Of a stretch of 64,000 nt of DNA, positions 1 through 64,000 are shown one piece after another (the stretch's first letter is position 1; every line of letters begins with the position of its first letter). Under the pieces are notes generated by a model. The model was not told the DNA's origin, did not search any database, and saw only the letters and a list, made by a program, of their open reading frames with translations. Both the position numbers and the translations under genes were made by a program. Origin of the DNA: Natronorubrum tibetense GA33 (GTDB lineage Archaea; Halobacteriota; Halobacteria; Halobacteriales; Natrialbaceae); contig NZ_KB913017.1 in NCBI RefSeq assembly GCF_000383975.1, forward strand, positions 2,952,265 through 3,016,264, given 5' to 3'.

Positions 1-1
1 C

Positions 2-511
2 ATGCTCTATCCGTGTACGATCCTGAAGGGTCGCGGCTCGACGGACACCCACATCACCATCGCCTTCGCGGGCGAGGGCCAGGACATCGACACCGGCGCG
101 AAGGTCTACCACAACGCGCCCGACACCAGCTCGACGATCGAGTCCAAGTCGATCTCCAAGGACGGCGGGCGCACCAACTACCGCGGCCTCGTCCACATCG
201 CCGACGGCGCGGAGAACTCCTCGACGGCCGTCGAGTGTGACGCGCTGATGTTCGACAACGAATCGACCTCGGACACCATGCCGTACATGGAGATCGAGGA
301 GTCGAAAGTCGACGTTGCCCACGAGGCCACCGTCGGCAAGATCGGCGACGAGGACATCTTCTACCTCCAGTCGCGCGGACTGGACGACGACGACGCCAAG
401 AAGATGATCGTCGCCGGCTTCATCGAGCCGATCACGGAGGAACTGCCGATCGAGTACGCGGTCGAACTCAACCGTCTCATCGAACTCGAGATGGAGGGGA
501 GCCTCGGCTGA
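2..511 (+). CDS. sufB: SufB-type Fe-S cluster assembly scaffold protein, C-terminal part (gene starts before the window)
   Basis: This is the C-terminal 169 residues of a SufB/SufD-family protein, part of the SufBCD scaffold that builds Fe-S clusters. The frame is open at the left window edge, so the ATG at position 2 is probably an internal methionine. The segment shows the family's right-handed beta-helix pattern (repeated short strands such as TSSTIESKSISKDGGRTNYRG). It then has the SufB C-terminal helical region with HEATVGKIGDEDIFYLQSRG and the ending ITEELPIEYAVELNRLIELE. This motif set fits SufB better than SufD. The rest of the suf operon would lie to the left. Confidence 0.9.
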   Translation: MLYPCTILKGRGSTDTHITIAFAGEGQDIDTGAKVYHNAPDTSSTIESKSISKDGGRTNYRGLVHIADGAENSSTAVECDALMFDNESTSDTMPYMEIEESKVDVAHEATVGKIGDEDIFYLQSRGLDDDDAKKMIVAGFIEPITEELPIEYAVELNRLIELEMEGSLG

Positions 512-623
512 TTGGGTCGATGAGCGAACGGAACTCACCCCGTCGAACGCGGTCGAACGGCCGATCGAACAGTGTCGTCAGCAGGCCGGCCCCGGCAGAA
601 CCGGCTTCGAGAGCCAGATACGC

Positions 624-1028
624 ATGACAGGCGGAACGAACACCGGGACGACGCGGCTTCGGTGTTTCGACTGCGGATACGAGTACGGCTATCTGGGATC
701 GAAACCGCACCCGGGTCGGTGTCCGTCGTGTGACTCGAGGTGCGTGTCGCCGGCCGGCGAACTCGTCGTCGTTGACGTCAAAAAGTGGCAAAACGCCACC
801 GGGCTCTCGAAAATCTGGGTCCACACGATCGACGAACGGGACCGCCGGTTCCGGTTCGAGATCGCAGCGGCCGGAAGCGAGGGGAAGGTCGTCGCCGTGA
901 TCGTCGGAGAGACCGCGTTCGATCCGGCGATCGATCCGTCGCTCCGGCATCTCCCCCCTGTCGTTTCGGAGGTGGTCGCTCACCTCGGCGTCTCCGACCT
1001 CGAGCCGAGGCGGACGTCGCCCGCTTGA
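624..1028 (+). CDS. Small zinc-ribbon protein of unknown function
   Basis: A 134-residue protein I cannot assign to a named family. Residues about 14-40 form a rubredoxin-like zinc ribbon: a first pair CFDCG and a second pair CPSC 15 residues later. The remainder is a mixed alpha/beta domain without recognisable catalytic residues. Codon use is typical of the neighbours, and the frame ends 117 bp before the threonine-synthase-like gene on the same strand. A possible role in RNA or protein binding is only inference from the ribbon. Confidence 0.6.
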   Translation: MTGGTNTGTTRLRCFDCGYEYGYLGSKPHPGRCPSCDSRCVSPAGELVVVDVKKWQNATGLSKIWVHTIDERDRRFRFEIAAAGSEGKVVAVIVGETAFDPAIDPSLRHLPPVVSEVVAHLGVSDLEPRRTSPA

Positions 1029-1145
1029 GTTCCAACGGGGGCGCCGTAACTGCCCGTAATGTTTAGCCGCTCGTTTGTTGATGATAGCGAGGCGAACCGA
1101 GGCGGCGATGGACAACCATTAGTTCCGGCCTGCGAACAGTCATCT

Positions 1146-2339
1146 ATGGAGACGACGGACGCCTTTGCCGGCCTCGAGTGTGTCGACTGCGGGGGGAGCT
1201 ACGACCCGGCCGACGTATCCCACCGCTGTCCCGACTGCGACGGCTTTCTCGACCCGACCTACGACTACGACGCGATCGATCTCGATCGGGAGACGCTCGC
1301 CGCTCGGCCGTTCGACTCGCTGTGGCGCTACGAGGAACTACTCCCGTTTACGCGTGAGTCCGCGGTGACGACGAACGAGGGCGCGACGGCGCTGGTCGAC
1401 TGTCCCGACCTGGCCGACGAACTGGGTATCGACCGGCTCCTCATCAAGGATGAGGGCCGGAATCCAACCGGATCGACGACCGATCGCGGCCTGTCGGTCG
1501 CCCTGACGGCCGCCAGCCAGCACGGCGCGAGCGACGTCGCCCTCGCGACGACGGGCAACGGCGGACAGGCTGCCGCCGCGTACGCAGGGCGAGCCGGACT
1601 CGAGTCACACTCCTACGTCCCCTCGCGCTCGAGTTTCTCGAACAAGGCGATGATCAACGTCCACGGCGGCGACATGAACGTCGTCGGCGGCCGGTATGAC
1701 GACGCCGTCGGCGCGTTCGAGGAGGGGCTGGCCGAAAACGACGACTGGTACTCGGTGCAGTCGTTCGTCATGCCGTACCGCCACGAAGGGGCCAAAACGA
1801 CGCTGTACGAAATCGTGGAGGGACTCGAGTGGGAGGTCCCCGATATCGTGGCCTATCCGACCGGCGTCGGCGTCGGTCTCATCGGCGCGTATAAGGCCGC
1901 GACGGAGCTCCGAGAGCTCGGACTGGTCGACGACCTCCCCGGACTGTACGCCGCCCAAGCCGACGGCTGTGCGCCCATCGTCGACGCGTTCGAGAACGGC
2001 CACGACGAGCACGAGCCGGTCGAAACGCCGGATACGATTTGCGGCGAAATCGAGATCGCCGATCCGCCGGCGAGTGCGCGGGTGCTCGAGGCGCTGGCCG
2101 AGACCGACGGCGGTGCGGTTGCGACCGAGGATCGGGACATCCTCGAGGCCGCGGTGCAGGTGGCCCAGCACGAGGGCCTCGAGATGGCACCGAGTCCGGC
2201 CGCGGCCGCAAGCGGGGTCTGGGAACTCGCCGAGCGCGGCGAGTTCGACGGAAGCGAAACGGTCGTCATCGTTAACACCGCCTCGGGGAACAAAGAGGGG
2301 GACGTGCTGCGCAGTCACCTGATGAGTCAGGGCGTGTAG
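1146..2339 (+). CDS. Threonine synthase homologue (fold-type II PLP family) lacking the Schiff-base lysine
   Basis: A 397-residue member of the threonine synthase/tryptophan synthase beta family. The N-terminus has the zinc-ribbon seen in archaeal ThrC (CVDCGG then CPDCDG), followed by the two-domain PLP fold. The motif that normally reads NPTGSFKDRG reads NPTGSTTDRG at residues 106-115, so the expected PLP lysine (residue 112) is threonine. The phosphate-binding loop is PTGVGVGL instead of a G-N-G-G type. ATG at 1146 is preferred over 1059 because homology begins there. ThrC activity is therefore doubtful; it may be a regulatory or neofunctionalised paralogue. Confidence 0.75.
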   Translation: METTDAFAGLECVDCGGSYDPADVSHRCPDCDGFLDPTYDYDAIDLDRETLAARPFDSLWRYEELLPFTRESAVTTNEGATALVDCPDLADELGIDRLLIKDEGRNPTGSTTDRGLSVALTAASQHGASDVALATTGNGGQAAAAYAGRAGLESHSYVPSRSSFSNKAMINVHGGDMNVVGGRYDDAVGAFEEGLAENDDWYSVQSFVMPYRHEGAKTTLYEIVEGLEWEVPDIVAYPTGVGVGLIGAYKAATELRELGLVDDLPGLYAAQADGCAPIVDAFENGHDEHEPVETPDTICGEIEIADPPASARVLEALAETDGGAVATEDRDILEAAVQVAQHEGLEMAPSPAAAASGVWELAERGEFDGSETVVIVNTASGNKEGDVLRSHLMSQGV

Positions 2340-2568
2340 CGACGGTTGCGAGGCGCTCGACATCCGGCTACGGTTCGCTGCGCTGCGAAACTCGATTCGA
2401 GGAGAGTGCGGTTTCGGTATTCCGGAGTACCCGTGCAATTCGCAGTAGTACAGAGAAACAATCTAACGCAGCGGACTGTGATCTATCCACAACTGGCCGG
2501 AACTCCGTACAAGAGACAGGTCATGAAGAGATCTGGGCGTCTATCGGGCTCTCAAGGTACTTTCAGAC

Positions 2569-2958
2569 TCATTCTTGATAGACTGCTTCGGGGTCAAGAG
2601 CGACGCAGTGGACCGTCCAGCAGTCACCCCGCTCGATGCCAACCTTGTGACCATTTCGACAATCCGTATTGGGTCCCCGCCCTCCATCGGGGCCACAACA
2701 GCCACGGTAGACCTCCAGATCTAGTGTCGTTTCGACCATGTCCTCCGGATTTAGCAGGGGCCAGCCGTCTGCCCCCGGAATGGGACTATCATCAGGGCTC
2801 TCCAGATAGCGTCCTTCCGAGACGTAATCCGGCTCACCAGCGCCCAATTCTGCCAGCTGCATCGGGCTTTTCTTCTCGGAGAGTAACGTCTCGTCAGTGA
2901 ATTTGGTTATCGACCGAGTTACGGCTGTATCGCATTCCAGACATCGATAGACGACCAT
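2569..2958 (-). CDS. Conserved cysteine-rich hypothetical protein
   Basis: A 129-residue protein beginning MVVYRCLECD. It has an N-terminal CxxC pair and a C-terminal block with CCGPDGGRGPNTDC and a later GDCWTVHC, which resembles a conserved family of small bacterial proteins of unknown role. A metal-binding role is plausible because the cysteines cluster. The gene is isolated, flanked by about 230 bp (left) and 200 bp (right) of weakly structured sequence in which I see no other gene. Its base composition is less GC-rich than most of the window, compatible with acquisition. Confidence 0.6.
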   Translation of the reverse strand: MVVYRCLECDTAVTRSITKFTDETLLSEKKSPMQLAELGAGEPDYVSEGRYLESPDDSPIPGADGWPLLNPEDMVETTLDLEVYRGCCGPDGGRGPNTDCRNGHKVGIERGDCWTVHCVALDPEAVYQE

Positions 2959-3156
2959 GGTTTCAGCTTTAATCTCTCCTGATAATAACTATGTCCGATT
3001 TACGCCCTGTCTCCTGCACGGCAGAGAGTATCTATCCTATCCGGCAGGTTGACCTGCGGTACATTGGCATTTGCAGTTGCGGAACCGGCTGTCGTATTTC
3101 CACAGCGAGTTTTCGATACCGAAATCACATCACCGACTACTGGCAACCACTGAACG

Positions 3157-3423
3157 TCAGCGAGGACTGAATCGGCCGGTCCGATAGCCGTCGCCGGCGT
3201 CCTCGTCAGTGTTCTGCTCGTCGGCGTTTTGCTCTCCACTCTCGTCGATATCGTCGTAGATGTCGATGTGGTGGACCGCACTCGGCGAGAGGAGTCGACC
3301 GCCCTCGAGTTCGAGCCAGCCGTTCCCGTGAACGACGATCGGTCCTTCGTAGAGTGGCTCGGCATCGGCGGCGGCCTCGTCGTAGATAACGACGTCTCGA
3401 TAGGCGCGCGTAAGCGGGTTCAT
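3157..3423 (-). CDS. Small conserved hypothetical protein
   Basis: An 88-residue acidic protein starting MNPLTRAYRDVVIYDE. The frame extends upstream to 3492, but the ATG at 3423 gives the compact product and the upstream extension lacks the acidic halophilic character. It contains a short beta-rich core (GPIVVHGNGWLELEGGRLL) and a low-complexity Asp/Glu/Asn tail. No enzyme motif is visible and I do not recognise a named family. Confidence 0.55.
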   Translation of the reverse strand: MNPLTRAYRDVVIYDEAAADAEPLYEGPIVVHGNGWLELEGGRLLSPSAVHHIDIYDDIDESGEQNADEQNTDEDAGDGYRTGRFSPR

Positions 3424-3547
3424 GTCGCCGCTGAATATCGATTCGGTGGAGGCTACCGGAAACATCGATACTGAGAGATGATAGCCGCCCAACTGATAAG
3501 TGTATCGCGATCGACAGCCGCGAGGTTAGTGTCGGCGTCAGTCGCCG

Positions 3548-4285
3548 TCAGTCGTCATTGTTCTCCGCCGTCGCACCGTCACCGGGCCCCTTCTTCGAGT
3601 TCTCGAGCGAGCCGGCTTTCGCCTCGTCGACGACGTCGATCGAGACGCCGGCTTCCATCCCGCGATTCCGGTTCGCGTCGCCGAACCCGGCGCTCAGCAC
3701 GCGGGTGAGGGCGTCCTCGACGTCCTCGTCGAGTTCGGTGATCCGGTCGGATTCGACCTCGATGACGAACCCGGTGGTGATGTTCGGCGAGGTCGGGAGG
3801 AACAGCACTTCTCGCCCGTCTTCGGTGATTTTTCCGGTCTTGAACGCCGTCATCCGAAGGCCGTTCCAGGTCTCGAGTTTGACGGGTTTCTGGAGGGAAT
3901 CTTGCTCGCCGAAGGCCGTTTCGGCGGCCATCTTCGAGGCGTTGTAGACGACTCGCATGACGGGGACGCGGTTCGCGACGTTATCGACGACGCGTTCGAC
4001 GAGGCCGCCGACGGTCGTTCGCATGAGGTAACCGACGGAGAAGGTGAGAATGGTAAAGACGGTCAGTGCGACGATGACGCGGAGAAACTGTGCGAGCTGT
4101 TCGCGAGTCTGCTGGGCCTGCCCCCCGTCGCCCGGGATCAGCGGCTCGAGGGCCTCTGCCTCGAGGATGAGGCCGGGAGTGAGCCCCGCGACGAGCCCGT
4201 AGAGCCAGTAGATAACGTAGAGGGTGACGAGAATCGGGCCGAGGACGATGAGCCCGCTCGCGAAATCTCGCTTCCACGAAGCCAT
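3548..4285 (-). CDS. DUF502 family membrane protein
   Basis: A 245-residue protein of the DUF502 family. Residues 5-30 form the first transmembrane helix (GLIVLGPILVTLYVIYWLYG) and a second follows the loop near residue 80 (VIVALTVFTILTF). The soluble part then carries the family pattern VYNASKMAAETAF and a segment with FLPTSPNITTGFVIEVE. DUF502 proteins are conserved in bacteria, archaea and plants (COV1), and their function in archaea is unknown. ATG at 4285 is chosen over 4294 because the motif MASWKRDFASG starts the family homology. The tail is acidic and disordered. Confidence 0.85.
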   Translation of the reverse strand: MASWKRDFASGLIVLGPILVTLYVIYWLYGLVAGLTPGLILEAEALEPLIPGDGGQAQQTREQLAQFLRVIVALTVFTILTFSVGYLMRTTVGGLVERVVDNVANRVPVMRVVYNASKMAAETAFGEQDSLQKPVKLETWNGLRMTAFKTGKITEDGREVLFLPTSPNITTGFVIEVESDRITELDEDVEDALTRVLSAGFGDANRNRGMEAGVSIDVVDEAKAGSLENSKKGPGDGATAENNDD

Positions 4286-4324
4286 GTACACCAACTCACA
4301 CTAGGGGATTATGAGCCCTTCCCT

Positions 4325-5173
4325 TTAGCGTCCGAGGATCGCCCGCAGGGCGAACCAGACGTTTTCCTTCCGTTCGGTGAGGCGACGATACATGTACGAC
4401 TTCCACCGGTCGCCGTAGGGGATGTACTGGTAGACCGGATACTCCGCGGCGAGTTCGTACTGGGCGTCGTCTCGAACGCCCATGAGCATCTGAATCTCGA
4501 ACTCGGTGCCGTGTTCTTCGTGGAGTTCGATCGCGCGCTCTATCATCGCCGGATCGTGGCTGCCGACCGCGATTCCGCGGTCGTAGTGTTCGAACGCGTA
4601 CTCGAGCAGCGCCTCGTACTCGTGGTTGACTCGCGCCGAACTCGAGTACGAGATCTTGTCGGGTTCGTCGTACGCTCCTTTGACGAACCGGACCTTTCCG
4701 GGGACGTCTGCGAGCCGTTCGACATCCGCCCGAGTCCGTTTCAGGTTCGCCTGCACGCAGACGCCGACCCGGTACTCGTCGTCGCTGCCGTACTCGCGAG
4801 CGAGGTCTTCGAACGCGTTGAGCGTCACGTCGGTCGTCGTGTGGTCCTCCATGTCGATCCAGACGAAGACGCCGTGGTCGGCCGCCGCGGCGACGACGTC
4901 CTCGAGTTCCTCGCGGAAGACGTCCTCGCCGAGGTCGAGTCCGAGCTGGGAGGGTTTGATCGAGATCGCGGCCTCTAGATTCGAGTTCGCGATGTCGCCG
5001 GCCAGCGCGCGGTACTCCGCGGCGTCGGATCGCACGGGCGGGCGTTCGTCGTAGTGTTCGCCCAGCAGGTTGACGATCGCCCGGACGTTGCGGCCGTTGA
5101 GTTGCCGGACGTGATCGAGCGCCTGTGCGGGGGACTCTCCGGCAACGAAGCGGTTCGCGATCGGTGGAATCAT
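4325..5173 (-). CDS. Proline dehydrogenase
   Basis: A 282-residue monofunctional proline dehydrogenase, the FAD enzyme that oxidises proline to pyrroline-5-carboxylate. The beta/alpha-barrel signatures are visible: AISIKPSQLGLDL, a barrel strand VRFVKGAYDEPDK, GSHDPAMIERA, EIQMLMGVRDDAQ, YIPYGDRW and the C-terminal YMYRRLTERKEN that binds proline and FAD in PutA-type enzymes. The length equals that of stand-alone ProDH. No P5C dehydrogenase is adjacent. It lies 39 bp upstream of the DUF502 gene on the same strand, so the two may be co-transcribed. It adds to the amino-acid catabolic character of the region to its right. Confidence 0.85.
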   Translation of the reverse strand: MIPPIANRFVAGESPAQALDHVRQLNGRNVRAIVNLLGEHYDERPPVRSDAAEYRALAGDIANSNLEAAISIKPSQLGLDLGEDVFREELEDVVAAAADHGVFVWIDMEDHTTTDVTLNAFEDLAREYGSDDEYRVGVCVQANLKRTRADVERLADVPGKVRFVKGAYDEPDKISYSSSARVNHEYEALLEYAFEHYDRGIAVGSHDPAMIERAIELHEEHGTEFEIQMLMGVRDDAQYELAAEYPVYQYIPYGDRWKSYMYRRLTERKENVWFALRAILGR

Positions 5174-5261
5174 GTTCTCTAGTTGGATTGCCAGTCCTAA
5201 GGGAGTTTGTGTGCGGAACGGTCCGTTCGCATTGGCCGTGGCGGATCGCTCCCGGCCGACG

Positions 5262-5636
5262 CTACAGCCAGAGATTGAGTGCGACGATCAGACACTGCGC
5301 GACCAGCACTGCGGCGAAGACGGCCAGCGTGGTGGCATCGAGGAGGAGCCGGAGTTCAGCCGACTCGTCGACTCCCGCGAGGGTTCGACCGAGCCAGCGG
5401 AAGCCTACGTACAGTCCGAGCAAGGCGATCGGAAAGGCCACGAGCACTGCCAGCGTCGATGCGTGCTTGGGACCGTACCGGTAGTGGGTGTCGACGGTAA
5501 AGCGGATACGTACCGTCTCAGCGAGGGTGCCGTACGACAGAGCGCTCACGATGGCGCTCGCACAGACGATGAACAGCCCGCCGAACGACGTCGGTCGAAT
5601 CCGTGCCGCGGTACCGGTAGTGTTGTGTATTCCCAT
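5262..5636 (-). CDS. Small integral membrane protein, unknown function
   Basis: A 124-residue protein starting MGIHNTTG with three predicted transmembrane helices at about residues 18-38, 60-82 and 98-122 (for example ALLGLYVGFRWLG and AVFAAVLVAQCLIVALNLWL). No family is recognised. An in-frame start at 5666 exists, but its extra N-terminal residues do not look natural. The gene ends 88 bp from the proline dehydrogenase start and is on the same strand. Confidence 0.55.
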   Translation of the reverse strand: MGIHNTTGTAARIRPTSFGGLFIVCASAIVSALSYGTLAETVRIRFTVDTHYRYGPKHASTLAVLVAFPIALLGLYVGFRWLGRTLAGVDESAELRLLLDATTLAVFAAVLVAQCLIVALNLWL

Positions 5637-5824
5637 CGCGAATGGACACACGACGCGGCCCTGCAAAACGGCTCGAGCACGACTTCAGGTCGCGTAACTG
5701 CGACAGTCGCTTTCGCTCTGTAGTTCGGGAACACACCTACCGCAAGCGGGAAGGGTGGCGTCTGTCGGTCCCGTCGCCTCCGAAACGACGTTCGACGCGA
5801 TCCCGTTCCCCATGTGTATTCAAA

Positions 5825-5835
5825 ATCTGTATATG
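5825..5835 (+). promoter_or_regulatory. Candidate shared motif ATCTGTATATG upstream of the aminotransferase gene
   Basis: One of four similar 11-bp sites (consensus ATCTGTRTATG) found upstream of genes in the 5.8-24.3 kb catabolic cluster. Here it is 56-66 bp before the start codon and about 25 bp upstream of the AT-rich TATA region, a typical archaeal activator position. Confidence 0.35.
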
Positions 5836-5857
5836 CTCTGTATGGATACTGTGGATA

Positions 5858-5871
5858 AGATATTAATATCT
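5858..5871. promoter_or_regulatory. Perfect 14-bp palindrome overlapping the presumed TATA box
   Basis: The sequence AGATATTAATATCT is a perfect palindrome. Its centre is about 26 bp upstream of the ATG at 5891. If this gene is leaderless, as is common in haloarchaea, the palindrome overlaps the TATA/BRE region and could be a repressor operator. An AT-rich TATA element alone is the simpler alternative. Confidence 0.45.
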
Positions 5872-5890
5872 GTTTCACCTGAGGTCACGT

Positions 5891-7303
5891 ATGACGGCAG
5901 GACCGCCGATTGACGACATCCACTTCGATGACGCACCGAACGTCGACTCCGTTCCCGGACCGAACACGCGAGCACTGCTCGAGAAACAACAGGAGATCGA
6001 CAGCAGCGCGGTCGCCTATCCCAACGACATTCCGATCGCCTTCGAGGAAGGGAAAGGTGCGACGGTTCGCGACGCCGACGGCAATACCTACATCGACATG
6101 TTCGCCGGGATCGGCGTACTCAACGTCGGTCACTCGAACCCCTATGTCTTGGAGGCCGTCCACGAGCAGGCCGACAAGTTCGTCCATACCGTCGATTTCC
6201 CGACGGAAGCGCGACTCGAGTTGATCGAGAAGCTCAACGAGATCGCCCCGGCAGGCCTGAAGGACAACAACCGAGTCGTTTTCGGCGGTCCGACCGGCAG
6301 CGATGCGGTCGAGGCGTCGATCAAACTCGCCAAGTACAACACGGGCGGTGACGGCCTCATCGCGTTCCGGGGCTCCTACCACGGGGCGACGCCGGGCGCG
6401 ATGAGCCTCACCTCGAACAAGAAATTCAAGGAGGCGTACACGCCGATGCTCCCCGAAGTTACTCACGTCCCCTACCCCTCGACGTTCGCCGACAACGAGG
6501 TCGGCGACGCGGAATCGATCTGCTCCCGGCCGGCCTCGGAGTGCTGTGGCTCTTACTCCTGTGCCCGCGCGCTCGAGGAGGTCCAGCAGGTCCTCGAGGA
6601 TCCGTACGGCGGCCTCGCGAACCCCGCCGGGATTTTCGTCGAGCCAATTCAGGGCGAGGGCGGAATCATCGTGCCGCCGGAGGGATTCTTACAGGGGCTG
6701 CGCGATCTCGCCGACGACAACGATATCCCCCTGATGTTCGACGAGATTCAGAGCGGCCTCGGTCGGACGGGCGAGTGGTGGGCCAGCGACTGGCACGGCG
6801 TCACGCCCGACATTATGACCACTGCGAAAGCACTGGGAGGCGTCGGCTTCCCGCTTTCCGCGACGATGTACAAGGAAGAACTCGACACGTGGGGGCCGGG
6901 CGACCACGCCGGAACCTACCGCGGCCACGTCGTCGGCATGCGGGCCGGGACCCGCGCCATCGAGTACATCCAGGACCACGACCTGCTCGCACACGCCCGC
7001 GAACTGGGCGAGTACATTCGCGGTCGACTACAGGAAGCGGCCGACGGGAACGACCGCCTCGTCGACGTCCGTGGTAAGGGTCTCTTCATCGGTGCTGAGT
7101 TCGTCGACGCCGACGGCGCACCCGATGACGACGCCGTCGATGCGATCCAGCAGTACTGCTTCGAGCACGGGGTCCTGATCTGGACGGCCGGCCGACACGG
7201 CAACGTCGTTCGATTCGTCCCGCCGCTCGTGCTCACCCACGACCTCGCCGAGACCGCACTCGACGTGGTCGTCGAGGCCATCGATCACGTGACCGACGCG
7301 TAA
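5891..7303 (+). CDS. Class III PLP aminotransferase, candidate diaminobutyrate transaminase
   Basis: A 470-residue fold-type I class III aminotransferase. It shows the domain order of the family: substrate loop [14 protein letters not shown], the PLP phosphate motif [44 protein letters not shown], the [11 protein letters not shown] strand and the PLP lysine K313 in TTAKALGG. The GPTG-x-x-AVEA motif is the form seen in 2,4-diaminobutyrate transaminases (EctB/DoeD/Dat) rather than ornithine or GABA enzymes. A Cys-rich insert ([14 protein letters not shown], about residues 212-225) is unusual. It is followed 49 bp later by ridA. In context it is the candidate DoeD step giving aspartate semialdehyde; specificity is inferred. 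Confidence 0.8.
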
Positions 7304-7352
7304 CGACCGACCGCAACTCACCGCAGTTCCACACCCCATTTCGAGCGTTTCT

Positions 7353-7742
7353 ATGTCCGATACGGATCCCATCGAAACCGACGGCGCACCGAGCAACGAC
7401 AACCCCTACTCCCAGGGCGTCCAGGCCGGCGACACGCTGTACGTCTCCGGCTACGGCCCCGTCGATCCGGAGACCGACGAGGTTGTCGATGGCGATATTC
7501 GAGAGCAGACCGAGCGCGTCCTCGAGAACATCGCGGCTGTCGTCGACGAGGTCGGCGGTGACGGTCTCGAGGATGTCGTCAAGGTCACGGTCTACCTGAC
7601 CGATCTCGAGGACTACGACGCGGTCAACGAGGCCTATGGCGCGATGTTCGGCGAAGAGCCACCGGCTCGAGTCTGCGTGGAGGTCTCGCGGCTCCCGGAA
7701 GACGTTCGCGTCGAGCTAGACGCCATCGCGTACCTCGGGTAG
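7353..7742 (+). CDS. ridA: RidA family enamine/imine deaminase
   Basis: A 129-residue RidA (YjgF/YER057c/UK114) protein. Members hydrolyse reactive enamine/imine intermediates such as 2-aminoacrylate and 2-aminocrotonate released by PLP dehydratases. Family signatures include GDTLYVSGYGPVDPET near residue 30, TERVLENIAAVV, the VKVTVYLTDLEDY strand, and the C-terminal PARVCVEVSRLPEDVRVELD whose arginine is the catalytic residue of active RidA. It lies 49 bp after the aminotransferase on the same strand. The cluster also encodes a threonine-dehydratase-type enzyme, so scavenging of enamines from that step is a sensible role. Confidence 0.9.
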   Translation: MSDTDPIETDGAPSNDNPYSQGVQAGDTLYVSGYGPVDPETDEVVDGDIREQTERVLENIAAVVDEVGGDGLEDVVKVTVYLTDLEDYDAVNEAYGAMFGEEPPARVCVEVSRLPEDVRVELDAIAYLG

Positions 7743-7921
7743 TTCGCGTCGAACCCCGATCTGCTGTTCGATACGCTTACTGAACGGACCTATTTGTGGG
7801 GCCGGTCCGAAGGGGTACGTCCAGCACCGATACTCGACGCAGCTCCTGCAGACCGCACGGTGGAGCGGTAAACGTCGTTTCGACCACGGTTAAGTAGCTC
7901 CCCCGCCTACAACCGGCAAGA

Positions 7922-9202
7922 ATGGCCTACGACGTGCGAAACAGGTTGACCGACCTCCGGCGGGAGCTCCACCGCTACCCCGAACCCGGCTGGCGGGAGT
8001 TCCGGACGACCGGCCGGATCGTCGAGGAACTCGAGCGGATCGGCGTCGACGAGATCGCGATCGGCCGCGACTGCCTCGCGAGCGACGCCCGAATGGCCGT
8101 CCCCGACGAGGCGGAGATCGAACCCTGGCTCGAGCGCGCCCGCGAGGCCGGCGTTCGCGAGGACGTACTGGAGCGGACGGCCGACGGACACACCGGCGTC
8201 GTGGCCGTCCTCGAGCGCGGCGAGGGGCCGTCGGTCGGCTTGCGGGTCGACATGGACGCCACGGCGATCAGCGAGTCAGACGAACCCGGTCACCGGCCCG
8301 CAGACGAGAGCTTTCGCTCGGAGCACGACGGTTACATGCACGCCTGTGGTCACGACGCCCACGTCGCGATGGCACTCGGCACGCTCGAGGCGGTCGCGGC
8401 GAGCGAGTTTACGGGGACGTTTACGGTGTTCTTCCAGCCCGCCGAGGAGATTTCGGGCGGCGGCAAGGCGATGGCCGAAGGGGGCTATCTCGACGACGTC
8501 GATTACCTGCTCGCCATCCATTTGGGGCTCGATCACCCGACGGGGTCCGTCGTCGCCGGCGTCGAGAAGCCGCTCGCGATGGCCCATATTACGGTGACGT
8601 TCGAGGGTGCGAGCGCACACGCGGGGAAAGCCCCCAACGAGGGTGCCAACGCAATGCAGGCGGTTGCGACCGCGATTCAGAACGCCTACGCGATTCCGCG
8701 CCACGCCGAGGGGATGACCCGCGTGAATTTCGGCTGCATCGAGGGCGGCACCGCGAGCAACGTCATCGCCGAGGAGATCACCATCGAGGGTGAGGTCCGC
8801 GGGGAGACGACGGCGCTGATGGAGTACACGCGGACGGAACTCGAGCGCGTCTGCTACGCCGCCGCGGAGATGCACGACTGCGACGTGACCCCGCGGATGA
8901 TCAGCGAGTCGCCGAGCGTCGACAGCGACCCCGCGCTGCGGGATCTGGTCGGCGAGGTCGCGCGACGGACCACCGGCGTCTACGAGGTCATCGAGACCGC
9001 CGAACTCGGCGCAAGCGAGGACGCGACCTACCTCATGGAACGCGTCCAGGAGTCCGGCGGACTGGCCTCGTACGTCCTCGTCGGCACGGACCACCCGACC
9101 AACCACCAGACGCCCACCTTCGACATCGACGAGGAGAGCCTCGGGATCGGCGTCTCGGTGTTGACCGACACCGTCCTCGAGTGCGCCCGTCGACGACCCT
9201 GA
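7922..9202 (+). CDS. M20 family amidohydrolase (HipO/DoeB2-like deacylase), paralogue 1
   Basis: A 426-residue M20D metallohydrolase. The zinc-site motifs are present: HRYPEPGWREF at the N-terminus, the metal-ligand segment MHACGHDAHVAMALG, the FFQPAEE catalytic glutamate and, at the C-terminus, GTDHPTNHQTPTFD. The dimerisation domain has GASAHAGKAPNEGANAM. The family removes acyl groups from N-acylated amino acids. It shares an unusual insertion (about residues 50-90, RMAVPDEA to VLERGEGPSVG) with the gene at 15412-16761, so the two are paralogues. In this cluster the likely substrate is N-acetyl-diaminobutyrate released from ectoine; that is inference. It probably has its own promoter, since 179 bp separate it from ridA. 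Confidence 0.85.
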   Translation: MAYDVRNRLTDLRRELHRYPEPGWREFRTTGRIVEELERIGVDEIAIGRDCLASDARMAVPDEAEIEPWLERAREAGVREDVLERTADGHTGVVAVLERGEGPSVGLRVDMDATAISESDEPGHRPADESFRSEHDGYMHACGHDAHVAMALGTLEAVAASEFTGTFTVFFQPAEEISGGGKAMAEGGYLDDVDYLLAIHLGLDHPTGSVVAGVEKPLAMAHITVTFEGASAHAGKAPNEGANAMQAVATAIQNAYAIPRHAEGMTRVNFGCIEGGTASNVIAEEITIEGEVRGETTALMEYTRTELERVCYAAAEMHDCDVTPRMISESPSVDSDPALRDLVGEVARRTTGVYEVIETAELGASEDATYLMERVQESGGLASYVLVGTDHPTNHQTPTFDIDEESLGIGVSVLTDTVLECARRRP

Positions 9203-9249
9203 TCCCGCTCGCCGGCGTCCGTCGTTCTCGGTACGAACGCCGCGTCGCC

Positions 9250-9271
9250 ACATGTGTTTCAAAACACATGT
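9250..9271. promoter_or_regulatory. Near-perfect 22-bp inverted repeat between M20 and DUF5806 genes
   Basis: Arms ACATGTGTTT and AAACACATGT are perfect inverted repeats separated by CA. The site is 47 bp before the DUF5806 ATG and roughly 18-40 bp upstream of an AT-rich TATA candidate (CATTAATTC), so an operator for the downstream gene is likelier than a terminator; no T-tract follows directly. Confidence 0.5.
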
Positions 9272-9317
9272 CTATCGAATCAGAAACATTAATTCGCGGG
9301 ATGCCCGTGTACCCTGT

Positions 9318-9965
9318 ATGAGTCAGGATGACGTGCCGGCGTCTCTGGAGACGGCAGCCGATGCCGACCGACCGCGCGGAATTCTTACGCCCTCCGATCG
9401 CGACTTCCTCCTCGGGCGAAAGACGGATTACACTGATCACTCGAAGAAACAGAAGCGCAACCGGATTCGCCGCCGCGTCCGAAACGCGGTTCTCGATTTC
9501 AGCATTCTGTTCGAGTACATGGAAGAGCGGGACCGAAAGACTGTCTTCGATCCCGACGACGACGAACGCGACGCCTACACGCAGGGGATCACCGATATGC
9601 TCGCCTTTCTGCACCTCGGGACGATCGGGTATCACACCCCCTTCAAGGACATGCTCTCGGAGGGCGTCGGCCAGGCCGAACAGCGTCTCGCAGGCTCGAA
9701 CTACCGGATGGTCAACGTCGAGTTCAACGTTGAACCGGTGGGCCAGATCGACGTCGACGAAGTCGTCGCAAAACTCGAGAACGAGGAGTTCGCCCAGCTT
9801 ACCGACGAGGAACTCCGCGCGTTCGTGCGCCTGTTGACTATGTCCGACGAGTTCTCGCCCGAGTCGGCCCGCGAGGAGATCAAGGACCGCGTCGACGAGT
9901 ACACCAGTCAGGTCAGCGAGAGCGCCGCAGAGCGCGAGCGAAAACTCGAGGAACTCACGAACTGA
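9318..9965 (+). CDS. DUF5806 family haloarchaeal protein
   Basis: A 215-residue acidic protein that I recognise as the haloarchaea-restricted DUF5806 type. Residues 28-60 hold a basic stretch (KKQKRNRIRRRVRNAVLDF) and the middle has YTQGITDMLAFLHLG. The C-terminal third is helical with a probable coiled coil (SAREEIKDRVDEYTSQVSE onward). There are no transmembrane helices or catalytic motifs. It lies inside the catabolic cluster but is a widespread haloarchaeal gene, so its position may be incidental. The 22-bp inverted repeat just upstream suggests specific regulation. Confidence 0.75.
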   Translation: MSQDDVPASLETAADADRPRGILTPSDRDFLLGRKTDYTDHSKKQKRNRIRRRVRNAVLDFSILFEYMEERDRKTVFDPDDDERDAYTQGITDMLAFLHLGTIGYHTPFKDMLSEGVGQAEQRLAGSNYRMVNVEFNVEPVGQIDVDEVVAKLENEEFAQLTDEELRAFVRLLTMSDEFSPESAREEIKDRVDEYTSQVSESAAERERKLEELTN

Positions 9966-10477
9966 CCGTCGAGTGACGGCGTGACGTCGACTCGAGCCGA
10001 AGACGTCGAGATGACGTTTCGGTTCCGGCTTCGCCTTTTGTGACTTTCCGTCGTAACTCGGTTGCTGGCTCGAGCACGACGCCGTCCGTTCGAGCTCGTT
10101 TCTGTCCTCCGTCCGGCTCACTCCTGTTGTCTGTGATGACTATAGTATGTGGTTCGGTTTGTACTCAGAACGTTCATACGAACGCGTGCTTCCAGTAGAT
10201 ATCTAGTTACAACTTTCGCGTAGCCTCGGGTAGCGCATTACAATTGTGGGTTAATATGGAAATAATAAAACGACCGGTCGATATATCGCATCGTTGAATA
10301 TCTCCGTAACCGACGCATCCGATAAACGTAATCTGTGTATGTTAGATACAAAAAGGAAATATTTATGCGAGAGACTGACAATTGGTCCGGTATGCTATCG
10401 CGAAGCATGGTAGATGCAACACGGGGACGGTGTGTGCAAACGGTAACCGGTTGCTCGAGTAGCGGGGGTGTTGAACC
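9966..10477. other. 512-bp intergenic region upstream of the BCCT transporter
   Basis: The left third is GC-rich without an ORF that looks coding. From about 10140 it becomes AT-rich. It contains two adjoining short palindromes, CGACCGGTCG (10271-10280) and CGATATATCG (10279-10288), the ATCTGTGTATG motif at 10331-10341, and a TATA-like AAATATTTATG around 10357-10365. This points to a transcript starting near 10390 with a leader of about 85 nt, unlike the leaderless neighbours. I see no RNA gene. Confidence 0.4.
10331..10341 (+). promoter_or_regulatory. Candidate shared motif ATCTGTGTATG upstream of the BCCT gene
   Basis: Second copy of the ATCTGTRTATG motif. It lies about 17 bp upstream of the TATA-like AAATATTTATG, the same relative place as in the 5891 promoter. 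Confidence 0.35.
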
Positions 10478-12145
10478 GTGAGCGACGCCGAGAAGGGGGC
10501 GATCGATCGGTTCTTCGACGAGCTCGATCCGATCGTCTTCGCGTTCGGTGCGCTGCTGACGGTCGGCGTGATCGTCGCGTTCTTCATCGATCGGAACTTC
10601 GTCGCAAATGGAATCCAGACCGTCCAGGGGGAGATGGTCGGCTACCTGAACTGGGCGCTGCTGGTGATCGTCTTCCTGATCGTCCTCTTCCTGTTGTTCC
10701 TGATCGTCGGCCCGTGGGGGAAGATCAAAATGGGGGACGAGGACCCCGAGTACAGCTTCTTCTCGTTTTTCACGATGCTATACTCGGCCGGATTCGCCGC
10801 GGGTGTCGTGTTCTGGGGACCGACGGAGGGGCTGTTCTACTACGCCGATCCGAACCCGCTGTTCGGCGTCGAAGCCGAATCCGGTGCAGCAATGTCGTAC
10901 GCGATCCAGCAAACGCTGTTCCACTGGGCCCTGCCACAGCTCGCAGTGTTTACCATTATGGGAATCGCGATCGGCTACTTCGCGTACAACTACGATAACG
11001 TTCCGCTGCGGGTGTCCTCGGCGCTTACGCCGATTCTCGGGAAAGAAAACCTCGACGGCCCGGCCGCCAAGGTGATCGACATCCTCGCCGTCTTCGCGAC
11101 GATCGGTGGGGTCGCAACCTCGCTGGGGTTCATCGGTAGCCAGTTCATCAGTGGACTGGACTACCAGTGGGGGATCGACATGGGCGACGCCGGCATCCTG
11201 ATCGTGGTGACGACCATGACGATCCTGTTTACGATCTCGATGGTGCTCGGGGTCGACAGGGGGATCCGGCGACTGTCGAACTTCAACATGGGGCTGTTCG
11301 CTGTGATCATGGTCGTGACGTTTATTGTGGGGCCGACGATGTTCCTCCTGTTACTCGGTTCGCAGGCCTTGGGTGGGATGATCAGCGACTTCGTGTCGAT
11401 GAGCCTCTACACCGGTGCCGGAGAGGAGGGTGCCACCGGCTGGGTCGAGGCTTGGACCGTTTTCTACTGGGCCTGGGCGCTCTCGTGGTCTCCGTTCGCG
11501 GGGCTGTTCATCGCCCGCATCTCGAAGGGCCGAACCGTCCGCGAGGTCGCGTTTACCGGGATCGTCGCGACGTCAGCGGCAACCATCCCGTGGTTCACGT
11601 TCGTCGGCGGTACTGCGGTGTGGGCACAGCACACCGGCGTCGCCGACTTCGGTGAAGTGATCGCGGGTGACGTCGGACCGGAGGTCGCCGGGTTCATCTT
11701 GTTCGATTCGCTCTCGCTCTCGATTGCCGGGGTCTCGATACCGATCGGTTCATTCCTGATACTCGGCTTCATGGTCATCGTGACGACGTTCTTCGTCACC
11801 TCGGCGGACTCCTCGACACTCGCCGTCTCGATGATGACCACCGGCGGTAAAGCGTCTCCGTCGACCATCAACCGCCTCTTCTGGGGAGTCGTCCTCGGTC
11901 TGACCGCCGCGATCCTCATGATCCTCGGCGGTGAGGGCGGTGCCGGCGCCCTGCAGGACGCAGTCGTCATCACGGGCGCGCCGTTCGCGATCGTCTGTTT
12001 CCTCGCCCTGCTCTGTCTAGTCAAGGACTTCAGCGGCAAGCGCGGTCGCGTGTTGCTTCAGGACAAGACGGTCATCTTCGGCTCGGCTCGAGGCCAGTCC
12101 GACGACGAGCCGTCGGCGGCCGCCGAACCTAGCGACGACGACTGA
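10478..12145 (+). CDS. BCCT family osmolyte transporter (betaine/choline/carnitine/ectoine type)
   Basis: A 555-residue secondary transporter of the BCCT family with about 12 transmembrane helices. The signature of TM8, with aromatic residues lining the substrate site, is visible at about residues 326-355 (WTVFYWAWALSWSPF followed by FIARISKGRTVREV). The first helices carry FFSFFTMLYSAGFAAGVVFWG. The start is GTG at 10478; the N-terminus begins SDAEKGAIDRFF. The C-terminal tail is short and acidic, unlike the long regulatory tail of BetP. BCCT members import betaine, choline, carnitine or ectoine. The surrounding catabolic genes favour ectoine as substrate, but sequence alone cannot decide. 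Confidence 0.85.
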   Translation: MSDAEKGAIDRFFDELDPIVFAFGALLTVGVIVAFFIDRNFVANGIQTVQGEMVGYLNWALLVIVFLIVLFLLFLIVGPWGKIKMGDEDPEYSFFSFFTMLYSAGFAAGVVFWGPTEGLFYYADPNPLFGVEAESGAAMSYAIQQTLFHWALPQLAVFTIMGIAIGYFAYNYDNVPLRVSSALTPILGKENLDGPAAKVIDILAVFATIGGVATSLGFIGSQFISGLDYQWGIDMGDAGILIVVTTMTILFTISMVLGVDRGIRRLSNFNMGLFAVIMVVTFIVGPTMFLLLLGSQALGGMISDFVSMSLYTGAGEEGATGWVEAWTVFYWAWALSWSPFAGLFIARISKGRTVREVAFTGIVATSAATIPWFTFVGGTAVWAQHTGVADFGEVIAGDVGPEVAGFILFDSLSLSIAGVSIPIGSFLILGFMVIVTTFFVTSADSSTLAVSMMTTGGKASPSTINRLFWGVVLGLTAAILMILGGEGGAGALQDAVVITGAPFAIVCFLALLCLVKDFSGKRGRVLLQDKTVIFGSARGQSDDEPSAAAEPSDDD

Positions 12146-12156
12146 CTCGTCTGCGA

Positions 12157-12168
12157 ATTTCGTTTTTG
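12157..12168 (+). terminator. T-tract terminator after the BCCT gene
   Basis: A run of five T inside TTTCGTTTTTGTG about 15-20 bp after the stop codon. Short T-tracts without a strong stem are the usual archaeal termination signal. Confidence 0.4.
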
Positions 12169-12274
12169 TGCGTTACACTCCGAACAGTCACGTAGAACGT
12201 CGAGGGGGTGTCGTTGCTGCCCCGATGGGGCGTCTCCGTTGGCGACTATCGTGCTCATCTATAACAACATTTAA

Positions 12275-12287
12275 TGTACGACGTACA
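12275..12287. promoter_or_regulatory. 13-bp palindrome TGTACGACGTACA in the promoter of the second aminotransferase
   Basis: Six-base arms TGTACG and CGTACA around a single A. It follows the TATA-like ACATTTAATG and lies 13 bp before the ATG at 12300, where a bound repressor would block initiation. Confidence 0.4.
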
Positions 12288-12291
12288 CATT

Positions 12292-12302
12292 ATCTGTGTA
12301 TG
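12292..12302 (+). promoter_or_regulatory. Candidate shared motif ATCTGTGTATG overlapping the start codon
   Basis: Third copy of the ATCTGTRTATG motif, identical to the BCCT copy. It overlaps the start codon (ATG at 12300), so its position differs from the other three sites and part of it is coding; chance similarity is possible. Confidence 0.25.
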
Positions 12303-13661
12303 GATAGGGACACAGCGGAACCGAACGTGGACGCCTTCCCCGGCCCCAACGCCCAGGAGTGGGTCGAGTTCCACGGCGCGAACGCGGCACCGAGCGAGTA
12401 CTCCCACGAGTTCGTCTGGGACGTGACCCGGGAAGCCGACGGCCCGTTCGTGACCGACGTCGACGGCAACGTGTTGCTCGACTTTACGTGCCACATTGGC
12501 GCGGCACCCCTCGGCTACAACAATCCGAAGCTTACCGACAAGCTTCGGGAGTTCGACCTCGTCGAGCCGATGAAGATCGCCGGCCAGGACATGTACTTCG
12601 GTGCCGGCCCGACCCCCGAGGAGTCCGACGTACCGGGCTCGAGTCACCTCATGGACAAACTCGTCGAGGTCTCGAGCCAGTACGATATGGACACGGTCTT
12701 TCTCTCGAACTCCGGCGCGGAGGCGATGGAGAACGCGATGAAGATCACTAGCGACTACCGTGCGCCGTCGAAGTACGGCGTTGCGTTTTCGGGGAGCTTC
12801 CACGGTCGCACCTTCGGCACGCTCTCGATCACGAAATCGAAGGAGGTCTACACGCGCCACTACCCACAGATCGACGGGATCGAGACGATCCCGTTCTGTG
12901 CCGATCGGGGCTGTGACGCGAGCACCTGCGACTGCGGCTTCTTTACGGGTGCCGGCTCGCAGCTTCGAAACTCCCTGTCGCCCGAGGGCGGGCACATCAA
13001 CCCCGACGAAATCGCCTTCCTTACCCTCGAGCCCATCCAGGGTGTCGGCGGCTACCGCTTCCCCAGCGAGGCGTTCATGCAGGAGGTCGCAGACGTCACG
13101 GACGAGTACGACATCCCGCTGGTCGTCGACGAGATCCAGTCCGGCGTCGGCCGCACCGGCAAAATCTGGGCTTCGGATCACTACCCCATCGATCCCGACG
13201 TCATCTCCGCCGCGAAGGCGCTTCGCGTCGGCGCGACCATTTCGCGCTCCGAGATCTTCCCCAGCGAAAAGAACCGGCTGGGGTCGACGTTCGGCGGCGG
13301 CGATCTCCTGGGATCGATGATGGGGACGTTCACCCTCGAGGCCATCCAGGAACACGATCTGCTCGACAACGCAACCCAGCGCGGGGAGCAGGCCAAGGAA
13401 CTGCTGCGCGACGACTCGCCCGACCACGTCCAGGACGTCCGTGGCAAGGGCCTGATGCTCGCGGTCACCTTCGATACGCCCGAACGGCGCGCCGCCGTGG
13501 TCAAAGAGTCGCTAAAGCGTGGGTTGTTGACGCTCGGCTGCGGAAAGAAGACGATTCGACTCCTCCCGCCGCTGGACTCGAGCGAGCGCGAGATCGAACT
13601 CGGAATCGGGATTTTCGTCGAGGCGATCGAGGCGGCCGGTGCGAGCGTGAAAGCCGCGTAA
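12300..13661 (+). CDS. Class III PLP aminotransferase, lysine-6-transaminase-like
   Basis: A 453-residue class III aminotransferase, only distantly related to the one at 5891. Visible motifs are NSGAEAMENAMKI (PLP phosphate), FHGRTFGTLSITKSK, LEPIQGVGGYRFP, VDEIQSGVGRTGK and the PLP lysine K306 in AAKALRVG. The C-terminus has GSTFGGGDLLGSM, reminiscent of the STWGGN motif of L-lysine 6-aminotransferases, and omega-amino substrates are likely. A Cys-rich insert (CADRGCDASTCDCGFF, about residues 200-215) parallels the one in the other aminotransferase. ATG at 12300 is preferred over 12168 by homology and by the promoter just upstream. It may act on diaminobutyrate or a hydroxylated analogue. 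Confidence 0.8.
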   Translation: MDRDTAEPNVDAFPGPNAQEWVEFHGANAAPSEYSHEFVWDVTREADGPFVTDVDGNVLLDFTCHIGAAPLGYNNPKLTDKLREFDLVEPMKIAGQDMYFGAGPTPEESDVPGSSHLMDKLVEVSSQYDMDTVFLSNSGAEAMENAMKITSDYRAPSKYGVAFSGSFHGRTFGTLSITKSKEVYTRHYPQIDGIETIPFCADRGCDASTCDCGFFTGAGSQLRNSLSPEGGHINPDEIAFLTLEPIQGVGGYRFPSEAFMQEVADVTDEYDIPLVVDEIQSGVGRTGKIWASDHYPIDPDVISAAKALRVGATISRSEIFPSEKNRLGSTFGGGDLLGSMMGTFTLEAIQEHDLLDNATQRGEQAKELLRDDSPDHVQDVRGKGLMLAVTFDTPERRAAVVKESLKRGLLTLGCGKKTIRLLPPLDSSEREIELGIGIFVEAIEAAGASVKAA

Positions 13662-13669
13662 TCGGATTT

Positions 13670-13678
13670 CGTTTTTTC
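13670..13678 (+). terminator. T6 tract after the aminotransferase gene
   Basis: CGTTTTTTCG begins 9 bp after the TAA stop, a typical archaeal T-rich terminator. It sits directly before the palindromic repeat element. Confidence 0.45.
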
Positions 13679-13726
13679 GCCTCGAGCTTTGGGTTCGACA
13701 TCCCTCCAGTGCCACGTTACCTACGT

Positions 13727-14147
13727 GTGGTGGCGCGCGCTGGACCGCGGTGAACGAAAGCGAGGCGCAACCATCGGGAGCGCCTCGAAAAGCGAACGGT
13801 GACCAGCGGGAACCGTGAGTCGAGTGAACCGCGGTCCGAAACTGCGCGAGGGACGAGCGAACGAACGGTGTGAGTGAGCGAGTCGGTTGGGGAGGATGTG
13901 GAATCCCTAGTCGCCAGTGTGAGCAGCCCACCTCGCTTTGTGAGTTATGGCCAACAGCTCTCAAATCGTGGCACCTAGGGTTTCCACACCCTCCCCAGCC
14001 GATTCGCTCGGTCGCTTCGCTCCCTCACTCATCCACCGGAAGACGCTTCGCGCCTTCCGAGCCATCATTCACTCCGTTCGTGATGACCTCGCGGTATTCG
14101 AACCGCGACTCACTGCCGTTCATCGCGGTTCAGCGCGCCACCAGTGT
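13727..14147. repeat. Long imperfect inverted-repeat element (MITE-like), non-coding
   Basis: This stretch fills most of the 497-bp gap between convergent genes and has no plausible coding ORF. The outer ends are inverted: GTGGTGGCGCGCGCTG on the left and CAGCGCGCCACCAG on the right. The inner arms are GTTGGGGAGGATGTGGAA...CCCTAG (13886-13910) and CTAGGGTTTCCACACCCTCCCC (13975-13996). Arms are about 175 bp with a core of about 65 bp. A related single arm lies at 57773-57890. Features fit a mobile palindromic element or decayed MITE; function is unknown. Confidence 0.7.
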
Positions 14148-14158
14148 GCTCGGAGCGA

Positions 14159-15415
14159 TTACTCGAGCGAGCGCTCGAGGACGGAAATCCCATCGAGTCC
14201 GTCCAGTGCCTCGAACACCCCCTCGAGATGCTCCCGGCCGCTCCCCTCGAGTCCGATGGTCACGGGAACCCGATTCGGTTCGTCGACGGGGCCTCGACGC
14301 GCACGCTCGAGGACATCCAACTCGGCCCCCTCGGACTCGACGGTCTCGACCACCGCACCGACAGTCGACGGCCACCCCGCGACGGCCAGCCTCGCGTCGG
14401 CGTAGCGTTCGAGTTCGTGGAGTCCGGTTCGGGTCAGTTCGGCGTGCTCGGTGAGATTGACGTTACCTCCCGAAATGACGACGCCAACGTGATGACCCTC
14501 GAGATTCAGATCGACCGAATCCGACAGCGCGGCCGCCAGCGGCGCGGCCCCGGCGCTCTCTACTACCGTCTTTGCGCGCTCGGCCAGCAGCGTTACGGCG
14601 GTCGCAATTTCGCGGTCGCTGACGCTCACCACGTCGTCGACGACCTCGCGGGCGTTCAGGAAGGTGGCCTCGAGCAGTCGCGTGTCCGCGATGCCCTCCG
14701 CGACGGTGTCGACGTCCTCGAGTTCGCGGATCTCGTCGGCCTCGAGCGACGGTTTCGCGTGATACGCGCCTTCGGGCTGGACCCCGATAACCCGAGTGTC
14801 CGGATCGTGGGCCTTGAGCACCGTCCCGATACCCGAGATCAGTCCGCCGCCGCCGATCGCCACGAGAACGGTATCGAGCTCCGAATACTGCTCGAGCAAC
14901 TCGAGCCCGATCGTCCCCTGGCCGGCGATGACCGCCGGATCGTCGAAGGGGTGGACGAACGTCTCGCCGGTCCCGTCGGCGCGCTCTAAGGCGTACTCGT
15001 AGGACCGCTCGTAGATGTCGCCCTCGACGACGACCTCGGCACCGTAGCCGCGCGTCGCCTCGATCTTCGCGGCGGGCGTGACCTCGGGCACCACGATCGT
15101 CGTCTCGATATCGAGCAGTTGGCCGGCCAGCGCGACGCCCTGGGCGTGGTTGCCCGCGCTCGAGGAGATGACGCCCACCTCGCGCTCCTCGTCGGATAGC
15201 TGGGCCATCGTGTTGTACGCGCCGCGGATCTTGAACGAGCCCGTCCGCTGGACGTTCTCGAGTTTGAGCCCGACCGACGCGGCACCGCTCAGTTCGGCGA
15301 ACGTGCTCGAGGTGTCCAGCGGCGTCCGATGAACCACGTCGTCGATCCGGTCGCGCGCGTTTTCGACGTCCTCGAGGCTGACGAGCGCGGACTCCGTCTC
15401 GCGCTCCCGGTTCAT
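14159..15415 (-). CDS. ilvA: Threonine ammonia-lyase-type PLP enzyme with C-terminal ACT-like domain (possible EutB role)
   Basis: A 418-residue fold-type II PLP enzyme. The PLP lysine is K62 in TGSFKIRGAYN, followed by SSSAGNHAQGVA and the glycine-rich phosphate loop AIGGGGLISGIG. Residues about 335-415 form an ACT-like domain, matching the medium form of threonine ammonia-lyase. The family deaminates threonine or serine to 2-oxo acids. The start ATG overlaps the stop of the M20 gene by 4 bp (ATGA), so the two are translationally coupled. That pairing is odd for isoleucine synthesis but fits ectoine-type loci, where a threonine-dehydratase homologue (EutB) handles hydroxyectoine. Whether it acts on threonine or 3-hydroxy-diaminobutyrate is open. 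Confidence 0.8.
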   Translation of the reverse strand: MNRERETESALVSLEDVENARDRIDDVVHRTPLDTSSTFAELSGAASVGLKLENVQRTGSFKIRGAYNTMAQLSDEEREVGVISSSAGNHAQGVALAGQLLDIETTIVVPEVTPAAKIEATRGYGAEVVVEGDIYERSYEYALERADGTGETFVHPFDDPAVIAGQGTIGLELLEQYSELDTVLVAIGGGGLISGIGTVLKAHDPDTRVIGVQPEGAYHAKPSLEADEIRELEDVDTVAEGIADTRLLEATFLNAREVVDDVVSVSDREIATAVTLLAERAKTVVESAGAAPLAAALSDSVDLNLEGHHVGVVISGGNVNLTEHAELTRTGLHELERYADARLAVAGWPSTVGAVVETVESEGAELDVLERARRGPVDEPNRVPVTIGLEGSGREHLEGVFEALDGLDGISVLERSLE

Positions 15416-16761
15416 CCACCGCCCTCCGCGTCCGCTCGCTCGTCGACGGACGCTGGACCGTCGACATGGGGAACCGGATGCTGGTGCTCCAGTTCCCGGA
15501 TCGTCTCGACCAACACGTCGACGCCGTGCTCGAGGCTGTCCTCGTCCACGTCGAACGTCGGCGTGTGATGGCTCGTCGGATGATCGGTGCCGACGATCAG
15601 GTAGGTCGCGAGTCCGCCGTCGCGCTGGACGCGCTCCATGAGGAAGGTCGCGTCCTCGCTGGCACCGAAATCGGCGGCGGGAACGACGCGATCGATCCCG
15701 CGGACGCCGTTTGCGACCTCGCTGACGAGGGCCTGTAGTTCGGGGTCGCTGTCGGCTCGCGGCGATTTGCTGACCACCTCGACGTCGGCCCGACAGCCGT
15801 GCATCGTCGCGGCCGATTTGACCGTTCGCTCGAGTTCGTCGGTCATGTACTCCATTAGCTCGGTGGTCTCGCCGCGGGCTTCGGTTTCCATATGGGCCTC
15901 CTCGGCGATGACGTTGCTCGCGGAGCCGGCCTCGGCGTAGCCGATGTTTACCCGGGTCATTCCGTCGGCGTGGCGGGGGATACCGTAGGCGTTGACGATC
16001 GCGGTCCCCATCGCGTGCATCGCGTTGTCGCCCTCGTTTGGTGCCTTCCCCGCGTGTGCGGAGGTGCCGTGGATGGTCGCGTCGATGTGGGCCATCGCGA
16101 GGGGTTTCTCGATTCCGGCTATCACTTCCCCCGTCGGGTGGTCGAGTCCGACGTGGGCCGCAAGGAGGTAGTCGAGATCGGCGGCAAAATCGCTCTTCGC
16201 CATCGGACAGCCGCCGCCGCTGGTCTCCTCTGCGGGCTGGAAGAAGACGACCAGGCGGCCGGAAAAATCGCTCTCTTTGATGGCCTCGAGGACGGCTAAC
16301 CCCCAGGTCATGTGGACGTCGTGGCCGCAGGCGTGCATCGCGCCGTCGATCTCCGAGCGAAAGCCCTCGTCGGCCGGATCGTGTCCCGTCTCGTCGGACT
16401 CCTCGATGAACAGCGCGTCGATGTCGACCCGCAGCCCGATGGCAGGGCCCTCGCCGCGATCGATGACGGCGACGGCGCCGGTGTTTCCGCCGGCCATCCG
16501 GTCGAGCAGGTCGGGGTCGGCACCGCGCTCTCGCGCCCGTTCGTCCCACGACGCGAACCGGTAATCCTCGGGGACGGCCATTCGGTCCGCTGGATCGTAG
16601 GCGTCCGGGCCGACGGCCAACTCGTCGACGCCGATGGCTCGAATCTCCTCGACGATCCGTGCGGTCGTGTAGAACTCGCGCCACGCCGGTTCGGGGTGGC
16701 GGTGCAAACTGCGGCGGAGGGAAACGAGGCGGTCCCGTATCGGCTCGTTCATGCCAGTCAC
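15412..16761 (-). CDS. M20 family amidohydrolase (HipO/DoeB2-like deacylase), paralogue 2
   Basis: A 449-residue paralogue of the M20 protein at 7922-9202. Shared features are HRHPEPAWREF, an insertion with RMAVPEDY and GRGEGPAIG-like IDRGEGPAIGLRVD, MHACGHDVHMTWGLAVLEA, FFQPAEETSGGGCPM, GTSAHAGKAPNEGDNAM and TDHPTSHHTPTFD. Metal ligands of the M20 site are kept. An internal start at MNEPIRD (M4) is also possible. A TATA-like TGTATAATTAAG lies about 30 bp upstream of the start on the minus strand. The stop overlaps the dehydratase start. Deacetylation of N-acetyl-(hydroxy)diaminobutyrate before dehydration is the suggested role, by inference from context. Confidence 0.85.
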   Translation of the reverse strand: MTGMNEPIRDRLVSLRRSLHRHPEPAWREFYTTARIVEEIRAIGVDELAVGPDAYDPADRMAVPEDYRFASWDERARERGADPDLLDRMAGGNTGAVAVIDRGEGPAIGLRVDIDALFIEESDETGHDPADEGFRSEIDGAMHACGHDVHMTWGLAVLEAIKESDFSGRLVVFFQPAEETSGGGCPMAKSDFAADLDYLLAAHVGLDHPTGEVIAGIEKPLAMAHIDATIHGTSAHAGKAPNEGDNAMHAMGTAIVNAYGIPRHADGMTRVNIGYAEAGSASNVIAEEAHMETEARGETTELMEYMTDELERTVKSAATMHGCRADVEVVSKSPRADSDPELQALVSEVANGVRGIDRVVPAADFGASEDATFLMERVQRDGGLATYLIVGTDHPTSHHTPTFDVDEDSLEHGVDVLVETIRELEHQHPVPHVDGPASVDERADAEGGG

Positions 16762-16899
16762 TGACGCGCCCCAGTGACTTAATTATACACAATGAGTGTT
16801 GACGCCGACTACACAAAAAGGATAAGAGAGACGATGACAACCGTAGAGTATAGCTGCGTTGCAGCGGCGATCACCGCGGTAGCGCACACATTCACCACT

Positions 16900-17877
16900 A
16901 TGAGCACGAATCCAGACGTCGTCGTTCTACGAGAGGGAACGGAAGGGCTGTCGATGGAATCGTACGCCGAGACGCTTCGCGAACGGCTCCCCGACCACAC
17001 CGTCGCGCTCGCGCGAACGCCCGAAGAGGAGCGCGAACTCGTCCCGCAGGCTCGGGTCGTAACCGGTATTACGATCGAGGAAGACCTCCTCGAGGCCGCC
17101 GACCGACTCGAACTGTTCGCGTGTACGTTCGCCGGCACGGATCACGTCCCGATGGACGCACTGGCCGAGCACGGGGTCGCCGTGACGAACGCTGGCGGGA
17201 TTCACGCCCCCGGAATCGCCGAGCAGTCGATCGCGAACATGCTCGTCTTCGCCCGAAACCTCCACGAGGGCTGGCGGCGCAAGCAAAACGGCGAGTGGCG
17301 TCACTTCCAGTCCCACGAGTTTACCGACAGCACGGTCACGATCGTCGGCCTCGGCTCGATTGGTCAGGAGATCGTTCAGCGACTCGAGGGCTTCGACGTT
17401 GAGACGATCGGCATCCGCTATACGCCCGAGAAGGGCGGCCCAACCGACGAGGTCCTGAGCTTCGAGGAGGCGGACATTCACGAGGCATTCTCGCGAAGCG
17501 AGTACGTCGTCCTCGCCTGTCCACTGAACGACCTGACGCGCAATCTCGTCGACGAGGACGCGCTGGCGACGCTCCCGCCGAATGCAGTTATCGTTAACGC
17601 GGCCCGGGGCGGCATCATCGACACCGACGCGCTCGTCTCGGCGCTGCAGTTCAGCGGGATTCGCGGCGCGGCGCTCGACGTTACCGAGCCCGAGCCGTTG
17701 CCGAACGATCACGAACTCTGGGATCTCGAGAACTGCCTCATCACACCTCACACGGGCGGTCACACGCCGAAACACTGGGATCGGCTGGCCGACATCGTCG
17801 CGCACAATGTGAGCGCGCTCGAGGCGGGGGACAGTGAGGAACTCGAGAACGTCGTCTACCGGCCGGAGTCGAACTGA
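16900..17877 (+). CDS. D-isomer-specific 2-hydroxyacid dehydrogenase
   Basis: A 325-residue NAD(P)-dependent D-2-hydroxyacid dehydrogenase. The Rossmann motif VGLGSIGQEIVQRL is near residue 145. The catalytic arginine is in NAARGGIID, the glutamate in DVTEPEPLP and the histidine in TPHTGGHTP. ATG at 16900 (MSTNPDVVV) is chosen over 16792, because the longer frame adds 36 residues unlike the family. It ends 8 bp before the FAD/Fe-S dehydrogenase gene, clearly one operon. The pair could interconvert a 2-oxo acid and its D-hydroxy acid, with one enzyme reducing by NAD(P)H and the other oxidising into the respiratory chain. Confidence 0.85.
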   Translation: MSTNPDVVVLREGTEGLSMESYAETLRERLPDHTVALARTPEEERELVPQARVVTGITIEEDLLEAADRLELFACTFAGTDHVPMDALAEHGVAVTNAGGIHAPGIAEQSIANMLVFARNLHEGWRRKQNGEWRHFQSHEFTDSTVTIVGLGSIGQEIVQRLEGFDVETIGIRYTPEKGGPTDEVLSFEEADIHEAFSRSEYVVLACPLNDLTRNLVDEDALATLPPNAVIVNAARGGIIDTDALVSALQFSGIRGAALDVTEPEPLPNDHELWDLENCLITPHTGGHTPKHWDRLADIVAHNVSALEAGDSEELENVVYRPESN

Positions 17878-17885
17878 CGAGACCG

Positions 17886-20800
17886 ATGGCTACCGATAAT
17901 CCGCCGTCCGCGACCGACGATTCGCCCTCGACGACCGACCATAGCGACCAGACGTCGACCTCGGACGAGACCCATCTGGGGCCGCCGGACGATCCGCGCG
18001 AGGGTGATCCAGCGGCGGACGCCCGAGCCGCCTACGACTACGTCGGCGGCGACGTCGATCGGCCCGAACTCGTCTCCGCCCTGCAGGAGCGAATCGACGG
18101 CGAGGTCCGGTTCGACGACTACTCCCGACAACTGTACGCGACCGACGCGAGCGCCTACGAGATGACCCCGATCGGGGTCGTACTCCCGCGCACGACGGCC
18201 GATGTCGCGAACGTCGTCGAATACTGTGCGGACAACGGGATCCCGGTGCTCCCGCGCGGCGGCGGCACCAGCCTCGCCGGGCAGGCGGTCAACGAAGCCG
18301 TCGTCCTCGATTTCACGACGCACATGGGGGACGTGCTCGCGGTCGATCCCGACCGCCAGCGGGCGAGCGTCGAGGCCGGCGCGGTGCTGGCCGACCTCAA
18401 CGACGAACTCGCACCCCACGAGCTGAAGTTCGCGCCGGACCCGGCCGCCGGAAATCGCAGTACGATCGGCGGCGCTATCGGGAACAATTCGACGGGCGCA
18501 CACTCGCTGCAGTACGGCAAGACCGACGCCTACGTCGAGGCCTGCGAGGTCGTCCTCGCCGACGGCTCCGTCGAGCGCTTCGGCGAGGTGACGGTCCGGG
18601 AGCTTCGCGAGACAGCGGACCCGGACGGAGAACTCCTCGAGCGAATCTACGAAGCCCTCCGGTGCGTCATCGACGAGGAGGCCGACGCGATCAGCGAGGT
18701 GTTCCCACAACTGAAGCGTAACGTCTCGGGCTACAACCTCGATCGGTTGGTCGCGGAAGCCTACGGGACGCCCGAGGCGTTCGACGAGAATTCCGAGGAT
18801 ACAGCGGTGATCGACGACGCCGCTCCCGACCCCGAGGCAACCATCAACCTCGCGCGGGTCTTCGCCGGCAGCGAGGGGACCCTCGGCGTCGTGACGGAAG
18901 CCTGTGTCTCCCTCGAGCCAGTGCCGGAAACCACGTCCGTCGCGCTCTTGACGTATCACGACCTGCTCGAGGCGATGGCCGACGTCGACACCATCGTGAA
19001 AAATCACGACCCGGCGGCGATCGAGGCGATCGACGACGTGCTGATCGACCTCGCCTCGAGAACGGAGGAGTTCGCCGACCTCGTCGACCGACTGCCCGCC
19101 GGGACCGAGACGGCGCTGCTCGTCGAGTTCTACGCCGACGACGACGATCACGGCCGCGAACAGGTCGCGGAGCTGCTGGCCGATCGGCTGCCGGACGCGG
19201 ACGTGCCGGATCCAACGGCCGATGCGGAAGACGCGGACGCCGAGGGGAACGTGACTGGCGCAGGTGGCGGAGACGTGAGCGACCCCGTCCGCGCGTTCGA
19301 CGCCCTCGAGGCTCACGATCCGGAAGGCATCGCCGAACTCTGGAAGCTTCGCAAGAGCGCGGCGCCGATCCTGCTCTCGCGAACCTCGGACGCCAAACAC
19401 ATCTCCTTCATCGAGGACACGGCCGTCCCGACGGAGAACCTCGCAGACTACGTCGCGGACTTTCAGGAGGTGTTAGCGGAGTACGACACGTTCGCCAGCT
19501 TCTACGCCCACGCCGGGCCGGGCTGTATGCACATGCGACCGCTGGTCGATACGAAGACAGAGGCGGGCCTCGAGGAGTTCGAATCGATCTCGGACGACGT
19601 GACGGACCTCGTCGTCCGGTACGGCGGTAGCGTCTCGGGCGAGCACGGCGACGGTCGCGCCAGAACGCAGTGGAATCACAAACTGTACGGCGACGACGTC
19701 TGGGAGCTGTTTCGGGAGCTAAAGACGGTCTTCGATCCAGACTGGCTGTTGAACCCTGGGAACGTCTGCGGCGACCACAGTATGACCGAACAGCTTCGGT
19801 TCGATCCCGACTACGAATTTGCGGCGGGATTCGAGCCGGACCTGAACTGGGAGAACGAGAACGGGTTCCAGGGCATGGCCGAACTCTGTCACGGCTGTGG
19901 CGGCTGTCGCGGCGATCAGGAGACGACCGGCGGCGTGATGTGTCCGACCTTCCGCGCGGCCGAAGAGGAGAGCCTGAGCACCCGCGGCCGGGCGAACATG
20001 CTCCGCAGCGCGATGAACGGGGAACTCGAGACCGACGCCACCGACGAGGAGTTCCTCGCCGAAATCATGGACCTCTGTATCGGCTGCAAGGGCTGTGCGC
20101 GGGACTGCCCGAGCGAGGTCGATATGGCCAAACTCAAGGCCGAAGTGGAGCACGCAAACCACCAGGAAAACGGCTCGAGCCTCCGCGACAAGCTCTTTGC
20201 GAACGTCGACCGGCTGAACGCCGTCGGCTCCGCGTTCGCGCCGCTCTCGAACTGGGCAGCCTCCCTGCCAGGTTCCGGAACTATCGCGGAGAAAACGGTC
20301 GGGATCGCACGGGAGCGTGACCTGCCGAAATTCGCGAGCGAGAGCTTCGAGGACTGGTTTGCAAAGCGCGGCCCGAAGATTTCGGAAGCCGAGGCCGACC
20401 GGAAGGTGCTGTTGTTCCCCGACACCTATACGAACTACAACCACCCGCGGGCCGGGAAGGCGACGGTACAGGTGCTCGAGACCGCGGGCGTCCACGTCCG
20501 GATTCCCGAGGGCGTCGCCTCGACGGGACGGCCGGCGCACTCGAAGGGCTTTCTCGACCTTTCGCGGGAGCGCGCCCGGACGAACGTCGACGCGCTCGGG
20601 CCCGAACTCGAGGACGGCTGGGAGGTCGTGCTCGTCGAACCCTCCGACGCCGTGATGTTCCAGTCGGACTACCTGGACCTGCTCTCCGGACCGGATGTGG
20701 AACGGGTCGCGGCGAACACCTACGGCGTACTCGAGTACCTCGATCAGTTCGATCTGGCCGGCGGACTGCCGACTGGGAACGGCGAACTCGGGGAACGGCT

Positions 20801-21116
20801 GACCTACCACGGCCACTGCCACCAGAAGGCGACGAAGAAAGACGGCCACGCGGCGACGGTGCTCGAGACCGTCGGCTACGAGGTCGACGCGCTGGACTCG
20901 GGTTGCTGTGGCATGGCCGGCTCCTTCGGCTACGAGGCCGAACACTACTCGCTGAGCCGGAAAATCGGCGACGTCCTCTTCGATCAGGTCGAAGCGAGCG
21001 ACGGCGAGACGGTCGTGGCACCGGGTGCCTCTTGTCGGTCGCAGCTCTCGGAGTACGACGGCTGTGAGGATCCACCGCATCCGATCGAGAAGGTGGCCGC
21101 GGCGCTGTCGGCGTAA
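17886..21116 (+). CDS. FAD-binding and Fe-S D-2-hydroxyacid dehydrogenase (D-lactate/2-hydroxyglutarate type)
   Basis: A 1076-residue fusion. An acidic N-terminal 75 residues are followed by a PCMH-type FAD domain (PRGGGTSLAGQAVN, then GGAIGNNSTGAHSLQYG), an FAD-oxidase C domain ending with YAHAGPGCMHMRP and SGEHGDGRARTQW, and two 4Fe-4S sites. These are C668, C671, C674 and C686, and C731, C734, C737 and C741 (CIGCKGCARDC). A CCG-type domain follows with GHCHQKATKK and DSGCCGMAGSFG. This is the architecture of YdiJ/Dld-type membrane-linked D-2-hydroxyacid dehydrogenases. An extra acidic loop (about residues 435-465, DADVPDPTADAEDADAEG) looks like a lineage-specific insertion. It is co-transcribed with the preceding gene. 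Confidence 0.85.
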   Translation: MATDNPPSATDDSPSTTDHSDQTSTSDETHLGPPDDPREGDPAADARAAYDYVGGDVDRPELVSALQERIDGEVRFDDYSRQLYATDASAYEMTPIGVVLPRTTADVANVVEYCADNGIPVLPRGGGTSLAGQAVNEAVVLDFTTHMGDVLAVDPDRQRASVEAGAVLADLNDELAPHELKFAPDPAAGNRSTIGGAIGNNSTGAHSLQYGKTDAYVEACEVVLADGSVERFGEVTVRELRETADPDGELLERIYEALRCVIDEEADAISEVFPQLKRNVSGYNLDRLVAEAYGTPEAFDENSEDTAVIDDAAPDPEATINLARVFAGSEGTLGVVTEACVSLEPVPETTSVALLTYHDLLEAMADVDTIVKNHDPAAIEAIDDVLIDLASRTEEFADLVDRLPAGTETALLVEFYADDDDHGREQVAELLADRLPDADVPDPTADAEDADAEGNVTGAGGGDVSDPVRAFDALEAHDPEGIAELWKLRKSAAPILLSRTSDAKHISFIEDTAVPTENLADYVADFQEVLAEYDTFASFYAHAGPGCMHMRPLVDTKTEAGLEEFESISDDVTDLVVRYGGSVSGEHGDGRARTQWNHKLYGDDVWELFRELKTVFDPDWLLNPGNVCGDHSMTEQLRFDPDYEFAAGFEPDLNWENENGFQGMAELCHGCGGCRGDQETTGGVMCPTFRAAEEESLSTRGRANMLRSAMNGELETDATDEEFLAEIMDLCIGCKGCARDCPSEVDMAKLKAEVEHANHQENGSSLRDKLFANVDRLNAVGSAFAPLSNWAASLPGSGTIAEKTVGIARERDLPKFASESFEDWFAKRGPKISEAEADRKVLLFPDTYTNYNHPRAGKATVQVLETAGVHVRIPEGVASTGRPAHSKGFLDLSRERARTNVDALGPELEDGWEVVLVEPSDAVMFQSDYLDLLSGPDVERVAANTYGVLEYLDQFDLAGGLPTGNGELGERLTYHGHCHQKATKKDGHAATVLETVGYEVDALDSGCCGMAGSFGYEAEHYSLSRKIGDVLFDQVEASDGETVVAPGASCRSQLSEYDGCEDPPHPIEKVAAALSA

Positions 21117-21193
21117 CGGCGCTGCTGACGTCCGTCGGTCGGCGCGGTCGCCGGCCAGCGGGTTATTTTTCGAGGGATCATGAAGGGGAGTTC

Positions 21194-21232
21194 ATGGAAC
21201 GCCACCCAGCGACGCGAGGGAAGCAGCGATGA
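21194..21232 (+). CDS. Possible 12-codon leader ORF coupled to the VOC gene
   Basis: A mini-ORF (MERHPATRGKQR) whose TGA overlaps the VOC start as ATGA. A TATA-like GTTATTTTTCG at about 21162 would place the transcript start near 21190, so this would be the first ATG on the message. It may simply be fortuitous. Confidence 0.2.
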   Translation: MERHPATRGKQR

Positions 21233-21609
21233 ACCTCACCGGCATCGATCACTTCGTCCTCACCGTCGAGGACGTTGATGCGACCTGCGAATTCTACGAG
21301 CAACTGGGGGTGGAGGTCGTGACCTTCGACGACGATCGAAAGGCGCTGCGCTTCGGCGAGCAGAAGATCAACCTTCACCCGATCGACAACGACGTTGACA
21401 TCGTTGCGAGAGAACCAACGCCCGGCGGGGGCGATTTCTGTCTGGTGACCGAGACGCCCATCGAGGACGTCGAACGCCAACTTCGCGAACTGGACATCGA
21501 GATCGTGATGGGGCCGGTCGAGCGCACGGGCGCGGTCGGACCGATTACGTCGGTGTACTTCCGAGATCCCGACGGAAACCTCGTCGAGATCGGTCGCTAC
21601 GACGACTGA
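21229..21609 (+). CDS. VOC family (glyoxalase/dioxygenase-fold) protein
   Basis: A 126-residue single-module-pair VOC protein. It has the N-terminal strand ITGIDHFVLTVEDVD-type start with the metal histidine (H8), the middle histidine in QKINLHP, and the C-terminal strand SVYFRDPDGNLVEIGRY carrying the metal-binding glutamate. The three ligands (H, H, E) of the metal site are all present. Family members isomerise or cleave small substrates or bind antibiotics. The substrate here is not predictable. It lies between the hydroxyacid dehydrogenase operon and the convergent GDH gene, and may have a coupled mini-ORF upstream. Confidence 0.85.
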   Translation: MNLTGIDHFVLTVEDVDATCEFYEQLGVEVVTFDDDRKALRFGEQKINLHPIDNDVDIVAREPTPGGGDFCLVTETPIEDVERQLRELDIEIVMGPVERTGAVGPITSVYFRDPDGNLVEIGRYDD

Positions 21610-21678
21610 CCGGTCGGAAAACGTTATTGAGAGTCAGCGTATTCGCCGTGTGAAAACCGAGAGTACGACTACCGCCCG

Positions 21679-22965
21679 CTACGGCCAGAGCCCGCGCGTC
21701 GCCTTCGCCTCGGCGATGCGCGATAGCGCGACGACGTAAGCCGCATCGCGCCAGGTAAGGTCCTTCGCCTCGACCTCCTCGCGGACGTCGTCCCAGGCGG
21801 AGAGCATCTTCTCCTCGAGTTCCTCGTTGACTTCCTCCAGCGTCCACTGACGACGGTTGATGTCCTGGAGCCACTCGAAGTAACTCACCGTGACGCCGCC
21901 GGCGTTGGCGAGGATGTCGGGGATAACCGTCACGTCGCGCTCATCGAGAATCGTATCGGCGGCGAACGTGGTGGGCCCGTTCGCACCTTCGACGACGATA
22001 TCGGCCTCGATGGCGTCCGCGTTGTCGGCGGTGATAACGTTCCCGACGGCGGCCGGGATCAGCACGTCGACATCGAGTTCAAGGACATCCTCGTTGGAAA
22101 TCGTTTGCGGAGCCTCTTGCTCGAGGACGGCCTCGGCCTCCTCGTCGTGGGTCGGAATCTCGTGCGTTGCGAGTCCGTCGGGATCGTAGAGCGCGCCGTT
22201 GACGTCCGAGACGGCGACGACCGTCGCGCCCCAGTCCTCGAGCAGGCGTGCGGCGTTCGCACCGACGCTGCCGAAGCCCTGGACGGCGACGGTCGTCTCG
22301 GAGACCTCGTTGCCCTCGTACTGAATCGCTTCACGGGCGGCGATCGCGGTCGAGCGACCCGGGGCTTCCTCGCGCCCGTAGGAGCCGCCGATGACGGGCG
22401 GCTTGCCGGTGACGACGCCGGGGATGGTCTCGCCCTGTTGCATCGAGTAGGCGTCCATGAACCACGCCATCGTTTGAGCGTCGGTGCCCATGTCGGGCGC
22501 CGGAACGTCCTTCGTTGGGCCGACGACGTCGCGCAGTTCCTCGGCAAAGCGGCGCGTGAGCCGTTCGGTCTCGTCCGCGGAGAGCGATTTAGGATCGATG
22601 GCAATGCCGCCTTTTCCGCCGCCGAAGGGGAGATCCATCACGGCACACTTCCAGGTCATCCACATCGAGAGTCCGGTACACTCCTCGGCGGTGACCTCGG
22701 GATGGTAGCGCAGGCCGCCCTTGTACGGCCCGCGCACGTCGTCGTGCTGGGCGCGGTAACCCGTGAAAACCTCGACCTCGCCGTCGTCGCGCTCGAGCGG
22801 GACCGATACCTGCTGGACCTTCGTCGGGTGTTTCAGCCGCTCGATGACGCCCTCGTCGACGTCGACGTGGGTCGCCGCACGCTCGAGTTGGCGTCGAGCG
22901 GTGACGAGCGCTGAGTCGTACTCCGTTTCGGGTTCGGCTTCTTCTTGAGTCGGTGTCGTAGACAT
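21679..22965 (-). CDS. gdhB: Glutamate dehydrogenase (Glu/Leu/Phe/Val family)
   Basis: A 428-residue hexameric-type glutamate dehydrogenase. Visible motifs are [13 protein letters not shown] (substrate lysine), [15 protein letters not shown] with the catalytic lysine, [17 protein letters not shown], and the NAD(P) Rossmann motif [13 protein letters not shown]. The acidic N-terminus is typical of halophilic GDH. The gene follows the ectoine hydrolase gene by 30 bp on the same strand, so both likely share a transcript. In that setting GDH would return the glutamate made by the transaminases to 2-oxoglutarate and release ammonium. The gdhA/gdhB naming differs between haloarchaea, so the symbol is tentative. 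Confidence 0.88.
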
Positions 22966-22995
22966 TGTGAGTTGGGTATAGACGTGAATCGGGGG

Positions 22996-24174
22996 TTACG
23001 CCGTAAACAGCTTTCGAGGGAAGTCGGCCAGCGTCTCTGCACCGCTGCTCGTGACGTGGAACGTTTCGCTGATCTCCATGCCGACTGCTTCGGTCCAGAT
23101 GCCAGGGATCATGTGGAAGGTCATGTTCTCCTCGAGGACGGTCTCGTCGCCGGGTCGGATGCTCGCGGTGTGCTCGCCCCAATCTGGCGGGTAGCCAAGT
23201 CCCATCGAGTAGCCGATGCGGTCCTCCTTCTCGAGACCGTACTGGGCGATGGTATCCCGCCAGGCTTTCTCGACGGACTCGCAGGTGACGCCCGGTTCGA
23301 CGGCATCGAGTGCAGCTTCGATACCTTCGACGACGATATCGGCGGTCTCCTCGAGTTCCTCGGGCGGGTCGCCGACGAACGTCGTCCGCGCCAGCGGGGA
23401 GTGATAGCGGTGGCGACAGCCCGAGAGTTCGATGATGACCGGGTCGCCGTCCTCGAATGGGCGGTCGGTCCAGGTCAGGTGGGGCGTGTCCGTGTGGTCG
23501 CCCGACGGCATCAGCGGGACGATCGAGGGGTAATCGCCGCCGTACTCGTCGGTTCCGCGGATCAGTTGCTCGTAGATCGCGGCTGCGGCCTCGTACTCCG
23601 GCACGCCGTCGCCGATCGCGTCGATACCGGCCTGCATCGCGTTCTCCGAGATGCGGGCAGCCTGGCGCATGTACTCGAGTTCCGCCTCGGACTTCTTGAT
23701 TCGAACCCAGCCGACCAGTAAGGTCGCGTCCTCGAACTCGGCGTCAGGGAGGTTCTGCTGGAGGCGAGTGTAGGACTTCGCGGTGAAGTAAGCGGCGTCC
23801 ATCTCGAGACCGATCCGGCCGTCCGCGACCTCGAGATCCTCGAGGACGCCCGCGATGTAGTCCATCGGGTGAAGATCGTACGGCGAGTGGACGTGATCGT
23901 CGCTGTAGGACAGGATGCTCTCCTCGGAGAGGTGGGTCGTTGCTCGCGCGCCGCCTGCGTCCATCTCGCGGCCGACCCAGACGGGTTCGTCCCGCTCGGC
24001 CGTCACTACGACGGCCTGGTGGACGTAGAACGACCAACCGTCGTACCCCGTCAGATAGTTCATGTTGGCCGGATCGGAGACGACGATCGCGTCGAGGTCC
24101 GCCTCGTGCAATCGCTCTTTGGCTCGATCGACCCGGCGTTCGTACTCCGCCTCGTCGAAGACATCTCGTGGCAT
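22996..24174 (-). CDS. doeA: Ectoine hydrolase-like M24 metallopeptidase-fold protein (DoeA/EutD)
   Basis: A 392-residue creatinase/M24-fold protein. It has an N-terminal creatinase-type domain (SDPANMNYLTGYDGWSFYVH, then HPMDYIAGVL) and a pita-bread domain (GDYPSIVPLMPSG, PHLTWTDRPFEDGD, CRHRYHSPLARTTF, GYPPDWGEHTASIRPGD, TFHMIPGIW). This run of motifs is what I know from ectoine hydrolase DoeA/EutD, not from generic Xaa-Pro peptidases. As in DoeA, several canonical M24 metal ligands are replaced (for example ELSGC where peptidases have an aspartate-rich metal site). DoeA opens the ectoine ring to N-acetyl-diaminobutyrate. It heads an operon with GDH. Confidence 0.8.
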   Translation of the reverse strand: MPRDVFDEAEYERRVDRAKERLHEADLDAIVVSDPANMNYLTGYDGWSFYVHQAVVVTAERDEPVWVGREMDAGGARATTHLSEESILSYSDDHVHSPYDLHPMDYIAGVLEDLEVADGRIGLEMDAAYFTAKSYTRLQQNLPDAEFEDATLLVGWVRIKKSEAELEYMRQAARISENAMQAGIDAIGDGVPEYEAAAAIYEQLIRGTDEYGGDYPSIVPLMPSGDHTDTPHLTWTDRPFEDGDPVIIELSGCRHRYHSPLARTTFVGDPPEELEETADIVVEGIEAALDAVEPGVTCESVEKAWRDTIAQYGLEKEDRIGYSMGLGYPPDWGEHTASIRPGDETVLEENMTFHMIPGIWTEAVGMEISETFHVTSSGAETLADFPRKLFTA

Positions 24175-24233
24175 GATAACAGGGTCTCTACGAGGAGGAT
24201 CGATCAGGAGTGCTAAAAGTTTTTCGTGTATTG

Positions 24234-24244
24234 CAGATACAGAT
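24234..24244 (-). promoter_or_regulatory. Candidate shared motif upstream of the doeA-like gene
   Basis: Read on the minus strand this is ATCTGTATCTG, one mismatch from ATCTGTATATG. It is 60-70 bp before the start codon, with an AT-rich stretch (AAAAACTTTTTAG) between it and the gene, so position and orientation match the sites at 5825 and 10331. A second half-like ATCTGTAAAC lies at 24248-24257. Confidence 0.35.
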
Positions 24245-24413
24245 ACTGTTTACAGATTGGATAGGTGCTCGAACGGCCGAATTACCGGGTACAGCGACGT
24301 GGGGTGACGACTCGAGGCGGTATCGAGCGCCGGTTAGTACTCGAAGTTGGCAGTCGTCGGCTCTTCGCACCGAACCACCGGCGATTAAGACACGGGGGTT
24401 CGTTGCCGCGGCT

Positions 24414-24959
24414 ATGGCACTACTCGAGACGATCGTGATCGCATTCTGGGCGATGTTACCCGCATACGTGCCCAACAACGCCGCGGTGCTGGCCGGCGGC
24501 GGACGGCCGATCGACGGCGGTCGAACGTGGGGCGATAAGCGTATGCTGGGCGACGGCAAGACCTGGCGCGGCACCGCCGCCGGGGTCGTCGCCGGGCTCG
24601 CGCTCGCGGGATTTCTGAGCCTCTTCGCCGGCGACGTGCAATCGGCGACCGGTTTCGATGTTCCCGCGTTCGAACCGCTCGCCGCGCTCGGTCTCGCGGC
24701 GGGAGCGATGCTCGGTGATATTCTTGCTTCGTTCTTGAAACGGCGGACGGGTCGTCAACGCGGTGCGATGTTCCCCGGACTCGACCAGTTGGACTTCGTC
24801 GTGGTCTCGCTGCCCTTGACCGCGCTGCTTTCGAGCGAGTGGTTCTTCGATGTGTTCACGTGGGAGGTCATCGCCGTCGTGGTGGTGCTGACGCCGATTC
24901 TGCACGTGACGACGAACATGATTGCCTACAAACTCGGGCTGAAGAACGAACCCTGGTGA
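24414..24959 (+). CDS. carS: CDP-archaeol synthase (CDP-2,3-bis-O-geranylgeranyl-sn-glycerol synthase)
   Basis: A 181-residue integral membrane enzyme with about five helices. It activates the archaeal lipid core with CTP before polar headgroup addition. Family motifs are AYVPNNAAVLAGGGRPIDGG at the N-terminus, the cytosolic loop LGDGKTWRGT, and GAMLGDILASFLKRRTGRQRG. The PGLDQLDFVVVSLP segment follows. These match archaeal CarS, which is a relative of bacterial CdsA. The length is normal. The upstream 239 bp (from 24175) are shared with the divergent doeA-like gene and contain its promoter; the gene is otherwise unlinked to its neighbours. Confidence 0.9.
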   Translation: MALLETIVIAFWAMLPAYVPNNAAVLAGGGRPIDGGRTWGDKRMLGDGKTWRGTAAGVVAGLALAGFLSLFAGDVQSATGFDVPAFEPLAALGLAAGAMLGDILASFLKRRTGRQRGAMFPGLDQLDFVVVSLPLTALLSSEWFFDVFTWEVIAVVVVLTPILHVTTNMIAYKLGLKNEPW

Positions 24960-25001
24960 GGGAACTCGAGTTTCTGTCGGTGGATCGCTCTCGAGCCGTA
25001 A

Positions 25002-25985
25002 TTAGGAATTCAGGACGAGCGGCTCGTACCAGTCGCGGTTCTCCCGGTACCAATCGACGAACTGCGAGACCCCCTCGCGGATATCTCTCGACGGTTCGTA
25101 GTCGATCAGTTCTCGGGCTTTCGATACGTCGGCGTGCGTATGGCGCGCGTCGGCTTCTTTGGGGTCGGAATACTCGAGCCCGACGTCAGCACCGGTTTCT
25201 TCGACGATGTACTCGGCGAGTTCTTCGATCGTAATAGTTCCCGTCGAGCCGACGTTCATGACCGCTCCGTCGGCCGCGTCGGTCTCGAGGAGTGCGAGGT
25301 TCGCTTCGACGATATCGTCGATGTAGGTGAAATCGCGGGTCTGCTGGCCGTCGCCGTAGATCACGGGTGGTTCGCCGTTCAGACAGCGCGAAGTGAAGTT
25401 CGTTATCGCCATGTTCGGTCGCATTCGGGGGCCGTAGACGGTGAAGTACCGAAGACTGACCGTCGGGAGGTCGTAGACCTCATCCCAGACCCGACAGTAG
25501 TGTTCGGCCGTGAGTTTCGTCACGCCGTAGGGACTCTGCGGGACGTTCTGGTGGTCCTCGTCGTACGGAAGGTACTCGACCGCCCCGTAGACGGACGAGG
25601 ACGATGCGTTGACGACCCGCTCGACGCCGTGATCGTCAGCCGCGAGCAGGAGGTTCAAGAGCCCGGTCGTGTTGATCTCGTGTGGCTTCTTAGGGTTCTC
25701 GACGCTGGTACGGACACCCGCCTGTGCCGCCTGGTGGTAGACGAACTCGATATCGTGACCCGCGACGACCTCGCGGACCAGCTCCTCGTCCGTGATGGAT
25801 CCCTCGATAAACTCGTAGCGCTCACCCCCGAGTTCGCGACACCGCTCGATGTTTCGCTCTTTGATTCCGAGATCGTAGTACGGATCGAGAATGTCGAGCG
25901 CAACTACGTCGTGGCTCGACTCGAGGAGTCCCTCGGAGATGTGGGAGCCGATGAACCCTGCACCACCCGTTACGAGGACGTTCAT
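25002..25985 (-). CDS. NAD-dependent sugar epimerase (UDP-glucose/UDP-glucuronate 4-epimerase type)
   Basis: A 327-residue extended SDR. It begins with the NAD motif TGGAGFIGSH, has NASSSSVYG and the catalytic SPYGVTKLTAEHY (Tyr-x-x-x-Lys), and ends with the extended-SDR substrate domain (GDGQQTRDFTYIDDIVEA). The early segment DILDPYYDLGIKERN resembles UDP-glucuronate 4-epimerases and GalE. The probable job is to supply a nucleotide sugar for the glycosylation genes to its right. It is 59 bp downstream of the nucleotidyltransferase gene on the same strand. Confidence 0.85.
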   Translation of the reverse strand: MNVLVTGGAGFIGSHISEGLLESSHDVVALDILDPYYDLGIKERNIERCRELGGERYEFIEGSITDEELVREVVAGHDIEFVYHQAAQAGVRTSVENPKKPHEINTTGLLNLLLAADDHGVERVVNASSSSVYGAVEYLPYDEDHQNVPQSPYGVTKLTAEHYCRVWDEVYDLPTVSLRYFTVYGPRMRPNMAITNFTSRCLNGEPPVIYGDGQQTRDFTYIDDIVEANLALLETDAADGAVMNVGSTGTITIEELAEYIVEETGADVGLEYSDPKEADARHTHADVSKARELIDYEPSRDIREGVSQFVDWYRENRDWYEPLVLNS

Positions 25986-26044
25986 ACCCGCTCGAACGGT
26001 CGGGATTCGTTAGTGCGTTTCGGAGTCTCTCAGATCGAACCGAC

Positions 26045-26779
26045 CTACTGGCCGGGGGCCGCTTCCGGCTGATTCTGGATTCGTTCCTCTGCGGTCTCTC
26101 GATCGTCCGGATACCCAACGTCGATTCTCCAGCCGTCCATCCGGATCGCATCGATGGTGCGGCCGGACTGGATCAGTAGGTCAATCGCGTCCGGGAGTTC
26201 GTACTCGCCGCGATCGGACGGCTGGACGAGATGACAGGCGTGGAAAATGGCGGGGGTGAACGTGTAGAAGCCGGTCATGACGAGATTCGACGGCGGTTCG
26301 TCGGGTTTCTCGACGACCTCGACGATCTCACCGTACTCGTTGGTGTCGAGGACGCCGTACCGCGAGGCCTCCTCGTATGGGACTTCCTCGACGAGGAACG
26401 CGGCATCCGCGCGGTCCTCTCGCTGGCGGTTGATCACGTCCCCGAGGTTCCCGCGGAAGACGTTGTCGCCCAGCATGAGGACGAAGTCGTCGTCGATGTG
26501 GGGCTCCGCCTGGAGGATGGCATGTGCGAGCCCGAGCTGTTCACGCTGGTGAGCGTAGGTGATGGGGGCGCCCTCGTACTCGTCGCCGTAGCGTTCGATA
26601 ATCTGTTCTTTCATGTGGCCCACGACGACGACCAGTTCGGTGACACCGATCTCGAGGAGGTTGTCGAAGACGTCCTCGACCAGTGGCTTTTCGTCGACCT
26701 CGACGAGCGCCTTGGGCTTGTCGTCGGTGAGGGGCTCGAGGCGGGTGCCCTTTCCGGCTGCTAAGACGACTGCTTGCAT
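26045..26779 (-). CDS. aglF: Sugar-1-phosphate nucleotidyltransferase, AglF-like
   Basis: A 244-residue nucleotidyltransferase that makes a UDP/dTDP-sugar from a sugar-1-phosphate. The signature AGKGTRLEPLTDDKPKAL is at the N-terminus, QLGLAHAILQAEP and MLGDNVF (metal site) follow, and EKPDEPPSNLVMTGFY and GWRIDVGYPDD complete the fold. ATG at 26779 is used rather than 26830 because AVVLAAGKG is the conserved start. Haloferax AglF (a glucose-1-phosphate uridylyltransferase) sits near aglG and aglB in the same way, which supports the name. Base choice among UTP and dTTP is not visible. Confidence 0.8.
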   Translation of the reverse strand: MQAVVLAAGKGTRLEPLTDDKPKALVEVDEKPLVEDVFDNLLEIGVTELVVVVGHMKEQIIERYGDEYEGAPITYAHQREQLGLAHAILQAEPHIDDDFVLMLGDNVFRGNLGDVINRQREDRADAAFLVEEVPYEEASRYGVLDTNEYGEIVEVVEKPDEPPSNLVMTGFYTFTPAIFHACHLVQPSDRGEYELPDAIDLLIQSGRTIDAIRMDGWRIDVGYPDDRETAEERIQNQPEAAPGQ

Positions 26780-26826
26780 GTCTGCAATGGTTCTGATGAG
26801 GCGACATATACTTTGTGAGCGATCCC

Positions 26827-28272
26827 TCATCTATCGAGGATATACGGCACGTCGAACGGAAGATTATTTATGACGGTTGTTCGGAATGCGCTCGAGATAG
26901 AGAGTAGGACGAGGAAGTAGACGACCGCGCCGAGTCCGACGAGGAGGACGACGAACACTTCGTTGTAGTCGGCGATCGAACGGGGTTCGCCGAGCGCTCG
27001 AGCGGCGTAGACAACGACTCCCATGAACAACGCGGCACTACACTGTTTTGCGATTTCACTGACCGGGATCCGAAACCCGACGTGCTGGCGAGCGTAGTAG
27101 TACCCGAAGGCGAGACCGACACCGGCGGAACTTGCCGTGGCAATCGCAGCACCAAGCCACCCAATGCTGTAGATAAGAGTAACGTTGAGTACGAGGTTCG
27201 ACCCGATGAAGACCGCATTGGCACGGAACGCCAGATCAGGGCGGTCAATCGCGTTGAGAGTATTGAGGAGTTGCTTGTTGTAGGTGTATGCGAGGATACC
27301 CACCAGCAGAATAGGGAGTACCTGAGCACCGATTTCGAAGCCATCGCCGTAGACGAGCATTAGGCGATCACCGAGAATCACTGCACCGACGATTCCGGGA
27401 ATGAGGAACAGTCCGGCGTAGGAGAGTGCGTCATTGGTGAGCGTGCGAACCATATCGGTGTCTCCGGAGACGGATCGCTTGCTCAACTCGGGAAAGAGGG
27501 TCGTTTGGATCGCACTGCCGAAGAGATCGAGGAACTTTGCGAGGGTGTAAGCGACCGCGTAGACACCGGTGAGACCCGCCGGCACGAACACCCCGAGTAC
27601 GATAATGTCCATGTCGTTGAACGTTTTATTCCGCATGTTTCCGAGCCAAGAAAACTTTGCGAAGTCAAAAAGTCGGGTTACGTGGCGCCATTTGGGGAAC
27701 ACAATCGTCGGTCGCACAATCCAGATCCCGATTACGGCGATCACCGCGGTTCCGACGGCGTGACCGACCAGCATACCGGTGAGCTCCAAGCCGAGGACGA
27801 CGAGACCGATCATCGCAATACTTCGAGCACCCTCTTTTACCGTGCTGAGCGGGGCGTAGACGTGGACGCGGTGGCTCCCTTTAAGTGCAGAACTGACCAG
27901 TTCACTGAAGATCGAGACGATCAACAGCAGGACGACAAATTCGGCGACGGGTCGTCCGACATAAGCGTTTACCTGATCGTGAAAAACCAGAACGCCGAAC
28001 GCGACGAGAGCCGTGAGAACGGCCTTAACAGTCGCTCCGGCAGCGAGATATGCATTCGGCTCTTCGTCCTCGCTCATTCGCTTGACGATCGCCTGTCCGA
28101 AGCCGACGCTCTTGATGATCCCAAGCCAGGAGACGAGCGCGAGCGTCAGCACGTAGAAGCCGTAAATCTCTTCTCCAAGTGTGCGAGTGAAATATATAGT
28201 AGCGACGAAGCCAAGCGCTGAGGCAGCGAATTTTGAGACAAGATATATAATGGATGTTTGGCCCAAGCGCAT
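26827..28272 (-). CDS. Polysaccharide/lipid-linked oligosaccharide flippase (Wzx/AglR-like)
   Basis: A 481-residue multi-pass membrane protein of the MATE/oligosaccharide-polysaccharide exporter superfamily with about 12-14 helices. The N-terminus shows the family's first helices (SKFAASALGFVATIYFTRTLG followed by YGFYVLTLALVSWLG). Later features are SALKGSHRVHVYAPL, FDFAKFSWLGNMRNKTFNDM and the late helix block near GWLGAAIATASSAGVGLAFG. Such proteins flip lipid-linked glycans across the membrane for AglB. It precedes the nucleotidyltransferase (gap 47 bp) on the same strand. The gene is GC-moderate and marks the right edge of the GC-rich part before the AT-rich island. Confidence 0.85.
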   Translation of the reverse strand: MRLGQTSIIYLVSKFAASALGFVATIYFTRTLGEEIYGFYVLTLALVSWLGIIKSVGFGQAIVKRMSEDEEPNAYLAAGATVKAVLTALVAFGVLVFHDQVNAYVGRPVAEFVVLLLIVSIFSELVSSALKGSHRVHVYAPLSTVKEGARSIAMIGLVVLGLELTGMLVGHAVGTAVIAVIGIWIVRPTIVFPKWRHVTRLFDFAKFSWLGNMRNKTFNDMDIIVLGVFVPAGLTGVYAVAYTLAKFLDLFGSAIQTTLFPELSKRSVSGDTDMVRTLTNDALSYAGLFLIPGIVGAVILGDRLMLVYGDGFEIGAQVLPILLVGILAYTYNKQLLNTLNAIDRPDLAFRANAVFIGSNLVLNVTLIYSIGWLGAAIATASSAGVGLAFGYYYARQHVGFRIPVSEIAKQCSAALFMGVVVYAARALGEPRSIADYNEVFVVLLVGLGAVVYFLVLLSISSAFRTTVINNLPFDVPYILDR

Positions 28273-28578
28273 TGGGTAGGTGGTTCTTTTAGATAGAAAT
28301 GTATCTTGCGAAGGAGATACTTCATTTTCTGTTCCGTGTCCTTATCCGAACTGAATTTTGCCTACATTAATAAGTTAGGAATATAATTCATGGTGACTAT
28401 CAATCAGATATATGCATATCATACAATATATTCAATCACATCTACTAATTGATGATTGCACTAATATTCATCATGATCCTTTTCCAAGTCTGTTCTATAA
28501 TCCGAAATAGAACTGCACTAAGAAATGTAGTACGCCAAGAGAGATCATCCTAGCTTATTCGACACAGTGGTCAATTCT
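28273..28578. other. 306-bp AT-rich intergenic region
   Basis: No credible ORF. The sequence is AT-rich with many TATA-like stretches and contains ATTAATAAG near 28366 (minus-strand promoter candidates for the flippase gene). Nothing else is recognisable. Confidence 0.4.
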
Positions 28579-29862
28579 CTAAATAATATCCATATTTTCG
28601 AGCATTCTGTTTAATTCATCTATGTCAACTATAAGGTCTCTTCGGGTTTGATCACACTCAATATATCCGTATTGATGTCCCAAGGTGTTAGAAAGTATGA
28701 AGAATGTCGGCTTGACCCATTCTGGAAAGAGCTCAATAACTTTGCAATTATCAGGGGCGAATATTGTGTTTATTAGGCCTGCACCATGAGGTGAAATTAT
28801 AATCTCAGCTCCAGAGAATGATTTTACTTGTTCTTGGAATGACAGTTCAGACAACACTAGCTCCTGAAATCCAAGTGGTTCTAGCAATTGCAGTACTGCG
28901 TCTTTGTTTTGTATTCGACGTCCGTGAGCATCTTCACGCGAAATTAGCACTTTGGATGAGAACGATCGATCACAATCGAGGTTTCTTATTGCTTGATCAC
29001 GGAGCCAAGAATACGCGTTAGCAGAAGCATCCTTGTATGTTAAATCGTCTGAGCGTTGATGTTCTCTGTAAGTCTGAAGCGATTCTCGTCGACGCATTGA
29101 GGGGACAATCAACTGATCAACAGTCGCGTAGTTCCGATCCCACTCAATCCATTGGTCTTCAGTGTATCCAAGCAAATTGAGAGATTCTACGACCCATGAA
29201 GGCGGATCATTTCGAATTACCAATGTCGGTTGAGTCCCTGTTCTGTTGGCATACCGTTCAACACCCTCTAATCTCGTGAGCGAGTTCTGGATCCAATGAT
29301 AGTATCCATCATACAAATTAACTAGTGAACAGACTGTATCAAAATCTGTTGTTCCATCCGCTCTTGATCGTTTCTGATGAGCGTACATTCGCAAAATTGT
29401 AGAAGGATGTTTAACGAGATCCCGCTCAAGAATATCTCGGCGAGATATGCAAGTTTCGAGGATAATATTCGAAGAACTTGTTACTCCAAGAGCCGTTGGA
29501 CCAATTAAAGAAGCGTTCTTGAATTGGGTAACAAAGGGCTGTCCCAGTGAGCGGGTACCACACACCTGTTGTAGTTCTTTGGGTGGCGTTTTAATCCCAA
29601 TAGGTTCCCTAACCTGAAGATTCTCTGAAGTACCAAATTTATAACTTGTCGATAATATCGTCATATCATGTAATTTTTCGCGTGTTAGAATTTTGAATTG
29701 GTTATCACAGAGATGTTCAACAATAGGATATGTGATGGGTGTTCCAATGGTATAAAGCGGAGAGGCGATACTGGCACGTGTTAGTCCGATAACACCATCA
29801 CGTCGATATTTTTTCGAAATGGCTTCACGGAATTCGCTAATCGTTTGGTGGAAATTGGTCAC
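28579..29862 (-). CDS. Glycosyltransferase family 61 (DUF563) protein
   Basis: A 427-residue protein with the GT61/DUF563 signature. The centre has LYDGYYHWIQNSLTRL. Around residue 310 is SKVLISREDAHGRRIQN, and near residue 360 SGAEIIISPHGAGLINTIF, the conserved histidine-glycine motif of GT61. The end IELFPEWVKPTFFIL is typical of the family. It is encoded in AT-rich DNA with codons unlike its GC-rich neighbours. Residues 16-36 contain a short motif shared with the next protein (RRDGVIGLTRASI). It probably adds a sugar (xylose or similar) to the lipid-linked glycan; donor unknown. It is 3 bp from the ParB-like gene. Confidence 0.8.
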   Translation of the reverse strand: MTNFHQTISEFREAISKKYRRDGVIGLTRASIASPLYTIGTPITYPIVEHLCDNQFKILTREKLHDMTILSTSYKFGTSENLQVREPIGIKTPPKELQQVCGTRSLGQPFVTQFKNASLIGPTALGVTSSSNIILETCISRRDILERDLVKHPSTILRMYAHQKRSRADGTTDFDTVCSLVNLYDGYYHWIQNSLTRLEGVERYANRTGTQPTLVIRNDPPSWVVESLNLLGYTEDQWIEWDRNYATVDQLIVPSMRRRESLQTYREHQRSDDLTYKDASANAYSWLRDQAIRNLDCDRSFSSKVLISREDAHGRRIQNKDAVLQLLEPLGFQELVLSELSFQEQVKSFSGAEIIISPHGAGLINTIFAPDNCKVIELFPEWVKPTFFILSNTLGHQYGYIECDQTRRDLIVDIDELNRMLENMDII

Positions 29863-29865
29863 TGT

Positions 29866-30714
29866 TCACTGAGATGTATCGCTTGTAGGAATACATTTTG
29901 CATCGGGATGATCTAAGGTTTTAATACCTCTATGATGGTGTACTAATTTATCTACCCACTGCTTGTGACGGACAAGGACAAGGACTGGAATCTCTTCCAA
30001 TCCAAGTATTTTTGCGATTGAGAGGCGGTGCCGACCATCTACCAATAGTAGCTTTCCGCTTCGACCAATATCCACTACGATCTCATTCATCAACGCATTT
30101 AATAATCCTGAGCTTTTGAAAGCTTTTTTTTCCTCCTTGCGAACTAGACTGATTTGTTTCTGATATCCAATTTGTTCTATCATCTCATATATCCTGTCGA
30201 TTTCCTCACACCGTTTCAATACATCTTCCTTATTTTTGGATCCGTGCCATTTTGGATTGTCTTCTGAAACATCATTTAATAATGTGCGCACTAGTTCTGT
30301 GTTTTCCCAAGGGGTATTGTTCCTATAACGGTCTTTCATAGATTTATATAAGACCGTATTTTGTATACACTTGTCTGTAAATAGCGTTCTGCTCCTATTT
30401 TTGAAACTTTGATCCCATTCCCCATCACGAATATTTCCAATATCAAAAATACGATTGACTGCATCTCCAGGAATGTCTGAAAACCTATTAATATCTTCTG
30501 GATTGACAGTTCTTAGTTCGAATAGATTGATCGGTATATTAGTTTGTAGTATATCTGGGGAGAGAAACCACTGATAATATTTTGGAGAATACTGCCAATA
30601 AATCCCTTCTACATACGGTGTTTGTACTAAGATATGTTCTATAGAACGCCGTATTAGATGGATAAACCCGTGTTCTTGAAACGATTCTTGGAGTTTAGAT
30701 ATATTTGCACTCAT
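29866..30714 (-). CDS. ParB/Srx-like domain protein in the glycosylation cluster
   Basis: A 282-residue AT-rich gene product. The N-terminus has a short motif QEHGFIHLIRRSI (about residues 13-25) also seen in the GT61 neighbour. The middle is helical (IYEMIEQIGYQKQ). Residues about 215-255 hold a ParB-N-like core: IVVDIGRSGKLLLVDGRHRL then SIAKILGLEEIPVLVLVRH. That fold occurs in nucleotide-binding ParB, sulfiredoxin and free-serine kinase SerK. A role in partition is unlikely here. ATG at 30714 is preferred; a TTG at 30729 overlaps the GT4 stop as TTGA. Its function in glycosylation is unknown. Confidence 0.65.
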   Translation of the reverse strand: MSANISKLQESFQEHGFIHLIRRSIEHILVQTPYVEGIYWQYSPKYYQWFLSPDILQTNIPINLFELRTVNPEDINRFSDIPGDAVNRIFDIGNIRDGEWDQSFKNRSRTLFTDKCIQNTVLYKSMKDRYRNNTPWENTELVRTLLNDVSEDNPKWHGSKNKEDVLKRCEEIDRIYEMIEQIGYQKQISLVRKEEKKAFKSSGLLNALMNEIVVDIGRSGKLLLVDGRHRLSIAKILGLEEIPVLVLVRHKQWVDKLVHHHRGIKTLDHPDAKCIPTSDTSQ

Positions 30715-30725
30715 GAAAGTAGCAC

Positions 30726-31685
30726 TCAACTATTACAAAGGGTGTGGTTATAGATTTCTATAATGAGATCACCAATTCGATCCCAACTCACATCACGAAC
30801 TATTTCACGCCCGTTTGATCGTTGCTTTTCCCTTAGAACCTTCGTTAGTATTTGTGCAAGTTCAGACACGTCACTGCCGACACCAGAAAATGTGACCTTA
30901 TGAAGCCTCTCTTTCACATCTCCTACTGGGGTTGAAACTACGGGGACATTACACGCCATCGCCTCCTTTACCGTGTTAGGAGACCCCTCATGCTTAGACG
31001 TTAAGACTAGTGCGTCGGCTGCGTTAATATAATAGATAACTTCCTTGTGAGGGACATTAGATATTGTATGTAATTTTACTTTTGTATCTAACTCCGATTG
31101 GGATTTTTCTACTACCTGTTCGGCTAATGGATAATTTTTTCGTTCATATTCCGGTGAGTACGGAAACAGTACATGCGTTCCATCGGTCTCCCACCCAATT
31201 CGTTCTCTAGCCGTCTTTCGATTGATTGGGTAGAATCGCTCTAAATCAACTCCACTCGGAATAATATTTGCTTCTTCGTAACCTAGCAGTTCCTTCATCT
31301 CTTGGCTTCGAACTGTTACAGCATCTGTTTGACGAACACAAGCTTTCGTTACCAGGCCATCAAACCCAACGACATCTGATCCCCATAATGTCAGCACTAC
31401 TGGCATTTGAAACTGTGTCAGAGCATAAGGAGCAGTCAGGCCATAGTTCGCGTGTATGAGGTCATACTCTCCACGACGCAACTCTCGGCGAACCTTCGGA
31501 AAATACTGCAGATATTCTTTCAAACCACGTCGCGAACCCATGTCCCCATCTATCTGCTCTGCTCCTGGGACGACACAAACTGTACAGCCAACACCCTTGT
31601 TTTCGAGGGTCTCGATCTGTTGATCGAAAAAGACCTCCCTCGCCGTCACAAGATGCAACACGTGAAGCCTACCACTGGTAGTCAT
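30726..31685 (-). CDS. Glycosyltransferase family 4 (GT-B fold)
   Basis: A 319-residue retaining GT-B glycosyltransferase. The N-terminal domain has HANYGLTAPYAL and LTLWGSDVVGFDGLV. The C-terminal donor-binding domain shows IPSGVDLERFYPI, AADALVLTSKHEGSPNTVKE with the catalytic Glu pair, and NVPVVSTPVGDV. It is encoded in AT-rich DNA, leads the three-gene low-GC block (GT4, ParB-like, GT61) and its stop is 11 bp before the next ATG. The block appears to be one operon that adds one or two residues to the N-glycan. Confidence 0.85.
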   Translation of the reverse strand: MTTSGRLHVLHLVTAREVFFDQQIETLENKGVGCTVCVVPGAEQIDGDMGSRRGLKEYLQYFPKVRRELRRGEYDLIHANYGLTAPYALTQFQMPVVLTLWGSDVVGFDGLVTKACVRQTDAVTVRSQEMKELLGYEEANIIPSGVDLERFYPINRKTARERIGWETDGTHVLFPYSPEYERKNYPLAEQVVEKSQSELDTKVKLHTISNVPHKEVIYYINAADALVLTSKHEGSPNTVKEAMACNVPVVSTPVGDVKERLHKVTFSGVGSDVSELAQILTKVLREKQRSNGREIVRDVSWDRIGDLIIEIYNHTLCNS

Positions 31686-31747
31686 TTAGTCGTCAGTATA
31701 ATTCACACGACAATCGGTTATACCCTTCGTTTGACAACACTCTCCAA

Positions 31748-31861
31748 TTAAATAGTTAAAGAACCATAATTTACAACCGATGGACGGCCTACTCTATTCT
31801 GTTCATCCGGAGGTTTTAATAAATCCTCTATCATATACTCTGGTCTAAATGTTGGATCAAA
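31748..31861 (-). pseudogene. Possible C-terminal coding remnant
   Basis: A 37-codon open stretch on the minus strand reads FDPTFRPEYMIEDLLKPPDE and on to VNYGSLTI, then TAA. It is preceded in frame by TGA. Its composition looks protein-like and it ends 62 bp before the GT4 start. I cannot name the parent family. It sits exactly where GC content changes from the aglG gene to the AT-rich island. Confidence 0.3.
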
Positions 31862-31915
31862 TCAGACCGATTCTTGCTTTTGACACCTCGGAATGATACT
31901 GTCAAACTCAACTGT

Positions 31916-32875
31916 CTAGTCTGTGGCCGAAACCTCACAATCGGAAATCAACTCCGAACTATCGACGTCGGCTAATCCGTACAGATAACCGAGCCCAACT
32001 GCAGCGGTAAATATGAAAATCGTCATGAATTGCTTTGCCTTCGGTAGTGAGGGCTGCCGGATCAGATTTTTCAGCCGCTCCGGAACGAACTCGAGCATGA
32101 GCCGCTTCAAATAGTCGTTCTTGTCCCCCGAGGCCTCTGGCAACAAGAGATCCATAATTCGTTTCGAGTAGCCCTGCCAGAACGACCGAAAAACCAACCA
32201 CTGGAAGTCCCCACGGTAGTCGAACAGCTTGTGGTTCACCACTGCATCAGTATTATAAATCACACCTTTGCCGTACTTGTTGGCCATTCGAATACAGACG
32301 GGCGCTTCGTGGGCCTGAATGTGCCGATCACCCTTTCGACCAGTATTCTCGTCGTAGCCGCCGACGTTCAGGAAGACATCTCGACGAAACGAGATATTCG
32401 AGCCGTACGTATTCCGCAACTCTTCCATATGTTCGCCCATTCCACGTTCATCGCAGCCGACCAGCCAGTAGAACTCCTCGGGGAAAAAGTCCGGTTTTTT
32501 CGTCACCCAGTCAGGCTTCGCGTGGCCGCCGACGGCGATCGAGTCGCTTTCCTCGTACACTCGAGCCAGTTCGGCCACCCAATCAGGCTCAGCCACGGCG
32601 TCGTCGTCGATGAACGCCACGACATCTCCGGTCGCGATCTCGGCTCCTCGAGTCCGACTGTACGAGATCCCCTGATTCTCGTCGTTGCAGTGCAATACGA
32701 CGTCCTCGAGGTCTCCGTAATCGTCGCAGACGCGTTCGAAGACGGGCTCGTTCCCGTCGACGACGATGACAACCTCGAGCGGATCGTACGTTTGCTCGAG
32801 AACGCTGTCGACACACTCGGAGAACACGTCGTAGCGTTCCATCGCGTAGGTGCAGATGACGACGGAGACCTTCAT
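31916..32875 (-). CDS. aglG: Family 2 glycosyltransferase, AglG-like (hexuronic-acid transferase type)
   Basis: A 319-residue GT2 (GT-A fold) with a C-terminal transmembrane segment (QFMTIFIFTAAVGLGYLYGL). The N-terminus is VSVVICTYAMERYDVFSECV, with the nucleotide motif VDGNEPVFERV, the metal-binding FIDDDAVAEPDW, and SNISFRRDVFLNVGGYDE. This resembles Haloferax AglG/AglI, which add hexuronic acid residues to the dolichyl-linked glycan. Synteny also fits: aglG is divergent from aglB. A 183-bp shared promoter region lies between them. AglG versus AglI cannot be separated from sequence alone. Confidence 0.75.
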   Translation of the reverse strand: MKVSVVICTYAMERYDVFSECVDSVLEQTYDPLEVVIVVDGNEPVFERVCDDYGDLEDVVLHCNDENQGISYSRTRGAEIATGDVVAFIDDDAVAEPDWVAELARVYEESDSIAVGGHAKPDWVTKKPDFFPEEFYWLVGCDERGMGEHMEELRNTYGSNISFRRDVFLNVGGYDENTGRKGDRHIQAHEAPVCIRMANKYGKGVIYNTDAVVNHKLFDYRGDFQWLVFRSFWQGYSKRIMDLLLPEASGDKNDYLKRLMLEFVPERLKNLIRQPSLPKAKQFMTIFIFTAAVGLGYLYGLADVDSSELISDCEVSATD

Positions 32876-33058
32876 CGGGATTCGATTGCCGTGAACGGCG
32901 AATAAGCCTTTTCCTTCGGCTGACTCACAGGTTCACCGTATTCAGTCTCCGTTCACTATTGACGAAATTCAGCCCTACGTGGCCGTTACGACCCTGGATA
33001 TCAAAACCCGGGCCGTAGATGGCAAGGCTTATTCTTGACTTGTGTCTGGTGGAACCTA

Positions 33059-35980
33059 ATGAGTACAGATACCGAACACGTCGAGGGGGAGAGCGAAACG
33101 TCACCATCTTTCCTCGAGACGTGGACCGATTGGTATCACATCCCCGTTATCGGGGCCGTGATGCTGTTTATGTTCTGGGCACGGGCTCAGTCCTACGAGA
33201 ATTTTATCACTGACGACGGGACACCCGCACTAGCGGCCGTCGACTCGTGGTATCACTGGCGAACGGTCGAGTGGACTTCGGAGAACTACCCGAACACGAT
33301 GCCGTTCGAGATATTCACCGGCTTCCCAACTGGTCGATACGTCGGCCAGTTCGGGACGCTGTTCGACCAGATCATCGTCACGATTGCGATGATCGTCGGA
33401 CTCGGTGATCCATCGACTGAAACCCTGTATCTCGTTTCCCTGCTAACTGTTCCAGCGATGGCCGCGCTCGTGGCCGTTCCGGTGTTCTTCATCGGTCGTC
33501 GACTGGGCGGAACGGTCGGCGGTATCGTCTCGATACTCCTACTCGCACTCGCACCCGGACAGTTCTTCTCGCGAACGACTGCGGGTCAGCTTCAACATCA
33601 CGTCGCCGAGGTCCTGTTCATGGCGTTCGCTGTCCTCGCGATGATGCTCGCGCTGCGAGTCGCCGAACGCGAGCAGCCGATTTACGAACTCGTCGCCGAC
33701 AGAGATTGGGATGGACTTCGAGAGCCCACGCTATACAGCGTTCTCGCTGGCGTCGCACTAACCCTCTATATCTGGGTGTGGCCTCCAGCCGTCGTGCTGA
33801 TCGGGATATTAGCAATTTTCTTCACCGTTCAGCTGTGTCTCGACTACGTTCGCAACGTTTCACCCGATCACATCGCGTTTGTAGGCGCAATCAGTCTCGG
33901 AGTAACTGCAATCGGTGCGACGTTATTAATCGAGGAACCCGGAACGAGTACAACGAGTTTCGGTTACCTCCAACCGGTCAGTGCCGCACTCGTCGCCGGT
34001 GGGTGTGTGTTTATGGCGTGGCTCGCCCGACAGTGGAACGCATACGAGCTCGATCGCCGTTATTATCCGGGAGCAATTGCGGGTCTCATCGCTGTCGCGT
34101 TCGCTGTGATGTGGCTCATCCTGCCCGATCTATTCTCGACTATCGTTGACAACGCATCACGTCGTGTTCTGCCGTTCGGTGGCGGTGCTACTGATCAAAC
34201 CATCTCCGAAGCCCGCCAACCAGCCGACTTCACCAGCCACGTCTTCAACGAGTTCGGCGCGGCGTTCTACACCATGCTCGCGGGACTGGCACTCCTGATC
34301 GCCCGGCCGTTCCTCGGGCGCGAGTACCGCACCGAGTACACGTTGATTGTCGTCTGGGCGCTGTTCCTGACGAGCATGGCCGCGACACAGATCCGGTTCG
34401 CCTACTACCTCGTGCTCGCGGTCGCCGTCGTCAACGCCGTCTTTGTTGCCGACGTAATCCGCATCTTCGATCTCGATATCAGAGGCGGCGTCGACACGCT
34501 TCGGGGAATCGAAACCTACCAGGTTATCGTCCTCATCATGGTCGTCTTGCTGCTGTTCGCCCCGCTGTTGCCGCCGATGGCGGCCGGCAACTCGACGTGG
34601 GAGCGCGGCGCACACGTCGGGCCGTCCGACGAAGCGATGACCTGGGAGGAGGCGAACCACTGGATGGCCAACAACACCCCCGAACCCGGCAACTGGGGTG
34701 ACGCGGAGCACGCAGACCAACTCGACTACTTCGGCACGTACGAGTATCCAGACGGTGGTGATTACGACTACCCCGAAGGGACCTACGGCGTGATGTCGTG
34801 GTGGGACTACGGCCACCTGATAACGACCCAGGCCGAGCGGATCCCCCATTCGAACCCGTTCCAGCAGAACGCCCGTTCGTCCTCGGCGTACCTGACCGCC
34901 GACTCCGAGGAACGCGCCGAGTTGATCCTCGACGCGATCGCCGCGGGCGAATCGCCTGAGGACCACTCGAACGCGGAACTCGAGACCATGGCCGAAGACG
35001 CGACCCACGAGGAGATGCGGTACGTGATGGTCGATCACCAGATGGCCGGCGCGAAGTTCAGCGCCATCACCCAGTGGAGCGGTCCCGACTACAATCACTA
35101 CTACGAGACGAGCGAATACGACGTCGGTGGCGAAGGGCAGAACCTCCCGGCGCCGAACGAGAACTACTACGACACCACGATGGCCTCGCTGTATCACGAC
35201 GATGCGGACGGGATGGAACACTACCGGCTGGTCCACGAGAACGACGACTACGCGTTCGTCGGGTCGATGCAGACCGGCGATCGACTCAGTCCCCACTACT
35301 CGATGTCGATCTCGGAGTACAACGACCTCGTCGCCGCCAGTGAGGGGGGCAACGAACTCGAGACCGGCTGGAGCGAACAGACGGAACAGATCGCCGCGAG
35401 CTTAGCGCAGACGCGCGAGAACAACATGGTCGATCAGTCGCTCGGCATCCCGATGTGGGAGGCTGACCTCCTCTCGACGGTCAAGACCTACGAGCGCGTT
35501 GAGGGAGCGACGATCACCGGAGAGGTCGACGACGAGGAGAACGTACTCGCGGACAACGCGACGGTGACGGCCGAGATCGAACTCGAGACCGAACCCGGCC
35601 GAACGTTCACCTACGAACAGACGGCCGACGTCGCGGACGACGGCACCTTCGAACTGACCGTCCCGTACGCCACCAACGACGAACTCGGCGTCGACGACGG
35701 CTACACGGACAGTAGCGTCGAAGCGATCGACGGCGAGTACAACGTGACTATCGGCGAACCGGGCGAGGACGGCTTTGCCGGACAGACCGAGGTCGCCGAG
35801 ACCGCAGTGGTCCAGGGCGACACCGTCACCGTCGACCTCGAGCAGGTCGAACTCGAGGATCCGGACGAGGGTGACGACGACGAAAACGGCGACGACGATG
35901 AAGAGGGTGCCGACGACGGAAACGGTGATGAAGACGAAGCTGCGGGAGACGAGGATGGCGCTGAGACTGAAGACGAGTAG
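33059..35980 (+). CDS. aglB: Archaeal oligosaccharyltransferase AglB (STT3)
   Basis: A 973-residue STT3-type oligosaccharyltransferase that transfers the lipid-linked glycan to asparagine. About 13 N-terminal transmembrane helices are visible. The first loop contains DSWYHWRTV and the region GQLQHHVAEV, both acidic-motif equivalents. The catalytic WWDYG is at residues 581-585 (SWWDYGHLI). The extracellular domain ends in a beta-rich module and an acidic Asp/Glu tail of about 40 residues. ATG at 33059 is preferred to 33035 because STT3 homology begins after it. It is single and downstream of no other gene in its operon. Confidence 0.93.
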   Translation: MSTDTEHVEGESETSPSFLETWTDWYHIPVIGAVMLFMFWARAQSYENFITDDGTPALAAVDSWYHWRTVEWTSENYPNTMPFEIFTGFPTGRYVGQFGTLFDQIIVTIAMIVGLGDPSTETLYLVSLLTVPAMAALVAVPVFFIGRRLGGTVGGIVSILLLALAPGQFFSRTTAGQLQHHVAEVLFMAFAVLAMMLALRVAEREQPIYELVADRDWDGLREPTLYSVLAGVALTLYIWVWPPAVVLIGILAIFFTVQLCLDYVRNVSPDHIAFVGAISLGVTAIGATLLIEEPGTSTTSFGYLQPVSAALVAGGCVFMAWLARQWNAYELDRRYYPGAIAGLIAVAFAVMWLILPDLFSTIVDNASRRVLPFGGGATDQTISEARQPADFTSHVFNEFGAAFYTMLAGLALLIARPFLGREYRTEYTLIVVWALFLTSMAATQIRFAYYLVLAVAVVNAVFVADVIRIFDLDIRGGVDTLRGIETYQVIVLIMVVLLLFAPLLPPMAAGNSTWERGAHVGPSDEAMTWEEANHWMANNTPEPGNWGDAEHADQLDYFGTYEYPDGGDYDYPEGTYGVMSWWDYGHLITTQAERIPHSNPFQQNARSSSAYLTADSEERAELILDAIAAGESPEDHSNAELETMAEDATHEEMRYVMVDHQMAGAKFSAITQWSGPDYNHYYETSEYDVGGEGQNLPAPNENYYDTTMASLYHDDADGMEHYRLVHENDDYAFVGSMQTGDRLSPHYSMSISEYNDLVAASEGGNELETGWSEQTEQIAASLAQTRENNMVDQSLGIPMWEADLLSTVKTYERVEGATITGEVDDEENVLADNATVTAEIELETEPGRTFTYEQTADVADDGTFELTVPYATNDELGVDDGYTDSSVEAIDGEYNVTIGEPGEDGFAGQTEVAETAVVQGDTVTVDLEQVELEDPDEGDDDENGDDDEEGADDGNGDEDEAAGDEDGAETEDE

Positions 35981-36207
35981 TCGCCTCTCGCCCCGCTGAC
36001 GACGGTCCGTTCGGAGATACTCGAGTGATTTTCGCTGCAGCCAGTTCCCGAGAGCCGTGGCATCGTCCAGCCGAAGCTACTGGATCGGTACAGAAGTCTG
36101 CGCGAGTAAAAAAGTTAGACGCCCAGTCCGGAACTCCCCTCGATCGATACGAGTGCGTCTCGATCGGCGATCGGGACACCGACGATCTCGAGTCCTCGAT
36201 ACACTCG

Positions 36208-37416
36208 TCAGCGCGTTTCGTCTCCGGACTCGCTCGCCACGCTCTCGTCGACGTCATCGTCGTCTCTCACCGGACCCAGCGCCCGAAACGCGATCGTCGG
36301 AAATCGCGGGACGACGGAACTGGGGCGCCGTCCGCTCCCGTTTGCAGGGAGGGGAACCCGTTTGATGACGCCTCGATCCGCGAGTTCGTAGAGGAACCGT
36401 TTGACCGTCCCCGTGGTCAGCGAGGATCGGTCGGCGATCTCCGCCGCGACCTCGCGGATGGGACGGTCGGCCGAGTCGACGGCGACGAGGTCCAGTAGGA
36501 CTCGTTGGCGGGTTTCCGACAGTGCGAGCACGCGATCCAGGTGAACGCCGTCGTCGGGGACGTCGGCTCGAGCGGTCTCGAGGTGGTCGGTCTCGATTCG
36601 TTCGCTGCCGTCCTCGGTCGCGAGGACGGCTGCCCCGAACAGCGCCGCGAGCGCATCGTGGGCGTTGCCGTCGGCCCACATCGCCACCTCACGAATAGGT
36701 TCGTGGTCGAGTACGCCGGCCGCGAGTCCCGTCGATGCGCGATCGGTGATCACGTCGACGAGTTCGTGGTGGCGGTACGCCGGCACGGGGACGGTGGGAT
36801 TATCGTCCGACCAGTCGTCGGGGACGCGCTGGCCGACGGCGACGGTCGACACGCTGTCGGACAGCGGTTCGAGCAGTTCGCAAACGCGGTCGTAGGAGAG
36901 CGTCTCGGGTTCGTCGTGGTGATCGATCGCGACGACTGCGCGGCGGTCCGGTCGGGCGACTCGGTCCCCAAGCCGTTCGCGCAACTCGTCGGTGCCGACG
37001 CCGCTCTCGGGAACCGGTTCCGTCGAAATCACCGACAGGACTGCCCGGTAGAAGGCGAAGGCGCTCTCGACGCGTCGCCCGTCGACGTAGACGAACCACG
37101 TCACCGGTTCGGTGCTGCCCGCACGCGTCGTCGTGCCGATCGCTCGCGTCGACTCGCTGAGCCGTTCGTTCAGCGCGTCGAACAGCGCGGTGACGATAGC
37201 CGAGGTTCCCGATCCCGCCGGGCCGACCACCGCGATCGGCGACGGTAACTCGCCGTCGAACACCGGCTCGAGCACGTCCAGCAGCTGTTCCAGAACGGGG
37301 CCACGGCCTACCGGGTCCGACCGGTGGACGACCGGGCTGAGGTCGGTTCGCTCGACGACGACCGATCGTCCCTGTCTCGCTGATCGCCGCCGAGCGATGC
37401 GTTCCTCCAGATCCAT
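36208..37416 (-). CDS. Orc1/Cdc6-like AAA protein with degenerate Walker A, C-terminal wHTH
   Basis: A 402-residue protein. Residues about 40-300 have the AAA fold of Orc1/Cdc6 proteins. The Walker A loop reads GPAGSGTSA, so the lysine is replaced by threonine; a Walker B-like VVAIDHHDEP follows. The C-terminal 110 residues form a winged helix (TGTVKRFLYELADRGVIKRV). Loss of the lysine makes ATP hydrolysis doubtful, so it is probably a DNA-binding regulator rather than an origin initiator. It starts 2 bp after glpC and is the fourth gene of the glp operon. ATG at 37416 is used since the longer frame from 37545 overlaps glpC. Confidence 0.75.
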   Translation of the reverse strand: MDLEERIARRRSARQGRSVVVERTDLSPVVHRSDPVGRGPVLEQLLDVLEPVFDGELPSPIAVVGPAGSGTSAIVTALFDALNERLSESTRAIGTTTRAGSTEPVTWFVYVDGRRVESAFAFYRAVLSVISTEPVPESGVGTDELRERLGDRVARPDRRAVVAIDHHDEPETLSYDRVCELLEPLSDSVSTVAVGQRVPDDWSDDNPTVPVPAYRHHELVDVITDRASTGLAAGVLDHEPIREVAMWADGNAHDALAALFGAAVLATEDGSERIETDHLETARADVPDDGVHLDRVLALSETRQRVLLDLVAVDSADRPIREVAAEIADRSSLTTGTVKRFLYELADRGVIKRVPLPANGSGRRPSSVVPRFPTIAFRALGPVRDDDDVDESVASESGDETR

Positions 37417-37418
37417 CC

Positions 37419-38759
37419 CTATGTCTCCCGTGTTCCCTGGGCCGATTCGGGTGCCGTTCCGAGGAGGGCCGACTCGAGCACCTCGAGCGTGTGCTTGATC
37501 TCGTAGCCGGTGCCGTGGCCCATCTGCATCGAGCAGGTCGGACACTCCGTGAGCCCGGTCTCGGCTTCTGCCTCCTCCATGTGGTCGAACATCTCTTCGC
37601 CGATCTTCATCGACGTCTCGTAGTTCTCTGCCTTCCAGCCGTAGGTGCCGGAGATCCCCGAACAGGAGTCGCCGACGTCGTGTGCGTCGATGCCGTCGAT
37701 TGCGTCTACCACTTCTATCGTCTGGCCATCGAGGCCCTGGTTACGTGAATGACACGGTGCGTGATAGGCGAAGTCCTCGCCCTCGACGGAGGTTCCCTCG
37801 AGTTCGGTCTCGAGATCCTCGTGAACTCGGAGATACTCGATGGCGTCCCAGGTGTTTTCGGCAACGTCTTCCGTTCCCTCGAAGTCGAACAGTTCGGGGT
37901 ACTCCTGGCGCAACGACATCGAACAGGAGCTACAGGAGGCGATGATATCGGCGCCGTCCTCGAGTGCGGCCCCGAGTTCGCTGACGTTCGTCTCGGCGGC
38001 CCGGCGGGCATCGTCTAACATGCCGTTGGCGAACATCGGGGTCCCCGAACAGGACTGATCGGGGACCATGACCTCGTAGCCGAAGTGCTCGTAGACCCGG
38101 ACCAACGCCTTCCCGACTTCGGGGGTGTTGTAGTTCGAGTAGCAGCCGTGGAAGTAGGCGATGCGCTTGTCTGGGTTTTCGACTTTTGCGCCGCCGCGTT
38201 TCGTCCACCACTTTCGGAACGTTTCCGTGGCGAACTCGGGGAACTCCCGCTCGCCTGTAATGCCCAGCGTCTTCTCGCCCAGCCACTTCGTCACGGAGAG
38301 CCCCATCACGAAGTTCGCCGTCCGCGGGAACGTCGCCGCGATCGGGGCGAGACGGCGATAGTTCGCGAGGATTCGGTTTCGGATGTACTCGCGGGAGAGT
38401 TTGTCCATGTTCTCCTCGACGTACTCCCCGCGCGCCGTGTTGTGCATCTGCGAGAGCGGGACCTCGGAGGGGCAGGCGCTGTCACAGCGCATGCAGTTCG
38501 AACACTTCATCACCGAGTCGTCGATGTCGTGGTCGTCCTGCCGTTTGAGCCGCCACTGCTCGGGTCCCTGGAACTTCGGGCCGGGGAACTCGTCGTCGAC
38601 CTCAGCGACGGGACAGTTAGTGTCGCAGGTCGAGCACTTGTAGCAGTTGTCCGCGTCCGGCCGGAGGTCCATGTCTTCGGCCTCGGGGAACACCTGGATC
38701 GGCTCGAACTCGTCGTCGCCCGGTACGTGGTCGTCGGTTGGTCGTTCTGCGTCGCTCAT
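37419..38759 (-). CDS. glpC: Anaerobic glycerol-3-phosphate dehydrogenase subunit C (Fe-S subunit)
   Basis: A 446-residue GlpC. Two 4Fe-4S motifs lie near the N-terminus (CYKCSTCDTNCP and CSNCMRCDSACP), followed by two CCG-type domains (YFHGCYSNYNTPEVG, CSGTPMFANG, then CSSCSMSLRQEYP and HAPCHSRNQG, GDSCSGISGTYG, CPTCSMQMGHG). It passes electrons from GlpA to menaquinone. ATG at 38759 is used; the longer frame from 39188 is antisense to glpB. It is 88 bp downstream of glpB. Confidence 0.9.
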   Translation of the reverse strand: MSDAERPTDDHVPGDDEFEPIQVFPEAEDMDLRPDADNCYKCSTCDTNCPVAEVDDEFPGPKFQGPEQWRLKRQDDHDIDDSVMKCSNCMRCDSACPSEVPLSQMHNTARGEYVEENMDKLSREYIRNRILANYRRLAPIAATFPRTANFVMGLSVTKWLGEKTLGITGEREFPEFATETFRKWWTKRGGAKVENPDKRIAYFHGCYSNYNTPEVGKALVRVYEHFGYEVMVPDQSCSGTPMFANGMLDDARRAAETNVSELGAALEDGADIIASCSSCSMSLRQEYPELFDFEGTEDVAENTWDAIEYLRVHEDLETELEGTSVEGEDFAYHAPCHSRNQGLDGQTIEVVDAIDGIDAHDVGDSCSGISGTYGWKAENYETSMKIGEEMFDHMEEAEAETGLTECPTCSMQMGHGTGYEIKHTLEVLESALLGTAPESAQGTRET

Positions 38760-38847
38760 GAAATCGAGATCACCACTGTCTGTCGGTCGCTGTCGAAACG
38801 ATCGCTCGAGTCGCGCGGTCGAAACGCCGGTCTCGAGTCGGTCACGC

Positions 38848-40146
38848 TCATTGTTCCGCCTCCGTTCCGGCCCGCGTCCCGGCGACGTAGCCCGTCGCGA
38901 GCGAGACGCCGGCACCGGACTTCTCGGCCGCGAAGTCGTACCCGCCCAGCACGGCGCCGGCCGCTCGCAGGTTCGAGAACTCCGGATCCTCGTTTCCGTC
39001 GAGCGGCCGGAGCTCGCGGTCGGCTGGGAGCCCGAAGCGAGCGTACGGCTGCTCCCCGAAGACGTCGTCGACGAACCAGTCGTAGCGGTCCTCGGCGTGG
39101 GGAACGTGGCAGTCGAAAAGCGGTTCGAACACTCGCTCGCGCTCGGATCGGACGCCCTTCCCGACCAGCCCGCCGGTCGCGAGGACATACTGGTCGGCGC
39201 GATAGGGGATCTCAGCCCCGTGGCGGTCGACGACGACGTGGTCGATACGAGCGTCGTCGCCGTCCTCGTCCTCGGTTTCGTATCCGATCACCGGTACGCC
39301 CGACGCCGTTCGGACGCCCGCGTCCTCGAGTGCGTCGTACAGCAGATCCTCGAGTCGCATCCCCGGCAGGCTCGGCGGTCCCATCGGGACCTCGAAGACG
39401 TCGACCCCGAGGGCGTCCGCGAGGTCGGCTCGCACCTCGTCCGCGTGCTCGTCGCCCAAAATCGCGGGGAAGCCGACGCGAGACTCGTCCTCGAGGTGGT
39501 CTCGAACCGTCGTCGCGAGCGCGTTTCGCGCGCCCGTTTCGTCGGAGCCGGTCGCCACCGTCTCGTCGTGATCGAGCAGGTGGGCGTACCGGGTCACCTT
39601 CGCGTCGTCCCGAGCGATGCCGGGGAACGAGACGGTGACGCCGCGGGCCGCAAAGGGCGCGCCGGCAGCTGCGAGATGCTCGGCGGCCAGCGGTGCTTCG
39701 AAGTCCGTTAACGTCTCGAAGCCGACGAGCAAGGTGTCTCGAGCGTCGCTCGCCAGTCCGTCGGCCGTCGAAAGGGGGTACCGCGCGGTCGGCTTGACCG
39801 TGCCGCCGTGGGTTGGGACGAGCGCGTTCGCGTCCGTGTGTGATCCTGCGTACGCGTCGCCCGCAATCTCGTCGAAGAAGGTGAGCGCCTCGCGGACGGC
39901 CTCGCTGCCGACGCGCTCGTAAGGGTGGCCCTCGGGGAGGGTCTCGAGCGCCTCGTAGGGATCGACGAGCGGTCCCTCGCCGTCGGGCGTGTAGCCCAGG
40001 ATGTCGATCAAGCCGCTCGCGTGGCGCAACGTGCTCTGTTTGTACGTGACGAGTCGGACCCGGACGTCCCGTTCTGCGGCCGCGAGCGCGGCGGTTGCGC
40101 CGGCGAGTCCGCCACCGATGACGAGTACGTCGTCTTCGATCGCCAT
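38848..40146 (-). CDS. glpB: Anaerobic glycerol-3-phosphate dehydrogenase subunit B
   Basis: A 432-residue FAD protein of the GlpB type. The N-terminal dinucleotide motif is VIGGGLAGATAALAAAER, followed by RHASGLIDILGYTPDG. Later landmarks are VLATGGLVGKGVRSER (a nucleotide-binding segment) and the C-terminal SGAGVSLATGYVAG. The ATG at 40146 lies 1 bp from the glpA stop codon; a GTG at 40167 overlapping glpA is the alternative. GlpB links the GlpA dehydrogenase to GlpC electron transfer, as in Haloferax. Confidence 0.88.
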   Translation of the reverse strand: MAIEDDVLVIGGGLAGATAALAAAERDVRVRLVTYKQSTLRHASGLIDILGYTPDGEGPLVDPYEALETLPEGHPYERVGSEAVREALTFFDEIAGDAYAGSHTDANALVPTHGGTVKPTARYPLSTADGLASDARDTLLVGFETLTDFEAPLAAEHLAAAGAPFAARGVTVSFPGIARDDAKVTRYAHLLDHDETVATGSDETGARNALATTVRDHLEDESRVGFPAILGDEHADEVRADLADALGVDVFEVPMGPPSLPGMRLEDLLYDALEDAGVRTASGVPVIGYETEDEDGDDARIDHVVVDRHGAEIPYRADQYVLATGGLVGKGVRSERERVFEPLFDCHVPHAEDRYDWFVDDVFGEQPYARFGLPADRELRPLDGNEDPEFSNLRAAGAVLGGYDFAAEKSGAGVSLATGYVAGTRAGTEAEQ

Positions 40147-40147
40147 C

Positions 40148-41896
40148 TCAGCGGTCACCTCGGCCACTGCCTCGCTCCCGAGGCCCTCCGCGGCCGCCGT
40201 CAGTGCGCATCTCCGCCGTCGGCCGGCCGCTGTCGAAGGCCTCGTACTCGAGTGCGTCCGGGTCGTCTTCGTTCGCCGGATCCCGGTCCCGGTTCATCGT
40301 CGTCGCGTGCAGGGCGTAGTTGAGCATCGCCTGCGAGAGCTGTTCGCCCCAGAGGGCGTGTCGCTCGCCCTTCCAGCGCTCCTGAAAGAGTTCGTCGAGC
40401 GACGCGCGGACCGTCGCCTCGTCGTACTCGGGGTGGAGCTCGTTGGCCATGTTCGCACAGCAAAAGCCCCCTTGACAGTTGCCCATCGAGGCCCGGGTTC
40501 GGATGCGGACCGCGTTCAGGTCCGATCCCGACTGGCAGATCGCGTCCTGGACTTCCGCGCGCGTCACGCCCTCACACTGGCAGATGACGGGGTTCGCCTC
40601 GTCCGTGCCCAGGACGTCCGCGGCTCGGCTTCCCAACCGCTGTTTGCTCCGGCGGGCGACCGGCGAGCGGAGACCGAAATCGTCCATGCCGGCCTCGAGC
40701 GTCTCGATGTTCTCACTCCCAGGCAACGGCTCGTCGGCCGTCGCACAGGAGGCGTTTACGCCTAATTTGTCGCAGACGTGGTTCGAGATCTCCTCGGCCA
40801 TCGCCCGGTAGGTCGTGAACTTCCCGCCGACGATACTGGACATCCCCGAGACGCCGTCGCGGTCGTCGTGGTCGAGCAGGAAGAAGTCCCGCGTGATATC
40901 CGTCGGGTCCTGCGTGCCGGTTCCCGGCGGTTCGTACAGCGGTCGAACGCCCCAGAACGAGCGGATCGTTCTCGCTTCCTCGAGGATCGGGACGAGCTCC
41001 GAGAGGGTGTCGATCATCTGGTCGACCTCCCACCGCTCCTCGGGGTAGTCGTCCGGATCCGACACCTCCTCGTCCGTCGTGCCGAGGATCGCCGTCGTTT
41101 CGTGCGGGACGATGATGTCGGCGTCACCCTTCGGCTTGCAGCGGTTGATCACGGTATCGACCTGTCGGACGTTCATGATCGTCATGACGCCCTTGGAGGG
41201 GCGAACCTCGACCTCGAGGTCGGCCATCGCGCCGATCTGGCCCGCCCACGCGCCCGTCGCGTTGACGACGTACTCGGCGGTGATCTCCTCGGTCGTTCCG
41301 GCAGCGTTGTGCGTCCGTTTGCCGGGTCCCGACTCGTGGCGCACCTCGACGCCGTAGATGTCGTCGCCGTCACGCAGGAGGTCCACTACTTCGGCGTGAG
41401 TCTCGACGCGTGCGCCGTGATTCTCCGCGTCGAGCGCGTTCGCGACACAAAGTCGGAACGGATCGACCGCCCCGTCGGGGACCTCGATCGCGCGCGCAAC
41501 GTCTTTCGCGAGATAGGGTTCGACTTCGCGGGCTTCCCGACCCGAGAGGACGCGCGCGGGAATTCCGCAGTCACGACAGCCCTCGAGTTTCTCCCGGAAG
41601 TACTCGTCTGAGTCCTCCGGGCGCTGGACGAACAGGCCGCCAGTCATCTCGACGCAGTGGCCTGCGATATCCCGGAGGATTTCGTTCTCTTCGATACACT
41701 CGGTCGCACTGGCCTGATCCGACACGGCGTATCGGCCGCCGCTGTGTAAGAGACCGTGCATGCGGCCAGTCGTCCCGTCTGTGAGGTTTCCTCGTTCGAC
41801 GAGGGTGACGTCGAGCCCGCGCATCGCCAGATCCCTGGCGATACCACAGCCCGTCGATCCGCCCCCGAGAACGAGAACCTCGGTGTGGTCTGCCAT
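40148..41896 (-). CDS. glpA: Anaerobic glycerol-3-phosphate dehydrogenase subunit A
   Basis: A 582-residue FAD-dependent glycerol-3-phosphate dehydrogenase. The FAD motif [19 protein letters not shown] is followed by the GlpA/GlpD landmark [19 protein letters not shown]. The middle has [12 protein letters not shown]-like TTDEEVSD and [15 protein letters not shown]. The C-terminal domain has a BFD-type Fe-S motif ([11 protein letters not shown], then [12 protein letters not shown]). It oxidises glycerol-3-phosphate to dihydroxyacetone phosphate. It is the first gene of the glpABC operon, divergent from glpK. Confidence 0.93.
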
Positions 41897-42199
41897 CCCT
41901 TCGTTCGTACCTAGATCTGCCTACTCTTTATTTTATCGGCGGTCGGCCAACGCCCATAACAACTGTCAGTGATTGATGAATGTTATCATGGAGTACGACG
42001 ATCTCATGAGTAGAAACCGCATTTAGCCGCTTATTGCTGGGGTGTTGTGTCTTGTACGAACAACGAATCGGGGGCTGATGATAATATTATGTATACAATA
42101 TTATGTTTGCAGTAACATTTATGATGATAGTGGATATTGTTTACCAGTATCACGCGACCACCAGTAAACTCGCGTGGACAGCACAAGGGGTGACTACTA
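41897..42199. other. 303-bp divergent promoter region between glpA and glpK
   Basis: No ORF is convincing. The middle is AT-rich with direct repeats of AATATTATGT (see next entry). A Shine-Dalgarno-like AGGGGTGA lies 8 bp before the glpK GTG. Both divergent glp operons probably start here and could share a regulator. Confidence 0.5.
42083..42106. promoter_or_regulatory. Direct repeats AATATTATGT around a TGTATACA palindrome, candidate glp operator
   Basis: Two copies of AATATTATGT at 42083-42092 and 42097-42106 are 14 bp apart. An 8-bp palindrome TGTATACA (42090-42097) lies in between. The location in the divergent glp promoter suggests a regulator site; an AT-rich promoter element is the alternative. 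Confidence 0.4.
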
Positions 42200-43744
42200 G
42201 TGACAGACAATACCTACGTCGGTGCGGTAGATCAAGGGACGACTGGGACGCGCTTCATCGTGTTCGATCACGGTGGGCAGGTCGTCGCGAACGCATACGA
42301 AAAACACGAACAGATTTATCCGGAACCCGGGTGGGTCGAACACGACCCGATGGAGATCTGGGAGAACACAAAGAGCGTCATCATGCAGGCGCTCGGGCAG
42401 GCGGGAATCAGTCCCGACCAGCTCGAGGCCATCGGCGTGACCAACCAGCGGGAAACGACGCTGCTGTGGGACGCTGACTCCGGACGGCCGGTCCACAACG
42501 CCATCGTCTGGCAGGACCGTCGAACGACCGACCGCGTCGAAGAACTCGAGGACGACGGGCTGGTCGGCACCATCCGCGAGAAAACCGGCCTCGAGGCCGA
42601 CGCCTACTTCTCCGCGACGAAGGCGGAGTGGCTGCTCGACAACGCCGACCCGATCAAACTCGAGCGCTCGCGGCCCGAGGATATCCAGGACCGAGCCGAG
42701 AAGGGCGAGGTTCTGTTCGGAACGATCGACACGTGGCTCATCTACAACCTCACGGGCAACCACATCACCGAGGTCACGAACGCCTCGCGCACGATGTTAT
42801 ACAACATCCACGACCTCGAATGGGACGAGGAACTCCTCGAGGAGTTCAACGTACCCGAAGCGATGCTGCCGGAGGTTCGTCCCTCGAGCGACGACGAGAC
42901 CTACGGCACGACCGATCCGGAGGGCTTCCTCGAGTCTGAAATCCCCGTCGCGGGTGCGCTCGGTGACCAGCAGGCGGCCCTGTTCGGCCAGACCTGTTTC
43001 GACGCCGGCGACGCGAAGAACACCTACGGGACGGGCTCGTTTTTCCTGATGAACACCGGCAACGAGGCCGTCGAGAGCGACCACGGGCTATTGACGACGA
43101 TCGGATTCCAGAAGTCCGGCGAGGATGTCCAGTACGCCCTCGAAGGATCGATCTTCATCACCGGCGCGGCGATCGAGTGGCTCGAGGATCTGACGCTGAT
43201 CGACGATCCGGCGGAGACGGCGGAACTCGCCCGGAGCGTCGACTCGACAGACGGTGTGTACGTCGTCCCCGCGTTTACGGGACTCGGCGCTCCCCACTGG
43301 GACCAGCGCGCACGCGGGACCATCGTCGGGATGACTCGCGGCACGCGGAAAGAACACATCGTCCGAGCGACCCTCGAGTCGATCGCCTACCAGACGCGCG
43401 ACGTCGCCGAGGCGATGGAGGCCGACTCGGGTATCGACATGACGAGTCTGAAGGTCGACGGGGGCGCGGTCAAGAACAACTACCTCTGTCAGCTCCAGTC
43501 CGACATCATCGGCTCGGAGATCGTCCGCCCGGTCGTCGACGAGACGACGGCACTCGGCTCGGCGTACGCAGCCGGGCTGGCCGTCGGCTACTGGGACGAC
43601 GTCGACAGCCTGCGCGACAACTGGCAGATCGACCGCGAGTTCGATCCGAAGATGGACAGCGACCAGGCCGACGAGCAGTACGCCCGCTGGCAGACCGCGG
43701 TCGACCGATCGCTCGACTGGGCGCGCGACGGAGGAGGCGAATAG
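42200..43744 (+). CDS. glpK: Glycerol kinase
   Basis: A 514-residue FGGY-family glycerol kinase that phosphorylates glycerol to glycerol-3-phosphate. It starts at GTG 42200 with AVDQGTTGTRFIVFD (ATP/glycerol motif). Later come NQRETTLLWD, the WQDRRT segment, LTGNHITEVTNASRTM, ALGDQQAALFGQ, the FGGY signature GTGSFFLMNTG and VDGGAVKNNYLCQLQSDI. The length is typical. It directly abuts the permease-like gene (stop and start are adjacent), so both form an operon divergent from glpABC. Confidence 0.95.
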   Translation: MTDNTYVGAVDQGTTGTRFIVFDHGGQVVANAYEKHEQIYPEPGWVEHDPMEIWENTKSVIMQALGQAGISPDQLEAIGVTNQRETTLLWDADSGRPVHNAIVWQDRRTTDRVEELEDDGLVGTIREKTGLEADAYFSATKAEWLLDNADPIKLERSRPEDIQDRAEKGEVLFGTIDTWLIYNLTGNHITEVTNASRTMLYNIHDLEWDEELLEEFNVPEAMLPEVRPSSDDETYGTTDPEGFLESEIPVAGALGDQQAALFGQTCFDAGDAKNTYGTGSFFLMNTGNEAVESDHGLLTTIGFQKSGEDVQYALEGSIFITGAAIEWLEDLTLIDDPAETAELARSVDSTDGVYVVPAFTGLGAPHWDQRARGTIVGMTRGTRKEHIVRATLESIAYQTRDVAEAMEADSGIDMTSLKVDGGAVKNNYLCQLQSDIIGSEIVRPVVDETTALGSAYAAGLAVGYWDDVDSLRDNWQIDREFDPKMDSDQADEQYARWQTAVDRSLDWARDGGGE

Positions 43745-44707
43745 ATGGTACTCGAGACCGCGTTGGGCGATCCGGTGTTCTGGATGGCCGCTCTGGCCGG
43801 CGGGGCCTTCGGTGCGGCGATCGGTGCCCTGCCGGCGTTCGTCTTTACCGGTTTCATGGTCATCGCCGGTGAGGCGGCAGCCTTCGCCGGGGCCGGGGAC
43901 GAGATCACCGGAGCGATCGGCTTCGGACCGATCTTCGGTCCACATATCGCCTTCGCCGGCGGTGCGGCTGCAGCAGCGTACGCGGCAAAGCAGGGCTATC
44001 CGGAACTCGATGACGGAAAAGATATCGCCAGTGCGCTCGGCACACACCGTATCGACGTGCTGGCTGTCGGGGCGATTTTCGGCATCTTCGGGTTTGCAGC
44101 CACCGAACTGCTCAACTACGTCGGGTTCGGGACCGACAACATCGCGCTGATAGTGTTCGTCTCCGCGCTCGTCCACCGCGTTGTCTTCGGCTACGACATC
44201 ATCGGCGAAGTCTACGGGGACAACCTCTTCGACATGGGTCCCGCCGAGCGCAACGAGGAGAACGCGCCCGGGATCTGGCTGCCGTGGCAGTACAAGTGGA
44301 GCGGCGTCGCGTCGATCGGGATCATCGGCGGTCTCATCGGTGGCTTCGTCTACCTCGTCACGGAGAGCCCCGTCCTGGTGTTCGGTATCAGTGCGGCCAG
44401 TCTGGTGTTCCTCAACTGTGGTGTCGACAACTTCCCGGTGACCCACCACATCACGTTGCCCGGTTCCGTCGGTGCGTTCGGCGCGCTCTCGGCCGGGATG
44501 AGCGAGCCGGTCGTGATGCTGTTCGCGCTCGGATTCGGCGTCTTCGGGGCACTCATGGGCGAGGTCTGTAACCGTGTGTTCTACGCACACGGCAAGACGC
44601 ACGTCGATCCGCCGGCGTTCGGTATCGCAGCCTCAGGGCTGCTCGCGACCGTACTGGTCGCAGTCGGCGTCTTCGACGCGTCTATCTGGCCGACGTTCGG
44701 CTTCTGA
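43745..44707 (+). CDS. Candidate glycerol permease (haloarchaeal glp-linked membrane protein)
   Basis: A 320-residue hydrophobic protein with about nine helices. Glycine-rich transmembrane segments are obvious (ALAGGAFGAAIGALPAFVF near the N-terminus and GAFGALSAGMSEPVVMLFAL late). It is not of the MIP/GlpF family, since no NPA motifs are seen. The homologous gene in Haloferax sits in the same place after glpK and has been named glpX as a putative facilitator, which should not be confused with fructose bisphosphatase GlpX. The role in glycerol uptake is by context only. Confidence 0.7.
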   Translation: MVLETALGDPVFWMAALAGGAFGAAIGALPAFVFTGFMVIAGEAAAFAGAGDEITGAIGFGPIFGPHIAFAGGAAAAAYAAKQGYPELDDGKDIASALGTHRIDVLAVGAIFGIFGFAATELLNYVGFGTDNIALIVFVSALVHRVVFGYDIIGEVYGDNLFDMGPAERNEENAPGIWLPWQYKWSGVASIGIIGGLIGGFVYLVTESPVLVFGISAASLVFLNCGVDNFPVTHHITLPGSVGAFGALSAGMSEPVVMLFALGFGVFGALMGEVCNRVFYAHGKTHVDPPAFGIAASGLLATVLVAVGVFDASIWPTFGF

Positions 44708-44715
44708 TAGCGACA

Positions 44716-44749
44716 CCGCCACACACCGGCGGCTCATTTTTCGGGTTTT
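44716..44749 (+). terminator. Stem-loop plus T-tracts after the glp permease gene
   Basis: Arms CCGCC and GGCGG with a 7-nt loop are followed by CATTTTTCGGGTTTTC. It closes the glpK-permease operon 9 bp after the stop. Confidence 0.55.
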
Positions 44750-44839
44750 CGCACACGCGATCTCGAGTCGGTGGTCGCAGACGCAATCGGTCCTGTCAGT
44801 TATTTTTTGACGGCCGACGACGCCTCGAAACAGATCCCG

Positions 44840-45400
44840 TTACGTGGCCCCTTCGCTCTTCGGCGGTTCGGCGTTGTCTCGCACCGTGACGACGGGAACG
44901 TCCGACATTCGGACGACCTTCTCCGCCACGCTCCCGAGCAGGTACCGGTCGACGCCCCGTCTGCCGTGGGTCCCCATGACGACGAGGTCGATATCCGCGT
45001 GGTCGGCGTACGCGAGGATGACCTGATAGGGGTCGCCGACGTGGATAATCCCTTCCGTCTCGACGCCGTCGAACTGGCCTTCCACCTCCTCGACGATTTC
45101 GATCGCTCGTTCCCGAATCTCGTCCCGAAGGTCTTCGTGATCGCCACCGAGCATCCCGGACCGGGTTTCGTCAGAATCGCCGCCGAGCATTCCGGACCGC
45201 GTCTCGTCGGAGCGTCCGCCGAGCATTCCGGACGGCGACCGTTCGGCGTCGCCGTCGCCCGTATAGCCGACGTAGGAGGAGTTGACGACGTGCAGTACAT
45301 GGACGGTCGCATCGTACCGCTCCGCCAGGTCCCTGGCGTGCTCGATCGCCGCGCTAGCGCCACTGCTCCCATCGGTCGGAAAGAGGATATCGGTGTACAT
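44840..45400 (-). CDS. Universal stress protein with an internal tandem-repeat loop
   Basis: A 186-residue UspA-family protein. The N-terminus MYTDILFPTDGS starts at ATG 45400 (a frame to 45421 exists). The ATP-binding motif VVMGTHGRRGVDRYLLGSV is present near residue 145, so it should bind nucleotide. Between the second strand and next helix are three 12-residue repeats of the form SGMLGGxSDETR (residues 57-92), which are not part of the fold. It faces the 3' end of the glp permease gene, converging with it. Confidence 0.88.
   Translation of the reverse strand: MYTDILFPTDGSSGASAAIEHARDLAERYDATVHVLHVVNSSYVGYTGDGDAERSPSGMLGGRSDETRSGMLGGDSDETRSGMLGGDHEDLRDEIRERAIEIVEEVEGQFDGVETEGIIHVGDPYQVILAYADHADIDLVVMGTHGRRGVDRYLLGSVAEKVVRMSDVPVVTVRDNAEPPKSEGAT
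45125..45232. repeat. Three 36-bp tandem repeats inside the universal stress protein gene
   Basis: The repeats encode SGMLGGRSDETR, SGMLGGDSDETR and SGMLGGDHEDLR. Their DNA is also nearly identical (for example the CCGAGCATTCCGGACCGCGT-type unit), so recent slippage or unequal crossing over is likely. Confidence 0.75.
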
Positions 45401-45580
45401 GATTCGACCCCAAGCGAACACCTGGGCCGGTCTCTACCAGCACCACCGCATTAGAGCTTGGGGGTGTATTGCAAGCGACTTTATCGGAAGACCCGCTCTC
45501 GAGGCGCAAATCGATCGGCTGATCGATACGCTTCGTGCAGTCGAGAACAATTATGTGGATAGCCTCTCTTTCTCTGGCAC

Positions 45581-46006
45581 ATGTCCGAGTCCGAATCACA
45601 GTCTCCGTCCGAACTGGAGTTTACCGAACGAATGCAACGGGCGGATCAGTGGAGCAAGTGGATCGCGATGGCTCTCACCTTCGGATTCTTTTTCGTGACA
45701 GTGTTGCTCACGACCAGCGTCGAATTCAGTGCGGTCGTCGCGGCGGCCATGGGTATCGGGGTACGATTCGTCATCCCCTATCGGGTCACCATCTCCCGCC
45801 CTCCCGACGAACGCGAACCGCTCGTCGCGGATCAGGGGGCCGTACAGTTTCACCACGGTGCGGCCGGCGGCGCCCTGATATTCGGTTCGGTTGCGGCGGC
45901 CGCCGTGACAGTCGTCAACGGGGAGTCGACCACGGGACTGGTGGCGGGCGGGATCGGACTGGCCGTCTCCTACGTCGTGTTCTCGAGGGCGTTCCCTCGC
46001 GCTTGA
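45581..46006 (+). CDS. Small membrane protein, unknown function
   Basis: A 141-residue protein with a hydrophilic N-terminal 25 residues (acidic), two or three helices at about 27-45, 48-65 and 95-135 (WIAMALTFGFFFVTVLL; ALIFGSVAAAAVTVV). No family recognised. It begins at ATG 45581, about 160 bp from the divergent stress-protein start. Confidence 0.6.
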   Translation: MSESESQSPSELEFTERMQRADQWSKWIAMALTFGFFFVTVLLTTSVEFSAVVAAAMGIGVRFVIPYRVTISRPPDEREPLVADQGAVQFHHGAAGGALIFGSVAAAAVTVVNGESTTGLVAGGIGLAVSYVVFSRAFPRA

Positions 46007-46138
46007 CCGATCGGCTGGCTTCGCTTCGGTCGGGCGTGCGGGCTCGCTACGGTTCGAACTCGGCCATTGTCGCTGCTGGTTCCGCAGCGTGCTGAACCGA
46101 ACACAACTGATTTACGGGAGTAATACCCTTTGAATCAT

Positions 46139-46339
46139 ATGTTTAGCCAGCTCGAGATCGCGAGACGAGACGGGCGAAATCTCCTCCTCGTTCTCGCGAT
46201 TATGATTCCCGTCCTGTTTTTCGTCGCCGACGGAGGGCTGGAGGCTCGAGTCGTCGCGGCCGTCCTCGGTGGTGTCCTCACGGCAGTCACGTTTCTCGCG
46301 GTGACGGTCGCGATCAACCGGTTCGGACCGGACTACTGA
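46139..46339 (+). CDS. Small two-helix membrane protein
   Basis: A 66-residue protein starting MFSQLEIARRDGRN. The two hydrophobic segments (NLLLVLAIMIPVLFFVADG and VVAAVLGGVLTAVTFLAVTV) span almost the whole length. No family recognised. A TTG at 46130 would extend it by three residues. Confidence 0.5.
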   Translation: MFSQLEIARRDGRNLLLVLAIMIPVLFFVADGGLEARVVAAVLGGVLTAVTFLAVTVAINRFGPDY

Positions 46340-46544
46340 ACGGTCAGCTGTAACTCATCGCCAGTACAATCGCGACCGTCTGGTGATTGCACCGGTAAAT
46401 CGTTACAGCAGACCGTTTGAGCGCCGAGCGCGAGACGGCCCGTCGACGAGCGCACCTGCGCTGACCAAGCGGGGAGCGGACGCTGACGGAAATCCGGTCG
46501 CCGTCGGTCACAGCATCTTTATTCGCACTCGCCAACTGCCAGCT

Positions 46545-47228
46545 ATGACCGCCGATCCGCCACTCGCCCTCGATATCGACGGCACGCTTACCCGTCCCGA
46601 CCGCTGGGGTATCGATCCACGCGTTTTCGACCCGCTCCGCGACTGGGAGGCTCCCGTCGTGATTGCGACCGGGAAAGCGTTCCCCTATCCCGTTGCTCTC
46701 TGTCACTTTATCGGGATTCCGGAACTCGTCGTCGCCGAGAACGGCGGCGTCGTCTACACCGGCGACGACGTCTTTTTCACCGCCGATCGGGCGGCCGCCC
46801 AGGCCGTCCTCGAGGAGTACCGCGCCGCGGGGTATGACACCGGCTGGGGAGCCGAAAACACCGTCAACCGCTGGCGAGAGACCGAGATCGCGATCGATTT
46901 AGAACAGCCGATCGGCCCTCTTCGAGAGATCGCCGCCGAACGCGGCCTCGAGGTAGTCGACACTGGCTACGCCTACCACGTCAAGGACACGACGCCGAAC
47001 AAGGGCGACGGCCTCGAGACGATCGCCGAGCATGTCGGCTTCGATCTCGCGGACACCGTCGCGGTGGGCGACTCGGTCAACGATGTCTCGACCTTCCAGG
47101 CCGTCGGCCGGAGTTTCGCCGTGGCGAACGCCGACGAAACGGCGAAGGCCGCGGCCGACGAGGTGCTCGAGGAACGCCACGCCGACGGGACGCTGGCGGT
47201 ACTTGAGCGAGTTCGACCAACGGAATAA
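46545..47228 (+). CDS. Archaeal HAD phosphatase (phosphoglycolate phosphatase type)
   Basis: A 227-residue HAD-superfamily Cof-type hydrolase. Motif I is LALDIDGTLTRPDRWG, motif II IATGKAFP, motif III lysine in KDTTPNKGDGL, and motif IV VGDSVNDVSTFQA. This matches archaeal phosphoglycolate phosphatase (TA0175-type), which removes phosphate from 2-phosphoglycolate. ATG at 46545 is preferred over 46383; the extension is unlike the family. Confidence 0.8.
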   Translation: MTADPPLALDIDGTLTRPDRWGIDPRVFDPLRDWEAPVVIATGKAFPYPVALCHFIGIPELVVAENGGVVYTGDDVFFTADRAAAQAVLEEYRAAGYDTGWGAENTVNRWRETEIAIDLEQPIGPLREIAAERGLEVVDTGYAYHVKDTTPNKGDGLETIAEHVGFDLADTVAVGDSVNDVSTFQAVGRSFAVANADETAKAAADEVLEERHADGTLAVLERVRPTE

Positions 47229-47351
47229 CGGCTCCACCGACGAAGTTTCCGACGTCTGAACCGAATTTTCGACAGCCGAATCGAATGCTTCCGCGATGGA
47301 CCGGCCTCGCGCACTCAGAACGTTTTTCTTCCGCCCGACGAACACTCGAGT

Positions 47352-47639
47352 ATGCTCGCGACCGCTCTCGCCGTCGTCCTCGGTCTCGTGGTGACACCTG
47401 CGCTGTTCATCGCGGTCTACTTCGACGCCTCGAGAATCGACGTCTCGAAGCCGCTGCTGTGGGGGGCGGTTGCGGCGGTCCCCTTCGCACTCGGCATCGG
47501 CCTCTACCTGTTCGTCGACGCCGCGCCGATGACCGGCGTCATCATGACTGCCAACACCGGAATCGTCCTCTACGCCTTCGAGCGCGAGGTGACCCGCGGG
47601 GACGACGAACCCGCGGAACCGGGCGAACTGCTCGAGTAA
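47352..47639 (+). CDS. Small membrane protein, unknown function
   Basis: A 95-residue protein with three hydrophobic helices (ALAVVLGLVVTPALFIAVYF; LWGAVAAVPFALGIGLYLFV; MTGVIMTANTGIVLYAF) and an acidic tail. No family recognised. A T5 tract at 47659-47663 lies 20 bp after the stop, a plausible terminator. Confidence 0.6.
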   Translation: MLATALAVVLGLVVTPALFIAVYFDASRIDVSKPLLWGAVAAVPFALGIGLYLFVDAAPMTGVIMTANTGIVLYAFEREVTRGDDEPAEPGELLE

Positions 47640-47768
47640 CGGATCGGGACGAGTCGCGTTTTTCGAGAGGAGGTTGGATCGATCGGGAGGTCGGACTGTC
47701 CAGATGGGTTCTCGTCCCGAAAACATGACAACGCAAATCCTATTTCTCCCCCTTGTGTCGACAAGCGT

Positions 47769-48881
47769 ATGCCCGCCACGCGCCGTCGAGCACTGGTTGC
47801 CATCGCCGCAGCGGGCGGCGTCGCCGGGTGTACGGATCTGCTTTCTACCGGCGAGTCCGACGATACGTCACCGGCTGACCGCCGCGTCGATGCGTCGTAC
47901 GAACCGGGTGACGGCGAGTGGATTCGCTCGAGTCGCTCATTCGCCAACGATCTGGTTTCCACCACGGCGCGCCCGCCGCGGGACGAACCGAACGAACGGT
48001 GGAGTGCCGGAGACCGCGGCTCCGTCCTCGACATCGCCGTGGTCGACGGCCGGTGTTACGTCGCCAACGACGAGGCGCTCGTGGCCCGAGACGCCGAGAC
48101 GGGAGAAGTAGTGTGGCGCCACGAACTGGCAGAGAACAATCTCTTGCGAACCTTTCTCGAGGTCGAGGGAACGGTCTACTATACGGCCGATGGTGATCTG
48201 CACGGGCTTCACGCTGATACTGGCGATCGTCGATGGACAGTTGGCGGCGAGGACCGGTACGGAACGCTCGCACTTGCTGACGGCACGCTTCACTGGACGA
48301 CCACGGAGACACACCGACTGCTCGAACCGGAAGGGGGCTCTCGACCGACAGCGCGGTCGGCGATCCCCCTCGACGGATACGAATCGCGCGTTCGCCCCTC
48401 GGAGCCGGCGGTCGTCGACGGATCGATCGCGCTCGGCGGTTGGCCGTACCGGTCGGGTTCGGCACCGATTCGCTCTCTCTCGCGTCGCGGCACGATCTGG
48501 AGCCGTCCGTTCGAACCGTACGTACCGACTCCGGCGATGGTCGGAAATCGCCTGCTCGCCACCGGCTACGACAACGATTCGAACGCGCTTGACGAAAGCA
48601 CCGTCGCGTCGTTTGACCTCGAAACGGGTGATCCCCACTGGGAGACGACCGTTCCCGAACCGGTCGGCCAACCCGCCGTCGCCGACGGGATGATCTACAC
48701 GGGCGGGAGCTACCCCAGTGAGTCGGCGACCGAGACTGGGCACCTGTTCGCCCTCGAGATCGAGACGGGCGAAATACGCTGGGAGATCGACACCGATGGT
48801 GCCTTTGCGGGGCATCCGCTCGCGCTCGTCGACGACGTCGTCGTTCTCGGAACGCGGACCGGGGTGATCGTTCTCGAGTAG
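47769..48881 (+). CDS. PQQ-like beta-propeller lipoprotein (Tat-exported)
   Basis: A 370-residue secreted protein. The N-terminus (PATRRRALVAIAAAGGVAGC) has a twin-arginine-like RRR and a lipobox ending in AGC, so it should be a Tat-exported lipoprotein. The body consists of PQQ-type blades, each with a pattern such as LVARDAETGEVVWRHEL, HADTGDRRWTVGG, FDLETGDPHWETTVPEP and LEIETGEIRWEIDTDG. Repeats are scaffolds and may bind no PQQ. Its partner is unknown. No paralogue of the electron-accepting kind is adjacent. Confidence 0.75.
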   Translation: MPATRRRALVAIAAAGGVAGCTDLLSTGESDDTSPADRRVDASYEPGDGEWIRSSRSFANDLVSTTARPPRDEPNERWSAGDRGSVLDIAVVDGRCYVANDEALVARDAETGEVVWRHELAENNLLRTFLEVEGTVYYTADGDLHGLHADTGDRRWTVGGEDRYGTLALADGTLHWTTTETHRLLEPEGGSRPTARSAIPLDGYESRVRPSEPAVVDGSIALGGWPYRSGSAPIRSLSRRGTIWSRPFEPYVPTPAMVGNRLLATGYDNDSNALDESTVASFDLETGDPHWETTVPEPVGQPAVADGMIYTGGSYPSESATETGHLFALEIETGEIRWEIDTDGAFAGHPLALVDDVVVLGTRTGVIVLE

Positions 48882-48973
48882 CCGGCGACTCTCACCACCG
48901 GCCCAGATCTCCCGTTTCTGCTGGCGACCCACACCACGCACCTTTTGTCCGCCCCCGTTCAAGCGAGGGCAAC

Positions 48974-50005
48974 ATGAGCAACTCCGCCGAAACGGGCGTC
49001 GATACCGGAGCCGACGCCGACGAGGACGGCAACGAGGACGGCGGCCCGATGCAGGTCTCGAGTCCGGACTACCACAGCGAGAACCACACGGCGGCCCAGA
49101 CCTGCGGCTGGACGGCCAACGCCTTACGCGGCGAGGGCAAGTGCTACAAGAACATCTACTACGGGATCGAGTCCCACCGCTGTATCCAGATGACGCCGGT
49201 GGTTCGGTGTAACGAGCGCTGCGTCTTCTGCTGGCGCGACCATCAGGGCCACTCCTACGAGATGGATGATGTCGAGTGGGACGACCCCGAGGCGGTCGTC
49301 GACGCCTCCTTGAAACTGCAAAAGCGACTCCTCTCCGGCTTCGGCGGCAACGACGAGGTGCCACGCGAGGTATTCGAGCAGTCGATGGAGCCGCGCCACG
49401 TCGCGATTTCTCTGGACGGCGAACCGTCGCTCTACCCCTACCTACCGGAACTCATCGACGCGTTCCACGACCGCGATATCACGACCTTCCTCGTCTCCAA
49501 CGGCACCCGACCCGAGGTCCTCCGGGAGTGTGACCCCACGCAACTGTACGTCAGCGTCGACGCCCCCGAACGCCACACCTTCGACGAGGTCGTCGGCGCG
49601 ATGGAAGACGACGCCTGGGAGAAACTCCTCGAGACGATGGACATCCTCGCCGAGAAAGACGAAACCCGGACCGTGCTCCGGACGACGCTCGTCAAGGGCG
49701 AGAACATGCACCACCCCGACTGGTATGCCGGTTTCTACCAGCAGGCCGATCCGGACTTCATCGAGATGAAGGCGTACATGCACGTCGGCCACTCGCGGGG
49801 CCGACTCGACCGCTCGGCGATGCCCGACCACGAGGAGGTCGTCGACTTCACCGAGCGAATCGGGGAGTACATGCCCGAGTTCACGGAAGTGAAGGACGTG
49901 CCGGCCTCCCGCGTCGCCTTGCTCTCGAAGACCAAAGACACCTGGGTGCCGAAACTGAAGAAGGGAAGCGAGTTCTGGGAGCGCGACCCGGTCACCGGCG
50001 ACTGA
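48974..50005 (+). CDS. taw1: tRNA 4-demethylwyosine synthase (Taw1/TYW1)
   Basis: A 343-residue radical SAM enzyme that makes the tricyclic base at position 37 of tRNA-Phe. An acidic N-terminal 30 residues precede the core. The radical SAM cysteines are in VVRCNERCVFCWRDH, and an additional CYKNIYYGIESHRC segment upstream fits the second cluster of archaeal Taw1. SLDGEPSLYPYLPELID and MEDDAWEKLLETMDI are further landmarks, with EMKAYMHVGHSRGRL late. The length and motif order agree with archaeal Taw1. It is separate from the neighbouring operons. Confidence 0.9.
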   Translation: MSNSAETGVDTGADADEDGNEDGGPMQVSSPDYHSENHTAAQTCGWTANALRGEGKCYKNIYYGIESHRCIQMTPVVRCNERCVFCWRDHQGHSYEMDDVEWDDPEAVVDASLKLQKRLLSGFGGNDEVPREVFEQSMEPRHVAISLDGEPSLYPYLPELIDAFHDRDITTFLVSNGTRPEVLRECDPTQLYVSVDAPERHTFDEVVGAMEDDAWEKLLETMDILAEKDETRTVLRTTLVKGENMHHPDWYAGFYQQADPDFIEMKAYMHVGHSRGRLDRSAMPDHEEVVDFTERIGEYMPEFTEVKDVPASRVALLSKTKDTWVPKLKKGSEFWERDPVTGD

Positions 50006-50148
50006 GACGAGCCTCGGCTGACCCCTAAATCCCGACTAGTCGAGTACTGCGCCAGTTCGTCGAGAACCACCGGTGGCTTTTTGCCTCGACTCCCCAACGG
50101 TGTGGTACCGACGATAAACGCTCGCCAACTGCATCACAGTTTTGTTAC

Positions 50149-50168
50149 GCATACCACATTCGGTATGC
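50149..50168. promoter_or_regulatory. Candidate RbkR operator: GCATACC-N6-GGTATGC
   Basis: Perfect 7-bp inverted arms GCATACC and GGTATGC are separated by ACATTC. Directly after it is a TATA-like CTTTTAGG (50168-50175) about 25-30 bp before the ATG, so the dyad overlaps the BRE of a leaderless promoter. The gene downstream encodes a wHTH plus riboflavin kinase protein, so autoregulation is plausible. Confidence 0.55.
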
Positions 50169-50197
50169 TTTTAGGTAGCTGTCCCATAGCCTCCGGT

Positions 50198-50905
50198 ATG
50201 TCAGTGTCAGCCGAGTCTGCCGTCGGGCACGACGAACTCGCCGTGCTCAAACTGCTCGCACTCGAGGGCGGCCTCGAGGGCGACGTCAAGATCTCTTGTT
50301 CTCACCTCGCGGATCGACTGAATGCATCGAACCAGACCGCCTCGCGACGGCTCCAGCGCCTCGAGAGCGCCAGCCTGCTCGAGCGCGATACCGTCAGCGA
50401 CGGCCAGTGGGTGGCGATCACCGACGATGGCGAGCGCGCGCTCCACGCCGAGTACGAGGACTACCGTCGTATCTTCGAGACGGACTCGGAAATCGAACTC
50501 GACGGCACCGTGACCAGCGGGATGGGCGAGGGCCGCCACTACATCTCCCTGTCGGGCTACATGCGACAGTTCGAGGAGCGTCTCGGCTACGAGCCGTTCC
50601 CCGGCACGCTGAACGTCGACCTGCGCGAGGACAGCGTCCGCCGACGCAGCGCCGTCGCCTCGCTCGAGCCGGTCCCGATCGACGGCTGGGAGGACGACGA
50701 GCGCACCTATGGCCCGGCGGTCTGTCACCGAGCGACGATCGAGACCGCCGAGGGCAACCGCTACGAGGACGCCCACATCATCGCGCCCGAGCGAACCCAC
50801 CACGACGAGGACCAGCTCGAGGTCATCGCACCGGAGAAACTGCGCGAAACGCTCGGTCTCGAGGACGATGATCACGTCACCGTCTACGTGGGTGACCGCC
50901 GATGA
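50198..50905 (+). CDS. ribK: CTP-dependent riboflavin kinase with N-terminal wHTH (RibK/RbkR type)
   Basis: A 235-residue fusion. Residues 1-90 form a winged helix ([36 protein letters not shown]). The C-terminal half is the archaeal CTP-dependent riboflavin kinase: [27 protein letters not shown] with the substrate loop, and [11 protein letters not shown]. The C-terminus is [18 protein letters not shown]. It makes FMN. In other archaea this fusion, called RbkR, also represses riboflavin genes. ATG at 50198 is used. Its TGA overlaps the ribB start as ATGA. Confidence 0.92.
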
Positions 50906-51615
50906 CGGGCCACCACGCGGGAACGCGATCGAACGCCGGCGGGGAAAACGGAACCGGTGCGACGGCGGCGGCCGACTCGGTCGAAGACGCACTCGACTCG
51001 CTTCGGGCCGGCGAACCGGTGCTCGTCCACGACGCAGCGGATCGCGAGGGCGAGACTGATCTGATCTACCACGCCGATAGCGTCACGCCGGAGGCCGTCG
51101 CTCGCCTGCGAAACGACGCCGGCGGGCTCGTCTGCGTCGCCCTCGGCCACGACCTCGCCGAGGCGTTCGACCTCCCGTTCTACACCGACGAAGTCGACCA
51201 CCCCGCGAGCGGCGATCACGAACTCGGCTACGACGAGCGCTCGTCGTTCTCGCTGACGGTCAACCACCGCGACACCTACACCGGTATCACGGATAACGAT
51301 CGGTCGCTGACGATTCGGGCGCTGGGAGAGGCTGCCAGCACACCCGGCAAGACCGATTTCGCCGAGGAGTTCCGTGTTCCGGGTCACGTCCACTTGCTCA
51401 AGGCCGCGCCCGACCTCGTCGCCCAGCGCGAGGGTCACACCGAACTCGGCGTGGCCCTCGCCGAGGCCGCAAACCTCTCGCCCGCCGTCGTCGTCTGTGA
51501 GATGTTGGACGACGAAACTGGCGAGGCGCTGACCCCCGTCGACGCCCGCGCCTACGCGGATCGGCACGGATTCACGTACATCGAGGGCAGCGAGATCCTC
51601 GAGCGACTCGGCTAG
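50902..51615 (+). CDS. ribB: 3,4-dihydroxy-2-butanone 4-phosphate synthase
   Basis: A 237-residue RibB that makes the four-carbon riboflavin precursor from ribulose 5-phosphate. After an acidic extension, conserved motifs are [18 protein letters not shown] with the metal-binding acidic residues, [43 protein letters not shown] and [15 protein letters not shown]. Translation is coupled to ribK. The pair and the upstream operator form a small riboflavin regulon unit. Confidence 0.93.
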
Positions 51616-51722
51616 GCGAGTTGCGGATCGAACTCCGACTTCTACGGTTTGCTGTAACGAGTTACCGGTGAGACTGCAGGACAGTTCGCGGCCCCGCTGG
51701 AAATGATATACGGCAGACAGTA

Positions 51723-52091
51723 TCAATCCCCGTCCAGTTCGGACGGCGTCCGTTCAGTTTCTGCTTCGGTGCCGTTCGTCGGACCGCTTCGATACACCGC
51801 ATACAGAATGAGCACGGCGATCGTAAAGTCGAGACCGTGCTCGACGAGGTGGTGTATCGTCATCGGGACGAGTCCGAAGGCCGTTCCGAGTCCGACGACC
51901 GACCGCAGGGAGAGGAGTCCGAGCACGACCGTGATCAGCAGATAGCGCATCGACCGCCGGCGCGAGTACGCGACGACGCCACAGCAAAAGAGGATCGTCG
52001 TCCCGAGGACCGCGAGGACGAGCACGGCGAGTAACACTGGAGCCAGCTGGGGATCCAACCACGCGATGTCGAAGGGACTCGTGTGATCCAT
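51723..52091 (-). CDS. Small membrane protein next to a wHTH regulator
   Basis: A 122-residue protein with four hydrophobic segments (VLLAVLVLAVLGTTILFCCGV; MRYLLITVVLGLLSLRSVVG and HGLDFTIAVLILYAVY). No named domain is sure. It is divergent from the wHTH gene by 211 bp; small membrane proteins of this kind often sit beside two-wHTH regulators in haloarchaea. Confidence 0.6.
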   Translation of the reverse strand: MDHTSPFDIAWLDPQLAPVLLAVLVLAVLGTTILFCCGVVAYSRRRSMRYLLITVVLGLLSLRSVVGLGTAFGLVPMTIHHLVEHGLDFTIAVLILYAVYRSGPTNGTEAETERTPSELDGD

Positions 52092-52302
52092 CTACACGAT
52101 GGTACATCGGGATGACAACTACCTATGTGCTTCGGTCGGCTCCCTTTTGACGCATTCGTTCGAATCGACGAGACGGGTCATATGACCGGTTCTTACCTGT
52201 TGGGAACGATCAAAAGCCGTTATCAAGTCCCCAGCGTTAGTCAGTAATAGCAGTCATCCCTCGGTCACACGAGCGGTGAACACAGAGACAGATCGATTCC
52301 CC

Positions 52303-52821
52303 ATGAGCGACACTCGAGATCAAATCAGGACCCACGTCCGAGCGAACGCCGGCATCCACTTCAACGAACTCGTCAGGGAGTCGGCGTACGCGCCGGGACA
52401 GATTCAGTATCACATCCGCCGACTGATCGACGCTGGCGACCTCGTCCGCGAGGAATGCTACGGCCAGACTCACTACTATCCACCAGCGTACGACGCGTGG
52501 GAACGCGGTGCGCTGGCGCTGTTTCGCCGCGAAACAGTCCGAGAAATCGTCGTCTATCTGATCGAACACGAGTCGTGTCGACCCGCAACGGTCGCCGACG
52601 ACCTCGAGATTGCCCGGAGCACGCTCGAGTACCACCTCGACCACCTGGTCGAACGTGATATCGTCGACAAGACCTACGACGAGCGTAATCATGTCACGCT
52701 CGCTCTCGCGAATCCGGAGCAGACCGCGCCGCTGCTCTCGGAAGTGACGCCGACGGTTCCCGACCGGCTCATCGATCGGTTCACCCGACTCGTCGACGGG
52801 TTGCTCGAGGGGACGTCGTAA
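52303..52821 (+). CDS. Double winged-helix transcriptional regulator
   Basis: A 172-residue regulator with two tandem wHTH domains. The first is at residues 1-70 (IRTHVRANAGIHFNELVRE, YHIRRLIDAGDLVRE) and the second at about 85-150 (REIVVYLIEHESCRPATVA, ARSTLEYHLDHLVERDIVDK). ATG at 52303 is chosen. It probably regulates itself and the divergent membrane protein from the 211-bp shared region; no palindrome is obvious there. Confidence 0.8.
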   Translation: MSDTRDQIRTHVRANAGIHFNELVRESAYAPGQIQYHIRRLIDAGDLVREECYGQTHYYPPAYDAWERGALALFRRETVREIVVYLIEHESCRPATVADDLEIARSTLEYHLDHLVERDIVDKTYDERNHVTLALANPEQTAPLLSEVTPTVPDRLIDRFTRLVDGLLEGTS

Positions 52822-53022
52822 TCGGGGCAGACGGAGCCGTCAGCGTCGACCTCGACGATTCGGCTCGAACGTCCTCGACGATTCGAATCGGCGAAGCGTC
52901 GAACGTCGGCCCTCGAGCCAGGTGAACGGAGCTGTCAACTCCTCCGGTCTGTTGTCAGTCATTTCCGGAGCAACCGCCAACCACCGTGCGGTTGAACTGA
53001 TAATCAGTTACAACCGATCGTA

Positions 53023-55164
53023 TCAGTCGTTTCTACTCCGTCGTTGGAGCCCTTCGACGGCGACCGCGAGCGAACCGGCGACCACGGTCGCGACGGCACC
53101 GAACTCGAGTAGCGTTTGAAACGGTGACGCCTCGTCTGCAGCGTCGTGGCCGTCCGGTCCGTGGTCGTGGCCGTCCGCTCCGTGATCGTGGTCGTCTGCA
53201 CCGTGATCGTGGTCGTCTGCACCGTGATCGTGGTCGTCCGGTCCGTGGTCGTGGCCGTCCGCTCCGTGGTCGTGGTCTGCGTGGTCGTGCTCCTCCGCAC
53301 CGTCGTCGTGTTCGGCGTGCTCGTCCGCGGGAAGCGCGGTCGCGTCGATCCACTCGCTGACGTAGGATCCGCCGGGTGCACCGGTGACGCGAAGTTCCCA
53401 CTCGCCCGCGTCGGGAAGCGGCTGGACCGTCGCGTACGTGCCGTCGTCGGTCTCCTCGAGTTCGACTTCGATTTCCGTCCCGTCCCCGCCGCTCGCCAAC
53501 AACCGAACGGGCCGTTCAGAGTCGACTGGAGAGTCGTTCTCGAGGAAGGCGACCTCGAAGACGATCGGTTCGTCCGTTCGAAGCTCGAACGACTCGTTAG
53601 TCGACTCGTTGACGACCGGGAGCGCCGTCACTTCGACGACCCCATCGTCGTACTCGTACTCGATGGTCGCTTCGATCGGTTCGTCGCCGTCCATGCCCGC
53701 GACTGCGGCGGTCGGCGCGGACGTGAGCAGTCCCGAGAGCAACAGAACGACGACCAGCAGCGTGACCTCGAGCCGGACGGCTCGAGCGATCCGCGTGATC
53801 GTCAACTGCCGGCCACTCCCGTCGCTTCCGCCGTCCGTACTCGTCGGTCGGGAACCGTCGACCGCATCCGTCGGTGGGGCCGACTCGAGTCGGCCCAGAA
53901 GAACGTACCGGGTGAGGCCGCCGAGCGCAAGCCCGGCGACGACGAGGATCAGTTTCGCAGCCAAGACGAGGCCGTAGACCGTGTCCGTGAGGCCGCTGGC
54001 GGTCGGGACGTGCCACGACGCGAGGACGAATCCCGTCCCGACGACGAACGTGACGCCGACGAGCGCGAGGATCGAGAACCGGCGAATCGTGGCTGCGAGC
54101 AAGACTGGGCGGTCGTCGGGGTGTGCGTTTCGAACCGTCGGCACGACGACGAACGCGAGGACGGCCAGCCCGCCGACCCAGAGACCGGCGCCGACGATGT
54201 GGACGAAATCCACGATCGCTCCGTTCAGTCGGTCGATCGCGGTCGCGGAGTGACTGGTCCACGCGATCGTTCCCGCGACGGCCAGCGCCCCGACGAACGT
54301 TCCGGCGAGCGCTCCGCGCCGCGGGAGCCGCCCGCGAGCCAACGCCGCGACGAACCCGGCGACGCCGACGGCGAGGGCGACCTGCACGAGCCAGGCCTGC
54401 CCGAGCGGCGTCTCCGTGAACTGGGTGATCGTCTCGATCGACAGCGGCCCCATTGCCGCGCTCCGAGCGAGTCCGAGCGCGAGCGCGCCCAGAGCCGCGA
54501 GTCCGGCAGCGCCGGCGAGGAGCGCGGTGAGTTGCCCGCCGATCCGTTCTCGTTGCGACGCGTCGGCTCGAGCGAACGCCGGACCGACCGCGACGGTTGC
54601 GATCGCCGGAATTCCGATCAGGCCGGCGACGCCGACGAGCAACAGCGCCTTCGCTCCCGCCTCGAACGGCGGGATCGACTCGTCTTCATCGCCCTCGCTC
54701 TCCTCGTAGGCCTCGAGGACGGCGTCGCGATCGAGCGGTTCGTCGCCGACGGCGAAGAAGAACGAGCCGGAGGTGGTGTGGCCGTCGTCGGCGAGCACCT
54801 CCCACTCGACGGTGTACATCCCCTCATCGCCGGTCGCGTCTTCGTCGATCGGGACGTCGACGACCTGCGTGTCGTCGGAGTCGATCTCGGACTCTTCGGA
54901 GACGACCTCGTCGTCGGGATCCACGACGGTGATATCTGCGTTGACGACACCATCCCCAGAGAAGTACAGCGTCACCTCATCGGGCAGTGAGTCGATCTGT
55001 TCGCCGTTACCGGGGTCGGTCTCGCTCAGGTAGGCGTGGGCCGCGACCGGGGTCGCGACGAGTCCGATCGCGAGCGCCATCACGACGAGCGCGACGAGCA
55101 CCGACGCGAATAGCGATGTCCGAGAGAGCGGACCGCCGCCGTCGATCGACGATGTTATGTCCAT
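53023..55164 (-). CDS. CopC-CopD fusion copper-resistance membrane protein with His-rich repeat
   Basis: A 713-residue protein. A signal peptide (residues 1-42) is followed by a CopC domain starting with HAYLSETDPGNGEQIDSLP (histidine copper ligand H43) and including DDGHTTSGSFFF. Then comes a CopD-like membrane domain of about eight helices with the heme/copper-type histidines in WTSHSATAIDRLNG and DFVHIVGAGLWVGG. A soluble domain follows with YEYDDGVVEVTALPVVN. Six heptads of the form HDHGxDx (residues 631-672) precede a C-terminal helix. It likely handles copper uptake or export at the cell surface. Its start is 3 bp from the stop of the propeller gene upstream. Confidence 0.88.
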   Translation of the reverse strand: MDITSSIDGGGPLSRTSLFASVLVALVVMALAIGLVATPVAAHAYLSETDPGNGEQIDSLPDEVTLYFSGDGVVNADITVVDPDDEVVSEESEIDSDDTQVVDVPIDEDATGDEGMYTVEWEVLADDGHTTSGSFFFAVGDEPLDRDAVLEAYEESEGDEDESIPPFEAGAKALLLVGVAGLIGIPAIATVAVGPAFARADASQRERIGGQLTALLAGAAGLAALGALALGLARSAAMGPLSIETITQFTETPLGQAWLVQVALAVGVAGFVAALARGRLPRRGALAGTFVGALAVAGTIAWTSHSATAIDRLNGAIVDFVHIVGAGLWVGGLAVLAFVVVPTVRNAHPDDRPVLLAATIRRFSILALVGVTFVVGTGFVLASWHVPTASGLTDTVYGLVLAAKLILVVAGLALGGLTRYVLLGRLESAPPTDAVDGSRPTSTDGGSDGSGRQLTITRIARAVRLEVTLLVVVLLLSGLLTSAPTAAVAGMDGDEPIEATIEYEYDDGVVEVTALPVVNESTNESFELRTDEPIVFEVAFLENDSPVDSERPVRLLASGGDGTEIEVELEETDDGTYATVQPLPDAGEWELRVTGAPGGSYVSEWIDATALPADEHAEHDDGAEEHDHADHDHGADGHDHGPDDHDHGADDHDHGADDHDHGADGHDHGPDGHDAADEASPFQTLLEFGAVATVVAGSLAVAVEGLQRRSRND
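53149..53274. repeat. 21-bp tandem repeats encoding HDHGxDx heptads
   Basis: Six degenerate 21-bp units encode HDHGADG, HDHGPDD, HDHGADD, HDHGADD, HDHGADG and HDHGPDG. They give a metal-binding histidine-aspartate loop near the C-terminus of the CopCD protein. No spacer structure of a CRISPR array is present. Confidence 0.8.
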
Positions 55165-55167
55165 CGG

Positions 55168-56397
55168 TTAGCGGAGGTTTCCGGAGTATCCGCCGCCGGA
55201 GTCGCCGACGAACTGCACCGTGTCGACGCCCTCCTCGACCTCGACGTGATCGACGAGTTCCTGAGCCTCCATGTCGACGATCGCAACGATGCCGTCGTCG
55301 TCCGCGGGCGAGATGAAGTAGCCGCCGCCGGCCACGCCGCTGCGGTGGAGGAACGGCGCGCCCTCGGGGCGGATGATGTCTCCGATGTCGACCGTCTCGA
55401 CGATCTCGAGCGCGTCGACGTCGATGATCGACGCCTGATCGGTCTGCGTGTGGGCGGTAAACGCGTAGAGCGTGCCGTCGTCGGCCTCGTGATAGCGGAG
55501 GGCGTCCGGTCCCTCGTCGACGTTGACAGCGCCGTATTCCTCGCTCTCGTCGCTCGTCGCGTCGAGGAACCGGATACTGTTGCCGTCGAGAACGCCAAGG
55601 ACCTCCTCGTCGGGGGAGAGATACATGCCGCCCGCGAAGTCGAGGTAATCGACGACCTCATCGGTCTCGGTGTCGACGACGGCAGTTTCGTCGCCGTGTT
55701 CGAAGTAGGCGAGTCCCGTCTCGGACGCGTAGGCCTTGTAGTGCGTACCCTCGTCCTCGTTCTCGAGTTCGATGTAGTCCGTCCGTTCGTACGCCTCGAG
55801 GTCGATGATCAGCGCCGCGGGGTCGTTGACGTTCGTCGCGTACCCCATCTCACCGAAGTCCTCGTGGTACAGCAGTTTGCCGTGGCCCTCGTTCTCGAGG
55901 CCCGACTCGACGATCTCCGTGACGTGGTGGGAGTCGGTGTCGATGACGTAGAACGTCCCTTCGTCGTCGCTGTGGACCCACATCTCGTCGTCGTTCGGGT
56001 GGTACATGTGCGTCGGATCTGGTCCGATGTCGACCTCGTCGACGATTTCGCGGGCTTCGGTGTCGATGACGAGCACCTGGGAGGGTGAGTCCCGAATGAC
56101 GTAGATCTCGCTGTAGTCGGCCGTGATCCGCGGATCGCCCCAGCCCTCGTCCTCGAGCCCGTCGGTGATCTCGTCGACGACTGCTCCCTCTGCTGGATCG
56201 ATGATCGCGATCGTGTTCGGAGCGAACGCGTAAATGAATCCCTCGCTTTCCTCATCGTTCGATTCATCTCCGTTCGATTCGTCGCCGTTCCCATTGTCGT
56301 CGCCGCTATCGTCGCCACCCAGGCAACCAGCCAGAGCGATCGCTGAACTGCCAGCGACACCCTGTACGAAACGTCGTCGATCGAGCAATACCTTCAT
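55168..56397 (-). CDS. YncE-like beta-propeller lipoprotein (Tat-exported) linked to CopCD
   Basis: A 409-residue secreted protein. The N-terminus has DRRRFVQGVAGSSAIALAGC, a twin-arginine motif and lipobox, followed by an acidic Asp/Asn/Glu linker. The body is a seven-blade-like YncE/NosZ-type propeller with repeats such as VLVIDTEAREIVDEVD, YVIDTDSHHVTEIVES and AIIDLEAYERTDYIE-like elements. It probably forms the lead gene of an operon with copCD (3-bp gap), suggesting a metal-related or copper-trafficking partner. Metal ligands cannot be assigned with certainty. Confidence 0.8.
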   Translation of the reverse strand: MKVLLDRRRFVQGVAGSSAIALAGCLGGDDSGDDNGNGDESNGDESNDEESEGFIYAFAPNTIAIIDPAEGAVVDEITDGLEDEGWGDPRITADYSEIYVIRDSPSQVLVIDTEAREIVDEVDIGPDPTHMYHPNDDEMWVHSDDEGTFYVIDTDSHHVTEIVESGLENEGHGKLLYHEDFGEMGYATNVNDPAALIIDLEAYERTDYIELENEDEGTHYKAYASETGLAYFEHGDETAVVDTETDEVVDYLDFAGGMYLSPDEEVLGVLDGNSIRFLDATSDESEEYGAVNVDEGPDALRYHEADDGTLYAFTAHTQTDQASIIDVDALEIVETVDIGDIIRPEGAPFLHRSGVAGGGYFISPADDDGIVAIVDMEAQELVDHVEVEEGVDTVQFVGDSGGGYSGNLR

Positions 56398-56645
56398 ATG
56401 AGTGGTATCTGTTCCACCTTTATTCGGGGTTCTGGTTCAATAGTAGAAATGCTGGTAAGGGATTCCATGTGCTATGGGTAGCGCCGAAACCATCCGATGT
56501 GCAGAGTATCAGTCGACTGGGCTTGGTATCGAGTATAATGGTTTGATGCCGTCCGTCTCGGCGGCGTCGGCCGGACGGTCCGATCGTCGTGTCTCATCGT
56601 GGAAATCGCGAACACTTAGTACGGTGGTGTTCAACACTCTCGAGC

Positions 56646-57575
56646 ATGGGATTCGATGAGATGGATGTCGACACGATCTGGATGGACGGCGAGTTCGTCG
56701 ACTGGGACGACGCACAAATTCACGTGCTCACACACGGACTCCACTACGGCACCGGCATCTTCGAAGGCGCACGCTGTTACGAGACCGAGGAGGGGCCCGC
56801 GATATTCCGCTGGGAGGAACACCTAGACCGACTGTTCGAGTCCGCGAAACCGTACGAGATGGACATCGGCTACACGAAGGAGGAACTCACCGACGCAACG
56901 GTCGAACTCATTCAGCGCCAGGACCTCGAGTCGTGTTACATCCGCCCGATCTCGTTCTACGGCTACAACTCACTCGGCGTCAGCCCGAAAGACTGCCCCA
57001 CGAAGACGGCGATCGCCGCCTGGCCGTGGGGGACGTATCTCGGCGAAGAGGCCCTTGAGGACGGGATCGACGTGATGATCTCCACATGGCGCAAGCACGC
57101 CTCGAGTCAGATACCGACGAACGCGAAGACGACGGGGCTCTACGTCAACAGCATGCTCGCGGGCGAGGAAGCCCGCCGGAACGGGTACGCGGAGGCCATC
57201 GTCCTGAACAAGGAGGGTAACGTCGCGGAAGGCCCCGGCGAGAACATTTTCCTCGTCCGCGACGACGAGATCTACACGCCCGGGCTCTCGGAGTCGATCC
57301 TCGACGGCATTACCCGCGACACCGTGATCGAGATCGCGGAGGATCTCGGCTACACTGTCCACGACAACGTCTCGATCTCCCGCGGCGAACTCAACACGGC
57401 CGACGAACTGTTCTTCACCGGCTCTGCCGCCGAGGTGACGCCCATCCGGAAGGTCGACAACGTCGTCATCGGCGAGGGCTCCCGCGGCCCCGTCACCGAG
57501 GACATCCAGCAGCGCTTCTTCGACGTCGTCGAACGCCGAACCGACGCCTACGACGAGTGGTTCGAGTACGTCTAA
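56646..57575 (+). CDS. ilvE: Branched-chain amino acid aminotransferase
   Basis: A 309-residue class IV aminotransferase. It shows THGLHYGTGIFEGARCYETE at the N-terminus, the arginine in YIRPISFYGYN, the PLP lysine in SSQIPTNAKTTGLYVNS, GPGENIFLVRDDEIYTP and SESILDGITRDTVIEIAEDLG. The fold and motif order match IlvE, which carries out the last step of leucine, isoleucine and valine synthesis. ATG at 56646 is preferred over 56589 because it begins the conserved sequence. A dyad TCGTTCA/TGAACGA lies 110 bp after its stop. Confidence 0.9.
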   Translation: MGFDEMDVDTIWMDGEFVDWDDAQIHVLTHGLHYGTGIFEGARCYETEEGPAIFRWEEHLDRLFESAKPYEMDIGYTKEELTDATVELIQRQDLESCYIRPISFYGYNSLGVSPKDCPTKTAIAAWPWGTYLGEEALEDGIDVMISTWRKHASSQIPTNAKTTGLYVNSMLAGEEARRNGYAEAIVLNKEGNVAEGPGENIFLVRDDEIYTPGLSESILDGITRDTVIEIAEDLGYTVHDNVSISRGELNTADELFFTGSAAEVTPIRKVDNVVIGEGSRGPVTEDIQQRFFDVVERRTDAYDEWFEYV

Positions 57576-57772
57576 GCTGACGATTCGTTCGTTGGTACCG
57601 GTATCTCGGCTCTCGGCTCTTTCGGCGATGATTCTCGAGTCGATCTCGAACTGGCTCCGTCGGTGGCTGTTCTCGGCGAACGCGTCGTTCACTCGCTACG
57701 CTTATTGAACGATGCTGTTGCGACGAATGGTTCGGAGAACACGAGTGTTCTGCTGACGCTGGCGGCAGTGAG

Positions 57773-57890
57773 TTCCACGTCCTCCCCAGCCGATTCACTC
57801 GTGCCAAGGGGCGCTCGCTCATCCCTCGCCCGGCTTTGAGCCACGTCTCGCTATTCGCTCGCCGTGGCACAGCGCGCGCCACCGCACGTG
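57773..57890. repeat. Single-arm copy of the palindromic element seen at 13.7-14.1 kb
   Basis: TTCCACGTCCTCCCCAGCC at the left and CAGCGCGCGCCACCGCAC at the right match one arm of the 13727-14147 element (TTCCACACCCTCCCCAGCC and CAGCGCGCCACCAG). It fills much of the 461-bp gap between ilvE and the GGGP synthase gene. The remaining gap sequence shows no gene. Confidence 0.6.
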
Positions 57891-58036
57891 GGCAGTTCCA
57901 GCAGTATGTCTGTCACCTCTACTGTCCGTTGGCACTCTCGAGACGCCTCGAGACGCACCTGATTCCATCCTCGAGCACGATTTTAGCTACCCGTCACTTT
58001 CGTAGCGTTTTTGCCGGTTGTCGGGAAACGACGGGT

Positions 58037-58741
58037 ATGACTACCTGCCCCTGGGACGATTGGAACCACATTCTCAAGATCGATCCCGACAAGGAGCTCC
58101 CCGAGGGCGTCACGTACGGTGATCTCTGTGCGACCGGCACCGACGCGATCGAAGTTGGCGGTACCATGGGTATCACCGAGGAGAACATGGAGGCCGTCGT
58201 CGACGCCTGCGCCGAACACGACGTCCCGCTCTATCAGGAGCCCTCGAGTCCCGACGTCGTCATCGACAACCGGGCGCTCGAGGGGTATCTCATCCCGTCC
58301 GTCTTCAACGCCGGGTCACCGTTCTGGATCACGGGGGCCCACAAGGAGTGGGTCCGGATCGACAGCAACTTGGACTGGGATCGGACCTGGACCGAGGCCT
58401 ACATCGTGATGAACCCCGAGGCCGACGTCGCGACGTACACCGAGGCCGACTGCGACTTAGACGCCGACGACGTCGCGGCCTACGCCCAGATCGCCGAACG
58501 GATGTTCGGACAGGAGATCGTCTACGTGGAGTACTCCGGGACGTTTGGCGACGAAGAAATCGTCGAGGCGGCGGGCGAGGCAACCGAGGAGGCGACGCTG
58601 TTCTACGGCGGCGGCATCCACGACTACGACTCGGCCGCGACGATGGCCCGCCACGCCGACGTGATCGTCGTCGGTGACCTCGCCCACGACGAGGGCGTCG
58701 AGGCCGTCCGCCAGACGGTCGAAGCGGCGAACGACGCCTGA
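58037..58741 (+). CDS. Geranylgeranylglyceryl phosphate synthase
   Basis: A 234-residue TIM-barrel enzyme that makes the first ether bond of archaeal lipids from glycerol-1-phosphate and geranylgeranyl diphosphate. It begins [20 protein letters not shown], with the G1P-binding start, [43 protein letters not shown] and the C-terminal phosphate motif [16 protein letters not shown] and [10 protein letters not shown]. The gene converges with sir2 on the minus strand (10-bp gap). Confidence 0.92.
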
Positions 58742-58750
58742 AAACGGCCG

Positions 58751-59524
58751 CTATTTTTCGACGAGGTCTCGAATCTTCGGCAGCACGTCGGTGACGTCCT
58801 CGCGCACCACCACGTCCGCTGAACTGTCGACTGGCGTCGACTCGAGGTTGACGATGCCGACGGTCGCTCCCGACGACGCGGCGAGTCGGGGCAGCGACGC
58901 GGCGGGTTCGACCACCAGCGAGGAGCCGATGGCAAGGAAGACGTCGCTTTCGCCGGCGAGCGAGCGGGCACGCTGGATGACCGCGCCAGGCAGTTGCTCG
59001 CCGAAGAGGACGACGTCGGGTTTGTAAACCCCGCCGCAGTCGCAGGTCGGCGGCAGTTCGCCGTTCGTGGCGCGCTCGAAGATCGGGTCGTCCTCCATAC
59101 GTTTTCCACAGTCGATACAGCGTACTCGCTGGGAGTTCCCGTGAAGCTCGAGGATGGACGGTTCGTCCGTGCGCTCTTCTCTCACAGATGTGGCTGCTTC
59201 GCCGTGTAATCCATCCGTATTCTGCGTGAGGATCGCCTCGAGATTATCGTCCCGTCCCATCGCGGCCAGCGCTTCGTGGGCCGCATTGGGCTCGTACTCC
59301 CCGTCGAACATCACCTGTTGAAGTTCGATGCGATCCGCCCAGAACCCCTCCGGATTGCGCTGGAACCGGCCGTACGTAAACTGCCCTTCGTCGAACTTGT
59401 CCCAGACGCCGTCGTCGCCGCGAAACGTCGGGACACCGGAGGGTTGGGAGATGCCCGCGCCCGTGAAGGCGACGACGGTCTCTGCATCGCGGATATCGTC
59501 GGCGAGTCGCTCGAGATCATCCAT
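58751..59524 (-). CDS. Sir2-family NAD-dependent protein deacylase
   Basis: A 257-residue Sir2. The N-terminus has VVAFTGAGISQPSGVPTFRG, then TQNTDGLHGEA with the NAD-binding Asn/Asp, the catalytic histidine in ILELHGNSQ and the zinc module CIDCG plus CDCGG (the second pair is CxC). DVVLFGEQLPG and AIGSSLVVEPA complete the fold. It deacylates lysines on proteins. ATG at 59524 is used. Only 93 bp separate it from the divergent vapBC start, so promoters overlap. Confidence 0.9.
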   Translation of the reverse strand: MDDLERLADDIRDAETVVAFTGAGISQPSGVPTFRGDDGVWDKFDEGQFTYGRFQRNPEGFWADRIELQQVMFDGEYEPNAAHEALAAMGRDDNLEAILTQNTDGLHGEAATSVREERTDEPSILELHGNSQRVRCIDCGKRMEDDPIFERATNGELPPTCDCGGVYKPDVVLFGEQLPGAVIQRARSLAGESDVFLAIGSSLVVEPAASLPRLAASSGATVGIVNLESTPVDSSADVVVREDVTDVLPKIRDLVEK

Positions 59525-59617
59525 ATCGGAGGGTCGGACTGCAGGCTCAAAACTCGTTGTGGTGGTGGTGAACTGCGAAAAACACATATGCATAGAATAG
59601 AAAATATAGATACACAG

Positions 59618-59866
59618 ATGGGGAGTAAGACAGTGAGCCTCAAGGACGAAACGTACCGGCGGCTCAACAGAGAAAAGCGGGACGGCGAAAGCTTCAGTGA
59701 TGCAATCGACCGTCTGCTCGTTGAGGACGATACGAATCCGCTTCGAGAGCTAATCGGACTCGTCGATGAAGACGAACTTGAGAACGTTCGGACACGTTCG
59801 AACGAGTTCCGAGAAGATGTGAATAGCCGGTTCGGTAGCACTGAACGAGCTAACGAGGACCAGTAA
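59618..59866 (+). CDS. vapB: VapB-like antitoxin
   Basis: An 82-residue antitoxin starting MGSKTVSLKDETYRRL, a swapped-hairpin or RHH-like DNA-binding N-terminus of haloarchaeal VapB type (EKRDGESFSDAIDRLLVED). The acidic C-terminal half would bind the toxin. An in-frame ATG at 59588 would extend it by ten residues. Its stop is immediately followed by the vapC ATG. Its DNA is more AT-rich than the surrounding genes. Confidence 0.85.
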   Translation: MGSKTVSLKDETYRRLNREKRDGESFSDAIDRLLVEDDTNPLRELIGLVDEDELENVRTRSNEFREDVNSRFGSTERANEDQ

Positions 59867-60238
59867 ATGGTTCTGTTGGACAGCTGTTTTCTCATCGATC
59901 TCTTCGCAGAAGACGCCGCTGCGATCGCAAAGCTGGACGAATTCAGTTGGCAAGAGGCGTCGGTATCTACGCTTACCGTTTCGGAAGTTGGGTTCGGACT
60001 GTCGAACACTGATCGAGAACGGTTCGAGACGATCGTTCAACGAGTGGACGTTCTTCCATACGGACTTACCGAGTCACGGCGAGCAATGAAAGAACAACGA
60101 GTGCTCCGTAAACAGGGAGAGCAGATCGGTGCTATCGACGTAATGATTGCAGCGACAGCGCTCGAGGCGAATAAAGCTGTCGTCACCAGAAACGTCGACG
60201 AGTTTCAGCGGACGAGTGCCTCGGTAACACCCTACTGA
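59867..60238 (+). CDS. vapC: VapC-like PIN-domain toxin RNase
   Basis: A 123-residue PIN-domain protein. Acidic active-site residues are visible: D5 in LLDSCFLIDLF, the glutamate in VSEVGFG and the aspartate in GAIDVMIAATALE, with a last acid in TRNVDEF. It should cleave RNA, with VapB neutralising it. It follows vapB without a gap. A terminator is not evident; aspS starts 66 bp later. Confidence 0.87.
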   Translation: MVLLDSCFLIDLFAEDAAAIAKLDEFSWQEASVSTLTVSEVGFGLSNTDRERFETIVQRVDVLPYGLTESRRAMKEQRVLRKQGEQIGAIDVMIAATALEANKAVVTRNVDEFQRTSASVTPY

Positions 60239-60304
60239 ATTCCCCTAGCGTTCAGCCGGACTCGAACGATTGCGCTTAAGTTCCGGCGACCGGAATCAGG
60301 TGGT

Positions 60305-61609
60305 ATGCAGGACAGAATTCACACTGCCGACGCCGAGCCAGGCGATCACGCGACTGTCGCCGGCTGGGTTCACGAGATCCGAGACCTTGGCGGAATTGCC
60401 TTCTTGATTCTCCGGGACAGCTCCGGAAAGATTCAGGTCAAATTCGAGAAAGACGACATGGACGAGGAACTCGTCGAAACGGGACTGGGCGTCTCTCGAG
60501 AGAGCGTCGTCAAGGTCACCGGCGCGGTCGAAGAGGAGCCGCGCGCGCCGACGGGCGTCGAGATCACGCCCGAGGAAGTCGAGGTCGTCGCACCCGCCGA
60601 CCCCGAACTGCCGCTCGACCCGTCCGGAAAGGTCGATGCCGAGCTCTCGACGCGTCTGGACAACCGCACGCTCGACCTCCGCAAGGAGGAGGTCCAGGCC
60701 GTCTTCGAGATCCGCGCCGAGATCCTGCGCGCCGTCCGCGAGCAGTTCCGCGCGTTCGACTGCACGGAGATCAACACGCCGAAGATCGTCGCCACGGGGA
60801 CCGAAGGCGGCACCGAGCTCTTCCCGATCACCTACTTCGGCGAGGAGGCCTTTATGAACCAGTCGCCACAGCTGTTCAAACAGCTCATCGCGGGCTCGAA
60901 CGTCGAGCGCGTCTTCGAGATTGGCCCGATCTTCCGCGCAGAAGAGCACAACACGCCCCGCCATCTGAACGAGGCCACCTCGATCGACTTCGAGGGTGCG
61001 TTCTGCGACCAGAACGATGCGATGGACGTCGTCGAGGGCGTCGTCACGGCTGCCTACGAGGCGATTCAGGAGAACTGCAGCGACGAACTCGAGGCGCTCG
61101 GCCTCGCTGAGGAGTTCGAGGTTCCCGACGAGGCGTTCCCGCGGCTCAGCTACGAGGAGGCCATCGAGCGCATCAACGCGACGGGTGAACTCGACGAACA
61201 ACTCGTCTGGGGCGACGACCTGCCGACCGAGGGCGAGAAGGCCCTCGGCAACGATGTCGGCGGCCACTACTTCATCACGGACTGGCCCAGCGAGATCAAG
61301 CCGTTCTACATCAAAGACCACGACGACGACGACCAGCTCTCGACGGGCTTCGACCTGATGCACCCGCGAATGGAACTGGTCTCCGGCGGTCAGCGTGAAC
61401 ATCGCTACGAGAAGCTCATCGAAGGCTTCGAACAGCAGGGGCTCGATCCCGATCAGTTCGAGTACTACACGAAGATGTTCAAGTACGGGATGCCACCCCA
61501 CGCCGGCTTCGGCCTCGGCGGCGAGCGGCTGGTCATGACGATTCTCGGACTGGACAACATTCGAGAGGCTGTGCTCTTCCCGCGAGATCGCCAGCGTTTG
61601 TCGCCGTAG
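60305..61609 (+). CDS. aspS: Aspartyl-tRNA synthetase, archaeal type (probably non-discriminating)
   Basis: A 434-residue class II aspartyl-tRNA synthetase. The N-terminal OB domain has [16 protein letters not shown], followed by motif 2 ([14 protein letters not shown]) and motif 3 ([11 protein letters not shown]). The residue after GWV is histidine (H23), and the second tRNA-discriminating site reads EEPRAPTG without the lysine. As I recall, discriminating AspRS from Thermococcus has tryptophan and lysine there. That predicts tRNA-Asn mischarging and use of GatCAB for Asn. It directly follows vapC on the same strand. Confidence 0.93.
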
Positions 61610-61618
61610 GCGACAAAC
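61596..61618 (+). terminator. Perfect 10-bp hairpin spanning the aspS stop codon
   Basis: Arms GTTTGTCGCC (61596-61605) and GGCGACAAAC (61609-61618) surround GTA, and the TAG stop is in the loop/stem junction (61607-61609). It could be a 3'-end stability or processing signal; no T-tract follows. Confidence 0.6.
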
Positions 61619-61782
61619 CTGGGAGCCAGCAAGACGACCACGACTGGGAGACTCGCCGAAATCGTACGCGGGCGGCGGCCGCCGAAGCCGTCCGACAGGC
61701 TTCGGTACGTTCGCAACGGCGCGCTCGAGTCGATCCATCCCGAATCTTCACTGTTATATCGTCCGAGTCGAAATACCGTCCA

Positions 61783-62616
61783 ATGCGTGAGGAGTCGACG
61801 GCGTTCGTACCGGGGCACATTACGGGCTTTTTCAGCGCTCATCCAGACGACGATCCGACGAAATCGGGCTCCCGCGGCGCAGGAGTGACGCTTACCGACG
61901 GCGTCGAGGTGACAGTCGAACCGGCCACTGATGACACGTCGACGGTCGTCCTCGACGGGCAAGAGTGCGAGGTCGATCCGGTCGAAACGGTTCTCGAGAC
62001 GCTCGAGGTGAGCGCGCGAGTCGAGGCCGAATCGGAACTCCCGATCGGCTCCGGCTTCGGGGTCTCGGGCGCGATGGCGCTCGGAACCGCGCTCGCGGCG
62101 AACCGGGTGTTCGAGCGCAAGCTTTCCTGGAACGAACTCGTGACCATCGCACACGGAGCCGAAGTGCAGGCGGGAACCGGGCTGGGGGACGTGGTCGCAC
62201 AGGCTCACGGGGGCATCCCGATTCGGCTGGAGCCGGGCGCTCCACAGGTGAACAAACTCGACGCGATTCCGTCTCGGGCGCGCGTGGAGTACGTGTCGTT
62301 CGGCGAACTTTCGACCGCGGACGTGCTATCGGGCGAGACCGACCAGCTCTCGGCCGCCGGAAAGCAGGCGCTCTCGCGGGTCGTCGAAGAACCGACGCTG
62401 CTCTCCTTTATGTACGCCTCTCGGCTGTTCGCCCGCGAAGCGGGGCTGTTGACCGAGCAGGTCGCGCGGACGATTGGCGACGTGACGGAAGCGGACGGAC
62501 AGGCCTCGATGGCCATGCTCGGCGAGACCGTCTTTGCGCTCGGCACGGGGTTGTCGGACGCCGGCTACGAGCCGACGGTCTGTGCGACACATCCGGCGGG
62601 TGCACTGTTGAAGTAA
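61783..62616 (+). CDS. Archaeal pantoate kinase
   Basis: A 277-residue GHMP-superfamily pantoate kinase, which phosphorylates pantoate in archaeal coenzyme A biosynthesis. The N-terminus is FVPGHITGFFSAHPDDDPTK; GSRGAGVTL and the ATP loop ELPIGSGFGVSGAMALG follow, then GLGDVVAQAHGGIPIRL. The phosphopantothenate synthetase partner is not in the window. Length is normal for the family. Confidence 0.88.
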   Translation: MREESTAFVPGHITGFFSAHPDDDPTKSGSRGAGVTLTDGVEVTVEPATDDTSTVVLDGQECEVDPVETVLETLEVSARVEAESELPIGSGFGVSGAMALGTALAANRVFERKLSWNELVTIAHGAEVQAGTGLGDVVAQAHGGIPIRLEPGAPQVNKLDAIPSRARVEYVSFGELSTADVLSGETDQLSAAGKQALSRVVEEPTLLSFMYASRLFAREAGLLTEQVARTIGDVTEADGQASMAMLGETVFALGTGLSDAGYEPTVCATHPAGALLK

Positions 62617-62844
62617 CGAGTTCCGTGGCGAGACAGTTTGGGTCGCTCGAGGATCGATTCCGTTTACCTCGGTCGTGAGTCAATTACGCGCGCCGAGCGG
62701 TCTGTATACGTTCGGTACGCTCCGCTTGTCGAGTCTGCGAAGCGATTCAGCTACCCACACGGCCCGCGGGGGAATATATCAGAACTCGATACTGTGGCCG
62801 GAGCTTTATTATGGTGGGTTTCAGTTATCCGGTCAAGTTTACGA

Positions 62845-64000
62845 ATGTCTTCAACGACTGAAATTCATCAAAAGCTGTTTCGGCTGTACGAACACTACGT
62901 CGGTGAACCCGACTCGAGCAAGGACGTCTACGGCTACTGGATATTCATCGCCGGCTACCTCCTCGGTGCAGCCGGGATATTCACGTTCGTCGTCGGCTAC
63001 GCCGGGAGTGCGGATTCCTACACGCTGATTCGGATCTCCGGCGTCACGGCGGCGACGGGGCTTGCGCTCTGTCTGTTCGGAATCGTCCTCATGCTCCCGG
63101 TACGACGGATCGGGATCTACGCCAGCGTGCTCGGACTCCTCGTCGCACTCGGCGGCGTCGTCTTCTTCGGGTGGGCCTACCCCTACAACTGGCGAGAGCT
63201 CGGGACCGACTACAGCGTCCAGGTCATCTCCGTCTACGCGCTCGGAATCGGCCTGATCGCTGGCGTCACAGCCCTCGTCCCCATCCTCACGGGACAGAAG
63301 GGGATGTTCGTCGAGGAGGAGGGTGCGACAGACGATCCGGACATTCTCACCGGCGACGCGATGGAGGGCGCCCAGTTCGCCGTCTTCCGTGACGAGAACG
63401 GCGACTGGGAGTGGAACGTCCTCCACCTGGAGGCGCTCGCGACGAGCAACGAGAGCGCCGTCACGCGACCCGACGCGACCGAGGGCATCGAGCGCGTCCA
63501 GTCCCAGATTAGCTCCGCGGGACTGATGGAGCTCACCACCTCCGCGTTCCGACTCTACGAGGACCGGGACGGCACCTGGCAGTGGACGCTCGCCCGCGAC
63601 GATGGCAGCGTCGTTGGCTCGAGCACCGGCGAGTTCGACCAGCGCGACGGGGCTGAAAACTCCGTGAGCTTCCTCAAGGACCGCGGCCCCGAGGCAGACG
63701 TCATCGAGATCGAGGGCGCCGCGTTCACGTACGAGGAAAAACGCGACCAGTGGTTCTGGCAACTCGTCGACGACGAACGGAATCCGTTGGCCTCGAGCGA
63801 CTCCGGCTTCGGAACCCAGGAGCAGGCCGAGGAGGCCGCACAGACGTTCGCGGAACGGTTCGACCGCGCGCGCCTGCTCGACATCGAACACGTCGGCGTC
63901 GAACTCGTCGAACGACCTGGCGGCTGGACGTGGCGCTTCGTCGACGACGGGGACGACGTCGTCGCGAGCGCATCGGACACTTTCGACAGTCGGCGCGACG
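62845..64000 (+). CDS. Membrane protein with DUF1508-like repeats, truncated by the window end
   Basis: An open frame starting MSSTTEIHQKLF that has no stop before the window ends. Residues 1-150 contain several transmembrane helices (YWIFIAGYLLGAAGIF; IGLIAGVTALVPILTG). The soluble part then shows at least four repeats of a W-rich beta pattern, for example VFRDENGDWEWNVL, LYEDRDGTWQWTLA, YEEKRDQWFWQLV and ERPGGWTWRFVDDG. These resemble the DUF1508/YegP module. Function unknown; the repeats suggest a ligand or protein binding role. Confidence 0.7.
   Translation, partial: MSSTTEIHQKLFRLYEHYVGEPDSSKDVYGYWIFIAGYLLGAAGIFTFVVGYAGSADSYTLIRISGVTAATGLALCLFGIVLMLPVRRIGIYASVLGLLVALGGVVFFGWAYPYNWRELGTDYSVQVISVYALGIGLIAGVTALVPILTGQKGMFVEEEGATDDPDILTGDAMEGAQFAVFRDENGDWEWNVLHLEALATSNESAVTRPDATEGIERVQSQISSAGLMELTTSAFRLYEDRDGTWQWTLARDDGSVVGSSTGEFDQRDGAENSVSFLKDRGPEADVIEIEGAAFTYEEKRDQWFWQLVDDERNPLASSDSGFGTQEQAEEAAQTFAERFDRARLLDIEHVGVELVERPGGWTWRFVDDGDDVVASASDTFDSRRD

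Follow-up and report, generated by a model that had tools for sequence, protein, structure and literature searches.

The gene at positions 1146 to 2339 of the window (the whole stretch of 64,000 nucleotides of Natronorubrum tibetense GA33 DNA that was analysed) likely encodes a pseudoenzyme form of the threonine-synthase family (PLP fold type II); the loss of activity is inferred, as there is no biochemistry. Among the haloarchaeal orthologues of this protein, several independent losses of the PLP pocket have occurred. We favour, with a probability of roughly 0.78, the reading that a bifunctional ancestor repeatedly dropped catalysis and that a PLP-independent second role was almost never lost; both functions are inferred, and the second one has not been observed. 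That we are dealing with a class-wide archaeal pseudoenzyme showing recurrent loss of catalysis is very likely, the inactivity again being inferred. In the literature searched, no paper on this haloarchaeal ThrC-like family was found.

The threonine synthase homologue of the window

The features of the gene are:

1146..2339, + strand: putative lysine-less ThrC-family pseudoenzyme, 397 aa (translation, profile matches, alignment, AlphaFold2, PDB folds)
1179..1238, + strand: zinc ribbon CxxC/CxxC, C12/C15/C28/C31 (sequence)
1461..1490, + strand: NPTGSTTDRG, with T112 (codon acc, 1479-1481) in place of the PLP Schiff-base lysine (sequence, alignment, orthologue survey)
1545..1571, + strand: altered SxGN loop ATTGNGGQA; ASAGNAGQA in lysine orthologues (orthologue comparison)
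1641..1694, + strand: second-site element 1, NKAMINVHGG...GGR, with N171 and R183 invariant (alignments, residue scoring)
1857..1886, + strand: altered PLP phosphate loop PTGVGVGLIG; PTGGGVGLVG in lysine orthologues (orthologue comparison)
2028..2054, + strand: second-site element 2, PDTICGEIE, with P295, D296, G300, and E303 invariant (alignments, residue scoring)
2301..2336, + strand: second-site element 3, C-terminal tail DVLRSHLMSQGV, with M393 and G396 invariant (alignments, residue scoring)

The open reading frame (1146-2339, +) is translated without a break into 397 residues, which include IKDEGRNPTGSTTDRG, ATTGNGGQ, and PTGVGVGL. An alignment with solved threonine synthases places T112 at the PLP lysine, identifies N138 as the asparagine of the SxGN loop, and sets PTGVGVG opposite the phosphate loop PVGNAGN. 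The claims of the initial annotation that the frame is undamaged, that the lysine has become threonine, and that the phosphate loop is altered therefore held; its statement that the zinc ribbon is intact is correct for the window protein, and the ribbon is incomplete in 28 of the 133 distinct lysine-less proteins. A read error or a strain-specific mutation at T112 can be ruled out: the change is common to relatives including N. texcoconense, whose orthologue is 93% identical and carries threonine at the same position. Both findings that would have refuted the initial annotation, a read error and a strain-specific change accompanied by decay, are excluded. A small cysteine-rich protein (CFDCGY...CPSCDSRC) is encoded just upstream on the same strand (624-1028, +); it lies outside the set of common conserved neighbours of the ThrC-like family.

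The window protein matches PF00291 (PALP) with an E-value of 6e-60. Its AlphaFold2 model has a mean pLDDT of 93.5, and a Foldseek search of the PDB with this model gave threonine synthases as top folds (TM 0.84-0.87, normalised to the target; 32-35% identity in the structural alignments). The protein passes the cut-off of the NCBIfam model PRK08197 'threonine synthase' (NF006050; 325 bits, cut-off 303), likewise exceeded by lysine forms (367 and 382 bits), but the catalysis implied by this name is inferred to be impossible by the normal route. As a lysine-less protein passes this equivalog cut-off, annotation pipelines will label a probable pseudoenzyme an enzyme. The cut-off of TIGR00260 thrC is missed (156.4 bits; cut-off 167.1). 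Thus, among the features of a functional ThrC, the fold is present, whereas the Schiff-base lysine, the PVGNAGN loop, and the TIGR00260 cut-off are not met. Compared with ThrC (PDB 1v7c/1uim, 6nmx, 2d1f; PF00291 PALP), with which it has fold and domain in common, the window protein lacks the PLP lysine and the phosphate loop, and additionally possesses an invariant tail and the motif PDxxxGxxE. Judged by the features tested, it does not qualify as a functional threonine synthase; that it does not convert O-phosphohomoserine to threonine is inferred, as no assay was performed, and PLP binding without the lysine remains possible, since it is not strictly excluded. A relocated PLP lysine was rejected as a candidate, because each lysine conserved in the lysine-less forms is equally conserved in the lysine forms.

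The source genome contains four further ThrC-like genes with the lysine (L002-L005), one of which, L003, reaches 284 bits with TIGR00260 (cut-off 167). The suggested check for a second, complete thrC is thereby answered, with the reservation that L003 being a true ThrC is inferred from sequence alone. In H. volcanii, disrupting only thrC3 (HVO_2969) results in a mutant that requires Gly/Ser/Thr (PMC4300041). Given L003 and this phenotype, threonine synthesis need not depend on the lysine-less protein.

Repeated loss of the PLP pocket

The gene was found in 124 of 125 genomes of the Natrialbaceae, nearly always as a single copy with a conserved reading frame; among the Halobacteria, 191 of the 194 genomes with a completeness of ≥90% contain a family match. 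Lysine and lysine-less forms have their gene neighbourhood in common and are therefore orthologues at one locus. After removal of identical sequences, there were 82 lysine forms of the single-copy type, 133 lysine-less forms, 6 forms that combine a lysine with a degraded pocket, and 26 lysine forms of two-copy genomes. The lysine orthologues are nearly uniform in their motifs (NPTGTFKDRG, SAGNAGQ, PTGGGVGL). Lysine-less ones are diverse (GSTTDRG, GSTADRG, GSVADRG, GTIRDRG, GTVLDRG, GTVYDRG, and others), and position 112 is occupied in the 133 distinct sequences by 13 residues, namely L, T, A, R, Y, V, D, G, F, M, E, I, or Q.

In a gene tree built with the motif columns masked, at least 8 changes between lysine and non-lysine are required; in each of 300 bootstrap trees the number is 8-9, and if the lysine was never regained, 10-17 losses are needed. 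Forcing all lysine-less rows into one clade was rejected by the AU test (p = 0.00065, lnL difference 138). Among the separate losses are those in the main Natrialbaceae group, which includes the window gene, in a second Natrialbaceae group (L201, L202, L203, L207), in Haloglomus (beside L085), in Halococcus (beside L096), and in a Haloferacales-Natronomonas-Halomarina group. The question raised by the initial annotation, whether the exchange of lysine for threonine is conserved as a clade, is answered in the negative by tree and AU test: several losses took place, the lysine was replaced by a variety of residues, and some orthologues at this locus retain it. The losses cannot be counted exactly, as the gene tree and the rpo-operon tree conflict in places and recombination between the forms at this locus, which may have spread them, is likely in the Natrialbaceae. 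Note that in the rpo tree one haloarchaeal genome (G030) has a very long branch; it contains two rpoB' genes (G030:C1:1057210 and 1436684).

The presence or absence of the lysine alone is an imperfect marker of the pocket state, given some Natrinema and Halomarina proteins. There, a lysine (GTSKDRG or GTVKDRG) occurs on a degraded pocket with 4-6 of 13 residues (Natrinema-type L046, L056, L150, L159, L166; Halomarina L105/L333); this might reflect a regain, or a pocket in which the lysine has persisted longer than the other residues. The four zinc-ribbon cysteines are found in 82/82 single-copy lysine forms and in 105/133 lysine-less forms. They are gone in several lysine-less lineages of Halobellus, Halorubrum, and relatives (L272-L287, L289, L294, L295, L313, L314); no full-pocket lysine form lacks them.

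Purifying selection and second-site residues

The lysine-less copies are under purifying selection like the lysine copies: the median pairwise dN/dS is 0.187 for single-copy lysine forms, 0.178 for lysine-less forms, and 0.195 for lysine forms of two-copy genomes. The mean column entropy is 0.63 bits for the lysine forms and 0.71 bits for the nearer lysine-less forms. Positions that are invariant in the lysine forms and free in the lysine-less ones are mainly F111, K112, A136, A139, M219, Y237, G241, V243, G244, G301, and G308-S310; according to the alignment with solved threonine synthases, many of the positions invariant only in lysine forms are on or beside the PLP-binding loops. Absence of catalytic residues, maintenance of the fold (in the predicted structure), and purifying selection combined with wide retention meet the criteria for a pseudoenzyme, the inactivity and a non-catalytic role being inferred.

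In two-copy genomes of the Haloferacaceae, one copy has the lysine, and its partner is lysine-less wherever it was read. The lysine copies of 26 such genomes have a complete pocket (13/13 residues) and, on average, only 0.35 of eight second-site residues (N171, R183, P295, D296, G300, E303, M393, and G396), whose invariance among the other forms is 97-100%. The mean scores for second site (of 8) and pocket (of 13) are 7.98/12.96 for single-copy lysine forms, 7.93/2.32 for lysine-less forms, and 0.35/13.00 for two-copy lysine forms. In the 7 two-copy genomes for which both sequences were read, the lysine-less partner has 8/8 second-site residues and neither the lysine nor the greater part of the pocket. 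This pattern looks like a partition of two ancestral functions. The inference is limited in two respects: the eight positions were picked post hoc, from the two-copy lysine forms, and since these forms constitute one clade, the reciprocal split represents one evolutionary event (or one transfer). They cluster with other haloarchaeal lysine forms and not with their own lysine-less partners (SH-aLRT 86-99), so that an old duplicate or a transferred gene is possible.

A second, distant lysine-bearing paralogue (L204, L205, L208-L210, L369) of about 46% identity occurs in a few genomes, where it frequently lies outside contig C1; this group (L204-L210) lacks most of the second-site residues.

Proposed explanation and rivals

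In the reading we prefer, the ancestral protein would have combined a PLP reaction of the ThrC type with a PLP-independent job at a second surface, putatively formed by N171, R183, PDxxxGxxE (295-303), and the C-terminal tail, for which there are no spatial data. In lineages no longer needing the PLP reaction, the pocket would have drifted and the second job would have been kept. What this job consists in we can only guess: by analogy with other PLP-fold pseudoenzymes, the protein may bind a small ligand or a partner, the latter being either an active paralogue of the ThrC type or a different enzyme. The initial annotation had supposed that the protein cannot perform normal PLP chemistry and is kept for another role; this inference, for which no assay exists, is supported by conservation, by dN/dS and synteny, and by the reciprocal split seen in genomes with two copies. 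Among the roles it named (sensor, inhibitor, or structural partner), our data do not discriminate. A bolder version could as well be wrong as right: a near-universal haloarchaeal protein would have an indispensable job different from the annotated PLP reaction, its catalytic half having been discarded many times and split onto two genes in the Haloferacaceae, and the second site would mark an undescribed conserved regulator or assembly factor.

The closest evolutionary pattern is that of the fungal Ssd1/Dis3L2 pseudonucleases, where the catalytic site of a bifunctional ancestor was lost at least four times and the second function is conserved (PMC8097288). Two hallmarks of this type are found here as well, namely several independent losses and a second site conserved both in members with an active site and in those without (7.98/8 and 7.93/8, for residues chosen post hoc). 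Ssd1/Dis3L2 differ in that they belong to an unrelated nuclease family, are eukaryotic, and have a known second function (RNA binding). The eudicot TSB-like protein is a pseudoenzyme of a fold type II PLP family with a retained non-catalytic role (PMC12727527); it differs in being a plant-specific TrpB paralogue with the known partner TSA, inactivated by two other residues. LCB1/SPTLC1 and antizyme inhibitor are PLP-family partners without the PLP lysine or PLP binding; they have other PLP folds, are eukaryotic, and, to our knowledge, no repeated loss has occurred in them. With bifunctionality inferred, the haloarchaeal family would be a rare example from prokaryotes of a bifunctional ancestor that gave rise to pseudoenzymes repeatedly. 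Automatic annotation names such genes threonine synthase, which many members cannot be. The family also offers a natural experiment: dozens of culturable species have one gene at one locus, some with an active site and some lacking it, and in a third group the functions are apparently split; the second function is therefore directly testable by genetics.

The second job takes its most specific form in the idea of a regulatory partner: the lysine-less protein would control an active ThrC-like enzyme present in the same cell, by heterodimerisation or by other means. This is possible, in the absence of interface data. In its favour, the source genome has four more ThrC-like proteins with the lysine, among them one clear ThrC, and within fold type II TSB-like sets a precedent (PMC12727527). 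The homodimeric nature of fold type II threonine synthases also supports this alternative, and LCB1/SPTLC1 for LCB2 and TSB-like for TSA may serve as models. Against it, no neighbourhood link to any paralogue was found. Gene neighbourhood gave no clue to function in general, as the conserved neighbours vary by group and look unrelated, so that no pathway was inferred: by eye, sequences beside the gene are a metallopeptidase-like and a PcrB-like protein in the Natrialbaceae, and a metallophosphoesterase-like and an FAD-oxidoreductase-like protein outside this family.

Alternatively, the protein could be a ligand sensor that binds a phosphorylated amino acid or a similar compound in the old substrate cleft and signals via the C-terminal tail; this too is conceivable, binding data being absent. 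The substrate-side residues P210, R212, G215, and K217 and the tail are invariant across all forms. However, they may merely maintain the fold; several of them occur in ordinary ThrC as well, and no regulator was recognised beside the gene.

According to a third alternative, the lysine-less form arose once in ancient times and replaced lysine forms by recombination at the same locus. The conflict between gene and rpo trees within the Natrialbaceae and the occurrence of both forms in several genera speak for it. Against it, the single clade is rejected by the AU test, residues and loop sequences differ between clades, and Haloglomus, Halococcus, and the Haloferacales group adjoin different lysine forms in the tree. 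Class-wide, this explanation is refuted and it is unlikely overall; a local spread of the lysine-less form by transfer is possible.

It is equally doubtful that the protein is still an enzyme, with another residue or a noncovalently held cofactor supporting the chemistry. K101, K167, and K217 are invariant, as is C275 in a 24-sequence alignment; however, these candidates are equally invariant in the lysine forms and hence not new, and the SxGN and phosphate loops are altered too. Finally, the slow decay of a dispensable enzyme caught before the appearance of stop codons, to which the degraded pocket, the zinc ribbon missing in some lineages, and one lysine-less copy split over two frames by a frameshift or sequencing error (G169:C1:549312-550555) might point, is very unlikely in view of a dN/dS of 0.18 equal to that of the lysine forms, a reading frame that is open in every listed family genome, retention in 191/194 genomes, and second-site residues that are 97-100% invariant.
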